From: Actinomycetota bacterium | GTDB lineage: Bacteria; Actinomycetota; Thermoleophilia; Gaiellales; Gaiellaceae | Direction: 5' to 3' | DNA: 46,729 nt | Assembly: GCA_020029615.1 (NCBI GenBank) | Contig: JAIBJO010000038.1 | Coordinates: 1-46,729, forward strand | Shown: positions 1 through 46,729 of the stretch, in pieces | How the letters are laid out: each line of letters begins with the position of its first letter | Position numbering within the stretch: position 1 is the stretch's first letter | The notes under the pieces: generated by a model | Seen by the model: only the letters and a program-made list of their open reading frames with translations | What the model was told of the DNA's origin: nothing | Database searches by the model: none | Program-made: the position numbers and the translations under genes

Positions 1-371
1 CGATCCACCCCGTCGCCGGTCGAATGCCCGGTCACATGAACGTCCTGCTGGCCGAGGCCAACGTGCCGTACACGCAGCTCTCCGAGATGGACGAGATCAA
101 CCCGGAGTTCGCACAGACGGATGTGGCGCTCGTGATCGGCGCGAACGACGTCACCAATCCGGCCGCGCGGAGCGATCCGGGGAGCCCGATCTACGGGATG
201 CCGATCCTGGACGTGGACAAGGCAGCAAGCATCGTCGTCCTGAAGCGCTCGATGAACCCCGGCTTCGCGGGGATCGACAACGAGCTCTACCTCGACCCGA
301 AGACGACGATGCTCTTCGGGGACGCGAAGGAGTCGATCCTCAAGCTCATCTCCGCAGTCAAGGCGTCGTGA
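1..371 (+). CDS. pntB: NAD(P) transhydrogenase subunit beta, C-terminal part
   Basis: The gene is cut by the left window edge. The frame is open from base 3 and gives about 122 residues ending in TGA. The segment matches the NADP-binding domain III of Pnt[15 protein letters not shown], the motif [16 protein letters not shown] that contacts NADP, and the terminal [13 protein letters not shown] block. PntB is the membrane subunit that couples hydride transfer between NADH and NADP+ to proton flow. The partner subunits would lie to the left. It converges on the ABC exporter genes, with stop codons directly abutting at 371/372. Identification is secure; only the C-terminus is visible. Confidence 0.95.
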
Positions 372-1109
372 TCACGGCGTCCGGCGCCTGAGCGTCGCGG
401 CCCCGAGCACGAGTGCGACGACGGTCACCCCGACGACGATCGCGACGTCCGCCCAGAAGCGCGCCGTGAGCTCGTCCGAGGATGCGAGCCGAGCGAGCGC
501 GTCGTACGCATAGGTCAGCGGCAGAACCGCGGAGATCACGCGAAGCCACTCCGCCATCTCGTCGCGCGAGACGATGAGCCCGCAGAGCAGGATCTGAGGC
601 AGCACGAAGGCCGGCATGAACTGGACCGCCTGGAACTCGGTGCGCGCGAACGCGCTCGCGAACAGGCCGAGCGCCATGCCCAGCACGGCGTTCGCGATCG
701 CGAGGGCGATCACGGACAGCGGACGATGCCCCGACTCGAGGCCGAGCAGGCCGAACGAGAGGGCCGAGACCAGGGTCGCCTGAGCCGCAGCGACGAGCGC
801 GAAGGCGAGTGCGTAGCCGACGAGCAGGTCTCCGCGCGCAAGCGGCGTCGTCAGCAGGCGCTCGAGCGTCCCGGACGTTCGCTCGCGGAGCATCGTGATC
901 GACGTGACGATGAACATGGCGACGAAGGGGAACAGCCCGAGGAGCGGGACGCCGAGGGACTGGAAGACCGACGGGCTGTCGGCGAAGAGAGCACGGACGA
1001 GCACCTGGAGAACGCACGGCACGGCAAGCAGGAGGACGATCGTACGTGGATCGTGCCGCAGCTGGCGGAGCACCCGGAGGGCCGTTGCGCGAGTCCGGCG
1101 CGGGCTCAC
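372..1109 (-). CDS. ABC-2 type transporter permease
   Basis: This is a 245-residue hydrophobic protein with about six predicted membrane spans, starting near RTIVLLLAVPCVLQVLV and ending with a C-terminal hydrophobic hairpin. It carries the ABC-2 hallmark RERTSGTLERLLTTP between the first spans, typical of DrrB/NodJ-like exporter permeases. The GTG start overlaps the stop of the upstream ATPase gene by 4 bp (GTGA), so the two are translationally coupled. It should be the membrane half of an exporter. The substrate cannot be read from the sequence; drugs, polysaccharide or lipid are all possible. Confidence 0.9.
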   Translation of the reverse strand: MSPRRTRATALRVLRQLRHDPRTIVLLLAVPCVLQVLVRALFADSPSVFQSLGVPLLGLFPFVAMFIVTSITMLRERTSGTLERLLTTPLARGDLLVGYALAFALVAAAQATLVSALSFGLLGLESGHRPLSVIALAIANAVLGMALGLFASAFARTEFQAVQFMPAFVLPQILLCGLIVSRDEMAEWLRVISAVLPLTYAYDALARLASSDELTARFWADVAIVVGVTVVALVLGAATLRRRTP

Positions 1110-1825
1110 GGCGTTCCGTCCGCCGCGTCGATCAGCGACAGGAACGCGGCGTCCAGGTCCACGGTACCCGTCTCACGCTTGAGGCCTTCCGGTGTCCCCG
1201 AGACGAGCACTCGTCCCTCCTGGAGCAGTACCAGGTCGTCGCACCGGTCCGCTTCGTCCATCACGTGGCTGGACACGAGCAACGTCGTCCCGCCCGTGGC
1301 GAGCTCGTGGAAGAACCCCCAGAGGTCACGACGCAGCATCGGGTCGAGCCCCACCGTCGGCTCGTCGAGGACGAGCACGTCGGGCTCGTTGAGCAGGACC
1401 GTCGCCAGTGAGAGGCGTGCATGCTCGCCACCCGAAAGAGATCCCGCTAGCTGCCGCTCGAGCCCGTCGAGGCCGACGAGACCGACGACTTCAGTGACAC
1501 GCGGCCGGGAGGCGCCGAGGACAGTCGCGAAGTACTGGAGGTTCTCGTCCACGGTCAGATCGCCGTAGACGGACGGATCCTGGGTCTGGTACCCGACGCG
1601 CTGTCGGAGAGCAGGAGTCCCGGCATTCGATTCGAGCACGACGACCGATCCGCCCGCGACCAGCTGCACCCCGACCACTGCACGCATGAGCGTCGTCTTT
1701 CCGCTCCCGCTCGGCCCCAGCAGCCCGGTGACTCGGCCGTGCTCGACGTCGAGGTCGATCGCGTGCAGGACTTCGCGACCACCACGTTCGACCCGGAGAC
1801 CGCGAACGGAGATCGCAGCGCTCAT
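1106..1825 (-). CDS. ABC transporter ATP-binding protein (DrrA/CcmA-like)
   Basis: The 239-residue nucleotide-binding domain has Walker A GPSGSGKTT, the signature SLSGGEHARL, Walker B VLVLDEPTVGLDP and the switch histidine in LLVSSHVMDEADR. The signature-to-Walker B region resembles multidrug and antibiotic exporter ATPases of the ABC-2 group. It precedes the permease with a 4-bp overlap, so the pair forms a complete one-ATPase, one-permease exporter. It is divergent from the ornithine cyclodeaminase-family gene, with only 36 bp between the two starts. The transported substrate is unknown. Confidence 0.92.
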   Translation of the reverse strand: MSAAISVRGLRVERGGREVLHAIDLDVEHGRVTGLLGPSGSGKTTLMRAVVGVQLVAGGSVVVLESNAGTPALRQRVGYQTQDPSVYGDLTVDENLQYFATVLGASRPRVTEVVGLVGLDGLERQLAGSLSGGEHARLSLATVLLNEPDVLVLDEPTVGLDPMLRRDLWGFFHELATGGTTLLVSSHVMDEADRCDDLVLLQEGRVLVSGTPEGLKRETGTVDLDAAFLSLIDAADGTP

Positions 1826-1847
1826 CGTCCTGAGTCAAACAGAGCGG

Positions 1848-1853
1848 TAGGCT
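1848..1853 (+). promoter_or_regulatory. -10 box TAGGCT, leaderless-type
   Basis: TAGGCT lies 8 nt before the GTG at 1862, and no Shine-Dalgarno sequence is present. This is the spacing expected if transcription starts at or next to the start codon. The -35 element is not clear. Confidence 0.45.
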
Positions 1854-1861
1854 CGGCGCCC

Positions 1862-2797
1862 GTGGTCCCGTTCTTCCGTGCCGTCGACGTCGAGCGTGCC
1901 GTGTCTCCACACGACGCGTACGACGCAGTGCGCGACGCGTTCATCGCATACGCACGCGGCGAGTGGACGATGCCGCCGAAGGTCTACGTCACGAACTACC
2001 CGGCGGGCGACTTCCGGGCGATGCCGGCCATCGGCGGTGGGCATGCGCTCCTGAAGTGGGTGACGTCGTTTTCCGGCAACCCCGCACGAGGCCTCCCGAC
2101 GGTTACCGGGCTCGTGCTCCTCTCCGATGCGGAGGACGGCCGCCTCCTCGCACTGCTGGACGCGTCCGCCGTGACCGCACTGCGAACGGCTGCGGCAGGC
2201 ATTCTGGCGGCAGACACCCTTTGCCGCGCAGAGGCATCCTCGTATGCGGTGATCGGCTGCGGCGTGAACGGTGCCGAGACGGTGCGGATGCTCGTAGCGC
2301 ACGGCGTCACGCCGCTCGTCTGGGATGTCGATGACGCGCGGCGTCAGTTCGTCGCCGATCGAGTCGGTGCACGAGTCGCGTCGAGTGCGTCCGAGGCTCT
2401 CGCGTGCGAGGTCGTGATCACGGTGACTCCGGGTGCCGACGTCCTCTACCGGGAAGGCTCGCTGGAGGCCGGGCAGCACGTGTCGCTCATGGGAACCGAC
2501 GGCCCCGGGAAGGCGGAAGTCGCTCTGAGTGAGCTCGAGCGAGCTCACGTCTTTTGCGACGACTGGGAGCAGGCGAGCCACGGAGGCGAGCTCGCCGCGG
2601 CGGTCGAGGCGGGGCGCGTCGCCCGTGACGACGTCACCGAGCTCGGGGCGGTGCTCCTCGGCGAGGCCGACGGCCGACGCAGCGCCGGCGACATCACGCT
2701 CTTCGACTCGACGGGCCTCGCGATCCAGGACCTCGCCATCGCAAAGGCGGCGCTCGCGAAGGCGCCCGAGCTCGGCCTCGCGACGATCAGCCTGTAG
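1862..2797 (+). CDS. Ornithine cyclodeaminase / mu-crystallin family protein
   Basis: The 311-residue protein has the family's N-terminal substrate region (PPKVYV, GGHALLKWVTSF with the conserved lysine) and a Rossmann NAD(P) fold, YAVIGCGVNGAETV. Family members deaminate ornithine or reduce cyclic imino acids, and some make alanine or ectoine-like products; the exact substrate is not decidable here. The start at GTG 1862 is preferred because upstream in-frame codons run into the divergent ABC gene and a -10 box sits 8 nt before it. The 3' end overlaps the convergent FAD oxidoreductase by 11 bp. Joint action on amino acids with that neighbour is possible but unproven. Confidence 0.85.
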   Translation: MVPFFRAVDVERAVSPHDAYDAVRDAFIAYARGEWTMPPKVYVTNYPAGDFRAMPAIGGGHALLKWVTSFSGNPARGLPTVTGLVLLSDAEDGRLLALLDASAVTALRTAAAGILAADTLCRAEASSYAVIGCGVNGAETVRMLVAHGVTPLVWDVDDARRQFVADRVGARVASSASEALACEVVITVTPGADVLYREGSLEAGQHVSLMGTDGPGKAEVALSELERAHVFCDDWEQASHGGELAAAVEAGRVARDDVTELGAVLLGEADGRRSAGDITLFDSTGLAIQDLAIAKAALAKAPELGLATISL

Positions 2798-3944
2798 GGG
2801 CGAGGCTCGCCTCGCCCGGCGTGAGCAGCCGCCCGGGCTCGAACGCCTCGAGGAGGGGATCCGGGTCGCCGAGCACGGCTCGCGCGACGAGCCGTCCGCA
2901 CGCGAAGCCGAGAACCATCCCGTGCCCCGAATAGCCGCCCGCCACCCACAGCCCGTCACGGCCCGGGACACGTCCGACCACCGGCACGAAGTCGAAGACC
3001 AGGCCGAAGATTCCGGCCCAGCGGTAGTCGATCCGAAGCGGGCGCCCGACATGCGACTCGACGAACCGCTCGAGCGCGCCCTGGACGACGGGTGTCGTGA
3101 TCTCGTCCGCGGTGAACTCGGTGTCGAGCGACACGTCGCGGAAGCCGCCGGCGACGATTCGGCCGTCCGGTCGTTGGTGCCAGTAGTCGAAGCCGTGCCG
3201 GCCGTAGTGCGGGATCTCGAACAACATCTCCTCGATCGGCTCGGTGGCGACGACCTGGCCGCGCGTCGGGATGACGAGCCCCTCGAGCTCGCCGAGGAGG
3301 CCGCTCGGGTAGCCGTCGGTCGCCACGACGACCGTCTCCGCTCCCGTCTCGCCCACCGAGCCGACACGCGTGTGCTCGTGGATCTCGACACCGACGTCGG
3401 CCGCGCGGGCCGCCAGCCGGCGCACGAGCCGGGCCGGCTGGAGAACGCCGTCGGTGGGATGAAAGAGCGCCGCGGGGTAGCGTGAGAGCGGCCCCTGCAG
3501 GTTCTCCCGCCATTCGGCCGCGAAGCCCGCCACACGCAGGGCCTCGTACTCCTCCCGCAGCTCGTCACGCTCTTCGTCGTCCACGGCGAGGCGAAGGCTC
3601 CCGGTACGGCGAAGCGCGTCACCTGCCATGGCCGCAAGCTCTTCGAGCTCCGCCTCCGTCCAGCGCCAGAGCGCGGCGGTCTGCTCCGCGCCGATCGACT
3701 CGGCGAGGACGGGATACGGCGCGGCACCCCCACGAAGCGCGAAACCCCCGTTCCTGCCGCTCGCTCCACCCGCGATCTCTCGAGTCTCGTAAAGACGTAC
3801 CCGCAGGCCCGCTTCGGCGAGCGCCAGCGCGCACGAGCAGCCGGTGATGCCCCCTCCCACGACGGCGACGTCGGGCGCACCGTCGAGCCGAGCGGCGGGC
3901 AGCGGATCGTGGGGCTCGGCGAGCCAGTACGAGGTCGCGGTCAT
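2787..3944 (-). CDS. DAO-family FAD-dependent oxidoreductase
   Basis: The 385-residue flavoprotein starts with the dinucleotide-binding motif VAVVGGGITGCSCALALA (residues about 27-45), followed by the glutamate of strand 2 in RLYETREIAGGASGRNGGF. The C-terminus has the second FAD contact, GLWVAGGYSGHGMVLG. The GASGRNGG motif and overall layout resemble gamma-glutamylputrescine oxidase (PuuB) and glycine or sarcosine oxidases, so it probably oxidises an amine or amino acid with O2. The ATG at 3944 has a TAGGAT box 9 nt upstream. The last codons read through a short palindrome (2798-2817) shared with the end of the convergent gene. Confidence 0.85.
   Translation of the reverse strand: MTATSYWLAEPHDPLPAARLDGAPDVAVVGGGITGCSCALALAEAGLRVRLYETREIAGGASGRNGGFALRGGAAPYPVLAESIGAEQTAALWRWTEAELEELAAMAGDALRRTGSLRLAVDDEERDELREEYEALRVAGFAAEWRENLQGPLSRYPAALFHPTDGVLQPARLVRRLAARAADVGVEIHEHTRVGSVGETGAETVVVATDGYPSGLLGELEGLVIPTRGQVVATEPIEEMLFEIPHYGRHGFDYWHQRPDGRIVAGGFRDVSLDTEFTADEITTPVVQGALERFVESHVGRPLRIDYRWAGIFGLVFDFVPVVGRVPGRDGLWVAGGYSGHGMVLGFACGRLVARAVLGDPDPLLEAFEPGRLLTPGEASLAPTG
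2798..2817. repeat. Stop-codon-associated palindrome, copy A
   Basis: Arms GGGCGAGG and CCTCGCCC flank a 4-nt loop. It begins directly after the TAG of the cyclodeaminase-family gene and lies inside the last codons of the opposing oxidoreductase. Related copies are at 9584-9609, 27721-27737 and 35472-35489. Confidence 0.6.
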
Positions 3945-3953
3945 CGCGTACCG

Positions 3954-3959
3954 ATCCTA
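3954..3959 (-). promoter_or_regulatory. -10 box TAGGAT, leaderless-type
   Basis: On the minus strand TAGGAT stands 9 nt before the ATG at 3944 of the FAD oxidoreductase, without a ribosome binding site. Confidence 0.4.
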
Positions 3960-3972
3960 GTGCGGGCCGGCC

Positions 3973-4833
3973 CTAGAGGGCTGCCCGATACACGCCGTCT
4001 TCGAGTGTCACCCGCCCGGCGAGCTCGAGCTCCAGCAGCGAAGCGGAGAGCGAAGCGGTGGCGAGTCCCGCAGCTCGCGCGAGCTCGTCAGCACTGAGCG
4101 GGCTGCCGTCGAGGAGCTCGAGGACGGCCTGGGCCTCCGTCCCAAGGCCCGCAGCCGACGCCGCCACCGGAGCGAGATCGAAGAGCTCGAGCACGTCCGC
4201 GGCCGAGGTCGCCGGGATCGCGCCGAGTCGAAGCAACGCGTTGGTTCCCGCGGACAGCGAGCTCGTGATCTCTCCTGGTACGGCCAGCACGTCTCTTCCC
4301 TCCTCGAGGGCGAAGTCGGCCGTGATGAGTGCGCCGCTCCGCTCTCGCGCCTCGACGACCACGGTCGCCGAGCAGAGGCCGGCAATGATCCGATTGCGGG
4401 CGGGGAAGCGCCACGGCGCCGGCTCGACACCGGGCTCGTACTCCGAGACCACGAGCCCGCGTTCGCAGATTCGACGGGCGAGCTCTCCGTGCGCGGCCGG
4501 ATAGTCACGATCGATTCCGCAACCGAGAACGGCGATCGTCGCCCCTCCGCTTTCGAGAGCGCCCCGGTGCGCCTCCCCGTCGATGCCTCGCGCCATTCCG
4601 CTGACGACCACGAGCCCAGCAGCAGCGAGCTCCCGGCTGAGCGAGCGGGCAACGGAGCGTCCGTACGCCGAACAGGCACGGGCGCCCACGACGGCCACTG
4701 CGGCTCGGTCGAGCAGCGCCGGCGCCCCACAGCCCCGGACGTAGAGCTGCGGTGGCGGATCATGGATCTCGGCGAGCAGCCGGGGGTACGTGGCATCGCG
4801 GCGGCGGAGCCGCTCGATCGCAAGATGCGTCAT
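3973..4833 (-). CDS. dprA: DNA-processing protein DprA
   Basis: The 286-residue protein has the DprA Rossmann-like core: VVGARACSAYGRSVA, VVSGMARGIDGEAH, VLGCGIDRDYPAAH, FPARNRIIAGL and EGRDVLAVPG. DprA binds incoming single-stranded DNA and loads RecA during natural transformation. The C-terminal 60 residues (SPLSADELARAAGL) form the usual winged-helix-like DprA tail. The start overlaps the comM stop by 4 bp, giving the common comM-dprA pair. No competence pilus or ComEC gene is visible in the window, so active transformation is not shown. Confidence 0.95.
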   Translation of the reverse strand: MTHLAIERLRRRDATYPRLLAEIHDPPPQLYVRGCGAPALLDRAAVAVVGARACSAYGRSVARSLSRELAAAGLVVVSGMARGIDGEAHRGALESGGATIAVLGCGIDRDYPAAHGELARRICERGLVVSEYEPGVEPAPWRFPARNRIIAGLCSATVVVEARERSGALITADFALEEGRDVLAVPGEITSSLSAGTNALLRLGAIPATSAADVLELFDLAPVAASAAGLGTEAQAVLELLDGSPLSADELARAAGLATASLSASLLELELAGRVTLEDGVYRAAL

Positions 4834-6296
4834 GCGGCCGCGAGCTCGCCCGGCATCCGATACGAGAGCGCCTCTGCCAGGTGGGCAGGCTCGACCTCGC
4901 GCGCATCCGCGAGCGCCGCGATCGTCCTCGCGACGCGCGCGACCCGCACACGTCCCCGTCCGGACAGCGGGAGGCGATCGACCGCATTCGACAACAGCTC
5001 CGATGCCGCGTCGGTGCGACGTGGAAGCGTCGTCCGCAAGCGCTCACGCGCTGCGACCACCCGCGCCCGTGCGTCAGCCGACGGCTCGCCCGGCGGTGCC
5101 GCAAGCTCGACAGCTCGTGGGCGGGGCATGGCGACGGCGAGGTCGAACCGGTCGAGCAGCGCACGTGACAACTTCTCCCGGTACGCAGCCAGTCGCTGCG
5201 CAGTGCAGCCGCACTCGACGGCAGGATCGCCGCGACCGCCGCACGGGCACATGTTCATGGTGCCCACGAGCTGGAAGCGCGCCGGGAAGAGTGCGTGACC
5301 GCCGACTCTGGAGACGGCCACGACTCCGTCCTCGAGCGGCTGGCGTAAGGCCTCGAGCACCGACCGCGGGAACTCGGGGAGCTCGTCGAGAAGCAGGACG
5401 CCGCGATGGGCGAGCGAGATCTCGCCCGGACGCGGGCTCGGCCCACCGCCCACCACCGCGGGTGCGGACGCTCCATGGTGGGGAGCGCGAAACGGCGGTA
5501 TGGATATGAGCGGTCGATCGGCAGGCAGCAGGCCGGAAACCGAGTGGATGCGGGTCACTTCGAGCGCCTCCTGGCGCGTGAGCGGCGGCAGGATCCCCGG
5601 AAGACGTCGCGCGAGCATCGTCTTGCCCGTACCCGGAGGGCCGGCGAGCAGAAGGTTGTGCGCGCCTGCGGCGGCGATCTCGAGCGCGCGGCGTGCCCGC
5701 TCCTGGCCGCGCAGGTCTGCCAGATCGGGAACCGGCGATCCCTCGAGCACGTCGTCCGACAACGGCTCGAACTCCGGTGTGTCGATCTCGCCTCGAAAGT
5801 AGGCAACCACCTCGGCCAGGTGTCGCACCGGGACGGGCTCGACGCCCGCGAGTGCGGCCTCCGCAGCCGACTCGGCCGCGCAGACGACACGCCGAAGCCC
5901 CGATCGGCGGGCGCCCTCGGCCACCGCAAGCGTGCCGACGACCGGGCGGATCCTCCCGTCGAGCGCGAGCTCGCCCACCGCTGCATGCTCGGCCAGGCGC
6001 TCCGGGGGGAGCTGCCGCGTCGCGGCGAGGACGGCGAGGGAGATCGGCAGGTCGAACCCCGAGCCCTCCTTTCGCAGGGCGGCGGGAGCGAGGTTGACCG
6101 TGATGCGTCGGTTGGCCGGCCACTCGAGCGCCGCCGACACGACCCCGCTCCGAACCCGGTGCTTGGCTTCCTGGCACGCTCGGTCGACGAGGCCGACGAT
6201 CGCAAACCCGGGGATGCCTGACTGCAGGTGCGCCTCGACCTCGACCTTTCGCGGCTCGAGGCCGACGAGCGCATGAGTGACCGCGCGTGCGAGCAC
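4830..6296 (-). CDS. comM: YifB/ComM-type Mg-chelatase-like AAA+ ATPase
   Basis: The 488-residue protein has the N-terminal ChlI-like Lon-protease-fold domain (GIPGFAIVGLVDRACQEAK, then NRRITVNLAPA), an AAA+ core with Walker A AGPPGTGKT, the motif FRAPHHGAS, Walker B GVLLLDELPEF, and the cysteine cluster MNMCPCGG...CGC of the family. The C-terminal Mg_chelatase_C helix bundle ends with the LSYR motif. ComM helicases promote branch migration during integration of transformed DNA. The GTG at 6296 is chosen because TACCGT stands 6 nt upstream. It is followed by dprA with a 4-bp overlap. Confidence 0.95.
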   Translation of the reverse strand: MLARAVTHALVGLEPRKVEVEAHLQSGIPGFAIVGLVDRACQEAKHRVRSGVVSAALEWPANRRITVNLAPAALRKEGSGFDLPISLAVLAATRQLPPERLAEHAAVGELALDGRIRPVVGTLAVAEGARRSGLRRVVCAAESAAEAALAGVEPVPVRHLAEVVAYFRGEIDTPEFEPLSDDVLEGSPVPDLADLRGQERARRALEIAAAGAHNLLLAGPPGTGKTMLARRLPGILPPLTRQEALEVTRIHSVSGLLPADRPLISIPPFRAPHHGASAPAVVGGGPSPRPGEISLAHRGVLLLDELPEFPRSVLEALRQPLEDGVVAVSRVGGHALFPARFQLVGTMNMCPCGGRGDPAVECGCTAQRLAAYREKLSRALLDRFDLAVAMPRPRAVELAAPPGEPSADARARVVAARERLRTTLPRRTDAASELLSNAVDRLPLSGRGRVRVARVARTIAALADAREVEPAHLAEALSYRMPGELAAA

Positions 6297-6302
6297 ACCT
6301 CG

Positions 6303-6308
6303 ACGGTA
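6303..6308 (-). promoter_or_regulatory. -10 box TACCGT for comM
   Basis: Minus-strand TACCGT ends 6 nt before the comM GTG. Its upstream edge overlaps the first arm of the 6307-6348 hairpin, so terminator and promoter are packed together. Confidence 0.5.
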
Positions 6309-6348
6309 GGCGCGAAGGCGCTACGCAGGGGTAACGCCTTCGCGCCTA
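6307..6348 (-). terminator. Hairpin after the collagen-like gene
   Basis: A perfect 14-bp inverted repeat (6307-6320 and 6335-6348, TAGGCGCGAAGGCG and its complement) with a 14-nt loop lies 16 nt after the stop of the collagen-like gene. No U-run follows, as is common in high-GC actinobacteria. Terminator function is inferred from position and stem strength. Confidence 0.55.
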
Positions 6349-6364
6349 GAGTGCTACACGTCGC

Positions 6365-6970
6365 TCAGGGGACGTAGCAGAGGACGTGCACGGTGAACGT
6401 CTCCGTCTCGCCGCTGTCGTTCCCGCCGACGGCTACGAAACCGATCACTTGGCCCTGCGAGTTCAGTGTCGGCTCGAGCTCCTGCGTGAAGAGCAGCTTG
6501 TCCTCGTCGTCGTCGCTCCACGACACCCCGGCGGAGATCGCGCGCTCGTTGCTGTCGCAATTCCGCGAGACGCGGCCGCTGTTGAGACTGACGCCCGCGG
6601 CGCCGTCTGCGATCGATACCGAGTTCGTCCGCACGACAACCGCGCGGACGAGGCCTGCTGGCCCTGCGGGGCCGGCAGCCCCGGCGGCGCCGGCTGGCCC
6701 AGCAGGACCTTGCGGCCCGGTCGGGCCGGCAGGCAACTGGCCTGGAGCGAAGTCCGCGCGGAGCAGCGACCGGTTGGCGACCTTCGCCGAGTTGACCGCG
6801 TTGTTCCTGATTTTCGGGTTCGTCACCGCGCCGTCTCGCAGTTGCGGGGTGCCGACGCTGTTTCTCGCGAGCTGCGTCGCGGCCGCCATGCTCGTTCCAC
6901 CGAGGGCTACGAGCAACGCAATGCACGCGACGATCATCGCCGGTGAGGGCCGGCGCACGAGCTTTCTCAT
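6365..6970 (-). CDS. Secreted collagen-like GPxGPA repeat protein
   Basis: The 201-residue protein starts with RRPSPAMIVACIALLVALGG, a signal or anchor segment of a paralogous family seen in Thermoleophilia. A linker with spaced repeats follows (RNSVGTPQLRDGAV, NPKIRNNAV, SAKVANRSL), then a short collagen-like Gly-X-Y tract (about 10 triplets, residues 88-118) and a C-terminal beta-rich domain of about 85 residues with two cysteines (NCDSNE and HVLCYV). The ATG at 6970 is chosen because AAAGGGG precedes it by 6 nt. It is probably a surface or adhesion protein; the function is not established. It lies between yraN and comM, where most bacteria have no such gene. Confidence 0.8.
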   Translation of the reverse strand: MRKLVRRPSPAMIVACIALLVALGGTSMAAATQLARNSVGTPQLRDGAVTNPKIRNNAVNSAKVANRSLLRADFAPGQLPAGPTGPQGPAGPAGAAGAAGPAGPAGLVRAVVVRTNSVSIADGAAGVSLNSGRVSRNCDSNERAISAGVSWSDDDEDKLLFTQELEPTLNSQGQVIGFVAVGGNDSGETETFTVHVLCYVP

Positions 6971-7043
6971 GCCATTCCCCTTTCGGTGGCTCGTGGCCAG
7001 GCTACCCCGACGATCGGCTGAGCACTGCCCCCGCGCCGCGTTT

Positions 7044-7059
7044 CTTACCGTTCCCTTAC
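7044..7059 (-). promoter_or_regulatory. Phased GTAAG direct repeats upstream of the collagen-like gene
   Basis: On the minus strand GTAAG occurs twice exactly 11 bp apart, about 75-90 nt before the ATG at 6970. It overlaps the stop of the methyltransferase gene. A matching array precedes the secreted Ig-like gene at 24951-24988. Eleven-bp direct repeats are typical of OmpR/PhoB-family binding sites; assignment to such a regulator is inference. Confidence 0.4.
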
Positions 7060-8172
7060 GGCAACCAGGACCGACTCGAAATACTCGCCCGAGCGCCGCC
7101 CCGTGCGCCGGTTCACGTGGCGCTCGAGCCGATCGAGGAGTCGCAGCCCGCTCCGCTCGAGGATCTCCGGATACAGCGCCCGCCGGTCGTTGACGACGAT
7201 CGCCAGCGGCGCACCGGGCTCCAGCGTCGCCGCACACCGCCGAAGCACGTCCGAGATGCCGACGACGTATGCGGCAAGGGCGTCCCGACTCGCCCCAAGT
7301 GCCGCTGCGCCGAGCTCACGCTCGCGACGATCATCGAGACCGAGCAGCTCGTAGGCGTACCGGTGCTGCTCGTGATAGTCGATGAGACCCGGATAGGGCG
7401 GGGACGTGATCACCGCGTCGAATCCTTCGCCGATCACGATCTCGCGCGCATCACCGTGCACGACCACCGCTTCGTGCGCACCGTCCCGCAACCGCTCGAA
7501 CTCCCTCAATCGCTCGAGCGTGTCGAGGAGATAGCGGGCGAGGAACTTGTTCGCCTCCTGGACCGGCCTGCACGTCCTGCGGTGCTTGTGACACCAGTAC
7601 TGGTCGCGCTGCGGGGCCTTCGGGAACTCGAGGTCGAAATGCGTCGTCAGTCGCGCCGACCGAGCCGCGCGGGCGAGCACGACCCGGAGCACGTCCGCGT
7701 GCTCGTAGTCCTCGATCAACGCACGGAAGTGCAGGAGTTGAGCAGCGGCGCGAGGGGCGTACCACTCGCCGACGTACCCGCGCGGACGCACCGGAGTCTC
7801 TCCGAGACGCGCGAGCACGTCGTGGACCTCACTCTCCAGACCAGGGATCTCGACCCGGCCGATCTTCACTCGCATGAGCAGGCAGTTGAACGATGCGACG
7901 TCCACCCCGACCGCGTCGTAGCCCGATTCGAGCGACTGGACGAGCGTGGTGCCGGACCCCGCGAAGGGGTCGAGCACTCGTCCGCCCGGGCGGACGTACC
8001 GGCCGAGCAAGGCCTCGACGAGCTGCGGCACGAACTTGCCGAGGTACGGGTGCAGCCGGTGGACGTGCTTGGTCCGTTCCTTCTCCGGCAGCTCGGCTTC
8101 CGACCACGAGAGATGGAGATCGCCCGAGAGCTCCTCGTACAGCGCCTGCTGCGTCACTGCCATTGTCTGCAC
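7045..8172 (-). CDS. Orphan DNA (N4-cytosine/N6-adenine) methyltransferase
   Basis: The 375-residue protein has the SAM motif I VLDPFAGSGTT (residues about 66-76) and the catalytic motif IV ITSPPYPG (about 255-262). The roughly 180 residues between them contain a Cys-His-rich patch, CHKHRRTC (194-201). TSPPY is typical of N4-cytosine and some N6-adenine enzymes. The start at GTG 8172 is preferred over ATG 8163 because AGGGGT lies 8 nt before it. No restriction endonuclease, specificity subunit or phage gene is adjacent, so it is an orphan. It follows yraN by 23 nt and may share its transcript. Target sequence unknown; a tRNA or rRNA substrate is a less likely alternative. Confidence 0.8.
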   Translation of the reverse strand: MQTMAVTQQALYEELSGDLHLSWSEAELPEKERTKHVHRLHPYLGKFVPQLVEALLGRYVRPGGRVLDPFAGSGTTLVQSLESGYDAVGVDVASFNCLLMRVKIGRVEIPGLESEVHDVLARLGETPVRPRGYVGEWYAPRAAAQLLHFRALIEDYEHADVLRVVLARAARSARLTTHFDLEFPKAPQRDQYWCHKHRRTCRPVQEANKFLARYLLDTLERLREFERLRDGAHEAVVVHGDAREIVIGEGFDAVITSPPYPGLIDYHEQHRYAYELLGLDDRRERELGAAALGASRDALAAYVVGISDVLRRCAATLEPGAPLAIVVNDRRALYPEILERSGLRLLDRLERHVNRRTGRRSGEYFESVLVAVRER

Positions 8173-8195
8173 GTTCGACGACCCCTGATGCGGTC

Positions 8196-8516
8196 CTACA
8201 TCAGCGGGACCCGTTCGACCCTGCTCCCGCTGACACCCGCGGCCTCGAGTGAGAGCTCGAGCCCGGCATGCTCGGGGTGCGCCGCCAGCCAGGACTGCGC
8301 GCCCGTCCGGACGCGACGCACCTTCTCGCGGTCGATCATCTCCAGCGGATTCCCGAACGCGGCGCCGCTCTTCTCCTTCACCTCGACGACGAGCAGCCGG
8401 CGCCCGCGGCGAAGCACGAGATCCAGCTCGTAGCGGCCCGCGCGCGCGTTCGCCTCGAGCAGGCGATAGCCGCGGAGCCGGTAGTGACGGAGGGCGCGCC
8501 GCTCGCCGCGATTCAC
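8196..8516 (-). CDS. YraN/UPF0102 family nuclease-fold protein
   Basis: The 106-residue protein has the family's restriction-endonuclease-like core: GYRLLEANARAGRYELDLV followed by LLVVEVKEKSG, giving the E...D...ExK metal-binding pattern. UPF0102 proteins are usually encoded next to rnhB and are thought to act on branched DNA, but the role is not established. The GTG start overlaps the rnhB stop by 4 bp (GTGA), so translation is coupled. Length and neighbourhood are normal for the family. Confidence 0.9.
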   Translation of the reverse strand: MNRGERRALRHYRLRGYRLLEANARAGRYELDLVLRRGRRLLVVEVKEKSGAAFGNPLEMIDREKVRRVRTGAQSWLAAHPEHAGLELSLEAAGVSGSRVERVPLM

Positions 8517-9163
8517 GCTGCTTCGGCGGCACGCGTCCCGTAGCAGGCGGCCTGGAACGACCGGCGATGAAGCTCGGTCGGCCCGAACGCGCGCACGGCG
8601 CGAGTGTGCGCGGGCGTGATGTACCCGACGTGGGAGGAGAAGCCGTACCGGGGATAGAGAGCGTCCAGCCTGCGCATGACCCGATCACGCACGACCTTGG
8701 CCACGATCGAAGCGGCCGCGATCGCGGCACTTCTGGCGTCGCCGTCGACGATTGCTCTGTGGGGAGGAGCCGCCGGACCGAGGCGAAAGCCGTCCACGAG
8801 ACATGCATCCGCGGGAGGGTGGAGATCCGCGAGGACGCCGCGCAGCCCGGCGATGTTCGAGCGGTGGAGGCCCGCGCGGTCGATCTCGCTCGAAGGCACG
8901 ATGCGCACGCTCACTCCGGACGCCGAGGCCAGAACCGCCTCGAACAGCTCCTCGCGCTCCTCCGGAACGACCTGCTTGGAGTCGTTCAGTGAGGCGAGCG
9001 GTCGGACGCGCGCGCCCCGCAGGAGGTCGTAGTCGAGCAAGACGCCGGCAACCACGAGGGGCCCCGCGAGTGACCCACGACCGGCCTCGTCGGCACCGGC
9101 TACATAGCGGACGCCGAGGCGTCGATCGAACCCGAGAAGTCGCTGGCCGCTGGATCGAGCCAC
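8513..9163 (-). CDS. rnhB: Ribonuclease HII
   Basis: The 216-residue enzyme has the RNase HII motif YVAGADEAGRGSLAGP (catalytic D25-E26), LNDSKQ, VDGF with the third acidic residue, and SIVAKVVRDR with the conserved alanine-lysine block. It removes ribonucleotides from DNA and RNA primers. The start at GTG 9163 is chosen because TATTCT stands 7 nt upstream, just inside the gap after rplS; earlier in-frame codons overlap rplS. It ends with a 4-bp overlap with yraN. Confidence 0.95.
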   Translation of the reverse strand: MARSSGQRLLGFDRRLGVRYVAGADEAGRGSLAGPLVVAGVLLDYDLLRGARVRPLASLNDSKQVVPEEREELFEAVLASASGVSVRIVPSSEIDRAGLHRSNIAGLRGVLADLHPPADACLVDGFRLGPAAPPHRAIVDGDARSAAIAAASIVAKVVRDRVMRRLDALYPRYGFSSHVGYITPAHTRAVRAFGPTELHRRSFQAACYGTRAAEAA

Positions 9164-9170
9164 GCGGCCG

Positions 9171-9176
9171 AGAATA
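9171..9176 (-). promoter_or_regulatory. -10 box TATTCT for rnhB
   Basis: Minus-strand TATTCT is 7 nt before the rnhB GTG and 5 nt downstream of the rplS stop. It suggests an internal leaderless promoter within the operon. Confidence 0.5.
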
Positions 9177-9180
9177 CTGG

Positions 9181-9531
9181 CTAGCCCTGCCGGAGCTCGC
9201 GGACGCGCGCCTTTTTTCCCACTCTCTTGCGCAAGTAGTAGAGCTTTGCGCGGCGCACGTCTCCGATCGCCATCACCTCGAGCTTCTCGATCTTGGGAGT
9301 GTGGAGCGGGAACGTCCGCTCGACCCCCACGCCGAACGACTGCTTGCGGACGGTGAAGGTCTCCCTGAACTGCGAGCCCTGACGCTTGATGCAGATGCCC
9401 TCGAAGACCTGGATCCGCTGGCGATTGCCTTCGATGACCTTGAAATGGACGCGCAGCGTGTCGCCCGCCTTGAACTGCGGCAGGTCCGTGCGCATGTGGC
9501 GCTGCTCGAGGCTCTCGATCGTCGTGTTCAT
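9181..9531 (-). CDS. rplS: 50S ribosomal protein L19
   Basis: The 116-residue protein matches L19 throughout: [51 protein letters not shown] and a basic C-terminus. L19 sits at the 30S-50S interface. ATG 9531 is taken as start; a GTG one codon earlier is possible. It lies between lepB and rnhB, whereas in most bacteria rplS directly follows trmD. A 7-bp hairpin (9541-9558) stands 9 nt upstream and may influence initiation. Confidence 0.96.
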
Positions 9532-9540
9532 CACAGAGGA

Positions 9541-9558
9541 AGCGGCCGGAAGGCCGCT
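9541..9558 (-). promoter_or_regulatory. Small hairpin in the rplS leader
   Basis: AGCGGCC and GGCCGCT form a perfect 7-bp stem with a 4-nt loop just upstream of rplS, which has no clear ribosome binding site. A role in translation control is only suggested by position. Confidence 0.3.
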
Positions 9559-9583
9559 GCATGGTAGCGGACGGGTGTGGCCG

Positions 9584-9609
9584 TAGGGGCGAGATATGTC
9601 TCGCCCCTA
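9584..9609. repeat. Stop-codon-associated palindrome, copy B
   Basis: Perfect 11-bp arms (TAGGGGCGAGA and its complement) enclose the 4-nt loop TATG. The stop codon of lepB is part of one arm. It could act as a terminator or mRNA-stabilising hairpin between lepB and rplS. Confidence 0.65.
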
Positions 9610-10395
9610 GCGGAACGAGATCCGCTGGGGCGGCCAGTACGTCATGAAGACCTTGCCGATCAGGTTCTGCTCGGGCACGGAGCCCCAGACGCGCGAGTCG
9701 CACGACTGCGAACGGTTGTCCCCCATCACGAAGTAGCTGCCGGCCGGCACCTTGAACTTCTCCTCGGGACCGATGTCGCGCCGATCGTGCTCGATGTAGG
9801 GCTCTTCGAGCCTGCGGCCGTCGACGTAGACGAACGCAGCGCCCCGCCGCAGCCGGACCTGCACCGTCTCTCCCGGCAGCCCGATGATCCGCTTGACGAA
9901 CGTGCCGCCCGCACCGCACTTGGCTCTCGCCGCCGGAGGCGTCTCGAAGACGACGATGTCGCCGCGCTGCGGCCCCCGGAGGTGGTAGATGAACCGGTTC
10001 GCGAGCACGCGGTCGGAGAACCGCGACTCGCACCCCGCCGCCGGTCGCGCACAGTGGAGCGTCGGCTCCATCGAGGACGACGGGATCCGGTACGGGTTGA
10101 CCACGAACGCCTTGATCAGGAGCACGATCGCGACCGCCCCGACGATGGTCACGATCCAGTCCACGGCGATACGAAGCCGCCTGGGCAGGCGGCCCGTAAC
10201 GCGGTCGAGCGGATGGTGGAACTCGTGACCCGACTCCGACACCTGCGGAGTCGGCGGCGACGGGGGCCATGAGAACGGAGGTGCCGGAGGTGGCGGCGGG
10301 CGGTAGGCGTCGGGCATCCGCCACTCGAGATCGGAGTGCCCGTCTCGCTCGGAAGTCTCCGTCACGCTGACGTCGCGCTCTTCCGTGTCGCTCAC
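9607..10395 (-). CDS. lepB: Signal peptidase I
   Basis: The 262-residue membrane protease has one predicted span (VDWIVTIVGAVAIVLLIKAF), then the catalytic serine box PYRIPSSSMEPTL (Ser108), the general-base lysine in GTFVKRIIGLPGE, and box E GDNRSQSCDSR. An N-terminal cytoplasmic stretch of about 75 residues is proline-rich (PPPPPAPPFSWPPSPP). It cleaves signal peptides of exported proteins. The start overlaps the trmD stop by 4 bp. Its placement between trmD and rplS swaps the common order. Confidence 0.95.
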   Translation of the reverse strand: MSDTEERDVSVTETSERDGHSDLEWRMPDAYRPPPPPAPPFSWPPSPPTPQVSESGHEFHHPLDRVTGRLPRRLRIAVDWIVTIVGAVAIVLLIKAFVVNPYRIPSSSMEPTLHCARPAAGCESRFSDRVLANRFIYHLRGPQRGDIVVFETPPAARAKCGAGGTFVKRIIGLPGETVQVRLRRGAAFVYVDGRRLEEPYIEHDRRDIGPEEKFKVPAGSYFVMGDNRSQSCDSRVWGSVPEQNLIGKVFMTYWPPQRISFR

Positions 10396-11042
10396 GTCAG
10401 GCTCCTGACGTGCTCGCGACGCCAGTCGGCGATCCTGCCGTGGTCTCCCGAGAGCAGGATCTCAGGCACCGTCCAGCCTCGAAACGCGGCGGGCCGCGTG
10501 TAGTGGGGATACTCGAGGCCTCCCTCGAGCGCGGCGGAGAAGCTCTCGACCTCGGCGGAACCCTCGCTGAGCGCGCCCGGGAGCCTCCGCGCGACGGCGT
10601 CCACGACGGCCAACGCCGGAATCTCACCGCCGGAGAGCACGTACGGCCCGATCGAGATCACGTCCGTGCACAGATTCTCGAGGATCCGCTGGTCGAAGCC
10701 CTCGAAGCGAGCCGACAAGAGCGTGAGCGCCTCCTCCGCGGCGAGCTCCTCGACGAGCTCCTGGTCCAACTGACGACCCTGTGGCGACAACGCGACCACC
10801 CGATGCGCAGGGACCTCGCCGTACGTCGCGTCGAGCGCGGCCGCGACGACGTCGACGCGAAGCACCATCCCAGGCCCACCCCCGTACGGGTCGTCGTCGA
10901 CCTGTCCGGCGCTGAGCGGAGTCGTGTCGCGGTAGTTGAGGATCCTGAGCTCGAGCTCGGATCCGAGCACCGCGGCAACCGGACGGCGCTCCTGCAGCCA
11001 CGCGAACGCGCCCGGGATCAGGGTGAAGACGTCGAGGTGCAC
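10392..11042 (-). CDS. trmD: tRNA (guanine37-N1)-methyltransferase
   Basis: The 216-residue SPOUT enzyme shows VFTLIPGAF, DDDPYGGGPGMVLR, CTDVISIGPYVLSGGEIPALA (knot and SAM site) and EILLSGDHGRIADWRR. TrmD methylates G37 of several tRNAs and prevents frameshifting. The start is GTG 11042, 19 nt after rimM, with a TACGGT box 9 nt upstream. The protein is slightly short at the C-terminus relative to the family but all key motifs are present. It lies in the ffh-rpsP-rimM-trmD block. Confidence 0.95.
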   Translation of the reverse strand: MHLDVFTLIPGAFAWLQERRPVAAVLGSELELRILNYRDTTPLSAGQVDDDPYGGGPGMVLRVDVVAAALDATYGEVPAHRVVALSPQGRQLDQELVEELAAEEALTLLSARFEGFDQRILENLCTDVISIGPYVLSGGEIPALAVVDAVARRLPGALSEGSAEVESFSAALEGGLEYPHYTRPAAFRGWTVPEILLSGDHGRIADWRREHVRSLT

Positions 11043-11061
11043 GAGAGTCGAACCGTAGCCG

Positions 11062-11538
11062 TCAGTCCGTGAACCCGGGGTTGAGAAAGATCCGCCGCCC
11101 CTCGAGGTCGATCTCCCGCACACAGTCCTCGACCAGCGGAAGCAGCACGCCTGTGTCCAGCTCGAGGGCGTCGTTTGCCGGTCCGGGCACCACTTCGCGG
11201 ACGACGCCGATACGCACGGCGTGCTCGTCGTGGACATCCAGCCCGACGAGGTCTGCGGCGTAGTACGAGTCACTGTCGAGCGGCGGAAGCGCAGCCCTGG
11301 GAACGGTGAGCTCCGCACCTCGCTCCGCTCGACGGTCGAGCCTGATCGCGCGACGGCCCTTGCCGATCCGTCGCGAGAACTCGACCGTCGCGAGCTCGCC
11401 GGAGACGTGGAGCTGCGTACCGACCTCGAATCGACGCGGGTCGTCGCTTGCGCCTTCGACCACGAACGCGCCGTCGACTCCATGGGGCCGTCCCACCCGG
11501 CCGACCCTGACGAGCGCGCCCTGAGGATCAGTCGGCAA
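11062..11538 (-). CDS. rimM: Ribosome maturation factor RimM
   Basis: The protein (about 158 residues) starts VRVGRVGRPHGVDGAF, the RimM N-terminal beta-barrel motif. The PRC-barrel half contains YYAADLVGLDV, GVVREVVPGPANDALEL and LLPLVEDCVREIDLEGRRI. RimM binds S19 and assists 30S head maturation. No ATG or GTG precedes the conserved start, so TTG 11538 is proposed; it overlaps the khpA stop by 11 bp and implies coupled translation. Low, coupled expression of rimM and trmD relative to rpsP is known in other bacteria. Confidence 0.92.
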   Translation of the reverse strand: MPTDPQGALVRVGRVGRPHGVDGAFVVEGASDDPRRFEVGTQLHVSGELATVEFSRRIGKGRRAIRLDRRAERGAELTVPRAALPPLDSDSYYAADLVGLDVHDEHAVRIGVVREVVPGPANDALELDTGVLLPLVEDCVREIDLEGRRIFLNPGFTD

Positions 11539-11758
11539 TCTCGAGCAGGTACCGCTCTTCGGCTCTGGCGCCGGCAGCGCGAACGATGCTTCTGAGCGCA
11601 CGGGCGATCCGGCCCTGCTTGCCGATGACCTTGCCGACGTCGTCAGGCGCCACATGCAGGTGGTAGACGATCGCGTCCGCGCGCTCCTCGGTCTCCACGC
11701 GAACGGCGTCGGGCTCGTCGACGAGACGCTGCGCGATCCACTCGAGGAGCTCAGCCAT
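11528..11758 (-). CDS. khpA: KH-domain RNA-binding protein KhpA
   Basis: The 76-residue protein consists of one KH domain with the GxxG loop VGKVIGKQGRIARALR. KhpA proteins bind RNA, often with KhpB, and affect cell division and small RNAs. ATG 11758 is chosen because GGAGG lies 5-6 nt upstream; a GTG four codons earlier would overlap that ribosome binding site. The GGAGG is itself buried in a 10-bp hairpin (11761-11783). It sits between rpsP and rimM as in many actinobacteria and Firmicutes. Confidence 0.93.
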   Translation of the reverse strand: MAELLEWIAQRLVDEPDAVRVETEERADAIVYHLHVAPDDVGKVIGKQGRIARALRSIVRAAGARAEERYLLEIAD

Positions 11759-11760
11759 AC

Positions 11761-11828
11761 CATCCTCCACTGCGTGGAGGATGGTTAGACAGCCTTCTAA
11801 CCATTCCCGACCTTCAGGTCGGGAATGG
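11761..11828 (-). promoter_or_regulatory. Three overlapping hairpins between rpsP and khpA
   Basis: Three perfect inverted repeats follow one another: 11801-11813 with 11816-11828 (13 bp), 11781-11788 with 11797-11804 (8 bp), and 11761-11770 with 11774-11783 (10 bp). The middle pair shares bases with both others, so it excludes them. The last hairpin contains the GGAGG of khpA. The first covers the end of the rpsP coding region. This looks like a folding switch or graded translation control; function is inferred. Confidence 0.55.
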
Positions 11829-12057
11829 CGGCCTTGATCAGACGCGAGACCGGCTCTGTCGGCTGCGCGCCCTTGGAGATCCAGTCCTTGATCTTGCCCT
11901 CGTCGAGGTCGATCGTCGACGGGTCGGTCTGCGGGTTGTAGCGCCCGACGATCTCGATGAAGCGGCCGTCTCGCGGCGAGCGAGAGTCCGCGACGACCAC
12001 GCGGTAGATCGGGTTCTTCTTCGACCCGACGCGCGTCAACCTGATCTTTACCGCCAT
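11797..12057 (-). CDS. rpsP: 30S ribosomal protein S16
   Basis: The 86-residue protein matches bacterial S16 from [20 protein letters not shown] through [13 protein letters not shown] to [14 protein letters not shown]16 is an early 30S assembly protein. The ATG at 12057 is preceded by AAAGG about 11 nt upstream, which partly overlaps a 9-bp hairpin (12072-12092). The last codons lie in a 13-bp palindrome that starts the switch-like region before khpA. Confidence 0.97.
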
Positions 12058-12071
12058 ACGTTCACATGCCT

Positions 12072-12092
12072 TTCTCGTTCGTGGAACGAGAA
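12072..12092 (-). promoter_or_regulatory. Hairpin overlapping the rpsP ribosome binding site
   Basis: TTCTCGTTC (12072-12080) pairs with GAACGAGAA (12084-12092) around a 3-nt loop. Two bases of the AAAGG before rpsP are inside the stem. It mirrors the hairpin before khpA. Confidence 0.45.
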
Positions 12093-12094
12093 GG

Positions 12095-13420
12095 TTATCT
12101 AGCCTTTCCCGGCGGAATGCCGGGAAAGGCCGGCATCTTTCCCTTTCCCATCTGCTTCATCATCTTCGCCATCTGCTTGCGCGCGGCCATGAGCTTGTTC
12201 ACCTCGTCCAGCGAGGTGCCGCTGCCGGCGGCGATCCGTCGGCGACGCTGCGTGGAGATGAGGTGTGGCAGTCGGCGCTCTTGCGGCGTCATCGAGAGGA
12301 CGATCGCCTCGACGCGCGCGAGCTGCGTCTCGTCCAGGTCGAGCCCCTGAAGCTGCTTCCCCATGCCGGGAACGAGCTTCAGGACGCCCTGCAACGGGCC
12401 CATGCGGCGGAGCATCCCGTAGCTCGCGAGGAAGTCGTCGAACGTGAACTCGCCGGCTCGCATACGTCGCTCCATCTCCGCCTGCTCGTCCTCCGCGACC
12501 GCAGCCTCGGCCTTCTCGATCAGCGTCAGGACGTCGCCCATCCCGAGGATGCGCGACGCCATGCGATCGGGATGGAAGTACTCGAGCTGGTCGAGCTTCT
12601 CGCCGACGGAAGCGAGCTTGACCGGCCGGCCCGTGACGGCCTTGACCGAGAGCGCGGCGCCTCCCCGCGCGTCTCCGTCGAGCTTCGTAAGGACGACGCC
12701 GTCGAACGCCACGCGCTCCTGGAACGCGAGCGCGACGTTCACCGCCTCCTGCCCGGTCATGGCGTCGAGCACGAGGAGGATGTTCAGGGGCTTCGTCGCG
12801 TCGCGAACCGCCTCGAGCTCGGCCATCAGGTCCTCGTCGACGTGAAGGCGACCGGCCGTGTCGACGATCACGACGTCGAGCCCGTCCCGCCGCGCCTGGT
12901 CGAGCCCGTGTCGCGCGGCGGCAACCGCGTCCTTCGTGTCGAGCCGATACACGGGGATCTGGATCTGTCGCCCGAGCTGCTCGAGCTGCTCGACGGCAGC
13001 CGGGCGCTGCAGGTCGCAGGCAACGAGAGCCGGCCGCTTGCCTTCCTTCCGCAGCAGGAGTGCAAGCTTGGCCGCAGCAGTGGTCTTCCCGGAGCCCTGG
13101 AGACCGGCGAGCAGGATCACAGTCGGCGGTTTGCCGAAGGCAAGCCGTGAGTCGCCCGCTCCCATGAGCGCGGTGAGCTCCTCGTGGACGATCTTCACGA
13201 CCTGCTGGCCCGGGGAGAGGCTCTTCAGCACGTCCTGCCCGAGCGCCCGGTCCTTGACCGTTGCCGTGAAGCTCTTCGCGACCTCGAGGTTGACATCGGC
13301 CTCGAGCAGCGCGAGCCGCACCTCACGCATCGCCTTGGAGATCGCCTCCTCGTCGAGCCGACCCTTCCCACGCAGGTCGCCGAGAGCGCCTTGAAGCCTG
13401 TCGGAGAGCGTGTCGAACAC
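12095..13420 (-). CDS. ffh: Signal recognition particle protein Ffh
   Basis: The 441-residue SRP GTPase has the N domain, the G-domain P-loop [53 protein letters not shown], and a C-terminal methionine-rich M domain ([25 protein letters not shown]). With FtsY (encoded at 17137) it targets membrane proteins to the translocon. GTG 13420 is chosen because TACACT stands 9 nt upstream; upstream in-frame codons have no homology. It is divergent from the cyclase-ATPase gene with 70 bp between starts. Confidence 0.96.
12102..12130 (-). promoter_or_regulatory. 12-bp hairpin over the ffh 3' end
   Basis: GCCTTTCCCGGC (12102-12113) pairs perfectly with 12119-12130 across a 5-nt loop. It encodes the last residues of Ffh (IPPGKAR). 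It may act as a partial terminator or processing stem between ffh and rpsP. Confidence 0.45.
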
Positions 13421-13429
13421 GGCTCGCGC

Positions 13430-13435
13430 AGTGTA
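13430..13435 (-). promoter_or_regulatory. -10 box TACACT for ffh
   Basis: Minus-strand TACACT ends 9 nt before the ffh GTG. No ribosome binding site is visible, so the transcript is probably leaderless or nearly so. Confidence 0.5.
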
Positions 13436-13478
13436 GAGGGAAGCGCCCGCCGGCCTTCTCGACCTGCCGTCGCGCTCG

Positions 13479-13484
13479 TACACT
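13479..13484 (+). promoter_or_regulatory. -10 box TACACT for the cyclase-ATPase gene
   Basis: TACACT ends 6 nt before GTG 13491, and no Shine-Dalgarno is present. It faces the ffh promoter, so both divergent genes appear leaderless. Confidence 0.55.
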
Positions 13485-13490
13485 CAGCCG

Positions 13491-16208
13491 GTGGCCCCTC
13501 ACGGCCGTCCGCGAGCCGACCTCCCCGAGGGAACCGTCACGCTCCTCTTCACGGACATCGAGGGCTCGACGCGGCTCCTCAGGCGCCTCGGCCCGCTCTA
13601 CGCCGGCGTCCAGGAGAGCCATCGTGTCCTCCTACGCGACGTGTTCGCGCGGTTCGACGGCCGAGAAGTCGACACGCAGGGCGACGCCTTCATGGTCGCG
13701 TTTCGCAGTGCTCACGAGACCGTGAACGCCGCGGCCGAGATCCAGCGGCAACTCGCCGCCGAGCCCTGGCCCGACGGTACGGAGGTCCGCGTCCGGATCG
13801 GTATCCACACGGGGCAGCCGCAGCGCGGCAGCGAGGGTTACGTCGGCATCGACGTCGTACGCGCGGCACGGATCTGCTCGGTCGCACACGGAGGTCAGGT
13901 CGTCCTCTCGGAAGCCACCCGGGATGTCGTCGCGCCGGCAGGCACCGAGACGATGGACCTCGGCACCTACACGCTCAAGGACCTCCCGGGCTCCGCGCGC
14001 CTCTACCAGCTTCTCGCACCAGGGCTCGAGCGCGAGTTCCCGGTGCTCCGCACGTCGTTCGCGACCAACCTCCCGACCATTCCGTCGCCGCTCGTCGGAC
14101 GCGATCGAGAGCTCCGGCTCATCGCCGGGCTGTTGGCCGACGCAAACACTCGACTCGTCACCCTGACCGGGACCGGAGGCGCGGGAAAATCACGGCTCGC
14201 CCTCGAGGCGGCGAGGAACGCACTCCACGCGTTTCCCGACGGCGTCTACCTCGTCTCGCTCGCTCCGATCACTGATCCGCACCTCGTGCTGGCCGAGATC
14301 GCACGCGTGCTCGGCGTCCGGGACACGACATCGCGGCCGCGCGTCGAGGCACTGGCCGACGCGCTGCGCGGTCGCCGAATCCTGCTCGTGATCGACAATT
14401 TCGAGCACCTGGCGGGTGCGGCGAGGGACGTCGGTCAGCTCCTTCGCCGCGTTCCCGACCCGGTCGTCCTGGCGACGAGTCGAAGGCGCCTGCGCATCTC
14501 GGCCGAGCACATCGTGACCGTGGGACCGCTTCCCGGGAAAGACGCGGCCACGCTCTTCCTCGAGCGCGCGGCTGCCGCAGATCCCGCGTTTCGCTCCGAG
14601 GACAGCGACCGGGCCCTCGTCAAGCAGATCTGCACTCGCATCGATCGACTTCCGCTGGCAATCGAGCTTGCGGCCGCCCGGACGCCCGCGCTCGGGCTCG
14701 AGGCGCTCCTCGACCGTCTCGACCACGCTCTCGGAGTTCTGACGGGAGGGCTACACGACGCCCCTCCCCGGCAACGCACGCTGCGCGCGACAATCGACTG
14801 GAGCTACGGGCTGCTCAGCCCCTCTCAACGGTCGCTCCACACCTCGCTCGCGGTCTTTCGTGGGGGTTCGACACTCGCTGCGATCGAAGAGGTCTGCGGC
14901 CACCTCTCGCTGGACCTCGTCGGAGATCTCTCCGAGCTCGTCGACTTCGGGCTGCTGCGACGCGAGGCCGTCGCCGGTATCGATCCGCGCTTTCGGATGC
15001 TCGCAACCGTGCACGAGTACACGCGCGAGATTCTCGAGTCGAACGCAAACGCCGATGAGCTGCGTGAGCGCCACGCGGCCTTCTTTGCGGAGCTCGCTAC
15101 GCAGGCCGAGTCGGGGCTCGAAGCAGGCGACCAGGCCGCCTGGCTCGTCCGCGTCGAGCGGGAACTCGACAACATGCGCGCTTGCCTCGAGTTCGCCTTC
15201 CGTTCGGGGCGCATCGCGCTCGGGCTACGCGTTGTTTCGTCGCTCGGACGATTCTGGCGGGCGCACGGCCACGTGACGGAGGCACGCAGCTGGCTCGCTC
15301 ACGGTCTCTCCATCCCGGGCGACGTGCCGAAGGACGTGAGGGCGTACGCCGTCTGGACAGCCGCCCGTCAGGCGATGGCACAGCACGACTACGACGCCGC
15401 AGCGCCGCTCGCCCGCGAAGCAAACGCGCTGTTCCGTGAGACACAACATCCGCGCGAGATCGTCTTTTCGCTCTGCGAGTTGGCGAACATCGCGCTCGTC
15501 CGGAACGACGTGGATCATGCAGACACACTGGCGCTGGAAGCGCACGCGTCCGCCGCCGAGCTCGGAGACACTCGCACCGTCTCCGCCGTCCTCCAGCTCC
15601 AAGCCTCAGTGGCAAGTACGCGGGGCGAGCACTGGCGCGCCCAGGAGCTCTACGATCAAACGCTCGCACTCCGGCGCACGCTCGGCGACCCCCTACTCGT
15701 TCTGGACTCCGCATACAACCTCGGGGAGGCTGCTTTCGCGGCTGGTGACGACGAGCGCGCCGAAGAAGCACTCGAGGAGTGCCTCGCGCTCTCGCGAGAT
15801 CTCGGCGACACGCTTCACGAGGCCGCGGCTCTGTGTGTTCTCGGCGAGATTGCGCTCCTCGACGGCGCGTTGGGACGCGCCGTGGGCATGCTGCGCCAGA
15901 GCCTCGATATCTACGCCGGCCTTCCGGACCACCGCGCGAGCGCGGAGTGCGTACTGGGGATGGCGGGCGTCGCCGCGAGCCACGGACACTTCAGCGATGC
16001 GGCCCGCCTCTTGGGCGCAGCAGAGGGCCTTAGGCAGGGCGACGGCCTACTGCCAGGAGAGCTGCGGATCGCGGAGCATGTCGAGCAGCTCCTCGCCTCG
16101 AACCTCGGAGATCAGGTTGCGACGCTGAAAGAGGAAGGACGTCTCATCGACCGTCAACACGTCCTTCGAGACCCCGTCGCAGTTGTCCGCGCGGTTGCAC
16201 CGGAGTAA
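13491..16208 (+). CDS. Cyclase-homology domain / NB-ARC-like ATPase / TPR regulator
   Basis: The 905-residue protein has three parts. Residues 10-175 form a class III nucleotidyl cyclase homology domain with metal aspartates in TDIEGST (D22) and GDAF (D65). A STAND-type ATPase follows with P-loop GTGGAGKS (227-234), Walker B ILLVIDNFEHL and a helical or winged-helix region. The second half is alpha-helical with TPR-like repeats. In the cyclase domain the substrate-specifying lysine is Asp61 and the transition-state asparagine is Val123 (in GIDVVRAARI), so catalysis is doubtful. Related actinobacterial proteins are signalling regulators, some with a LuxR domain; none is visible here. The ligand is unknown. 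Confidence 0.85.
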   Translation: MAPHGRPRADLPEGTVTLLFTDIEGSTRLLRRLGPLYAGVQESHRVLLRDVFARFDGREVDTQGDAFMVAFRSAHETVNAAAEIQRQLAAEPWPDGTEVRVRIGIHTGQPQRGSEGYVGIDVVRAARICSVAHGGQVVLSEATRDVVAPAGTETMDLGTYTLKDLPGSARLYQLLAPGLEREFPVLRTSFATNLPTIPSPLVGRDRELRLIAGLLADANTRLVTLTGTGGAGKSRLALEAARNALHAFPDGVYLVSLAPITDPHLVLAEIARVLGVRDTTSRPRVEALADALRGRRILLVIDNFEHLAGAARDVGQLLRRVPDPVVLATSRRRLRISAEHIVTVGPLPGKDAATLFLERAAAADPAFRSEDSDRALVKQICTRIDRLPLAIELAAARTPALGLEALLDRLDHALGVLTGGLHDAPPRQRTLRATIDWSYGLLSPSQRSLHTSLAVFRGGSTLAAIEEVCGHLSLDLVGDLSELVDFGLLRREAVAGIDPRFRMLATVHEYTREILESNANADELRERHAAFFAELATQAESGLEAGDQAAWLVRVERELDNMRACLEFAFRSGRIALGLRVVSSLGRFWRAHGHVTEARSWLAHGLSIPGDVPKDVRAYAVWTAARQAMAQHDYDAAAPLAREANALFRETQHPREIVFSLCELANIALVRNDVDHADTLALEAHASAAELGDTRTVSAVLQLQASVASTRGEHWRAQELYDQTLALRRTLGDPLLVLDSAYNLGEAAFAAGDDERAEEALEECLALSRDLGDTLHEAAALCVLGEIALLDGALGRAVGMLRQSLDIYAGLPDHRASAECVLGMAGVAASHGHFSDAARLLGAAEGLRQGDGLLPGELRIAEHVEQLLASNLGDQVATLKEEGRLIDRQHVLRDPVAVVRAVAPE

Positions 16209-16241
16209 GGTCCTCCCGTCCCCGCGAGGAGGGAGTCCGTC

Positions 16242-16409
16242 ATGAAGGAGCCGAAGAAGGGCAAGGGCAAGGATCTCAAGGAGGCCCTGGACGACGCGGC
16301 CAGCAAGGTCGACCCGGACGCGCTCGGTGAGTACACGGTCCAGCTCAAGGTCGAGGTCGCCAACCCGAGGATCAGCGAGTACCGCGTTACCATCACGCCC
16401 GGCGGGTAG
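16242..16409 (+). CDS. Small conserved-looking hypothetical protein, 55 aa
   Basis: ATG 16242 is preceded by GAGGAGGGAG with a 7-nt spacer, the best ribosome binding site in this region. The frame runs to TAG at 16407. The product has a lysine-rich, helical N-terminus (KEPKKGKGKDLKEALDDA) and a beta-type C-terminus (YTVQLKVEVANPRISEYRV) ending TPGG. A TAAGGT box (16206-16211) overlaps the stop of the upstream gene. No family is recognised. It could be a small dodecin-like or accessory protein, but there is no direct support for that. Confidence 0.6.
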   Translation: MKEPKKGKGKDLKEALDDAASKVDPDALGEYTVQLKVEVANPRISEYRVTITPGG

Positions 16410-16421
16410 TCGCGTTCGCTG

Positions 16422-16622
16422 CTACTCCGCAGGCTCGGTAGCCCGAGTCTCGTTCATCGCTTTGAACCCACCGAGCTCGGCGACGGTGACGTCCGCGACG
16501 ACGCCGGCAAGTCCGAGCAGCGAGACGAACCGGCTTCGCTTGAGGATGCCGAGCAACAGAAGCGCACATCCGGCGAGACCTACCGGGCCGAACGCGATCG
16601 TCCTGTCGCTCTCTCCACCCAC
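16422..16622 (-). CDS. Small membrane protein, hypothetical
   Basis: The 66-residue product has two hydrophobic segments, GPVGLAGCALLLLGIL and FVSLLGLAGVVADVTVA, suggesting a helical hairpin in the membrane with a short polar tail. GTG 16622 lies exactly 6 nt after TATGAT on the minus strand, which supports it as a real leaderless gene. It converges with the 55-aa gene, with 12 bp between stops. Function unknown. Confidence 0.55.
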   Translation of the reverse strand: MGGESDRTIAFGPVGLAGCALLLLGILKRSRFVSLLGLAGVVADVTVAELGGFKAMNETRATEPAE

Positions 16623-16628
16623 GGCGCG

Positions 16629-16634
16629 ATCATA
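16629..16634 (-). promoter_or_regulatory. -10 box TATGAT for the small membrane protein
   Basis: TATGAT, close to the sigma-70 consensus, ends 6 nt before the GTG at 16622 on the minus strand. Confidence 0.55.
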
Positions 16635-16680
16635 GTGCGCCTCGGCGGCGCAGTCGGACGTACGCGGCCGCTCGAGGAGG

Positions 16681-17025
16681 TCAGGTCGCCCAGGTCGCGA
16701 CGGCTCCCGGCAGGGAGACCGCGCCGATGCGGTCGATCACGTCCGGGTCGGCCGCATAGAGGTTGTGCAGTGGGACGAGCGTGATCTGAGGCAGGCCCGA
16801 GATCTCGAGGGTCCCCATGACAGGCAGAAGACGGTGCTCGAGGTAGCTGTGGAAGGCCAACTCGGTCTGCCAGACCTCGCACACCTCTAGGCCGTCCTCG
16901 GTGAACGCTGCGACGTGAAGGACTCCACCTGCAGCAGGATTCGCGTCGAGCTCGAGGCTCGCCATGACAGCGTCGTACTGGTCGGACGTAACCCCCGGCC
17001 AGTGCATGAGCATCGCGACCGCCAT
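16681..17025 (-). CDS. Dimeric alpha-beta barrel (ABM-like) protein
   Basis: The 114-residue protein resembles small dimeric alpha-beta barrel proteins related to antibiotic biosynthesis monooxygenases: HWPGVTSDQYDAVMASLELD, then GGVLHVAAFTEDGLEVCEVWQT and FHSYLEHRLLPVM. The ATG at 17025 is preceded by AAGGAGGA with a 10-nt spacer, so this gene is translated with a leader, unlike many neighbours. No partner gene suggests a substrate. The family call is moderate and the function unknown. Confidence 0.65.
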   Translation of the reverse strand: MAVAMLMHWPGVTSDQYDAVMASLELDANPAAGGVLHVAAFTEDGLEVCEVWQTELAFHSYLEHRLLPVMGTLEISGLPQITLVPLHNLYAADPDVIDRIGAVSLPGAVATWAT

Positions 17026-17136
17026 ATTTTCCCAGTCCTCCTTAGCCTCGCCGCGTCAGGGACTGCTCACATCGTACTGGACGGCTCACCCAACGCAACG
17101 AGCTTGATCCCTCGTGCGAGTGAACGTGCTGCACGG

Positions 17137-18084
17137 TCAATCGGAGATCAGCGCACGGGCGTAGTCGTGCGGGTCGAACGGGCGTAAATCGTCCACACCT
17201 TCGCCGACGCCGACCAACTTCACCGGCAACCCCAGCTCGACCGAGATGGCGATGGCGACACCGCCTCGTGCGCTGCCGTCGAGCTTGGTCAGCGCGACGC
17301 CCGTCACGCCGACCGCGTCGCCGAACAGGCGCGCCTGCTGTAGCCCGTTCTGTCCCGTCGTGGCGTCAACGACCAGGAGCGTCTCGTGCGGAGCCCCGTC
17401 GATCCTGTTCGCGATCACGCGACGGACTTTCTCTAGCTCCGTCATGAGGTTCGCCTGGGTGTGCAAGCGGCCGGCGGTGTCGATGATCGCGACGTCGTGA
17501 CCACGTGCCCGCGCCGCCTCGACCGCGTCGAAGGCGACCGCCGCGGGGTCGGCGCCTCTGGCCGCTCCGACGAAATCCGCACCCGCACGCCCGGCCCAGA
17601 TCTCGAGCTGCTCCTCTGCGGCGGCGCGAAACGTGTCCGCTGCTCCGACGAGCACGGACCGCTCGTGCTCGCGCAGCTTCTGTGCCAGCTTGCCGATCGT
17701 CGTCGTCTTCCCGGTGCCGTTGACGCCGACGACGAGGATCACGCTTGGTCCCCCTGCGAGGTCGATCGTAGGAGGAGGGCCGAAGATCGACTCGACCTCG
17801 TCGACGAGGGCGTCCTCGAGACCGCCCGCGACCCCGCGCAGCTCGAGGCGTCGCACGATCTCGGCAGTCGCGGGCACGCCGACGTCGCTGCGAATGAGCG
17901 CCTCCTCCAACCGCTCCCACGCCCCGTCGTCGCTGGCGTCGAACGCAGCCGAGGCGAGCTCGGCCGTGAGCGCCCGCCGGCTCTTTGCCAGCGACTCCCG
18001 GACTCGGCCGAAGACGCCCGTCCGCTCGGGCTCGTCGGCCGCCGTGAGCTCGTCGCCGAGGAGCTCCGACCAGGTGTAGCTCAC
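17137..18084 (-). CDS. ftsY: Signal recognition particle receptor FtsY (likely internal start)
   Basis: Starting at GTG 18084 this is a normal 315-residue FtsY NG domain: GVFGRVRESLAKSRRAL, P-loop VGVNGTGKTTTIGKLA, DTFRAAAEEQL, DTAGRLHTQANL and TKLDGSARGGVAIAI, ending with the conserved GVGEGVDDLRPFD. It partners Ffh at the membrane. The frame is continuous with SMC upstream, so the separate start is inferred from family length and from the GTGA that would couple it to a +1-frame stop. The GTG lies inside the right arm of a perfect palindrome. Confidence 0.85.
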   Translation of the reverse strand: MSYTWSELLGDELTAADEPERTGVFGRVRESLAKSRRALTAELASAAFDASDDGAWERLEEALIRSDVGVPATAEIVRRLELRGVAGGLEDALVDEVESIFGPPPTIDLAGGPSVILVVGVNGTGKTTTIGKLAQKLREHERSVLVGAADTFRAAAEEQLEIWAGRAGADFVGAARGADPAAVAFDAVEAARARGHDVAIIDTAGRLHTQANLMTELEKVRRVIANRIDGAPHETLLVVDATTGQNGLQQARLFGDAVGVTGVALTKLDGSARGGVAIAISVELGLPVKLVGVGEGVDDLRPFDPHDYARALISD

Positions 18085-20778
18085 GGGGCAACCACGGTTG
18101 CCCCGTGAGCGTGGAGGGGTGTGGGGGACCGGGAGGTTCCCGAGAGCCTGCTCGTGCTGAGGAAGACGCCGAGAGACCACCTGCGACACGCCGTCCGGGC
18201 CCATCGTCACGCCGTAGAGGATATCCGCGGCCTCCATCGTCCTCTTCTGGTGGGTGACCACGACGAACTGCGCGCGATCCGCATACCGGCGGAGGAGCTC
18301 CACGAAGCGCGCGATATTGGTGTCGTCGAGGGCGGCCTCGACCTCGTCGAGGAGATAGAAGGCACACGGCCTCGCCAGGAAGAGCGCGAACAGGAACGAG
18401 ATCGCGCCGAGCGCCTTCTCGCCCCCCGAGAGCAGCGAGAGGCGCATGATCCGCTTCCCGGCAGGTCGCAGCTCGACCTCGATACCGGGCTCGCCCGCCT
18501 CGTCGTCGGGCTCCACGAGCCGGAGGCGTCCCTCGCCCCCGGGAAACAGGGTCGAGGCGACCTCCTCGAAGTGCTCGGCGACCGCTGCGAACGTCTCGGC
18601 GAACCGGCGCTCGACCGTGTCGGCGAGCTCGGTCCGGAGCCGCTCGAGCTCCACAAGGCTCTGCTCCAGGTCCTCCCGTTGCGCGCGGAGATCGTCCAGG
18701 CGCTCCTTCTCGGCCTCGTACTCCTCTCGCGCGAGGGGATTGACTTGGCCCAGAGTCGCTCGGCGAACCTCCAGCCGCTCGACGCGGGCGGCGAGCTCGT
18801 CCCGGTCGTCGCCATCGGCCGGCTGAACCTCGCCGGCCGCCTCGAGGCGCCGGGAAGCGTCGCTCGTATCTGCATCGATTCGGGCAATCTCGACCTCTGC
18901 GCTCGTGAGGCGCTCACTGGCTTCCTCGAGCTCCTGGCGAAGCCCTACCTCAGCTGCCCCGAGCGAGCGCAGCTCGTCACCGAGCTCGCCAGTGCGAAGC
19001 GAACCGGCATCGACGCGCGCTCGCAGCGGGGCGTCGAGCCGTTCGGCGGCTACGCGCGACGCGGCCAAGCTCCCGACAAGTGCTTCCGCTGACGCGACGA
19101 GCCGCGCGAGGATCCCGGCGTCGACCGACGATCGCAGCTTCGGCGCCGAGCGCCCGTACGCGAGCTCGGCAGCCCGCGCGGCGGCACTCATCCTCTCCGC
19201 GGCGATCGTCGCGGACGAGGCACGCTCTTCGAGGCCTGCCGCCTCCTTCGCGAGGACTCGCAGACGCGCCTTGAGCTCCAGGAGAACCGCTTCGGCCGTC
19301 TCTCCGGCGAACCAGAGCTCGCCGCGAACCGGGTCGAACCCGAAGCCCTCGGACGTCACCGCCGGGGTCGAGACGTCGAGGAGATCCTCGAGCGCCACGA
19401 CGGGATACTCGCGGACGAGCTCCTGCGGCGCAGCGCCCGTGAGGACGGTGAGGCTGCCCAGACCCGCCGTCCGAGCATGCTCGAGAAGCGCCAGCCCCGC
19501 CACCGGATCGTCCGCGAGAACGGCTGCGGCTCGTGATCTCAGAGCAGCGGCGACCGCACGCTCCATACCGGGCTCCACGTCGAGAGAGCCGAACGCGAGG
19601 CTCGCGCCTTGCTCGGCGAGCGCACGTGCGGCAGGCGGAAGCCCTTCCTGCTCGGCAAGCGCCTGCTCGAGCGCCCGCAATCGCTCCGTTGCGATCGCTG
19701 CGCGCTCGACGAGGTCGGCCCGCTCGCGCTCGGCAATGCGCGCGGCCTCCGCGGACCGCGCCGCCTCGAGCTCGAGACGCACGGCTTCGGTCGGCGTCTC
19801 GTCGGGGCCCGATGCGGCCGGTACTTCGCTCGCGAAGCGCTCGAGGAGGGCACCGGCCGACTCGCCGCGAAGCCCGAGTCGCTCGATGCCGCCCTGCAGC
19901 CGATAGAGGGACGCCACCGCCGACTCGCGTCGGCCGGCGGCGTCGGAGAGCTCGTCCTCTGCACGCGCTCGATCCGTGAGCAGCCCTTCGAGGCGGGACT
20001 GAGAGCCTCGCCGGGCGAGAGCCGCCGCGTGTCGCCGCCCTTCGGCCTCGGCACGCCGCGAACTCGAGTCGGCGAGATCGAGCTCGGCCACTCGGGCCCT
20101 CAGCGACGCGACCTCACGGGCGAGCTTCTCGGCTCGCTCGGCCGCGGTCGCCTGGAGCGCCAAGGGGCGGAGCCGCTTCCGCACCTCCTCCTCGACGTCG
20201 CGCGCGCGCTCGACCTGCAAGGCGACGCGAGCGAGCTTCAGCTCGGCTCGATGACGCCGGCGCTTGAACTTGCCGAGCCCGGCCGCTTCCTCCACGAACG
20301 CGCGGCGATCCTCCGGCTTCGAGGCGAGCACCTGCTCGACCTTGCCCTGGCCGACGATCGAGTGCATGGCCGAGCCGAGGCCGACGTCCGCGAGGAGCTC
20401 CACGAGATCCGTGCGCCGAACCGACGCACGGTTGACGAGGTACTGCCCCTCCGCTCCCCGCGCGAGCCGCCGTGCGATCGAGACCTCGCTGAAGTCGAGC
20501 TCAGGCCAGGCGTCGTCCTCGTTGTCGAAGACGAGCTCTACCTCACAGTGCTCCGCCGCCTTGCGGTCGCCGCCGCCCGCGAAGAGGACATCGTCGGGCT
20601 TCTCGGCGCGAAGCTCGGAGGGCGTGAGGGAGCCTGCGGCCCAGACGACCGCGTCGGCGATGTTCGACTTGCCCGAGCCGTTCGGGCCGACGATGACGGA
20701 CACTCCCGGCTCGAGCGCGATCTCGATCGGTTCGGGAAACGACTTGAAGCCGCGGATGCGAAGCGTGCGCAGGTGCAC
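17137..20778 (-). CDS. smc: SMC chromosome partition protein in one frame with FtsY
   Basis: The 1213-residue frame has no stop. Residues 1-876 are SMC: Walker A GPNGSGKSN (31-39), coiled coil from about 170, a hinge at about 385-495, a second coiled coil, signature LSGGEKALGAISFL (783-796) and Walker B FYLLDEVEAALDD. Each arm is about 200-230 residues, shorter than in typical SMCs of about 1180 residues. A linker of about 22 residues (NLPVPHTPPRSRG) leads into a complete FtsY. SMC compacts and segregates DNA; FtsY is the membrane SRP receptor. Either a true fusion is made, or FtsY starts at GTG 18084. In the +1 frame a TGA overlaps that GTG, so a one-base change would restore two genes. Start GTG 20778. 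Confidence 0.85.
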   Translation of the reverse strand: MHLRTLRIRGFKSFPEPIEIALEPGVSVIVGPNGSGKSNIADAVVWAAGSLTPSELRAEKPDDVLFAGGGDRKAAEHCEVELVFDNEDDAWPELDFSEVSIARRLARGAEGQYLVNRASVRRTDLVELLADVGLGSAMHSIVGQGKVEQVLASKPEDRRAFVEEAAGLGKFKRRRHRAELKLARVALQVERARDVEEEVRKRLRPLALQATAAERAEKLAREVASLRARVAELDLADSSSRRAEAEGRRHAAALARRGSQSRLEGLLTDRARAEDELSDAAGRRESAVASLYRLQGGIERLGLRGESAGALLERFASEVPAASGPDETPTEAVRLELEAARSAEAARIAERERADLVERAAIATERLRALEQALAEQEGLPPAARALAEQGASLAFGSLDVEPGMERAVAAALRSRAAAVLADDPVAGLALLEHARTAGLGSLTVLTGAAPQELVREYPVVALEDLLDVSTPAVTSEGFGFDPVRGELWFAGETAEAVLLELKARLRVLAKEAAGLEERASSATIAAERMSAAARAAELAYGRSAPKLRSSVDAGILARLVASAEALVGSLAASRVAAERLDAPLRARVDAGSLRTGELGDELRSLGAAEVGLRQELEEASERLTSAEVEIARIDADTSDASRRLEAAGEVQPADGDDRDELAARVERLEVRRATLGQVNPLAREEYEAEKERLDDLRAQREDLEQSLVELERLRTELADTVERRFAETFAAVAEHFEEVASTLFPGGEGRLRLVEPDDEAGEPGIEVELRPAGKRIMRLSLLSGGEKALGAISFLFALFLARPCAFYLLDEVEAALDDTNIARFVELLRRYADRAQFVVVTHQKRTMEAADILYGVTMGPDGVSQVVSRRLPQHEQALGNLPVPHTPPRSRGNRGCPVSYTWSELLGDELTAADEPERTGVFGRVRESLAKSRRALTAELASAAFDASDDGAWERLEEALIRSDVGVPATAEIVRRLELRGVAGGLEDALVDEVESIFGPPPTIDLAGGPSVILVVGVNGTGKTTTIGKLAQKLREHERSVLVGAADTFRAAAEEQLEIWAGRAGADFVGAARGADPAAVAFDAVEAARARGHDVAIIDTAGRLHTQANLMTELEKVRRVIANRIDGAPHETLLVVDATTGQNGLQQARLFGDAVGVTGVALTKLDGSARGGVAIAISVELGLPVKLVGVGEGVDDLRPFDPHDYARALISD
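18079..18110. repeat. Perfect 32-bp palindrome at the SMC-FtsY junction
   Basis: Arms of 15 bp (18079-18093 and 18096-18110, GCTCACGGGGCAACC and its complement) are separated by 2 bp. The FtsY GTG is inside it. It is terminator-like in strength but lies within an open frame; no U-run follows. Confidence 0.7.
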
Positions 20779-20869
20779 CGCGCGGCATTCTCACGGCAGC
20801 CCCGGACGGCTCGTTGGCTCTGCGGACGTGTGCGGCTACCCGCCCGCCGCCCACGGGGTCGCGCCGTCC

Positions 20870-21532
20870 TCAGATGCGCTCGGGCACGACGCCGAGTGCC
20901 TCGAGGGCCTGACGCGCGGCTTCCTGCTCCGCCGCCTTCTTGGTCGAGCCCTTCCCGATCCCGAGCTGCGTGCCTGCCACGTGGGCTGCGCACGCGAAAC
21001 GCCGGTCGTGCGGCGGCCCGTCGACCTCGAGCACGGTGTAGTGCACCTGCCTCCCGGACCGCGCGAGCGCCTCCTGAAGCTCCGTCTTGTAGTCGACATG
21101 GCTCGAGCGCGCGTACTCGATCCTCGAGGCGAACGCCGCGACGATCGCAGGCTCGATCCTTTCGAACCCGTGCTCGAGGTAGACGGCTGCGATCGCAGCT
21201 TCGAGCACTGCTGCGAGAACGTTGCGGCTGCGGGAGATCCGCTGGAGCTCCTCACCCGGAATGCCTCCTGCGAAGCCGACGAGGTGATCGCCGAGCCCTA
21301 GCTCCTTCGCGACTCCTGCACAGCTCTGCCGCGACACGACGTGCGCGCGGATCTTCGCCAGGCGCCCCTCCGAGGCCTCGGCGAACCGGTCGAAGACCGC
21401 TCGCGCGATCGCCAGCTCGAGAACGCTGTCGCCGAGGAACTCGAGCCGCTCGTACGACTCGGCGCGTTCCTCTGCCCACGAAGCGTGGGTGAAGACCTGG
21501 GCCCGCCGAGCAGCGGGGAGCCCGTCGATCAG
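20870..21532 (-). CDS. rnc: Ribonuclease III
   Basis: The 220-residue protein has the RNase III signature SYERLEFLGDSVLEL and a C-terminal dsRNA-binding domain (DYKTELQEALARSG, IGKGSTKKAAEQEAARQAL). It processes rRNA precursors and double-stranded RNA. The open frame runs up to 21643 but contains no ATG, GTG or TTG before the catalytic signature. CTG 21532 gives the normal family start (LIDGLPAARRAQVFTHASW) and length. The residue matching E. coli Asp114 is alanine in LAAVLEAAIAAVYL, while the Glu117 equivalent is kept. It lies between acpP and smc as in many bacteria. Confidence 0.9.
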   Translation of the reverse strand: MIDGLPAARRAQVFTHASWAEERAESYERLEFLGDSVLELAIARAVFDRFAEASEGRLAKIRAHVVSRQSCAGVAKELGLGDHLVGFAGGIPGEELQRISRSRNVLAAVLEAAIAAVYLEHGFERIEPAIVAAFASRIEYARSSHVDYKTELQEALARSGRQVHYTVLEVDGPPHDRRFACAAHVAGTQLGIGKGSTKKAAEQEAARQALEALGVVPERI

Positions 21533-21566
21533 GCGGCCGAGCTCATCGGGCCCGGCCTGGTGAGCC

Positions 21567-21815
21567 TCAGCCCTGGTGCGCGATGACGTAGTCGATCGCC
21601 TTACCGACGGTCGTGAGCCCGCGGGCGTCCTCGTCCGGGATCTTCAGACCGAACTGGTCCTCGAGGTCCATTACGACCTCCACGAGATCGAGCGAGTCGG
21701 CTCCGAGGTCCTCCTCGAAGGACGCTTCCTCCGTGATCTCACTCTCGTCGATGCCGAGCTTCTCGCTCAGCGCGCTCTTGACCTGTTCGAGAATCTCCTC
21801 GCGCGAGTTCGCCAC
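21567..21815 (-). CDS. acpP: Acyl carrier protein
   Basis: The 82-residue acidic protein has the phosphopantetheine site GADSLDLVEVVMDLEDQFG, with the attachment serine in DSL. It carries growing acyl chains in fatty-acid synthesis. The start is GTG 21815, preceded by a GAGG-containing stretch, 9 nt after plsX. The plsX-acpP-rnc order is widespread and fits coordinated lipid and RNA processing functions. Confidence 0.96.
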   Translation of the reverse strand: MANSREEILEQVKSALSEKLGIDESEITEEASFEEDLGADSLDLVEVVMDLEDQFGLKIPDEDARGLTTVGKAIDYVIAHQG

Positions 21816-21824
21816 CTTGAGTCC

Positions 21825-22826
21825 TCACCTCTCTGCCGTCGGGGTCGTGGAGCGCGCGGATGCTAACACGCCAGACGCCAGGCGCTCCTGCAGTCGCTCG
21901 ACGACGCGATGCTCGACGCCGCGTGCGGCGAGCTCGATGGCGTTCGCGATGGCGACACGTGAGCTGGAGCCGTGCGCGATGACGACGAGACCGTTGAGGC
22001 CGAGCAGGTAGCCGCCGCCGTAGGTCTCCGGGTCGAGGCGCTCGCGAAGCCGGCGGGCCGCAGGGCGCATTAAGGCTCCGCCGACCTTCCCGCGCAGGGA
22101 TGACGCGAGCTCGGCTCTGAGCGCCTCGAGCAGGCTTCGGACGGTTCCCTCGAGCGTCTTCAAGGCGACGTTTCCCGTGAAGCCGTCCGTGACGACGACG
22201 TCGGCGCCGCCCTCCAGGAGTGCACGTCCTTCCATGTTCCCGCCGAACCGGAGATCGGCCGCACGGAGCAGCTCGTGGGCCTCGACCGTGAGCTGGTTGC
22301 CCTTCTCGTCCTCTTCTCCTATGGACATCAGCCGCACTTCCGGACGCTCGATGCCGAGGATCTCCTCCGCAAAGACGGATCCCATGTGAGCGAACTGGAC
22401 GAGATGCTCCGGCCGAGCGTCCGCATTCGCACCGGCGTCGATAAGCACGCTCGGGCCACGTTTGGTCGGGATCACGGCGGCGATGCCGGGCCGGTGCACG
22501 CCGGGAAGCCTGCGGATATGAAGGAGTGACGCTGCGAGCATCGCTCCCGTGTTTCCGGCCGACACGACGACGTCGGCCTCACCGTCGGCCACTGCTCGAA
22601 CCGCGCGCACGAGAGACGAGTCCGCCTTCGTCTTCACGGACTCGACGGGGTGGTCGTCCATGGCTATCGCTTCGGTGGTCGCGACGAGCGCGAGCCCGTG
22701 TGCATCCAGGTCTGGCGGCCCGTACAGCGTCAGCAGGATCTCGGGAGATGCAGCCCGTGCGGCGCCCGCGACGATCTCCTCGGGCGCGCGGTCGCCACCG
22801 AGAGCGTCAACGGCGACCCGGATCAC
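21825..22826 (-). CDS. plsX: Phosphate acyltransferase PlsX
   Basis: The 333-residue protein begins IRVAVDALGGDRAPEEIV, the PlsX N-terminal hallmark, and has VVSAGNTGAMLAASL, GIERPEVRLMSIGEEDEKG and VVTDGFTGNVALKTLEG. PlsX converts acyl-ACP to acyl-phosphate for PlsY and can also exchange acyl groups with the FakA/FakB system encoded at 32014-34852. The start GTG 22826 is 11 nt after the rpmF stop, so rpmF-plsX are co-transcribed. Confidence 0.95.
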   Translation of the reverse strand: MIRVAVDALGGDRAPEEIVAGAARAASPEILLTLYGPPDLDAHGLALVATTEAIAMDDHPVESVKTKADSSLVRAVRAVADGEADVVVSAGNTGAMLAASLLHIRRLPGVHRPGIAAVIPTKRGPSVLIDAGANADARPEHLVQFAHMGSVFAEEILGIERPEVRLMSIGEEDEKGNQLTVEAHELLRAADLRFGGNMEGRALLEGGADVVVTDGFTGNVALKTLEGTVRSLLEALRAELASSLRGKVGGALMRPAARRLRERLDPETYGGGYLLGLNGLVVIAHGSSSRVAIANAIELAARGVEHRVVERLQERLASGVLASARSTTPTAER

Positions 22827-22837
22827 GGTCGGATCGT

Positions 22838-23026
22838 CTACGGCGCGTCGAGGCGAAGCGGCTCGACGTCGCGGCCCTTGTAGGTCTTGCAGTTGGGGCA
22901 CACGCGATGCGCTCGCTTCGGCTGCCCGCACGTCGGGCAGACCTGGACGTGCGGGACGGAGATCCCGTGCTGAGCGCGGCGCTTGTCGCGCCTCGACTTC
23001 GACGTCTTTCGCTTCGGGACGGCCAT
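22838..23026 (-). CDS. rpmF: 50S ribosomal protein L32
   Basis: The 62-residue protein begins MAVPKRKTSKSRRDKRRAQ and carries the zinc ribbon CPTCG...CPNC of the zinc-binding L32 type. The ATG at 23026 has TATACT 12 nt upstream and no clear ribosome binding site. In most bacteria yceD directly precedes rpmF; here yceD lies 3 kb away at 26179. Confidence 0.96.
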   Translation of the reverse strand: MAVPKRKTSKSRRDKRRAQHGISVPHVQVCPTCGQPKRAHRVCPNCKTYKGRDVEPLRLDAP

Positions 23027-23038
23027 GAGCGGCTGCGG

Positions 23039-23044
23039 AGTATA
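23039..23044 (-). promoter_or_regulatory. -10 box TATACT for rpmF
   Basis: TATACT on the minus strand ends 12 nt before the rpmF ATG, implying a leader of only a few bases. It may have been recruited when the insertion separated rpmF from yceD. Confidence 0.5.
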
Positions 23045-23221
23045 GCCAGAGCCGTCAGGGCTCTCCTCGCGTCCGACGAGCCGGAGCTCTGGAGCCCTCG
23101 ATACGTGCAGTTCTTCGTGAAGGCCTACCGCAGGGGCGACCCGGGCCTCGGCGGCATCTACCCGAACCGCCTCGTCCAGGTCCCGACCGGGAGCTCGTGG
23201 CAACCGGACGTGCTGGGGTGA
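23045..23221 (+). pseudogene. Remnant of a secreted Ig-like protein C-terminus
   Basis: The plus-strand frame ending at TGA 23219-23221 encodes VQFFVKAYRRGDPGLGG and NRLVQVP. This matches the C-terminus of the complete gene at 25042 (VQFFIKTYRAGDMSGK, YRLVQVS). Upstream the frame runs antisense through rpmF, so no full gene is present. The fragment keeps its own terminator hairpin. It is read as a decayed paralogue lying in the same orientation as the intact one. Confidence 0.6.
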
Positions 23222-23244
23222 CCTGAATTGCAGGTCGCCCCAGC
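23212..23244. terminator. Bidirectional hairpin between the remnant and the ABC-F gene
   Basis: A 14-bp stem with a single G-T pair (23212-23225 and 23231-23244, core GGGGTGACCTG) and a 5-nt loop lies at the stop of the remnant and 4 bp before the end of the opposing ABC-F gene. Confidence 0.6.
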
Positions 23245-23247
23245 GTG

Positions 23248-24831
23248 TCAGGGGAGCGCGATCTCTCTGGTCGGCTCGACCCGCTCGAGGAAGCGTCGAT
23301 CGTGCGAGACCACGACGAGGGCCCCCGCATACTCGACGAGCGCGCTTTCGAGCTGCTCGACGGCCTCGAGATCGAGATGGTTGGTCGGCTCGTCGAGAAT
23401 CAGCACGTTCACGCCGCGCGACTGGAGCTCGGCGAGATGGGCACGCGTGCGCTCCCCGGGTGAGAGCGTCGCGCAGGAACGGCCGATGTGTTCGGCGCCG
23501 AGCCCGAACTTCGCGAGGAGCGTCCTAGCATCGACTGTCACGAGCCCGGTTCGTGACGTGAACGCGTCGATGAGACGAGCCTCCGCCGCATACGCGTCAC
23601 GCTCCTGCTCGACCGCCCCGACGACGGTTCGCCGACCGACGCGCCGTACTCCGGCAGCAAGAGGCACGCTGCCGAGCAGCATTCCCAGCACCGTCGACTT
23701 GCCCGCGCCGTTCGGCCCTGCGATCGACAGGCGCTCTCCCGGCGCCAGCTCGACGTCGAGAGGCCCGAGTCGGAAGCTGCCGCGCTGCGCGACCGCGCCG
23801 GACAGCTCGAGCACGAGCTCCGAGGGCCGTATCGAAGCGCGAAGGGTCAGCTTCAAAGCCCACGGCTCGAACGGCTTCGGCGGCAGCTCGTTGCGCTCGA
23901 AGAGCCGCTCGGCCTGCCTCACCTTCGTCTCGAGCGCGTGCGTCGCCCTGCGATCCTGGCCTCCGGTCTTGTCGCCGAGCGCAGCTCCCTTCGAGCGCGC
24001 TTCCGAGCGCCGGGTGCTCAGGAGCTCCGTCAAACGCTTGCGCCGCACCCGCGCCTGCTCGAATGCGGAGAGCGCCGCTGCACGCTCGGCGTCACGCGCA
24101 GCCTCGTAGTCGCTCCAGCCTCCCGCCCACTCCCGAACCGTGCGGCTGTGGCACTCGATCGCGGCAACGCGCCGGACGGTGCGATCGAGAAGCGCACGGT
24201 CGTGCGTTACGAGGACGAGCGCTCCGCGGTACGAGCCGAGGAACCTCTCGAGCCGCTCGAGGCCGTCGAAGTCCAGGTCGTTGGTCGGCTCGTCGAGAAG
24301 GAGAACGTCGAAGCGCGAGAGCAGGATCGCCGCGAGCGCGACCCTCGCGGCTTCACCGCCCGAGAGGCCCGCCAGCTCTCGATCCACATCCACGTCCAGG
24401 CCCAGCTCCGAGCACCTGGTACGTGCTCGCGCTCCGAAGTCCCCGCCGCCGAGCGCGAGGAAGCGCTCGAGCGCGCCGGAGTAGCGATCCGAGGCGCTGG
24501 CGCTGCGGGCGAGCTCGGCCGCCGACGTCTCCAGCTCGCGCTCTGCGGCGAGGACGCCGGCTCGCCGAGCGAGCGTCGCGAGCACGGACTCCCCTGGCAC
24601 CGCCGATCGCTCTTGCTCGAGATAGCCGACGGTCAGCAGCTCGGGCGCCCTGGTGATCGTTCCTTCGTCCGGCTGCTCGAGTCCCGCGACGATCCGTAGC
24701 AGCGTCGTCTTGCCCACGCCGTTCGGCCCGACCAGGCCGATGCGAGCCTTCGGGCCGATGGTGAGCGTGACTTGATCGAGAACGACATGGGCGCCGTAGT
24801 GCTTGCCGACGCCGGCGAGCTGAACTCGCAT
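23248..24831 (-). CDS. ABC-F family ATPase
   Basis: The 527-residue protein has two tandem ABC domains and no membrane segment. Domain 1 has GPNGVGKTT, LSGGEAARVALA and LLLDEPTNDLDF. Domain 2 has GPNGAGKST, LSPGERTRAHLA and LILDEPTNHLDL. The charged coiled linker between them (residues about 235-320) is the ribosome-contacting PtIM region. ABC-F proteins act on the ribosome in translation or in antibiotic protection; which applies here cannot be read. ATG 24831 is preceded by GGAGG with a 7-nt spacer. It lies in the block that splits yceD from rpmF. Confidence 0.9.
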   Translation of the reverse strand: MRVQLAGVGKHYGAHVVLDQVTLTIGPKARIGLVGPNGVGKTTLLRIVAGLEQPDEGTITRAPELLTVGYLEQERSAVPGESVLATLARRAGVLAAERELETSAAELARSASASDRYSGALERFLALGGGDFGARARTRCSELGLDVDVDRELAGLSGGEAARVALAAILLSRFDVLLLDEPTNDLDFDGLERLERFLGSYRGALVLVTHDRALLDRTVRRVAAIECHSRTVREWAGGWSDYEAARDAERAAALSAFEQARVRRKRLTELLSTRRSEARSKGAALGDKTGGQDRRATHALETKVRQAERLFERNELPPKPFEPWALKLTLRASIRPSELVLELSGAVAQRGSFRLGPLDVELAPGERLSIAGPNGAGKSTVLGMLLGSVPLAAGVRRVGRRTVVGAVEQERDAYAAEARLIDAFTSRTGLVTVDARTLLAKFGLGAEHIGRSCATLSPGERTRAHLAELQSRGVNVLILDEPTNHLDLEAVEQLESALVEYAGALVVVSHDRRFLERVEPTREIALP

Positions 24832-24950
24832 CGACGGACCTCCGAGACCGCGGTTGGGCGCACACGCGAAGACGTGCGCAGCACGGGAATGGGGTCACTC
24901 AGTCCGTCATCAGCCGGCGCCGGAGCGCCACCGGGATCGTAGACGACCCG

Positions 24951-24988
24951 GTAAGGGCTGTGTAAGGCGGTGTAAGAGATCCGCAAGA
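24951..24988 (+). promoter_or_regulatory. Four helically phased GTAAGG-like direct repeats
   Basis: GTAAGG at 24951, GTAAGG at 24962, GTAAGA at 24972 and GCAAGA at 24983 are spaced 11, 10 and 11 bp. They lie about 55-95 bp before the secreted Ig-like gene. This is the geometry of OmpR/PhoB-type operator arrays. The surrounding 24832-25041 interval holds no gene. Confidence 0.5.
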
Positions 24989-25041
24989 GTTCGCAGCCAA
25001 CGCCCTTTCGAGCAGTCATAAACAGTGACGACCAAGGAGGG

Positions 25042-26136
25042 ATGATGTCCTTCAGAAGACGTTCCGACCGATGGGCCATCGGAATCGTGGCCCTCATGAC
25101 GGCCCTCGCGATGTGCACGCTCGTCCTGCCCACCAGCGACGGCGTGGCCGCACCGGCGACGGCGCCGACGCCGACGGCCGAGCCGAGGATCTCAGGCACC
25201 GCGCGTGTCGGCGATGTCCTGAGGACGACCGACGGCACCTGGACTGGCACGAAGCCGATCACTTTCCAGTACCGGTGGTACCGGTGCGAGGGCGCAGGGC
25301 AGGGGGACGCCTCGGACTGCCGGCGTATCTCGAATGCTCCGAACAACACGTACACCCTGCGGGACGCTGACGCGGGGTTCCGCATCCGCTCGCAGGTCGT
25401 CGCGAGGAACGCGGAGGGATCGGGAACGTCGACGTCCAATCCGAGCGACGTCGTCCAATCCGCGCGGCCGACGAACACGAGCCCGCCGACGGTGTCGGGC
25501 ACGACGGTCGTCGGCAGCCGCCTCACCGCCAATCGCGGCACGTGGATCGGCAACGCGCCGATCACCTACTCGTTCAAGTGGCTGCGGTGCAACTCGGCCG
25601 GGGAGGACTGCGCCGAGATCGCACGTGCGGTGGACAACACGTACGTGGTCGCCAAGGACGACGTGAACCGCACCATGCGCGTCCGCGTCACGGCGCGGAA
25701 CGACGCAGGTTCGCAGAGCGCCGTGTCGAGTCAGACGAGCGTGGTCCAGTCGGATGTGCCGCCGACCGGATCGCTGCCAGTCGGGAGCCTCCAAGGTGGT
25801 GGTGACCAGCTCCTCATCTCGCAGATCGTCTTCTCCCCAAACCCGGTGACGAGCCGAACCGCTCCCATCACGGCTCGTGTCAAGATCACGGCCAGAGAAG
25901 GACGCCCGGTCAGCGGCGCCCAGGTCTTCATGCGAGCGACGCCGCGGGTCGTCCAGGGTCAGACAGCGACGACCCAGCCGGACGGATGGGTGACGCTGAC
26001 GCTGATCCCGAACGGGAACTTCCCCACACCGCGAAACGGCATGAACGTCCAGTTCTTCATCAAGACGTACCGCGCCGGCGACATGAGCGGGAAGCTCGAC
26101 GGCTACCGACTCGTGCAGGTGAGCCTCGCGGGCTGA
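25042..26136 (+). CDS. Secreted protein with two Ig-like repeats
   Basis: The 364-residue protein has a basic N-terminus and hydrophobic segment (WAIGIVALMTALAMCTLVLP), a signal peptide or anchor. Two homologous repeats of about 95 residues follow: ISGTARVGDVLRTTDGTW...YRWYRC and VSGTTVVGSRLTANRGTW...FKWLRC. Both have the cysteine pair and WxG pattern of actinobacterial Ig-like domains. The last about 105 residues form a beta-rich domain ending NVQFFIKTYRAGD...YRLVQV. AAGGAGG precedes two ATGs, and 25045 has the better spacing. It is probably cell-surface; function unknown. Phased repeats upstream suggest regulation. Confidence 0.8.
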   Translation: MMSFRRRSDRWAIGIVALMTALAMCTLVLPTSDGVAAPATAPTPTAEPRISGTARVGDVLRTTDGTWTGTKPITFQYRWYRCEGAGQGDASDCRRISNAPNNTYTLRDADAGFRIRSQVVARNAEGSGTSTSNPSDVVQSARPTNTSPPTVSGTTVVGSRLTANRGTWIGNAPITYSFKWLRCNSAGEDCAEIARAVDNTYVVAKDDVNRTMRVRVTARNDAGSQSAVSSQTSVVQSDVPPTGSLPVGSLQGGGDQLLISQIVFSPNPVTSRTAPITARVKITAREGRPVSGAQVFMRATPRVVQGQTATTQPDGWVTLTLIPNGNFPTPRNGMNVQFFIKTYRAGDMSGKLDGYRLVQVSLAG

Positions 26137-26145
26137 CCTCTGCTC

Positions 26146-26173
26146 GGGGAGGGCGGCTTCGACCGCCCTCCCC
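26146..26173. terminator. Bidirectional terminator hairpin
   Basis: An 11-bp stem (GGGGAGGGCGG, 26146-26156, with 26163-26173) and a 6-nt loop lie between the convergent stops of the Ig-like gene (26136) and yceD (26179). Confidence 0.7.
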
Positions 26174-26178
26174 CGAAG

Positions 26179-26685
26179 TCACACGCCGCGGAACTGCTCC
26201 AGCGCCGCCCAGCGAGGATCCGGCTCGCGCTCCGTGTGCTCGTGCGGCTCGGCATTCAAGTCCTTGCCGCACACGGGGCAGAGGCCAGCGCAGTCCGGGC
26301 GGCAGAGAATCTGCTCGGGAAGCTCGAGCGCGATCGCGTCCCGCGCCCAGGCCCCGACGTCGAGGTGGTCGTCGGTGACGTAGTCGGAGCGAAGCTCGTC
26401 AGCTTTCGGAGCATCCGGATCGTTGAACTCCCTCGCAGAGACGTGGCACTCGATCTCGGCGAACGCGAGACAGCGCATGCACGGGCCTGTCACGCGCACG
26501 TCGAGCTGCAGGTCGAAGATCGTTGCGCCGGACGCACGGGAGATCTCTACCTCGACGGGAAGGTGCGACGGCGCCGACTCGTAGCGCTGGCCGCCCAGTA
26601 CGAACGGCTCGAGCTCGACGTCGAGTCGTTCTTCGCGGACGTCGCCCGGGCGGATGTGCAGGCGCCGCAGATCGATCGTCGTCAT
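26179..26685 (-). CDS. yceD: YceD/DUF177 family protein
   Basis: The 168-residue protein has the DUF177 features: GPCMRCLAFAEIECHV and, near the C-terminus, CRPDCAGLCPVCGKDLN, two cysteine pairs that may hold a metal. YceD homologues are normally encoded directly before rpmF and are linked to 23S rRNA accumulation. ATG 26685 is chosen because TACGCT stands exactly 6 nt upstream. Here rpmF lies 3 kb downstream, separated by the Ig-like gene, the ABC-F gene and a remnant. Confidence 0.9.
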   Translation of the reverse strand: MTTIDLRRLHIRPGDVREERLDVELEPFVLGGQRYESAPSHLPVEVEISRASGATIFDLQLDVRVTGPCMRCLAFAEIECHVSAREFNDPDAPKADELRSDYVTDDHLDVGAWARDAIALELPEQILCRPDCAGLCPVCGKDLNAEPHEHTEREPDPRWAALEQFRGV

Positions 26686-26691
26686 CTCCGG

Positions 26692-26697
26692 AGCGTA
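26692..26697 (-). promoter_or_regulatory. -10 box TACGCT for yceD
   Basis: Minus-strand TACGCT ends 6 nt before the yceD ATG, with no ribosome binding site. Confidence 0.55.
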
Positions 26698-26746
26698 GCG
26701 CCGTCCGGTGGGTCGGATAGTGCGATTAGCCACGCTGCTTGCCTGG

Positions 26747-26752
26747 TACTCT
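26747..26752 (+). promoter_or_regulatory. -10 box TACTCT for the LysR gene
   Basis: TACTCT ends 6 nt before ATG 26759. It is divergent from the yceD promoter within a 73-bp intergenic region, the usual place for LysR autoregulation. Confidence 0.55.
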
Positions 26753-26758
26753 TTGATC

Positions 26759-27697
26759 ATGGAATCTGATCGCTGGCTCGGACTCGACCTCCGTCACCTC
26801 ATCGCCCTGAAGACGATCGCCGACGAGGGATCGTTCGGCAGGGCTGCAGAGCGGCTCGGCTACACGCAGTCGGCGATCTCGCAGCAGATTGCGACGCTCG
26901 AGCGCATCGTCGGGCTACGGCTGATCGACAGGCCAGGCGGACCTCGCGCAATCTCGCTGACCGAGGCAGGCCGCATCCTGCTGCGGCACGCCGACGCGAT
27001 CCAGGCACGCATCCTCGCAGCGAAGGCCGACATGAGCGCCCTCGAAGCCGGCGACGCGGGCCGCCTCCGCGTCGGCACCTTCCAGAGCGTCGGCGCGAAG
27101 GTCATCCCCCAGCTCCTTCGCAGCTTCTCCGAGAGCCACCCGCAGGTGGAGGTCGTGCTCCGTGAGTCTCAGGACGAGGACGAGCTTCTCGAGATGATCG
27201 AGCGAGGCGAGCTCGACATCACCTTCTGGACGCTTCCCGTTCTCGGCAGTCCGTTTGACACGGTCGAGCTCCTTCGCGACCCGTACGTGCTCGTCGTCCC
27301 GGCCGGGTCTCCGCTGACCGAGCTGAAGCGGACGCCGACTCTGAAGGAGATCGTGCTTCACCCCCTCGTCGGGTTCAACCAGTGCCGGGCGATGACGCAC
27401 GTCGACCTCCAGCTCACGGCGGCCGGGCGAACGCCGAACTACGTGTTTCGCTCGGACAACAACGGCACTGTCCAGGGGCTCGTCGGCGCCGGTGTCGGCA
27501 TCAGCATCTCTCCGCGGCTCACCGTCGAGGAGGGCGACCCGAGCATCGCGGTCGTCGACCTCCATGGACGGCTCGAGCCGCGCGTCATCGGCCTCGTCTG
27601 GCACAAGGATCGACACCGCAGCGCAGCGTCGGAGGCGTTCGTCGAGTCGGCGATAGCAGTGTGCAGCGAGCTCTCGGCCGAGGCCGCAGCGGCATAG
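26759..27697 (+). CDS. LysR-family transcriptional regulator
   Basis: The 312-residue protein has the LysR helix-turn-helix at residues 8-65 (GSFGRAAERLGYTQSAISQQIATLE) and the periplasmic-binding-like effector domain (GRLRVGTFQSVGAKVIP, GELDITFW, VGAGVGISISPR). It is divergent from yceD. No metabolic operon is adjacent on its strand, so the target and inducer are unknown. The ATG at 26759 fits both the leaderless -10 box and the family start. Confidence 0.92.
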   Translation: MESDRWLGLDLRHLIALKTIADEGSFGRAAERLGYTQSAISQQIATLERIVGLRLIDRPGGPRAISLTEAGRILLRHADAIQARILAAKADMSALEAGDAGRLRVGTFQSVGAKVIPQLLRSFSESHPQVEVVLRESQDEDELLEMIERGELDITFWTLPVLGSPFDTVELLRDPYVLVVPAGSPLTELKRTPTLKEIVLHPLVGFNQCRAMTHVDLQLTAAGRTPNYVFRSDNNGTVQGLVGAGVGISISPRLTVEEGDPSIAVVDLHGRLEPRVIGLVWHKDRHRSAASEAFVESAIAVCSELSAEAAAA

Positions 27698-27720
27698 GCA
27701 GGGAACCGCAGGACAGCGAG

Positions 27721-27737
27721 GGCGAGCAAGCCTCGCC
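27721..27737. repeat. Stop-codon-associated palindrome, copy D
   Basis: GGCGAG (27721-27726) and CTCGCC (27732-27737) form a short stem 2 nt after the TAA of the SepIVA-like gene and 24 bp after the LysR stop. It is the most degenerate copy of the family. Confidence 0.4.
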
Positions 27738-27738
27738 G

Positions 27739-28254
27739 TTAGGAGAAGCGCTCGAACTCTTCGGGCTCGTCGAGGGGCTCGGGCCCAATGCCGGCGACGA
27801 CGGTCTCCTGCGAGCGCTCGTGGAGTCGCTCGCGTCCGCGCTTGACCGCCGTGAGGAACTTGTCGAGGTTCAGCTCGAGCGTCGAGAGGATCGAGTCGGC
27901 CCAGTCCTCCATCTCGAGGCGCGTCTCGCGCGCCTTCCGGCGGGCGTCGTCCACGATGTCGTCGGCCTGGTTCTCGGCGAGCTTCACGATCTCCGTCTGG
28001 GAGGCCTCGCGGACCGCCTGCTCGCGGGCCTCCTGAATGATCCGATCGCACTCTCGTTTCGCCTCGGCCAGCATCTCCTGCCGTTCCTTGACGATCCAGC
28101 GAGCCTGCTTGATCTCCTCGGGAATGGTCGCCCGCATCTGGTCGAGGATCTCGTAGATCTCCTCCCGGTCGAGGCGCACCTGGTCGGTGAGCGGTACGGC
28201 CTTCGCGTTGTGCACGAGGTCGTCGAGCCTGTCGATGAGTACGAGTACGTCCAT
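27739..28254 (-). CDS. DivIVA/SepIVA-like coiled-coil protein
   Basis: The 171-residue protein begins DVLVLIDRLDDLVHNAKAVP, followed by a long charged coiled coil (residues about 45-130) and an acidic C-terminus ending EPLDEPEEFERFS. It resembles actinobacterial SepIVA (mycobacterial Rv2927c type), a cell-division or cell-elongation scaffold. In mycobacteria that gene lies next to yceD and rnc, and here it is also close to them. ATG 28254 has TAGACT 9 nt upstream. It follows coaD directly. Confidence 0.75.
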   Translation of the reverse strand: MDVLVLIDRLDDLVHNAKAVPLTDQVRLDREEIYEILDQMRATIPEEIKQARWIVKERQEMLAEAKRECDRIIQEAREQAVREASQTEIVKLAENQADDIVDDARRKARETRLEMEDWADSILSTLELNLDKFLTAVKRGRERLHERSQETVVAGIGPEPLDEPEEFERFS

Positions 28255-28263
28255 GGGTCGAGA

Positions 28264-28269
28264 AGTCTA
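28264..28269 (-). promoter_or_regulatory. -10 box TAGACT for the SepIVA-like gene
   Basis: Minus-strand TAGACT ends 9 nt before ATG 28254 and overlaps the stop codon of coaD. Confidence 0.45.
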
Positions 28270-28782
28270 CTCGGAGGGTGAGACGGGAGCACCAGGGCGC
28301 CCGTCGGGGTAGAGGTCGGCGAACCGCTGTGCCACGGCCGCGGGCACGAGCTCGTCGACACGCCCCCCGAACGAGGCGATCTCCTTGATCCCGCTCGAGG
28401 AGACGAAGCTGTACAGCGGGCTCGCCATGACGTAGACCGTCTCGATCTCGGGCGCGAGCTGGCGGTTCAGATGGTTCATCTGGAACTCCCACTCGAAGTC
28501 GGAGATCACCCGCAACCCCTTGACCATCGTCTTCGCGTCGTGCTTGCGCGCAAAATCCACCACGAGCTCCGCGAAGACGTCGATGACGACGTTCTCGCAC
28601 GACGCGAGAGCGGTCTCGAGAAAGGCGACCCTCTCTTCAACGGTGAACAGCGTCTGCTTGTGCGTCGGGTCCCGGACCACGCCGACGACGATCCGGTCGA
28701 AGATCGCCGCCGCGCGCCGGATCACGTCGACGTGGCCGTTCGTGACCGGGTCGTACGATCCTGGGCAAATGGCTGTAATCAC
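28267..28782 (-). CDS. coaD: Pantetheine-phosphate adenylyltransferase
   Basis: The 171-residue enzyme has the nucleotidyltransferase motif [17 protein letters not shown], then [36 protein letters not shown], and [17 protein letters not shown] with the second adenylate-binding segment. It makes dephospho-CoA. GTG 28782 overlaps the relic stop of rsmD (GTGA) and has TACGGT 9 nt upstream. The frame is open upstream into the truncated rsmD, so a 302-residue fusion from 29175 could also be made. Confidence 0.94.
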
Positions 28783-29175
28783 CTGGAGAACACCGTAATC
28801 CGCGCGGAACCGTAGCGACGGCTCGTGACGAGGTCGAGAGGAAGCGCCGGCTCGACCTCGCTCCTCGCGCAAAGCTTGGGCGACGTCGCAGTTGACGACT
28901 ATCGCCCCGGTGAGCCGCAGTTTCTCGAGGTTCGCCTGGATCACGCGCACCGCGTGCCGATCGCGCTCGACGAAGACGCAGCTCGTAGCACCACGCGAGA
29001 GCGCTTCGAGTCCGAGCGCGCCCGAGCCCGCGAAGAGGTCGAGCACGGCTGCGCCCTCGACCGGGCCGACGACGGCAAACGCCGCCTCGCGCACGCGATC
29101 ACTCGTCGGCCTCGTGACGACGCCCTTCGGCGCCGCGATCCGATGTCCCTTCCGCGACCCAGCGACGATCCTCAC
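28779..29175 (-). pseudogene. rsmD: 16S rRNA (guanine966-N2)-methyltransferase RsmD, internally deleted
   Basis: GTG 29175 opens a clear RsmD N-terminus: [31 protein letters not shown] and SAM motif [20 protein letters not shown], continuing to [11 protein letters not shown]. The catalytic DPPY motif and about 40-50 residues after it are missing. The typical RsmD C-terminus ([21 protein letters not shown], stop TGA 28779) appears in the +1 frame. So a deletion near 28865-28885, with loss of frame, has joined the N-terminus to the coaD frame. The missing DPPY makes activity unlikely. A sequencing or assembly gap is the alternative. Confidence 0.75.
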
Positions 29176-29290
29176 GCGGGATCGAGGGTATCGGGCGACG
29201 AGGCCGCTCCTGTCGACCAGGAGAGCGGTCGGCAAGGAAGCCGGTGATGTCGTCACCGTTCGGCTGCTCGAGCGACTGAGCGCCTGGAGC

Positions 29291-31396
29291 TTACGATTCG
29301 CCCAGGTGCTCCGCCTCGCCGAGCAAGCGGTCGACGTCGTCCGCCAGCAAGCCCTCGTCGTCGAGCCCGGCAGCGACGTCTCGTGCACGCTGGAGCAGCC
29401 TCTGGTCACGGCGAAGCCGGACGAAGTGGAGGTCGGAGTAGCCCGACTGCCGCGCGCCCAGGAGCTGCCCTTCCCCGCGGATCTCGAGGTCGCGTTCGGC
29501 GAGCTCGAACCCGTCCGTCGTCGCGACCATGGCCTCGAGCCGCTCGCTCGCGCCCTCCGTGAGCTCCTCTTTCGAGCGCGAGACGAGTAAGCAGTACGAC
29601 TGCTCTTCGCCTCGCCCGACGCGCCCGCGAAGCTGATGGAGCTGTGCGAGGCCGAACCGGTCGGCCTCCTGCACGATCATGATCGTCGCGTTCGGGACGT
29701 CCACGCCGACCTCGATCACGGTCGTCGCGACGAGCACGTCGAGCTCACCCGCCTTGAAGCTCGCCATGACGCTCCGGCGCTCGGCCGGCCGAAGCCGACC
29801 GTGGAGACATCCGACACGGTAGCCACGCAGCTCGGCGCTGCGCAGCCGCTCGGCCTCGGCCTCGGCAGCGCGGGCGACCTTGGTCTCGGTCTCCTCGATC
29901 AGCGGGCAGACAACGTACGCCTGGCGCCCGACGTCGAGATGACGGCGGAGACGCGAATAGGCCTCCGAACTCCGTTCCTCCGTGACCCAGGCCGTGACGA
30001 CGGGCTTGCGGTTCGCCGGAGGAAGCGTGAGCTCGCTGACCTCCAGGTCGCCGTAGACCGTGAGCGCCAGCGTTCGCGGGATGGGCGTCGCGGTGAGGTG
30101 CAGCACGTGCGGGCTCCGGCCCTCGACGAGCGCGGTTCGCTGACCGACGCCGAAGCGGTGCTGCTCGTCGACAACCGCGACCGCGAGGTCGGCGAAGTCG
30201 ACCTCCTTTTGAATGAGCGCGTGAGTACCGACGACAATCTGCGCGTCGCCTGACGCGATGAGCTGGCGAGCGGCAGCGTGCTCACGCGCTCGCAGCGAGC
30301 TCGTCAGCAGGACGAGGCGAACGCCGAGCGGCGCGCTGAGCTCGTCGATCGTGAGGAAGTGCTGCTCGGCGAGCGTCTCCGTCGGCGCCATCAACGCGCC
30401 CTGCCGTCCCGCCTCGACCGCGCGCAGCAGCGCGTAGAGCGCCACCACGGTCTTCCCGGAGCCGACCTCTCCCTGAAGGAGCCGCTGCATCGGGATGGAG
30501 CGCTCGAGATCGACGTCGATCTCGTCGATCGAGCGCTTCTGATCCGGCGTCAGCACGAACGGAAGCGAGGTCCGGTAGCGCGCGACGAGCTCGCCGGGCC
30601 TGCCGAGAGGGACGGCTGCCGCTCGCTCGCGCTCGGCCGCGGTTCGCGCGAGCGCGAGCCGGAGAACGAGCAGCTCGTCGAAGGCGAGGCGCGCGCGACC
30701 GGCCTCGGCCTCGGCGAGCTCCCGTGGCCCGTGCACCGCAGCGAGGGCGTCCGCACGAAGTGGACGCCGCTCGCCTGCGAGCACCGAGGCGGGGAGCGGT
30801 TCCCCCGCGTCGCGCGCGAGCGCGACCGCCTGGACGTGCAGGTCTCGAAGCCGCTTCTGAGCGAGATCCTCGCTCGCCGGATAGACGGGGGCGTAGTCGG
30901 TGGTGGCTCCGTCTCCCTCGAGGTCGTAGGAGGACACGGCGAACCCGTAGCGGTTTGCGCGTCCCCGCAGACGCAGGTGCGTCCCGGGAGCGATCTTTCC
31001 CTCGAGCCAGGGCTGGTTGAACCACGTCGCCTTGATCTCGCCGGTGTCGTCGGCAACCCGCGCGGTGAGGATCCGCAGTCGCCCGCGGCGCCTGCTCGAA
31101 GCGGAGCGGACGACGACCTCGATCATGGCCTCGTCCTCCCCGAAGAGATCGCAGACTCGCCTCGACGGCACAGGCTCCTCGTAGCGCCGCGGAGGCTGCC
31201 AGAGCAGATCGCCGACCGTGAGGACGCCGATTCGGGCGAGGCGACGCGCGAGTGTCGGGCCGACGCCGTGGAGCGTCTCGACGCCGGCGGCGAGGCGTTC
31301 GGGCTTGGAAGCGCTGCGCGGCCGCGGCCAGACGGCGGGCGGGTCCAGACCGGCGAAGCCGGCCGGGAGGCCAACCCGAGGTCGAGTCCCCTTCAC
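29291..31396 (-). CDS. recG: ATP-dependent DNA helicase RecG
   Basis: The 701-residue helicase has the N-terminal wedge/OB domain ([32 protein letters not shown] at its start), motif [13 protein letters not shown], motif [11 protein letters not shown], motif [14 protein letters not shown], and the C-terminal [17 protein letters not shown] block. RecG remodels stalled forks and Holliday junctions. GTG 31396 has TATAGT 11 nt upstream. It is followed by rsmD and coaD after 115 bp, the usual neighbourhood. Confidence 0.95.
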
Positions 31397-31407
31397 AACC
31401 GCAGGTC

Positions 31408-31413
31408 ACTATA
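31408..31413 (-). promoter_or_regulatory. -10 box TATAGT for recG
   Basis: TATAGT on the minus strand ends 11 nt before the recG GTG, leaving at most a few bases of leader. Confidence 0.45.
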
Positions 31414-31442
31414 GGTCCCCGGCCCGGACGGCCGAGGAGCCT

Positions 31443-32006
31443 CTAGGCGTCGACGACGAGCGTGTAGAGCCAACCCGGCTGCCAGCGGAAGGACCCCTCG
31501 ACCAGCTGCGGGAGTGGTGTGCCCTCGAGCAGGTGCTCGAGCGCCCACTGCGTGGCCGAGTGCCCGATCACGACGATCCGCCGGTTGTCGAAACGCGGCG
31601 AGAGATCGTGGAGGAAGCTCTGCACCCGGAACACGACCTGGCCGTAGCTCTCCCCACCGGGGTACGGCTCGTAGACATGACGTGATCTCTCCACCTCGAG
31701 CCGGGCCACCGGCGTGCCGTTCAACTCACCGTAGTCGCACTCTCGAAGACGCCAGTCGTGGAAGATCTGAACCTCGCGCCCGCCGAACGCGATCTGTGCC
31801 GTCTCGACAGCTCGCCCGAGGTCCGACGTGAAGACGGCGGCGATCGCCTCTCCCTTCCGACGCTCCGCGAGCTCGTTCGCCTGCCGCTTGCCCGCGATCG
31901 AGAGTCTTCCGTCGAGCCAGCCGGAAGCGACCCAGCGCTCGTTGTCCGTCGTGGTCGAGTGCGTCTCGAAGACGATCGCGACGCTCGACTGTCGCCTTCG
32001 TCGCAT
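31443..32006 (-). CDS. Histidine phosphatase superfamily protein
   Basis: The 187-residue protein belongs to the phosphoglycerate mutase-like superfamily but has FETHSTTTDNE in place of the usual RHGxT-N; the catalytic histidine is His16 and the arginine is Thr15. The second histidine is in VVIGHSATQWALEHLL, and the EYG-like segment is ECDYGELNG. ATG 32006 is preceded by AAGGA with a short spacer and follows the fakB-like gene by 7 bp. It is a phosphatase of unknown substrate; co-transcription with the Fak genes is likely. Confidence 0.8.
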   Translation of the reverse strand: MRRRRQSSVAIVFETHSTTTDNERWVASGWLDGRLSIAGKRQANELAERRKGEAIAAVFTSDLGRAVETAQIAFGGREVQIFHDWRLRECDYGELNGTPVARLEVERSRHVYEPYPGGESYGQVVFRVQSFLHDLSPRFDNRRIVVIGHSATQWALEHLLEGTPLPQLVEGSFRWQPGWLYTLVVDA

Positions 32007-32013
32007 GGCTTCC

Positions 32014-32874
32014 TTACTCGTCTTGGAACCAGAAGAACCCGACCGCGCCGGGTCCCGCATGCGTTCCGACCACCGCGCCCAGCGTCGCCGTGAACTCGAT
32101 CTCCGCTTTCGGGCGCACGCGCCAGACGATCTCGCTGAGCGTCCCGACCCACTCGGCGGCATCCGCATGTGCGATGGCGACGCGCAGTCCCGGCCCGTCG
32201 GCAGTCGCCTCGACGAATCGCCGCTCGAACTCGGCAAGCGCCTTCTGCCGGCCTCGCACGCGTGCGATCGCCACGACCACTCCGTCGTCCACACCGAGGA
32301 TCGGGCGCACGTTCAGGAGGGAGCCGGCGAGCGCCGCTGCCCTGCCGATGCGCCCGCCGCGCTGGAGGTACTCGAGCGTCTCCACGGTGAACAGCACCTC
32401 GGCGTCCTCGTGGAAGCGTGCGACGAGCGCCTCGATCTCCTGGTCGGTCGTCCCTCGTGCGAGTCGACGCTGAATCGCATGAGAGAGCATGGCGACGGCG
32501 AGCGACGCCGTCAGTGAGTCGACCACACGGACCCTGTCACCGCCCAGTTGCTGCGCTGCGAGCTCGGCACTCTGGAAGGTTCCGGAGACCTTCGAGGAGA
32601 CGTGCACCGAGTAGATCCGCTCGTACGCGGAAAGCTCCTCGTACGCCTCGACGAAGTCCTGCGGCGTCGGCTGTGCCGTTGCAGGCGTGACTGGTGACGC
32701 GCGGAGCTTCTCGTAGAACTCCGCCGGGCCGAGCTCGACGTAGTCGCGATAGGTGTCGTCGCCGAAGCGGACATACAGCGGCACGAAGCGCATGTTCGGG
32801 AAGCGCGACGGCGCCTCCGGGTAGTCCGACGTCGAATCGAGTACGACGGCGGTGTTCTCGGTGGTCAGGTTCAC
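32014..32874 (-). CDS. DegV-family fatty-acid-binding protein (FakB-like)
   Basis: The 286-residue protein has the DegV features AVVLDSTSDYPEAP, MRFVPLYVRFGDDTYRD, SSKVSGTFQSA and LQRGGRIGRAAALAGSLLNVRPIL. DegV/FakB proteins bind a fatty acid and present it to the kinase FakA to form acyl-phosphate. The start GTG 32874 overlaps the receiver-gene stop by 4 bp. FakA is encoded two genes upstream in the same operon, so the assignment to the Fak pathway is well supported. Confidence 0.88.
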   Translation of the reverse strand: MNLTTENTAVVLDSTSDYPEAPSRFPNMRFVPLYVRFGDDTYRDYVELGPAEFYEKLRASPVTPATAQPTPQDFVEAYEELSAYERIYSVHVSSKVSGTFQSAELAAQQLGGDRVRVVDSLTASLAVAMLSHAIQRRLARGTTDQEIEALVARFHEDAEVLFTVETLEYLQRGGRIGRAAALAGSLLNVRPILGVDDGVVVAIARVRGRQKALAEFERRFVEATADGPGLRVAIAHADAAEWVGTLSEIVWRVRPKAEIEFTATLGAVVGTHAGPGAVGFFWFQDE

Positions 32875-33263
32875 TCGGAGCTCCTCACGGCGGCGGCGCG
32901 CACGGCGACCACGAGCGCATCGACTCCCTCGTCCTTGCGAACGAGCGCTGCGCCCGCACTCGACGCGGCATCGTACTCGTCCTGCCCCGCCGACGCGCTC
33001 AGAAAAACGACGACGACTCCCGGACATCGCTCCCGCAGGTCGGCCGCGACCTCCGCGCCGCCGATGTCGGGCAGCCGGAAGTCGAGCACGACGACGTCTG
33101 GACGGAGCTCGAGGCACGCAGGCATCGCCGCGGCGCCGTCGCCGACGGCGCCGACCACGTCGAGCCCGCGGACCGCGTGCAAGAGGAACACGAGCGACTC
33201 GCGGTACACGTCCGAGTCCTCGACGAGAAGGACGCGGATCGACGGCGTGTCGCGCTCGCTCAC
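32871..33263 (-). CDS. Stand-alone response-regulator receiver domain
   Basis: The 130-residue protein is a single REC domain: acidic pair E15-D16 in LLVEDSD, phospho-acceptor D61 in VVVLDFRLPD, the serine in VVFLSASA and the conserved lysine in LVRKDEG. No output domain is present. It overlaps fakA and the fakB-like gene by 4 bp on each side, so it is translated with them. No histidine kinase is nearby. It may act by protein contact, possibly on FakA or FakB; this is inference. Confidence 0.88.
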   Translation of the reverse strand: MSERDTPSIRVLLVEDSDVYRESLVFLLHAVRGLDVVGAVGDGAAAMPACLELRPDVVVLDFRLPDIGGAEVAADLRERCPGVVVVFLSASAGQDEYDAASSAGAALVRKDEGVDALVVAVRAAAVRSSE

Positions 33264-34852
33264 TCCGCGACGACGAGCAGGGGATAGTGCGGCTGGCCGC
33301 CCTCGTGAACCTCGACCTCGACGTCGGGGTGCCGTTGCTCGAGTGCGCCGACAAGCCCGTCGAGGGGCGGTGCGCCCTCACCGGTGAGGATCGTCAGGAT
33401 CTCCTTCCTTCCGGCGAGCACGCGGTCGATCACTTCGAGCACCACGGCCTCGAGGTCGGCATCCGAGACGACGGCGACGTCGTCGACGAGGCCCAGATAG
33501 GCGCCCTTGCTGATCGCGACCCCGTCGAGCTCGACGTCACGCGACGCGACCGTGATCTCGCCGGTCACTGCGCCCGCGAGCCCTTCCAGCATGGCGCGCT
33601 CGTTGTCCTGCGGAGACGCCGACGACATGAATCTCGTGATGGCGGCGAAGCCCGCCTGCACCGACTTCGAGGGAATCACGCGCACGCTCTTCTCGCTCAG
33701 CGCTGCGGCCTGCTCGGCCGTAAGGATCACGTTCGAGTTGTTCGGGAGGACCAGCACCTCCGGCGTGGGCACGGCCTCGATGGCGGCGAGGATGTCGGCA
33801 GCTGACGGGTTCATCGAGGCGCCACCCTCGATCACTCGCGCCGCTCCGAGACTCTCGAAGAGCCGGCGGTTTCCGCGGCCGGGACAGACGGCGACGAGCC
33901 CTGTCTCGAGCGTCGCGAGCGCGCCCGGGGAGCCTTCGAGCAGCCGCTCTTCGCGCTGCGCGGTCTGGACGTGCATGTTTGCGATCTCGACGCCCTCTAC
34001 GACCCCGAGCGCCGTCCCGAGAGCGAGCGCGTGACCCGGCTCGTCCGTGTGCACGTGCACCTTGAGCGCGGTCGGGTCGCCGACGACGAGGAGCGAGTCG
34101 CCAATCAGCTCGAGCCGGCTTTCGAGCGCGTCTTTGTCCAGCCCGTCTCCCTCGACGACGAACACGGTGCAGTACCGGTACTGCGAGAGCTCCTGGTGGA
34201 TCGCGTCGAATCCAAGCGACTCCGCCTCCACGGGCGCCTCCGGGAGATCGTCGCCCGTGGCGCCATACACCATTCCACGCGCGATCTCGACGAGCCCCGC
34301 GCCGCCCGCGTCCACGACGCCCGCGTCTCGAAGGATGTCGAGCAGGTCCGGCGTTCGCGCGAGCGCGTCTTCCCCGCGAGCGAGCACGGCGAGCAGAAGC
34401 TCGTTGGGACGGAGGCGGCGGTTCTCCTTCCGTTCGCTCTCCTCCGCCATCTCGCGAATGACCGTGAGCATCGTCCCCTCGACTGGGCGCTTGACCGCCC
34501 GGTACGCGGTGTCGCTGGCGCCTCGAAAGGCGCGGCTGAGGAGGGACGAGCTGACACCCTCGTGCTGACCTAGCACCTCGACGAAACCGCGCACGACCTG
34601 AGAGAAGATGACGCCCGAGTTGCCGCGCGCACCCATCAGAGCGGCCCGCGTCACGTCCTTGGCCACGGCCTCGCTGTCCGCCGCGGTGGACGAGTCGAGC
34701 GCCTCGACGATCGACCTCAGCGTGAGGACGAGATTCGTTCCGGTGTCCCCGTCGGGGACGGGATAGACGTTCAGGTCGTCGATTCGGCGGCGATGCGACT
34801 CGAGGTTCTGCAGCGCGCTGCGCGCAAGGTGTCGGACGACTTCGAGCTCCAT
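33260..34852 (-). CDS. fakA: DAK2-domain fatty acid kinase FakA (YloV family)
   Basis: The 530-residue protein has the N-terminal DhaL-type ATP-binding domain (NLESHRRRIDDLNVYPVPDG, DTGTNLVLTL, MGARGNSGVIFSQ), a middle domain (VHVHTDEPGHAL) and the C-terminal FakA_C part (LVAVCPGRGN, VLPNNSNVILTAEQA). FakA phosphorylates FakB-bound fatty acids. ATG 34852 immediately follows the Asp23 stop (TGATG). Longer starts upstream have no homology. The asp23-fakA pairing is typical; the intervening receiver gene before fakB is not. Confidence 0.92.
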   Translation of the reverse strand: MELEVVRHLARSALQNLESHRRRIDDLNVYPVPDGDTGTNLVLTLRSIVEALDSSTAADSEAVAKDVTRAALMGARGNSGVIFSQVVRGFVEVLGQHEGVSSSLLSRAFRGASDTAYRAVKRPVEGTMLTVIREMAEESERKENRRLRPNELLLAVLARGEDALARTPDLLDILRDAGVVDAGGAGLVEIARGMVYGATGDDLPEAPVEAESLGFDAIHQELSQYRYCTVFVVEGDGLDKDALESRLELIGDSLLVVGDPTALKVHVHTDEPGHALALGTALGVVEGVEIANMHVQTAQREERLLEGSPGALATLETGLVAVCPGRGNRRLFESLGAARVIEGGASMNPSAADILAAIEAVPTPEVLVLPNNSNVILTAEQAAALSEKSVRVIPSKSVQAGFAAITRFMSSASPQDNERAMLEGLAGAVTGEITVASRDVELDGVAISKGAYLGLVDDVAVVSDADLEAVVLEVIDRVLAGRKEILTILTGEGAPPLDGLVGALEQRHPDVEVEVHEGGQPHYPLLVVAE

Positions 34853-35205
34853 CAGCGCGAGCGCACGCCTTCGATGTAGACCTCGAGGGACGCTATCGGG
34901 AGCCCGACCATCCGCTCGAGCTCGTACACGACGCGAGAGCGCACGGTCTCTGCGACCTCCGCGAGCTTCAGCCCGTGCTCGATCACGACGCGGAGCTCGA
35001 CGACGAGCCCTTCCGCGCCAAGGTCGACGTCGACGCCCTTCTTGATCCCCCACGGCAGCAACCGCGAGAGCCGACGGCGCCCGACCAGCGCGACGACCCC
35101 GTAGCTCTCGGCCGCCGCAGCACCGACGATCTGGGCGATCGCGTCGGCGGAGACGGCTATCCGCCCGCGCTCGGTGGTGGCGATCACGAACGGCTCGCGC
35201 TCCAC
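34852..35205 (-). CDS. Asp23/Gls24 family envelope stress protein
   Basis: The 117-residue protein shows the Asp23 pattern: GRIAVSADAIAQIVGAAAAESYGV, then KKGVDVDLGAEGLVVELRVVIEHG and a C-terminal VYELERMVGLPIASLEVYI. Such proteins are linked to membrane stress and commonly precede fakA/yloV. GTG 35205 lies exactly 6 nt after TAGGCT on the minus strand, so it is probably leaderless. It is 26 bp downstream of rpmB. Confidence 0.88.
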   Translation of the reverse strand: MEREPFVIATTERGRIAVSADAIAQIVGAAAAESYGVVALVGRRRLSRLLPWGIKKGVDVDLGAEGLVVELRVVIEHGLKLAEVAETVRSRVVYELERMVGLPIASLEVYIEGVRSR

Positions 35206-35211
35206 GGCGCG

Positions 35212-35217
35212 AGCCTA
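35212..35217 (-). promoter_or_regulatory. -10 box TAGGCT for the Asp23 gene
   Basis: Minus-strand TAGGCT ends 6 nt before GTG 35205. It would drive the asp23-fakA-receiver-fakB operon. Confidence 0.55.
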
Positions 35218-35231
35218 CTACTACGCTCGGG

Positions 35232-35423
35232 TCAGAGCGCCTTGGAGACCTTGCCGGCCTTGAGGCAGCGCGTGCAGACGTACGCCCGGGTGGCGTGACC
35301 GTCCAGCAGCATGCGGACGCGCTGCAGGTTCGGGTTGAAGCGCCGCTTCGTGGCGACCATGGAGTGGCTGCGGCTGTTGCCGAAGCCCGGCTTCTTTCCG
35401 CAGATTGCGCAGACCTTGGACAT
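35232..35423 (-). CDS. rpmB: 50S ribosomal protein L28
   Basis: The 63-residue protein begins MSKVCAICGKKPGFGNSRSH and ends YVCTRCLKAGKVSKAL, giving the four cysteines of the zinc-binding L28 type. ATG 35423 has TACCAT 10 nt upstream. It stands before the asp23-fakA operon, the standard rpmB-asp23-fakA arrangement. A diverged palindrome separates it from ribH. Confidence 0.96.
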   Translation of the reverse strand: MSKVCAICGKKPGFGNSRSHSMVATKRRFNPNLQRVRMLLDGHATRAYVCTRCLKAGKVSKAL

Positions 35424-35471
35424 GCGGCCGAGCATGGTACCGATGCGGCTCGCCCTCCTGCCGGCCGTAGG

Positions 35472-35489
35472 GGCAAGGCCTGCCTCGCC
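35472..35489. repeat. Stop-codon-associated palindrome, copy C
   Basis: GGCAAGGC (35472-35479) and GCCTCGCC (35482-35489) form a stem with one mismatch, inside a GTAGGGGC...CCTCGCC context, 8 nt after the ribH stop. Confidence 0.5.
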
Positions 35490-35497
35490 GTCGTTGC

Positions 35498-36318
<821 letters not shown>

Positions 36319-36322
<4 letters not shown>

Positions 36323-37605
36323 TGCTCGTCCTCCGTGCCCGGCCCGGGCTCGAGCCGCGCGCCTTGATGGTGAAGCTTCGTGATCGTGTGCCCGAGCTTC
36401 TCGCGCTTGGCTGCGAGGTAACGAGCGTTCTCGGGCTTGGGCTCGACCTCGATCGGCACCTGCTCGACCACCGCGAGCCCGAATCCGTCGAGCCCGGTCA
36501 GCTTGCGCGGGTTGTTGGTGAGGATGCGGATCGTGGTCAGGCCCAGGTCCGCGAGTATCTGGTTTCCGATGCCCCACTCCCGCGCGTCCGCCGGGAAGCC
36601 GAGCTCGAGGTTGGCCTCGACGGTGTCGAGACCCGCTTCCTGCAGCTCGTAGGCCCTCAGCTTGTTGAGGAGCCCGATGCCCCGCCCTTCCTGCCCCATG
36701 TAGAGCAGCACTCCTCGGCCTTCGGCCTCGATACGCGCGAGCGCCTGCTCGAGCTGCTCACCGCAGTCGCAGAGCAGCGAGTGGAAGACGTCACCGGTCA
36801 AGCACTCGGAGTGCACGCGTACGAGGACGTTCTCCTCGCCTGCGACCGCACCCTTGAGGAGCGCGACATGGTGACGACCGGTCAGGAGCTCGCGGTACGC
36901 GACCGCCTCGAACATGCCGTAGTCCGTCGGGAGCTGCACCGAGACCACGCGCTCGACGAGCTTCTCGGTGCGCCGCCGGTACTCGATGAGGTCGGCGACC
37001 GTCACCATCCTCAAGCCGTGCCGCCGGCAGAACGCGGTGAGATCGGCCACCCGGGCCATCGTCCCGTCGTCGTTCATGATCTCGCACACCACACCGGCCG
37101 GGATCAGGCCCGCCAGCCGCGCGAGGTCGACAGCCGCCTCCGTCTGCCCGGCGCGACGGAGGACACCGCCCGAACGAGCTCGCAGCGGGAAAACGTGCCC
37201 GGGCTGGACGAGATCGTGCGGTGTCGAGCCCGGGTCGATCGCGACCTGGATCGTACGCGCTCGATCGTGTGCGGAGATGCCCGTGGAGACCCCTTCGCGC
37301 GCCTCGATCGAAACCGTGAAGGCGGTCCCGAGCGGCGTCTCGTTGTGGTCGGTCATGGGACGCAGGTCGAGCTCGTCGCAGCGCTCGGCAGTCAGGCACA
37401 GGCAGATGAGCCCGCGCCCGTGCGTAGCCATGAAGTTGACCGACTCAGGAGTGACGAATTGCGCTGCGATCGTGAGATCGCCCTCGTTCTCGCGGTCCGC
37501 GTCGTCGACGACGACGACGAACGTCCCTGACCGGATGTCGTCGATCGCCTCCTCGATCGTCGCGAACGGTGACGCCGCCTCTCGCACCTTCAGATCCACG
37601 CTCAC
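36319..37605 (-). CDS. ribBA: Bifunctional DHBP synthase / GTP cyclohydrolase II
   Basis: The 428-residue protein joins RibB ([44 protein letters not shown]) and RibA ([20 protein letters not shown] with the three zinc cysteines, [27 protein letters not shown]). It makes both riboflavin precursors. GTG 37605 stands exactly 6 nt after TACGAT, suggesting an internal leaderless promoter after ribE. It overlaps ribH by 4 bp. Confidence 0.96.
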
Positions 37606-37611
37606 CGCCGG

Positions 37612-37617
37612 ATCGTA
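37612..37617 (-). promoter_or_regulatory. -10 box TACGAT for ribBA
   Basis: Minus-strand TACGAT ends 6 nt before the ribBA GTG and lies between the ribE stop and the start. Confidence 0.5.
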
Positions 37618-37629
37618 GCCCGAGCGGAG

Positions 37630-38235
37630 TCAACCCCCGCGAGACCGACCCCACGCGAGAGCACGCTCGACGTACTTCGCGAGCACGTCGACCTCGACGT
37701 TGACCTCGCGCCCGGGAACGAGCTCCGAGAGCGTCGTCACCTGGATCGTGTGCGGCACGAGGGCGACGGCGAACGCGTCGTCGGCGACCTCGGCCACCGT
37801 GAGCGACACGCCGTCCAGCGTGACCGACCCCTTCTCGACGCAATAGCGCAGGACGTCGCTCTTCGCCTCCACGAAGACTCTCAGGCCGTCACCCTCGGCC
37901 TCGACCGACTGCACACGGCCGACGCCGTCGACGTGGCCCTGGACGAAATGGCCCCCGAGGGGCTCACCGGCACGCACCGCAGGTTCGACGTTGACGCGGT
38001 CGTCGGGCTCGAGGCTCCCAAGCGTCGTCCGTGCCAGTGTCTCCGCGACGGCGTGGAACACGAGCCGCTCGCCCTCGACGGCCGCGGCAGTGAGGCAGCA
38101 GCCGTTGACCGACACCGAGTCCCCCACGTTCGTGGCCGGCGCCGTCTCTGAGGCGGAGACGACGATTTCTCGTCCGCCGCCCCGCTCGGCCGCAGAGACG
38201 ACGGTTCCGAGCTCTCGCACGATCCCGGTGAACAT
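37630..38235 (-). CDS. ribE: Riboflavin synthase alpha chain
   Basis: The 201-residue enzyme starts MFTGIVRELGTV, and both halves repeat the lumazine-binding barrel: DSVSVNGCCLTA and GGHFVQGHVDGVG in the first, GSVTLDGVSLTVAEV in the second. It dismutates two lumazines to riboflavin. TACCGT stands 7 nt before the ATG. It follows ribD by 15 bp. Confidence 0.96.
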   Translation of the reverse strand: MFTGIVRELGTVVSAAERGGGREIVVSASETAPATNVGDSVSVNGCCLTAAAVEGERLVFHAVAETLARTTLGSLEPDDRVNVEPAVRAGEPLGGHFVQGHVDGVGRVQSVEAEGDGLRVFVEAKSDVLRYCVEKGSVTLDGVSLTVAEVADDAFAVALVPHTIQVTTLSELVPGREVNVEVDVLAKYVERALAWGRSRGG

Positions 38236-38242
38236 CCGAAAG

Positions 38243-38248
38243 ACGGTA
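38243..38248 (-). promoter_or_regulatory. -10 box TACCGT for ribE
   Basis: Minus-strand TACCGT ends 7 nt before the ribE ATG. Confidence 0.45.
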
Positions 38249-38250
38249 GC

Positions 38251-39210
38251 TCAGGGCTCGTGGACGTAGGCCTGGAGGAGCACGTCCTCTCCGATCGCCC
38301 TGGCCTCGAGCCGACGGAGGTGCAGCGGCCGCGGGAGCCCCGCGAGCATCCCGGCCCCCTCGCCAGAGAGCGTCGGGGCCACGAAGACGAGAAGCTTGTC
38401 GACGAGGTCGTCCTCGAGAAACGCTGCCGCCAGAGTCGGCCCACCTTCGAGAAGCAACGACTGAACGCCGTCCGCCGCCAGCGCCTCGAGCTCCTCACGA
38501 AGCGACCCCGAGCGGAGCTCGAGTGGCGACGCCTCGGGGAGAGGCCCCTTTCCGAACGCGATCCGGCGAGGTTGCTCGAGGACGGGAACGTCCCGCGCAT
38601 CGAGACGCGGGTTGTCCCAGCGAACGGTTCCCATGCCGACGCCGACGGCGTCGGAGTGGGCGCGGAGGACGTGTACCAACCGGCGTGACTCCTCGCCGCT
38701 GATCCAGCGCGATCCCGGCACGGACACGCGACCGTCGAGGGTGATCGCGACCTTGTAGGTCACGAACGGGCGCTCGAGAGCTACCCAGGTCCGCCACTCC
38801 TCGATCTGCTGGCGGGATCGGAAGGCGAGCTCTCCCTCGGCCACCTCGACCTCGATCCCGCTCGCGCGGAGCCGCTCCAGCCCGTCGCCGTCGACGCCGG
38901 GGTTCGGGTCGATCTGGCCCACGACGACGCGCGCCACGCCCGCTTCGACGAGAGCGTCCGCACACGGCGGGGTGGTGCCCCGGTGAGCGCACGGCTCGAG
39001 CGTGACGTAGGCAGTCGCGCCGCGCGCGCGCTCGCCGGCAGCGCCGAGCGCGACGATCTCGGCGTGCGGGCCGCCCTTACGCTCGTGCCAGCCCTCCCCA
39101 ACGACCTCCCCGGCCGCAACCACGACAGCGCCCACGACCGGGTTCGGATGCGTCGTGCCCCTCCCCCGCTCGGCGAGCTCGAGTGCGCGCTCCAGGAAGG
39201 AGGTCGTCAC
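38251..39210 (-). CDS. ribD: Riboflavin biosynthesis deaminase/reductase RibD
   Basis: The 319-residue protein has the zinc deaminase domain (HAE at 49-51, PCAHRGTTPPC with C74 and C83) and the C-terminal reductase (TYKVAITLDGRVS, SDAVGVGMGTVRWDNPRL, SLLLEGGPTLAAAFL). It carries out the second and third pyrimidine steps. GTG 39210 is 7 nt after TAGGAT, which overlaps the rsmB stop codon. No FMN riboswitch is recognisable upstream: the gap to rsmB is only 10 bp. Confidence 0.95.
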   Translation of the reverse strand: MTTSFLERALELAERGRGTTHPNPVVGAVVVAAGEVVGEGWHERKGGPHAEIVALGAAGERARGATAYVTLEPCAHRGTTPPCADALVEAGVARVVVGQIDPNPGVDGDGLERLRASGIEVEVAEGELAFRSRQQIEEWRTWVALERPFVTYKVAITLDGRVSVPGSRWISGEESRRLVHVLRAHSDAVGVGMGTVRWDNPRLDARDVPVLEQPRRIAFGKGPLPEASPLELRSGSLREELEALAADGVQSLLLEGGPTLAAAFLEDDLVDKLLVFVAPTLSGEGAGMLAGLPRPLHLRRLEARAIGEDVLLQAYVHEP

Positions 39211-39217
39211 ACAGCTG

Positions 39218-39223
39218 ATCCTA
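39218..39223 (-). promoter_or_regulatory. -10 box TAGGAT for ribD
   Basis: Minus-strand TAGGAT ends 7 nt before the ribD GTG and includes the TAG stop of rsmB. It would launch the ribD-ribE-ribBA-ribH operon. Confidence 0.55.
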
Positions 39224-40483
39224 GGCGGGTGCCGTCAGGGGTCTGCGCAACCTGGCGACGAAGAAGCCCGCCGTTCCGTGAACGTGCGGCAGCGTCTGCA
39301 GGAACTCGGGCCGGCGCGGATGGCGAAACTGCGGCCACTCCTCGGCGAGGGAGGGATCGACGTCGAGTCTGGACGCGTCGACGACGGCCTCCGACTCGTC
39401 GGCATTGATCGTGCACACGGAATAGACGATCGTCCCGCCCGGCCGGGTACGCTCGGCCGCAGCGTGGAGCAGCTCGAGCTGGAGCCGTGGAAGCGGCTCG
39501 GCGCGCCAGCGTAGATCAGGTCGTTGGTTCAGCACCCCCAGGCCCGAGCAGGGCGCGTCCACCAGTGCGCGGTCGAACGCGTCGAGCGCCGGTGGAAGCG
39601 CGCGACCGTCCGCAACGACGACCTTCACGTTCGTCGAGCCGAGCTTGCGTACGGTCCCCTCGAGGTCCCTGGCGCGCCCCTCGTTCAGCTCGACTGCCGT
39701 CACGTCTCCCGCGAGCATCGTCGCCTTGCCACCGGGTGCAGCGCAGAGGTCGAGCACTCGCTCACCCTGCACAGCGCCGACGGCGAGACCGACGAGCTGC
39801 GACGCTCTGCTCTGCGGCCAGATCCGCCCGTCGGCGAGCGCAGTGTCGTCTATGCGATCGACGTGCCAGGCGCCGGGTACCTCCGGATCGGCGACCCCGT
39901 CGACGTCTCCGCGAACGAGCCGTACCACGATCTCGGGCTTCTCGTTCTGTGCGTGCATGAGCGCGAGCGCGTCCTGCGCTCCGAGGTCCCGCCACCATGT
40001 CTCGGCGACCCAGTCCGGGTACGAGTGCTCGAGAGCGGCCTCGAGGGCGCCCCCTTTCGGCAGCGAGTCGAGCAGCGGCCCGATCCCGTCGGCAAGCCGG
40101 CGCAGGACGGCGTTGGAGAACGCAACCGCACGCTCGAGCCCGGCGGAGCGAACCAGCTCCACCGACTCGTTGACGGCGGCGTAGCGCGGAACACCGTCGA
40201 CGAAGCCAAGCTGGTACGCGCCAAGCCTCAGCGCCGCGCGGACAGGCGGGTCGAGCCGGGCAACGCGCCGGCGACCGAGCGTCTCGATGGCGTGATCGAG
40301 CGTCCTCACGCGCTGAACAGCCCCGTACGCGAGCCGCTGGGCGAGCGCGCGGTCACGCGCGTCGAGGTCCGTCGCCGCCGATCGCAACGCGCGATCGGCG
40401 TACGCATCGTCCTCGAAGACCCGCAAGAGGACCTGGAAGGCCGCCGCGCGGGCCGGCCCTACGACCGCAGCCCGCGCAGCCAT
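39221..40483 (-). CDS. rsmB: 16S rRNA (cytosine967-C5)-methyltransferase
   Basis: The 420-residue protein has an N-terminal NusB-like helical domain (AAFQVLLRVFEDDAYAD, AQRLAYGAVQ) and a C-terminal SAM domain with LDLCAAPGGKATMLA, VDAPCSGLGVLNQRPDLRW and the catalytic SVCTINADESEAVV. It methylates C967 of 16S rRNA. It overlaps fmt by 25 bp. The def-fmt-rsmB order is common. Confidence 0.95.
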   Translation of the reverse strand: MAARAAVVGPARAAAFQVLLRVFEDDAYADRALRSAATDLDARDRALAQRLAYGAVQRVRTLDHAIETLGRRRVARLDPPVRAALRLGAYQLGFVDGVPRYAAVNESVELVRSAGLERAVAFSNAVLRRLADGIGPLLDSLPKGGALEAALEHSYPDWVAETWWRDLGAQDALALMHAQNEKPEIVVRLVRGDVDGVADPEVPGAWHVDRIDDTALADGRIWPQSRASQLVGLAVGAVQGERVLDLCAAPGGKATMLAGDVTAVELNEGRARDLEGTVRKLGSTNVKVVVADGRALPPALDAFDRALVDAPCSGLGVLNQRPDLRWRAEPLPRLQLELLHAAAERTRPGGTIVYSVCTINADESEAVVDASRLDVDPSLAEEWPQFRHPRRPEFLQTLPHVHGTAGFFVARLRRPLTAPA

Positions 40484-41265
40484 GCGTCGTAGCTCATCCG
40501 GCGACCGCCGGCGGGCTGGACCTCGACCGGGACGAGCTCGCCGTCGTTGCCGATCCGGGCGCGCCAGACGGTGACATCCCGTCCCCGAATCGCTGCCCGC
40601 GCTCCGATATGGGGGGAGAGTGCCCGAACGGCGTTGACGAGCTCCGTAGCCGGTCGCTCGAGGTCGAGGATCCGGTCGTGCGGGGCGATCTTCTCCGCAT
40701 AGGTGACGTCACCGCTCTGTGGCCGGAAGACGGGGGCCGGGTCGGCGAGCACCGCCTCGATGAGATCCACCGCGACGCCGGTGGACTTCACGTAGACGGC
40801 TCCGGCATCGTCGTCGGGCGCGACGGCGAATGCCTGCTGCGCGGCGATCGGGCCCGCATCGAGCTCCTTCACGAGCCTGATCACGGTGACCCCGGTCTGC
40901 GGGTCGCCCGCCATGAGCGCGCGCTCGACGGGCGCCGCTCCGCGCCAGCGCGGCAGGAGGGACGGATGCACGTTCAGCCAGAGCCGTTCGTCGAGCACCT
41001 CGTCGGGAACGATCAGCCCGTAGGCGACCGCGACGACCAGGTCCGAGCCCAGGTCGAAGCCTGCAACCAGTCGTTCGGGCTGGAGGATCGGGATGCCGAG
41101 TCGCTCGGCCGCGACCTTGGCCGGAGAGCCGGCAAGCCGGCGACCACGTCCGGCAGGGGCGTCAGGACGTGTCACGACGCAACTGATCTCGTACCGCGTC
41201 GCCAGCCGCTCGAGCACGTCGGCGCCGAACGGCGCCGTTGCCGCGACCGCGACGCGCAAAATCAA
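40459..41265 (-). CDS. fmt: Methionyl-tRNA formyltransferase
   Basis: The 268-residue enzyme has VVTRPDAPAGRGRRLAGSPA, the catalytic segment LWLNVHPSLLPRWRGAAPVE, and VIRLVKELDAGPIAAQQAF; the C-terminal domain is shorter than in E. coli (about 315 residues total there). It formylates initiator Met-tRNA. TTG 41265 gives a TTGA overlap with def; a second TTG two codons on is also possible. The conserved NxHxSxxP of the family reads NVHPSLLP here. Confidence 0.93.
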   Translation of the reverse strand: MILRVAVAATAPFGADVLERLATRYEISCVVTRPDAPAGRGRRLAGSPAKVAAERLGIPILQPERLVAGFDLGSDLVVAVAYGLIVPDEVLDERLWLNVHPSLLPRWRGAAPVERALMAGDPQTGVTVIRLVKELDAGPIAAQQAFAVAPDDDAGAVYVKSTGVAVDLIEAVLADPAPVFRPQSGDVTYAEKIAPHDRILDLERPATELVNAVRALSPHIGARAAIRGRDVTVWRARIGNDGELVPVEVQPAGGRRMSYDAWLRGLRS

Positions 41266-41852
41266 CGCGCGCCGAGGACCGGCTGAGGCCTGAGGGTCGC
41301 GAGCGCGGCGCGGCGCGACTCTTCGTCCGTGCGGTCGATGATCAGGACGCCGTCCAGGTGGTCGAGCTCGTGCTGGACCACGCGAGCAGACGGAAGCTCG
41401 AGCGTCAGCTCGAGGCGCTCACCGGCTGCATCCAGCCCTTGGATCGTGACCGCGTTCGACCGTTCGACGGGAACCAGAACGTCTCGCAGCGAGAGGCAGC
41501 CTTCGTCGTCTCGGTCCGTGTCGGACGAGCGCGTCGCAATGACCGGATTCACGAGCACGCGATCCTCGCCCTCGTCCACGAACACGAAGAGACGGCTCAG
41601 CACTCCGACCTGCGTCGCGGCGAGCCCGACGCCCTTGGCCTCGTGCATGAGCTCGGTCATGCGCTCGATGAGTCGCCGGAGGTCGTCGTCGACGCCCTCG
41701 ACCTCCCGCGCCCTCATCCGCAGGACGGGGTCGCCGTACTGGCGGATGCGCGAGAGCGCGACGAGACGCCGCGCCTCGCGCTCGAGCGCCTCGTCGTCGC
41801 CCTCGTGGTCGTCGTCGTGGTCGTGGTCGTGCGGGTGGTCGTGGTCGGCCAT
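41262..41852 (-). CDS. def: Peptide deformylase with His/Asp-rich N-terminus
   Basis: The 196-residue enzyme has the three deformylase motifs GVGLAATQVG, EGCLSL and HELDHLDGVL (HExDH metal site). It removes the formyl group from nascent proteins. About 22 extra N-terminal residues are rich in His and Asp (MADHDHPHDHDHDDDHEGDD), encoded by a skewed GTGGTC-type stretch. They could buffer metal for the enzyme. ATG 41852 has TAGACT 9 nt upstream, within the loop of a 13-bp palindrome that includes the start codon. Confidence 0.94.
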   Translation of the reverse strand: MADHDHPHDHDHDDDHEGDDEALEREARRLVALSRIRQYGDPVLRMRAREVEGVDDDLRRLIERMTELMHEAKGVGLAATQVGVLSRLFVFVDEGEDRVLVNPVIATRSSDTDRDDEGCLSLRDVLVPVERSNAVTIQGLDAAGERLELTLELPSARVVQHELDHLDGVLIIDRTDEESRRAALATLRPQPVLGAR

Positions 41853-41883
41853 CGCGCGGCGAGTCTAGCTTCGCCGCGCGATG
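41850..41883. repeat. Palindrome containing the def start codon and -10 box
   Basis: CATCGCGCGGCGA (41850-41862) pairs perfectly with 41871-41883. The 8-nt loop contains most of the TAGACT box (41862-41867). It could terminate the upstream secreted-protein gene or hide the def start. Confidence 0.6.
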
Positions 41884-41884
41884 A

Positions 41885-42466
41885 TCAGCCTGCCGGTGGG
41901 AAGCTCACCTCGTCGACGAGCTTGCCGTTCGGACCGTAGAGGCGAAGCGCGATCGGGTAGACGCGCGCCGCCAGGTCGGAGGGAGAGCTCTCGTAGACGA
42001 AGGCTCGGTCTTCGTTGACGGCCAGTCGAACGCTCTCGCCGTCCGTCTTGAGCACCGAGACGCCGCGGACAGCGGGCGCCGCGACGCCGGCCACATGGAG
42101 CTCCGTGAACCGCTCGGGGCCCCCTTGGGAGCTGACGAGAAACTCGACCTTTCGTAGCGCAAAGAGGCCGCCTTCCATGCACGAGCCGGCTTCGCCGATC
42201 CCGTCCTCTTCGATCAGGCACGCCTTTCCGTCGACTGTCTCCGCCGTCGAGATCCGGACATCGCGACCGCTACCGAGACCGAATATCCCTCGCTGCCTCT
42301 TCGTCTCGGCCTTGAGCTGGTGGCTCTGCCCGGATGCGCCGGCATCGGCGACGGACGTCGCGGATCGAGGCTCCGCGGGCACCGAGGGGCCTGCCCCCCG
42401 ATCGAGCCACGCCCACACGCCGACCAAGGCGACGAGCGCGGCAACGCCGAGAATCAGATGCCTCAT
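41885..42466 (-). CDS. Membrane-anchored or secreted hypothetical protein
   Basis: The 193-residue product has one N-terminal hydrophobic segment (HLILGVAALVALVGVWAWL), a low-complexity polar stretch, then a folded part with a cysteine pair (CLIEEDGIGEAGSC) and beta-type segments (FTELHVAGVAAPAVRGVSVL, RVYPIALRLYGPNGKLVDEV). ATG 42466 is the only start that places the hydrophobic segment at the N-terminus. It lies between the 4-Cys secreted gene and def, where other genomes usually have priA next to def. No family is recognised. Confidence 0.6.
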   Translation of the reverse strand: MRHLILGVAALVALVGVWAWLDRGAGPSVPAEPRSATSVADAGASGQSHQLKAETKRQRGIFGLGSGRDVRISTAETVDGKACLIEEDGIGEAGSCMEGGLFALRKVEFLVSSQGGPERFTELHVAGVAAPAVRGVSVLKTDGESVRLAVNEDRAFVYESSPSDLAARVYPIALRLYGPNGKLVDEVSFPPAG

Positions 42467-42480
42467 GTGAGCTCTTTCCC

Positions 42481-42858
42481 TTACGTGCATGAGTACTGCC
42501 TCCTGAAGCCGAAGCAGCCCCCCTGGTAGGTCGATCCCGAGTTGTTCTTGCAGTGGAGCTTCTTGGTCCACTGATGGTTCGGAAGGTCGCGGAAGATGTT
42601 CCCGTACGCCTGTTGCGTATAGCTCCACCCGCCGGAGGGGTTGATGAATGTGACCAGGCCCCATGCGTTCGACGGCTTCGCGAAGTTGTTGTCGACCCAT
42701 CGACCGCATAGGTTGTCGTAGACCGATCCATGCCCTTCGCCCGGCGAGAACCACTCCCCGGGCCCCGCATAGCCGTAGACCGTGTCGGCCCGCGCGGCAA
42801 CACCGAAAGCCGCGGACGCGACGACTGCGACCACGAGCACGGTTCCGAGCCTCCGCAT
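42481..42858 (-). CDS. Small secreted four-cysteine protein
   Basis: The 125-residue protein has a signal peptide (RRLGTVLVVAVVASAAFGVA, then ARA before DT). The mature part of about 100 residues is rich in Gly, Asn, Trp and Tyr and has four cysteines (LCGRW, LHCKN, GGCFG, YSCT). Starting at ATG 42858 places AAAGGAG 6 nt upstream; the ATG two codons earlier abuts it. A near-consensus sigma-70 promoter stands at 42901-42929. Function unknown; an extracellular or wall-bound role is likely. Confidence 0.65.
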   Translation of the reverse strand: MRRLGTVLVVAVVASAAFGVAARADTVYGYAGPGEWFSPGEGHGSVYDNLCGRWVDNNFAKPSNAWGLVTFINPSGGWSYTQQAYGNIFRDLPNHQWTKKLHCKNNSGSTYQGGCFGFRRQYSCT

Positions 42859-42900
42859 CGACATCTCCTTTCCGCGGGCGTTCGGAGTCGAGACGGAGCA

Positions 42901-42929
42901 GGTCTACCGTCGCGCTGCACTCGTGTCAA
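42901..42929 (-). promoter_or_regulatory. Sigma-70 promoter TTGACA-17-TAGACC
   Basis: On the minus strand TTGACA (42924-42929) and TAGACC (42901-42906) are separated by exactly 17 bp, about 42 bp before ATG 42858. It is the clearest two-box promoter in the window, driving a gene with a proper ribosome binding site. Confidence 0.75.
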
Positions 42930-42966
42930 TTGCTACAAATAGCCAGGTCCCGAACGGCCGGGGGCG

Positions 42967-44895
42967 TTAGAGCGACTGGGGGTCGACGTCGACGACGGCG
43001 GTCAAACCGTCGCGCCGCATGGCGGGCGCGGCAGCCGTCAGCAGTGCTGCAGCCTGCGACGCGAGCCACCTCGGCGAGCTGGTCTTGGCGAGCAGCTGAG
43101 CGCGATAGCGGCCACGAAGCCGCAGGAGCGGCGCAGGGCCGAGCAGGGTTGCCCCGCCCGAGTCGAGTCCGGCGCGCAACTCTGCGAGCGCGCGCAGCGG
43201 ATTCTCCCGGTCAGGTCCCGAGACGACGAGTGAAACAAGATTGAAAAAAGGCGGGTAGCCGAGCTCCTCGCGGCGATTGAGCTCGCGCGCGAGGAAGCCG
43301 GCGACGTCGTGGCGCACCGCGTACGAAAACGGCACCGCGTCCGGCTGAAACGTCTGGACGATCACCTTCCCGGGCGCGTCACGGCCGCTGCGCCCGGCGA
43401 GCTGCGTGACGAGCTGGAAGGTCCGCTCCTCGGATCGAAAGTCCGGGAACGAGAGGCCGGCGTCGGCGTCGACGACGGCGGCGATCGACACACCCGGGAA
43501 GTGGTGCCCCTTCGCGACCATCTGCGTCCCGATGAGCGCGACCGCGCGCGCCGACGCAAAGCGGTCGAGCGCCTCGCGGAGCGCCCCCGGCCGCGCCGCC
43601 GTGTCGGCGTCGAGACGTATTCGTTCGAGCCCCGGCGCCTTGCGCTCGAGCTCGGCCTCGAGGCGCTGCGTCCCGGCGCCGATACGAGCGAGCTCCACGG
43701 AGCCGCACTCCGGGCACGTCCTCGGCGATGGCGCCGAATACCCGCAGTGATGGCAGTGCAGGCGCTCGTCGGCATGCAGCGTCAGCGCGATGTCGCAGCT
43801 CCGACAGCGGCGCGTGCTCCCGCACGAGCGGCAGTGGATCGCACCCGAGATGCCACGCCGGTTGAGGAGGAGGATCGCGCGGCCTCCCCTCTCCTCGACC
43901 GCTGCGAGCTCGGCGAGCAGCGGCGCCGAGAGCGGGTAGCCCGCCTCGCGCCGCAGGTCGACGAGGCGCACCGTCGGCAAGGGAGCGCCGATCCGCGTCG
44001 GCAACTCGAGCCGCTCCAGCCTCGCCCAGCTCTCGACGCGCGGCGTCGCGCTCCCGTAGACGGCGACTGCCGATTCGAGCGCCGCCCGCTTGGCGGCGAC
44101 GGTGCGGGCGTCGTACCTCGGGTCCGACTCCTGCTTGAAGGATGCGTCGTGCTCCTCGTCGACGATCACGAGCCCGAGATCGTGGACGGGCGCGAAGATC
44201 GCAGAGCGCGCCCCGACGACGACACACGCGTCGCCGGTGGCGATCCGCTCCCGCTCATCACGCCGCTCGGCGTCCGAGAGCGCCGAGTGGAGGACGGCGA
44301 CCGACCCGCCGAAGCGCGCGGCGAAGCGACCCACCGTCTGCGGCGTGAGCGCAATCTCCGGGACGAGCACGATCGCCCCTCGCCCACGCTCGAGCGCGGC
44401 AGCGCACGCCTGCAGGTAGACCTCCGTCTTCCCGCTCCCCGTCGGTCCGTGCAGCAGGAGATGACCTCCGCCCGAGTCGAGAGCGGACGCGATCCGGTCG
44501 ATCGACCGACGCTGAGCGCCGGTCAGCTCTGCGGGCTCGCGCTCACCTGCCGGCGCGTCTTCCCACGCAGGGGCGCGACGCTCTCCTCGGCGGGACCGCG
44601 CGAACGGCGCGACCAGAGCGAGCGCCCGCGCAGGGGTCGTGCCGTAGTAGTCGGCCAGCCAGAGAGCGAGCGCGACGAGAGCGGGCGGAACGCGGTCGAG
44701 CACCGGGCCGGCGTCCGCGACCTCGACGCCCACGGGCGCCGCGACGCCCGTGTCGACGACGATCCCACGCACCTGCCGCCCCCCGAACCCGACGGAGACG
44801 ACGGCTCCACGCTCGACGTCGTCGGCAACGCGATACGTGAATGCGCGTGCGAGCGCGCGGGCCGTGACGAGCGGGTAGATCTCCGCGAGACGCAC
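42967..44895 (-). CDS. priA: Primosomal protein N' (PriA)
   Basis: The 642-residue protein has the PriA 3'-end binding domain, motif I LLHGPTGSGKTEVY, motif II VIVDEEHDASFKQ, motif III VYGSATPRVES, and two zinc-binding cysteine pairs (CRSCGSTRRCRSC, CHHCGYSAPSPRTCPECG). The C-terminal helicase half keeps IGTQMVAKGHHFPGV and QLAGRSGRD. PriA restarts replication forks; actinobacterial PriAs may lack strong helicase activity. GTG 44895 has TACGCT 7 nt upstream. It is divergent from the iron transporter locus. Confidence 0.94.
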   Translation of the reverse strand: MRLAEIYPLVTARALARAFTYRVADDVERGAVVSVGFGGRQVRGIVVDTGVAAPVGVEVADAGPVLDRVPPALVALALWLADYYGTTPARALALVAPFARSRRGERRAPAWEDAPAGEREPAELTGAQRRSIDRIASALDSGGGHLLLHGPTGSGKTEVYLQACAAALERGRGAIVLVPEIALTPQTVGRFAARFGGSVAVLHSALSDAERRDERERIATGDACVVVGARSAIFAPVHDLGLVIVDEEHDASFKQESDPRYDARTVAAKRAALESAVAVYGSATPRVESWARLERLELPTRIGAPLPTVRLVDLRREAGYPLSAPLLAELAAVEERGGRAILLLNRRGISGAIHCRSCGSTRRCRSCDIALTLHADERLHCHHCGYSAPSPRTCPECGSVELARIGAGTQRLEAELERKAPGLERIRLDADTAARPGALREALDRFASARAVALIGTQMVAKGHHFPGVSIAAVVDADAGLSFPDFRSEERTFQLVTQLAGRSGRDAPGKVIVQTFQPDAVPFSYAVRHDVAGFLARELNRREELGYPPFFNLVSLVVSGPDRENPLRALAELRAGLDSGGATLLGPAPLLRLRGRYRAQLLAKTSSPRWLASQAAALLTAAAPAMRRDGLTAVVDVDPQSL

Positions 44896-44902
44896 GAGGG
44901 CG

Positions 44903-44908
44903 AGCGTA
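44903..44908 (-). promoter_or_regulatory. -10 box TACGCT for priA
   Basis: Minus-strand TACGCT ends 7 nt before the priA GTG, with no ribosome binding site. Confidence 0.5.
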
Positions 44909-44951
44909 GCCGGACGGTATGCCGGCGGATCTTCCCCGCTCGTACGAGGGG

Positions 44952-44969
44952 TGTAAGGTTCGCCTTACA
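44952..44969 (+). promoter_or_regulatory. Iron-type operator overlapping the fbpC -10 box and start
   Basis: TGTAAGGTTCGCCTTACA is a perfect 7+7 bp palindrome with a 4-bp centre. It contains a TAAGGT -10 box (44954-44959), and its last base is the A of the fbpC ATG. Its AGGTTnGCCT core resembles DtxR/IdeR iron boxes. Bound regulator would block the promoter completely. Which regulator uses it is not shown. Confidence 0.7.
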
Positions 44970-45988
44970 TGAGCTGTTCGATGATCCACCTCGACGGCGC
45001 GACCAAGCACTTCGGCGACGTGACTGCGGTCGACGCAGCGTCTCTCTGTGTCGAGCGCGGCGAGGTGGTCGCGCTCCTGGGGCCTTCCGGCTGCGGGAAG
45101 ACAACGCTCCTACGCCTGATCGCGGGGTTCGAGCGCCCCGATTCCGGGAGTGTCGAGGTCGACGGGCGCCGGGTCGCAGATGCCGTGTCCTGGGTCCCGC
45201 CCGAGCGGCGCCGCGTAGGCATGGTGTTTCAGGACTACGCGCTCTTTCCTCATCTCACCGTCGCCCAGAACGTCGGATTCGGCCTGCCACGCAAGGTGCG
45301 CGCCGACCGCGTGGACGAGCTCCTCGACATCGTCGCCCTGGGGGGGCTCGGTCGACGCTACCCCCATGAGCTCTCCGGTGGTCAGCAGCAGCGCGTCGCT
45401 CTTGCTCGCGCCCTCGCTCCCGCGCCCGAGCTCGTGCTGCTCGACGAGCCGTGGTCGAATGTCGACCCATCGCTTCGGGAATCGCTCCGCGCCGAGGTGT
45501 CGGAGATCATTCGACCGCTCGGGATCACCGTCGTGCTCGTGACGCACGATCGCGAGGAGGCGTTCTCGCTCGCCGACAGAATCGCGCTGATGCGCGCAGG
45601 CGCCGTCGTCCAGCAAGGGAGCGCGGAGGAGCTCTACTTCGCGCCCGCCTCGCAGTGGACGGCCGAGTTCGTCGGCTCGGCGAACGTGCTGTCCGGCGAG
45701 GTCGTCGACGGCCAGATCGTGACGCCGATCGGCCACTTCCCGGCGAACGGTGCTTCGGCGGCAGCGTCGACCAGGGTGCTCGTGCGCCCCGAGCTCCTCG
45801 AGCTCCGGCCCGATCCGACCGGTGCCGCCGAGGTCGTGAGCCGCGAGTTCCGCGGGCACGACGTCTTCTACCGCGTTCGCCTCGACGGCGTTGAGCTCGT
45901 CTCGCACCGCCCGTCAACCGAGGTCGTCCCCCTCGGAGCGCGTGTTTCCATCAGGCTCCACGAGGGTCGTGTGCCCGTGCTCGACTGA
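44969..45988 (+). CDS. fbpC: Iron(III) ABC transporter ATP-binding protein
   Basis: The 339-residue ATPase has Walker A GPSGCGKTT, signature HELSGGQQQRVALARAL, Walker B LVLLDEPWSNVDP and a C-terminal TOBE-type regulatory domain (ANVLSGEVV, STRVLVRPELLEL). It matches the CUT1-like ferric transporter ATPases. ATG 44969 is leaderless: it touches the operator and lies 9 nt from TAAGGT. The binding protein gene fbpA follows after 74 bp; the permease is not in the window and is expected to the right. Confidence 0.92.
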   Translation: MSCSMIHLDGATKHFGDVTAVDAASLCVERGEVVALLGPSGCGKTTLLRLIAGFERPDSGSVEVDGRRVADAVSWVPPERRRVGMVFQDYALFPHLTVAQNVGFGLPRKVRADRVDELLDIVALGGLGRRYPHELSGGQQQRVALARALAPAPELVLLDEPWSNVDPSLRESLRAEVSEIIRPLGITVVLVTHDREEAFSLADRIALMRAGAVVQQGSAEELYFAPASQWTAEFVGSANVLSGEVVDGQIVTPIGHFPANGASAAASTRVLVRPELLELRPDPTGAAEVVSREFRGHDVFYRVRLDGVELVSHRPSTEVVPLGARVSIRLHEGRVPVLD

Positions 45989-46010
45989 GCGCGCACTCTC
46001 TTCAAACCTG

Positions 46011-46028
46011 TGTAAGGTCGCCCTTACA
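46011..46028 (+). promoter_or_regulatory. Second iron-type operator, upstream of fbpA
   Basis: TGTAAGGTCGCCCTTACA shares both 7-bp arms with the first operator. A further half site, CCTTACA, lies at 46045-46051. It is about 35 bp before the fbpA start, in the 74-bp gap after fbpC. Confidence 0.7.
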
Positions 46029-46062
46029 TCGCGGCTGCGGTAATCCTTACACGGAGGGAACA

Positions 46063-46729
46063 TTGAAGACGACAGCACTCGTAGTAGCTCTGCTCGCAGC
46101 TGTGGCAGCAGGGTGTGGAGGTAGCTCGAACGACACGCTCACGATCTACTCGGGTCGGGAGGAAGAGCTCGTCGCGCCGCTCTTCGAGAAGTTCACCGAG
46201 GCTACGGGCATCGACGTCGAGGTTCGCTACGGCGACAGCGCCGAGCTTGCGGCGACGATCGCGGAGGAAGGCGACAACTCTCCTGCGGACGTGTTCTTCG
46301 CCCAGGACCCGGGCTCGCTCGGCTCGGTGGAGTCCCGGCTGTCGGAGCTCCCGGCGAGCTCGCTCGAGCGGGTCGACGCACGGTTTCGAGACCCTGACGG
46401 TCGCTGGGTGGGCACCTCGGGTCGCTCGCGGGTGATCGCCTACAACACGGAGGCCATCAAGGAGGACGAGGTGCCGGACTCCGTGTTCGACCTCACCGAC
46501 CCGACGTGGAAGGGCAAAGTCGGCGTCGCTCCTACCAACGCCTCGTTCCAGGCATTCGTGACTGCCATGCGGCTATCCGCGGGTGAGAATGCAACGCGAA
46601 AGTGGCTCGTCGACTTGAAGGCGAACCAGGTTCGGGAATACGAGAAGAACACGCCGATCGTCGAGGCCGTAGCAGCGGGTGAGATCGACCTCGGCCTCGT
46701 CAATCACTACTACCTGTACCTGGTCAAGC
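46063..46729 (+). CDS. fbpA: Iron(III)-binding lipoprotein, 5' part
   Basis: TTG 46063 is preceded by GGAGGG with a 5-nt spacer and opens a lipoprotein signal (TALVVALLAAVAAGC, Cys18). The frame is open to the window end, about 222 residues. It matches FbpA/AfuA ferric-binding proteins: LTIYSGREEELVAPLFEKF, GDSAELAATIAEEG, DPTWKGKVGVAPTNASFQ and the iron-binding tyrosine motif VNHYYLYLV near the cut. It delivers Fe3+ to the ABC transporter at the outer face of the membrane. The second operator suggests independent iron control. Confidence 0.92.
   Translation, partial: MKTTALVVALLAAVAAGCGGSSNDTLTIYSGREEELVAPLFEKFTEATGIDVEVRYGDSAELAATIAEEGDNSPADVFFAQDPGSLGSVESRLSELPASSLERVDARFRDPDGRWVGTSGRSRVIAYNTEAIKEDEVPDSVFDLTDPTWKGKVGVAPTNASFQAFVTAMRLSAGENATRKWLVDLKANQVREYEKNTPIVEAVAAGEIDLGLVNHYYLYLVK

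Follow-up and report, generated by a model that had tools for sequence, protein, structure and literature searches.

How did the housekeeping ribosome/lipid cluster yceD-rpmF-plsX come to harbor Ig-like and ABC-F genes together with a gene fragment, and in which order did they arrive? We addressed this question in a stretch of 46,729 nucleotides from an Actinomycetota bacterium (hereafter the window), in which the gene calls and Pfam matches agree with the first-pass annotation that yceD and rpmF are parted by an Ig-like gene (plus strand), an ABC-F gene (minus strand) and a fragment (plus strand), as listed in Table 1. The window keeps the order and strand of yceD, rpmF, plsX and acpP known for this cluster, and differs from it by the ABC-F interruption and, as in several congeners, by the Ig-like gene. 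Although the separation of yceD from rpmF is evident in the window, it is not rare. We collected 54 related genomes with yceD, 49 of which carry yceD and rpmF on one contig; the gap between the two genes is shorter than 350 bp in 34 of the 49 and at least 350 bp in the other 15.

Table 1. Features of the interrupted cluster, in window coordinates.
Feature	Position	Strand	Evidence and remarks
plsX	21825..22868	-	adjoins rpmF as usual; Pfam PF02504, 2.3e-94
rpmF, ribosomal protein L32	22838..23026	-	Pfam PF01783, 1.6e-24
insert, ~204 bp, window-only	23047..23250		ABC-F/rpmF junctions of six genomes set side by side
Ig-like 3'-end remnant (VQFFVKAYRRGDPGLGGI...RLVQV)	23103..23182	+	blastn, shuffle test, identity comparison, model strands
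hairpin, 19-bp stem, 5-nt loop	23207..23249	+	fold -39.6 kcal/mol, z -6.7
ABC-F gene, ribosomal-protection-like	23248..24831	-	two Pfam ABC_tran stretches; NF000355 E 8e-104, below cut-off
intact Ig-like gene	25042..26136	+	PF23197 36.8 bits; AlphaFold2; Foldseek
yceD (DUF177)	26179..26760	-	PF02620, 3.3e-25; 88.9 bits, above the gathering cut-off of 33.2

Elsewhere in the window, smc and ftsY lie in one open frame (17137-20778, minus strand), with SMC_N at approximately residues 3-865 and the SRP54 GTPase at 1011-1211. A stop codon separates the two genes in the related genome G006, indicating that the fusion in the window probably just lost the smc stop; ftsY probably starts at an internal GTG within this frame.

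Significant homology bears out the reading of the fragment as the fossil end of another Ig-like gene, one that ran on the plus strand like the intact copy. In blastn, it matched the window genome's own second full-length copy on contig C150 with an E value of 4e-14 and the neighboring intact gene with 2e-6, and its core scored 46, while none of 200 dinucleotide shuffles exceeded 21. The homologous stretch, which is the sole significant part of the insert, is limited to 80 bp or 26 codons (23103-23182) rather than the whole of 23090-23221 that had been assigned to it. The neighbor had been taken as the partner of the remnant; it is indeed homologous and directly oriented, but it is not the closest copy. 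At the DNA level, the remnant is 78-80% identical to the Ig-like copies in G001 and G007 and 76% identical over 103 bp to the C150 copy, whereas its identity to the neighbor is 70%, the lowest among the complete copies, with a longest exact match of 9 nt. The neighbor's own 3' end is the odd one (GDMSGKLDGYRLVQVSLAG), and the remnant retains the family form GDPGLGGI. These values also bear on a chimeric assembly, in which the remnant would be an artefact of repeat joining in metagenome assembly. The genome is a draft of 183 contigs, and the contigs of G007 and G009 break within Ig-like 3' ends; however, the remnant is identical to no copy found, the best identity of 80% argues against a copied repeat, and the order is as expected on either side, making such an artefact very improbable.

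Outside the core, the bases on both sides gave best scores no better than those of shuffles (p ~0.5), and neither the 56 bp to its left nor the ~25 bp before the hairpin had a significant match. A 19/24 match of the insert flank to an inter-domain linker was dropped because the flank scores are at shuffle level. A mobile element would be expected to recur, but the window genome contains no other copies of the insert or its hairpin, and the search for orphan Ig-like 3' ends elsewhere in the genus returned weak matches and one at a contig end.

The intact Ig-like protein was modeled by AlphaFold2 with a signal-like N-terminal helix followed by three beta-sandwich domains (mean pLDDT 84); the pTM of 0.46 leaves the arrangement of these domains unsure. 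Foldseek matched the model to generic Ig/FN3 chains. The codons of the remnant correspond to model strands 335-343 and 353-362, the last two of the third domain, and judging from this model the piece should neither fold nor work alone and should lack a protein function. With 26 of ~365 codons kept and the 5' part missing, the remnant resembles a truncated pseudogene of a paralogous family in being 5'-truncated, lacking a start codon and being homologous to intact paralogs, and it differs only by its site in a housekeeping cluster and by the terminator-like hairpin.

Gene order in the relatives bears on how the block of ABC-F and Ig-like genes arose. The order yceD-Ig-ABC-F-rpmF was found in G002, G003 and G010, the last with two tandem Ig-like genes. 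G001 shares the Ig-like gene between yceD and ABC-F with these three, followed by other sequence, and its rpmF was not found; a long open frame encoding a secreted-looking protein lies 3' of ABC-F in place of rpmF (L065, 6287-7910). In G007 and G008 the order is yceD-ABC-F-rpmF without an Ig-like gene, and no Ig-like relics were found between yceD and ABC-F in these two genomes. The order is yceD-Ig-rpmF in G004, yceD lies directly before rpmF (52 bp) in G006, and in G009 rpmF and an Ig-like gene stand head-to-head at the end of a contig. Outside the genus, ABC-F is collinear between yceD and rpmF in G026, G031 and G034 and lies beside yceD in G030, where the locus is cut by a contig end. ABC-F is inverted in G022 and G036, with rpmF of G036 found only at a contig end; the inverted genes next to yceD (L206 of G022, 883-2421; L080 of G036, 7132-8463) reflect either a local inversion or a separate insertion. 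Two further genomes carry unrelated genes between yceD and rpmF, an aldo/keto-reductase-like frame by eye in G015 (L081, 5270-6352) and other frames in G020 (L079, 2799-4822).

The first-pass annotation had proposed that the block was brought in by duplication or recombination between paralogous surface-protein genes, leaving a fossil; the two Ig-like ends would then be its footprints. The homology and direct orientation of the two ends would agree with this, but G002, G003 and G010 carry the same block without a second homologous end, essentially the outcome named in advance as speaking against the proposal, and in G007, G008 and other genera the yceD-rpmF interval holds ABC-F with no Ig-like gene at all. 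The pattern is thus not that of a direct-repeat insertion footprint, as the block is present with no repeat beside rpmF, and the low identity and short exact match of the two ends given above also count against it. A block that predates the second end, and that relatives possess in its absence, cannot have been brought in by the pair of similar ends, and we regard this origin as extremely unlikely.

The ABC-F gene appears to be the oldest of the three additions. It lies between yceD and rpmF in most congeners and in several other genera of the family. In the ABC-F tree, the window groups with G002 (support 99), then with G007 (98), followed by the genus (99) and G030 next (99), which is consistent with vertical inheritance in the genus; a tree of neighboring genes also placed the window with G007 and G002, with several weak branches. 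A scan of genome contigs with ABC-F recovered distant ABC-F genes only. NF000355, the best NCBIfam model, describes ribosomal-protection-like ABC-F proteins, with which the window protein shares a single chain bearing two ABC ATPase domains; it differs by a score of 348.2 bits, under the curated cut-off of 380, and a resistance role is putative at most.

We then compared the ABC-F/rpmF junctions of the window, G002, G003, G007, G008 and G010. From the ABC-F stop to the rpmF start, the distance is 221 bp in the window and 16-19 bp in the five relatives. The window junction is long because ~204 bp separate the final codons of ABC-F (..CTCCC) from the conserved -10-like box of rpmF (GCTATACT), both of which are kept. 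In G002, G003, G007 and G010, the ABC-F stop codon TAG falls inside this box (CTATAG), which was located at 23040-23046 in the window and in L066, L067, L070 and L072 of the relatives. The insert carries a new ABC-F stop codon, the 26 Ig-like codons and the hairpin. Insert and remnant were seen in the window only among the relatives compared, the window species being represented by one draft genome. Since the window groups with G002 and then G007, both with the tight junction, the most parsimonious account is a single gain in the window lineage.

The hairpin now sits between convergent reading frames, overlaps the stop codons of both the remnant and ABC-F, lacks a T-run and occurs once in the window genome. 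An Rfam search of the window gave no match. Most other Ig-like copies have a stable structure 3' of the stop codon, with weak z-scores for C150, G001 and G003, which suggests that the hairpin is probably the old terminator of the Ig-like gene.

The junctions also weigh on another origin of the remnant, namely an Ig-like gene already present between rpmF and ABC-F in the ancestor of the genus, which would survive beside rpmF in G009, in shorter form in G004, and would have been lost elsewhere save for the relic in the window. The G009 gene, head-to-head with rpmF, has the orientation of the remnant and groups with the C150 copy (91/95). However, G004 is without ABC-F here and G009 yielded no close ABC-F, so that their Ig-like gene may be the yceD-side copy after loss of ABC-F. 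Repeated losses restoring the 16-19 bp junction would also be needed in G002, G007, G008, G003 and G010. We therefore consider an ancestral gene at this site improbable.

A history of three layers, with the remnant as a late, lineage-specific fossil, is likely to account for the locus. ABC-F would have joined the cluster early and then been inherited vertically in the genus. The gene for a secreted Ig-like protein would later have entered the interval between yceD and ABC-F, in convergent orientation to yceD. The 3' end of another Ig-like member, probably with its hairpin, would have landed between ABC-F and rpmF solely in the window lineage. The fragment probably arrived as a second Ig-like copy placed by duplication, whose 5' part was then deleted; tandem copies in G010 and G007 indicate that duplication is normal in this family. 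Against this route, the insert flanks match nothing significant, so that a complete gene once present here is unproven, and none of the relatives was found to have an intact second Ig-like gene between rpmF and ABC-F. The fragment may instead have been captured in one step, an alternative indistinguishable from duplication and deletion on the present data.

Parsimony shows ABC-F to be older than the Ig-like gene and the Ig-like gene older than the remnant, correcting the order of events to an old ABC-F, a later Ig-like gene and a youngest fossil. The remnant itself is real but ordinary. The recurrence of ABC-F in the yceD-rpmF interval is a modest lead by itself. In this bacterial family, a dedicated ABC-F might conceivably work regularly alongside YceD and L32 from one gene cluster, in which its stop codon (TAG) overlaps the rpmF -10-like box (CTATAG), and act in ribosome assembly and not in drug protection, a role that we hold to be doubtful. 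A literature search on yceD-rpmF with ABC-F gave nothing relevant among the titles listed. The locus provides an example of a housekeeping ribosome/lipid cluster that gains and loses passenger genes.

Follow-up and report, generated by a model that had tools for sequence, protein, structure and literature searches.

In the Pak-SdrG-PhyT-PhyR relay of Sphingomonas melonis, the phosphotransferase has a degenerate ATPase, and the available sections of the paper record its authors' suspicion that PhyT derives from a kinase (PMC5898713). In Firmicutes, Spo0F and Spo0B occur together or are both absent in almost all species, and spo0B adjoins ribosomal-protein genes, according to the consulted part of PMC6136694. 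Here we describe a comparable set of genes in the actinobacterial family Gaiellaceae, consisting of a stand-alone receiver (REC), a histidine protein with an apparently dead ATP site (HKx) and a NarL/LuxR-type regulator (LRx). With SdrG-PhyT-PhyR it shares the combination of a single-domain receiver, a degenerate-ATPase histidine protein and an output regulator, although the former system is alphaproteobacterial, belongs to the HWE/HisKA_2 kinases, has a membrane-bound PhyT and acts through PhyR on an anti-sigma factor (excerpts of PMC5898713), whereas the Gaiellaceae set is of the HisKA_3 class, has a NarL-type output and a receiver gene within a lipid operon, and is known from genes alone. 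With Spo0F-Spo0B-Spo0A it shares a single-domain receiver and a phosphotransferase that occur together (PMC6136694, in part). The histidine protein and output of the Spo0 relay belong to other families, however, and the Gaiellaceae set has no known link to sporulation.

In the Caulobacter ChpT system the receiver is CpdR and ChpT is fed by a hybrid kinase, which differs from the Gaiellaceae set. Like HKx, the ChpT of ChpT-CpdR/CtrA resembles a kinase, being described in excerpts of PMC3433190 as a dimeric, histidine-kinase-like histidine phosphotransferase. The neighbors of REC belong to the same families as the FakA-FakB fatty acid kinase, an enzyme described without a receiver in the sections of PMC9136124 available. 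Among the papers listed, titles and abstract openings on FakA/FakB regulation, DegV fusions and Gaiellaceae signaling contained no fakA-REC-degV arrangement. By its parts and their co-occurrence, the REC, HKx and LRx set resembles the Spo0 and SdrG-PhyT-PhyR relays and, if our reading is right, would work as they do.

A stand-alone receiver between fakA and degV

The window, which is the whole 46,729-nucleotide stretch of DNA analyzed, carries on its minus strand, in order, asp23, fakA, REC, degV, a histidine-phosphatase-like gene and recG. The asp23-family gene (34852-35205; PF03780, 71.8 bits) lies upstream of fakA (33260-34852) and has one base in common with it. The fakA product contains Dak2, middle and C-terminal domains (Pfam Dak2, FakA-like_M and FakA-like_C), and is followed by the 130-residue REC (32871-33263, GTG start) and by a degV/fakB-like gene (32014-32874, GTG start; PF02645, 249 bits; TIGR00762, 264 bits). 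The earlier note had reported that these three genes overlap by 4 bp each, and this is exact in coordinates and strand: both overlaps read GTGA, with the REC start on the fakA stop and the degV start on the REC stop.

Downstream of degV, a reading frame named by eye encodes the putative histidine-phosphatase-like protein (31443-32006), and recG (29291-31396) forms the right flank of the conserved place by tblastn synteny. The usual motif of histidine phosphatases is RHG; its place in this protein seems to read THS. Among the loci compared by tblastn, the gene adjoins degV solely in the genus of the window.

The fakA product scored 542 bits against the FakA/YloV family model TIGR03599 (cut-off 396) and fell under the stricter FakA equivalog cut-off (402 versus 975 bits), as the degV product did for the fatty_FakB1 model (138 versus 350 bits). 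Because these products clear the broad models (YloV and DegV) and not the stricter FakA and FakB1 equivalogs, "fatty acid kinase" (FAK) is used here as a family-level assignment from sequence. Visual inspection of the fakA product shows a PVPDGDTG motif and the middle-domain Cys and HxH residues; a Cys-His-His triad of FakA is described in PMC9136124 (consulted in part). As the earlier note had it, two further genes lie about 10 kb away: plsX (21894-22823, minus strand; PF02504, 315.7 bits), whose product converts acyl-ACP to acyl-phosphate, and an acpP-like gene recognized near 21.7 kb by its DSLD motif only.

REC matched the Response_reg family PF00072 through residues 11-121, covering 110 of 111 model positions at 59.4 bits (cut-off 30.2). 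No other Pfam family matched at E<=0.001, so it is a receiver domain only, lacking an output domain as first noticed. The key residues said to be present are indeed there: the acidic pair E15 and D16, D61, S89 and K110, with the phospho-acceptor Asp61 codon (GAC) at 33081-33083 on the minus strand in agreement between DNA, translation and alignment. Of 65 distinct orthologues, 64 retain an acidic pair (ED or DD), the Asp, the Ser/Thr and the Lys; the exception (L040) runs into a contig end and is missing its N-terminal half. Receivers commonly carry an aromatic switch residue three positions before the Lys, which phosphorylation does not need. This position is Leu107 in the window, Cys in most orthologues, mostly Leu in the window's genus and Phe in one (L004). 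One further type-A REC (L084:6001-6273) is shorter in frame by about 25 residues (alpha1-beta2) with the listed residues kept, which may reflect decay or an assembly error. A plasmid search with REC returned three records, each with <41% identity.

Conservation of gene order in Gaiellaceae

REC was searched for in 61 genomes (its own and relatives), and a profile of 29 orthologues was then applied to 199 genomes from the same class. Matches of at least 131 bits occurred in 37 genomes, all Gaiellaceae, with the next best match at 118 bits; the copy in G010, truncated where its contig stops, falls below 131 bits. REC orthologues were thus confined to Gaiellaceae among the genomes searched, including a contig scan considered through its best 80 matches. 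One contig titled Acidobacteriota bacterium (L046) carries the full Gaiellaceae arrangement and is possibly a misassigned metagenome bin.

Leaving out partial or duplicate loci, we compared 65 distinct REC proteins, which fell into three architectures. Gene order fakA-REC-degV (type A) accounts for 54 of the 65. Both neighbors were seen in 50 of these 54, and in the other four (L026, L040, L055, L073) the contig breaks off within the locus; the adjacency is therefore more than chance. In 44 of 50 measured loci the fakA-REC gap is at most 20 bp (L046, L067 and L160, with a doubtful REC start, and one locus without fakA were omitted), and in 26 of 51 loci degV has a possible start with a 4-bp overlap on REC. 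The survey of gene order that the earlier note called for accordingly found a conserved and closely coupled unit.

Four loci (type B; L023, L065, L071, L156) have asp23, a FakA cut down to its N-terminal domain of ~200 residues, and REC; degV is missing from the locus. The three type-B genomes searched (G020, G161, G166) also carry, at another site, a reading frame for FakA and DegV together, with domains checked for G020. By Pfam, the frames at L024:3160-4905 (G020) and L038:3578-5227 (G044) fuse the FakA nucleotide and middle domains to DegV and have no FakA C-domain, a possible one-chain fatty acid kinase. Equal open frames in other genomes of related families suggest the same fusion there.

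Outside Gaiellaceae, fakA was beside or fused to degV in four of four outgroup loci read, with REC absent, and adjacent fakA/degV pairs were found by coordinates in further families. Because REC is confined to Gaiellaceae and the outgroup fakA-degV pairs have no REC, its gene was most likely inserted between fakA and degV in the Gaiellaceae ancestor. Two family members do without it: G028 retains asp23-fakA-degV, which leaves no space for REC, and G030 keeps asp23 and the FakA N-domain with REC absent from the locus.

Repeated loss of fatty acid kinase genes around a retained receiver

In the remaining seven of 65 (type C), REC stands alone after rpmB. These genomes (G017, G018, G035, G120, G205, G212 and G218) are 69, 71, 91, 93, 96, 82 and 91% complete, four of the seven being at least 90% complete. 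Searches of all seven at E<=0.001 gave no DegV match and no fakA by the YloV model; the exception was one 27-bit Dak2-like match in G018. fakA and degV were gone from the REC place itself in 7/7, including the three genomes that are 69-82% complete. Following REC we found recG in four genomes (in G017 after one intervening gene), a contig end first in G035 and G120, and other genes in G018. All seven type-C RECs retain the acidic pair, the Asp, the Ser/Thr and the Lys.

On a FastTree phylogeny of RibBA, RibH, L28 and RecG from 60 loci, in which several deeper branches are weak, type C appears at no fewer than five separate places. L032 groups with type-A L058 (support 0.96), L033 with type-A L031 (0.99), L151 with type-A L050/L059 (0.87), L152 with L153 (1.00), and L154 clusters with type-A L155 and REC-less L028 (1.00); the placement of L034 is weak. 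Taking regain of FAK genes at the same place as not happening, the tree indicates that they were lost separately at least five times around a retained REC.

These losses bear on the idea that REC regulates fatty acid kinase by touching FakA or FakB in a way that depends on phosphorylation. The constant presence of both genes beside REC in complete type-A loci and the short gaps and overlaps speak for such control, as does the persistence of REC after the FakA N-domain in the four loci without the rest of FakA and degV. However, on its own that N-domain has no kinase activity in Staphylococcus aureus (PMC9136124, sections consulted), and the fakA-degV pairs of G028 and the outgroup manage without a receiver. 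REC does not occur only with fakA and degV, as seven of 65 are in genomes where neither was found; since it is kept there, REC persists after loss of the very enzyme that it was suggested to regulate. Control of FakA/FakB cannot be the sole role of REC, and we consider regulation of the kinase by direct contact unlikely. Of the original suggestion that a relay signal adjusts FAK activity, the relay role stands as likely, whereas FakA and FakB as the main target of REC do not, given the seven genomes with REC and no FAK, the minimum of five losses, and G028 and 4/4 outgroup loci with fakA-degV and no REC. The place of REC in the asp23-fakA-degV unit most likely means co-translation with FAK, not a dedicated FAK function.

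A chemical route from the same enzymes would have acyl-phosphate made by FakAB or PlsX phosphorylate REC, which would then report the acyl-phosphate level. Receivers can use acetyl phosphate (excerpts of PMC5539427), FakAB and PlsX both make acyl-phosphate, and PlsX was found in four of the seven genomes with REC and no FAK. However, PlsX was not found in G017, G018 or G035, the last of these 91% complete, and in the consulted sections of PMC5539427 S. aureus FakA, FakB2 and oleate did not phosphorylate SaeR. The same sections describe a FAK/two-component link in S. aureus that runs through the fatty acid level, with neither SaeS nor SaeR phosphorylated by FakA/FakB. Acyl-phosphate as the sole phosphodonor was rejected, as PlsX does not track REC and the SaeR result is negative, and we regard this donor as very improbable.

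A kinase-like protein that co-occurs with REC

Because REC is NarL-like, HisKA_3 kinases were counted; the PF00512 kinases were too numerous to be divided into families. A HisKA_3 kinase is present in 58 of 60 Gaiellaceae genomes and absent from G014 and G028, both REC-less. In a discovery set of 12 genomes with 38 HisKA_3 matches, 15 of which were compared, one small HisKA_3 protein (HKx) was common to the eight genomes with REC and was the sole HisKA_3 protein of G035. The HisKA_3 matches of REC-less G022 (one) and G030 (three) were other kinases. A seven-row HKx profile (A2) run on 80 genomes (60 Gaiellaceae and 20 others) separated members at 177 bits or more from all else at 109 or less, except that of two contig-edge pieces in G212 one scored 107 and the other 189.

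In the 33 Gaiellaceae genomes with a completeness of at least 90%, HKx was present in 30/30 with REC and 0/3 without (G014, G022, G028), a concordance of 33/33. REC absence was called from the search in G014 and G022 and from the locus itself in G028 and G030; in G030 (81% complete) HKx is also absent. FAK genes in the same 33 genomes were present in 26 and absent from four with REC, and present in one and absent from two without REC, where the FAK-positive count takes in G010 and G024 (degV or fakA alone at contig ends) and the three type-B genomes. Fisher tests that ignore relatedness gave p = 1.8e-4 for REC-HKx versus p = 0.08 for REC-FAK, and the former value is descriptive, being post hoc: HKx was sought as a separator, with the three REC-less genomes in the discovery set. 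Exceptions to the concordance occurred only in less complete genomes. REC was found without an HKx match in G002 (53% complete), G005 (58%), G008 (63%), G016 (86%), G032 (56%) and G197 (88%), and HKx without a seen REC in G026 (82%), G001 (73%, contig ending inside fakA) and G221 (81%), the search for the REC place having come up empty in G026 and G221; G034 (64%) has neither.

Two of the three REC-less genomes, G014 and G028, have no HisKA_3 kinase, and so co-loss there could be explained by general loss of the class. HKx was also found in six of the 20 outgroup genomes, all REC-less, and on this sequence evidence is therefore older than REC. Across the family, survival of REC follows HKx rather than its fatty acid neighbors, so that REC probably belongs to a phosphate relay and is only housed in the fatty acid kinase operon.

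Decay of the HKx ATP site

In the window's own genome HKx is a 217-residue protein (G000:C157:60350-61003) with a HisKA_3 match of 36 bits and a partial HATPase match. The best matches to its predicted structure (mean pLDDT 88.7) are DesK structures, the DesK-DesR phosphotransfer complex among them (Foldseek E 4e-9), with a TM score of only ~0.48 over both domains. Counting identical sequences once and dropping L178 (short) and L212, we aligned 29 HKx rows, 25 from Gaiellaceae and four from the outgroup. All 29 retain the His of LHDxxxQ together with the DxxxQ motif, which we take to be a phosphatase motif. All 25 Gaiellaceae rows have another residue in place of the N-box Asn, and their nucleotide lid (G1-G2) is reduced to a short segment containing ERR, while all four outgroup copies (G037, G038, G040, G052) retain the Asn, the KHA/KHG after it and the lid, and six ordinary kinases retain Asn and lid. 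By sequence, then, the ATP site of Gaiellaceae HKx is degenerate and that of the outgroup copies is intact.

The regulator gene LRx (C157:61000-61623) overlaps HKx by 4 bp in the window's genome, and the two genes adjoin in 38/38 loci read, several genomes occurring twice. Three response regulators inspected in REC-less G022 and G028 did not include LRx. A shared receiver motif was considered as proof of a shared partner and set aside as too weak: the strict form [DE]VxRE occurs in 30/31 LRx, 22/63 REC and 0/29 other receivers (9 + 20).

REC could instead be an ordinary orphan CheY-like receiver or a phosphate sink whose links to HKx and FAK are coincidental. Many single-domain receivers are known, with a wide range of protein targets, REC has no output domain, and its co-occurrence with HKx rests on few REC-less genomes. 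On the other hand, the HKx ATP site was lost in the same family that gained REC, and both genes are missing together in the 3/3 REC-less genomes that are at least 90% complete, and in G030. We judge a coincidental association possible, if doubtful.

A putative phosphorelay

With moderate confidence, we propose that REC is a NarL-like single-domain receiver that works, as Spo0F does in Bacillus and SdrG in Sphingomonas, in a relay with HKx, a kinase turned phosphotransferase. The REC gene would have arisen in, or been captured by, the Gaiellaceae ancestor, landing between fakA and degV. Some sensor kinase would phosphorylate REC Asp61, and the phosphoryl group would be exchanged between Asp61 and the conserved His of HKx. 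With its ATP-binding domain decayed, HKx would act as a phosphotransferase or phosphatase, and hardly as a kinase, and LRx is the presumed final receiver. Contact between REC and HKx, the direction of transfer and LRx as the output are what we infer from the genes.

A broader proposal, which we think unlikely, makes REC, co-translated with FakA and FakB, a hub that feeds the HKx-LRx relay and also adjusts or reports FAK activity where FAK is present, a DesK/NarX-class kinase having become a phosphotransferase on acquisition of REC. If true, this would tie membrane lipid supply to a transcription program. For operon-based prediction, the family illustrates that tight conservation and 4-bp overlaps are no proof of shared function, as REC outlives its operon partners five times or more. 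Gaiellaceae also offer a traceable case in which a two-component kinase apparently became a relay phosphotransferase in the same family where a free-standing receiver emerges, with kinases still intact in the outgroup for comparison.
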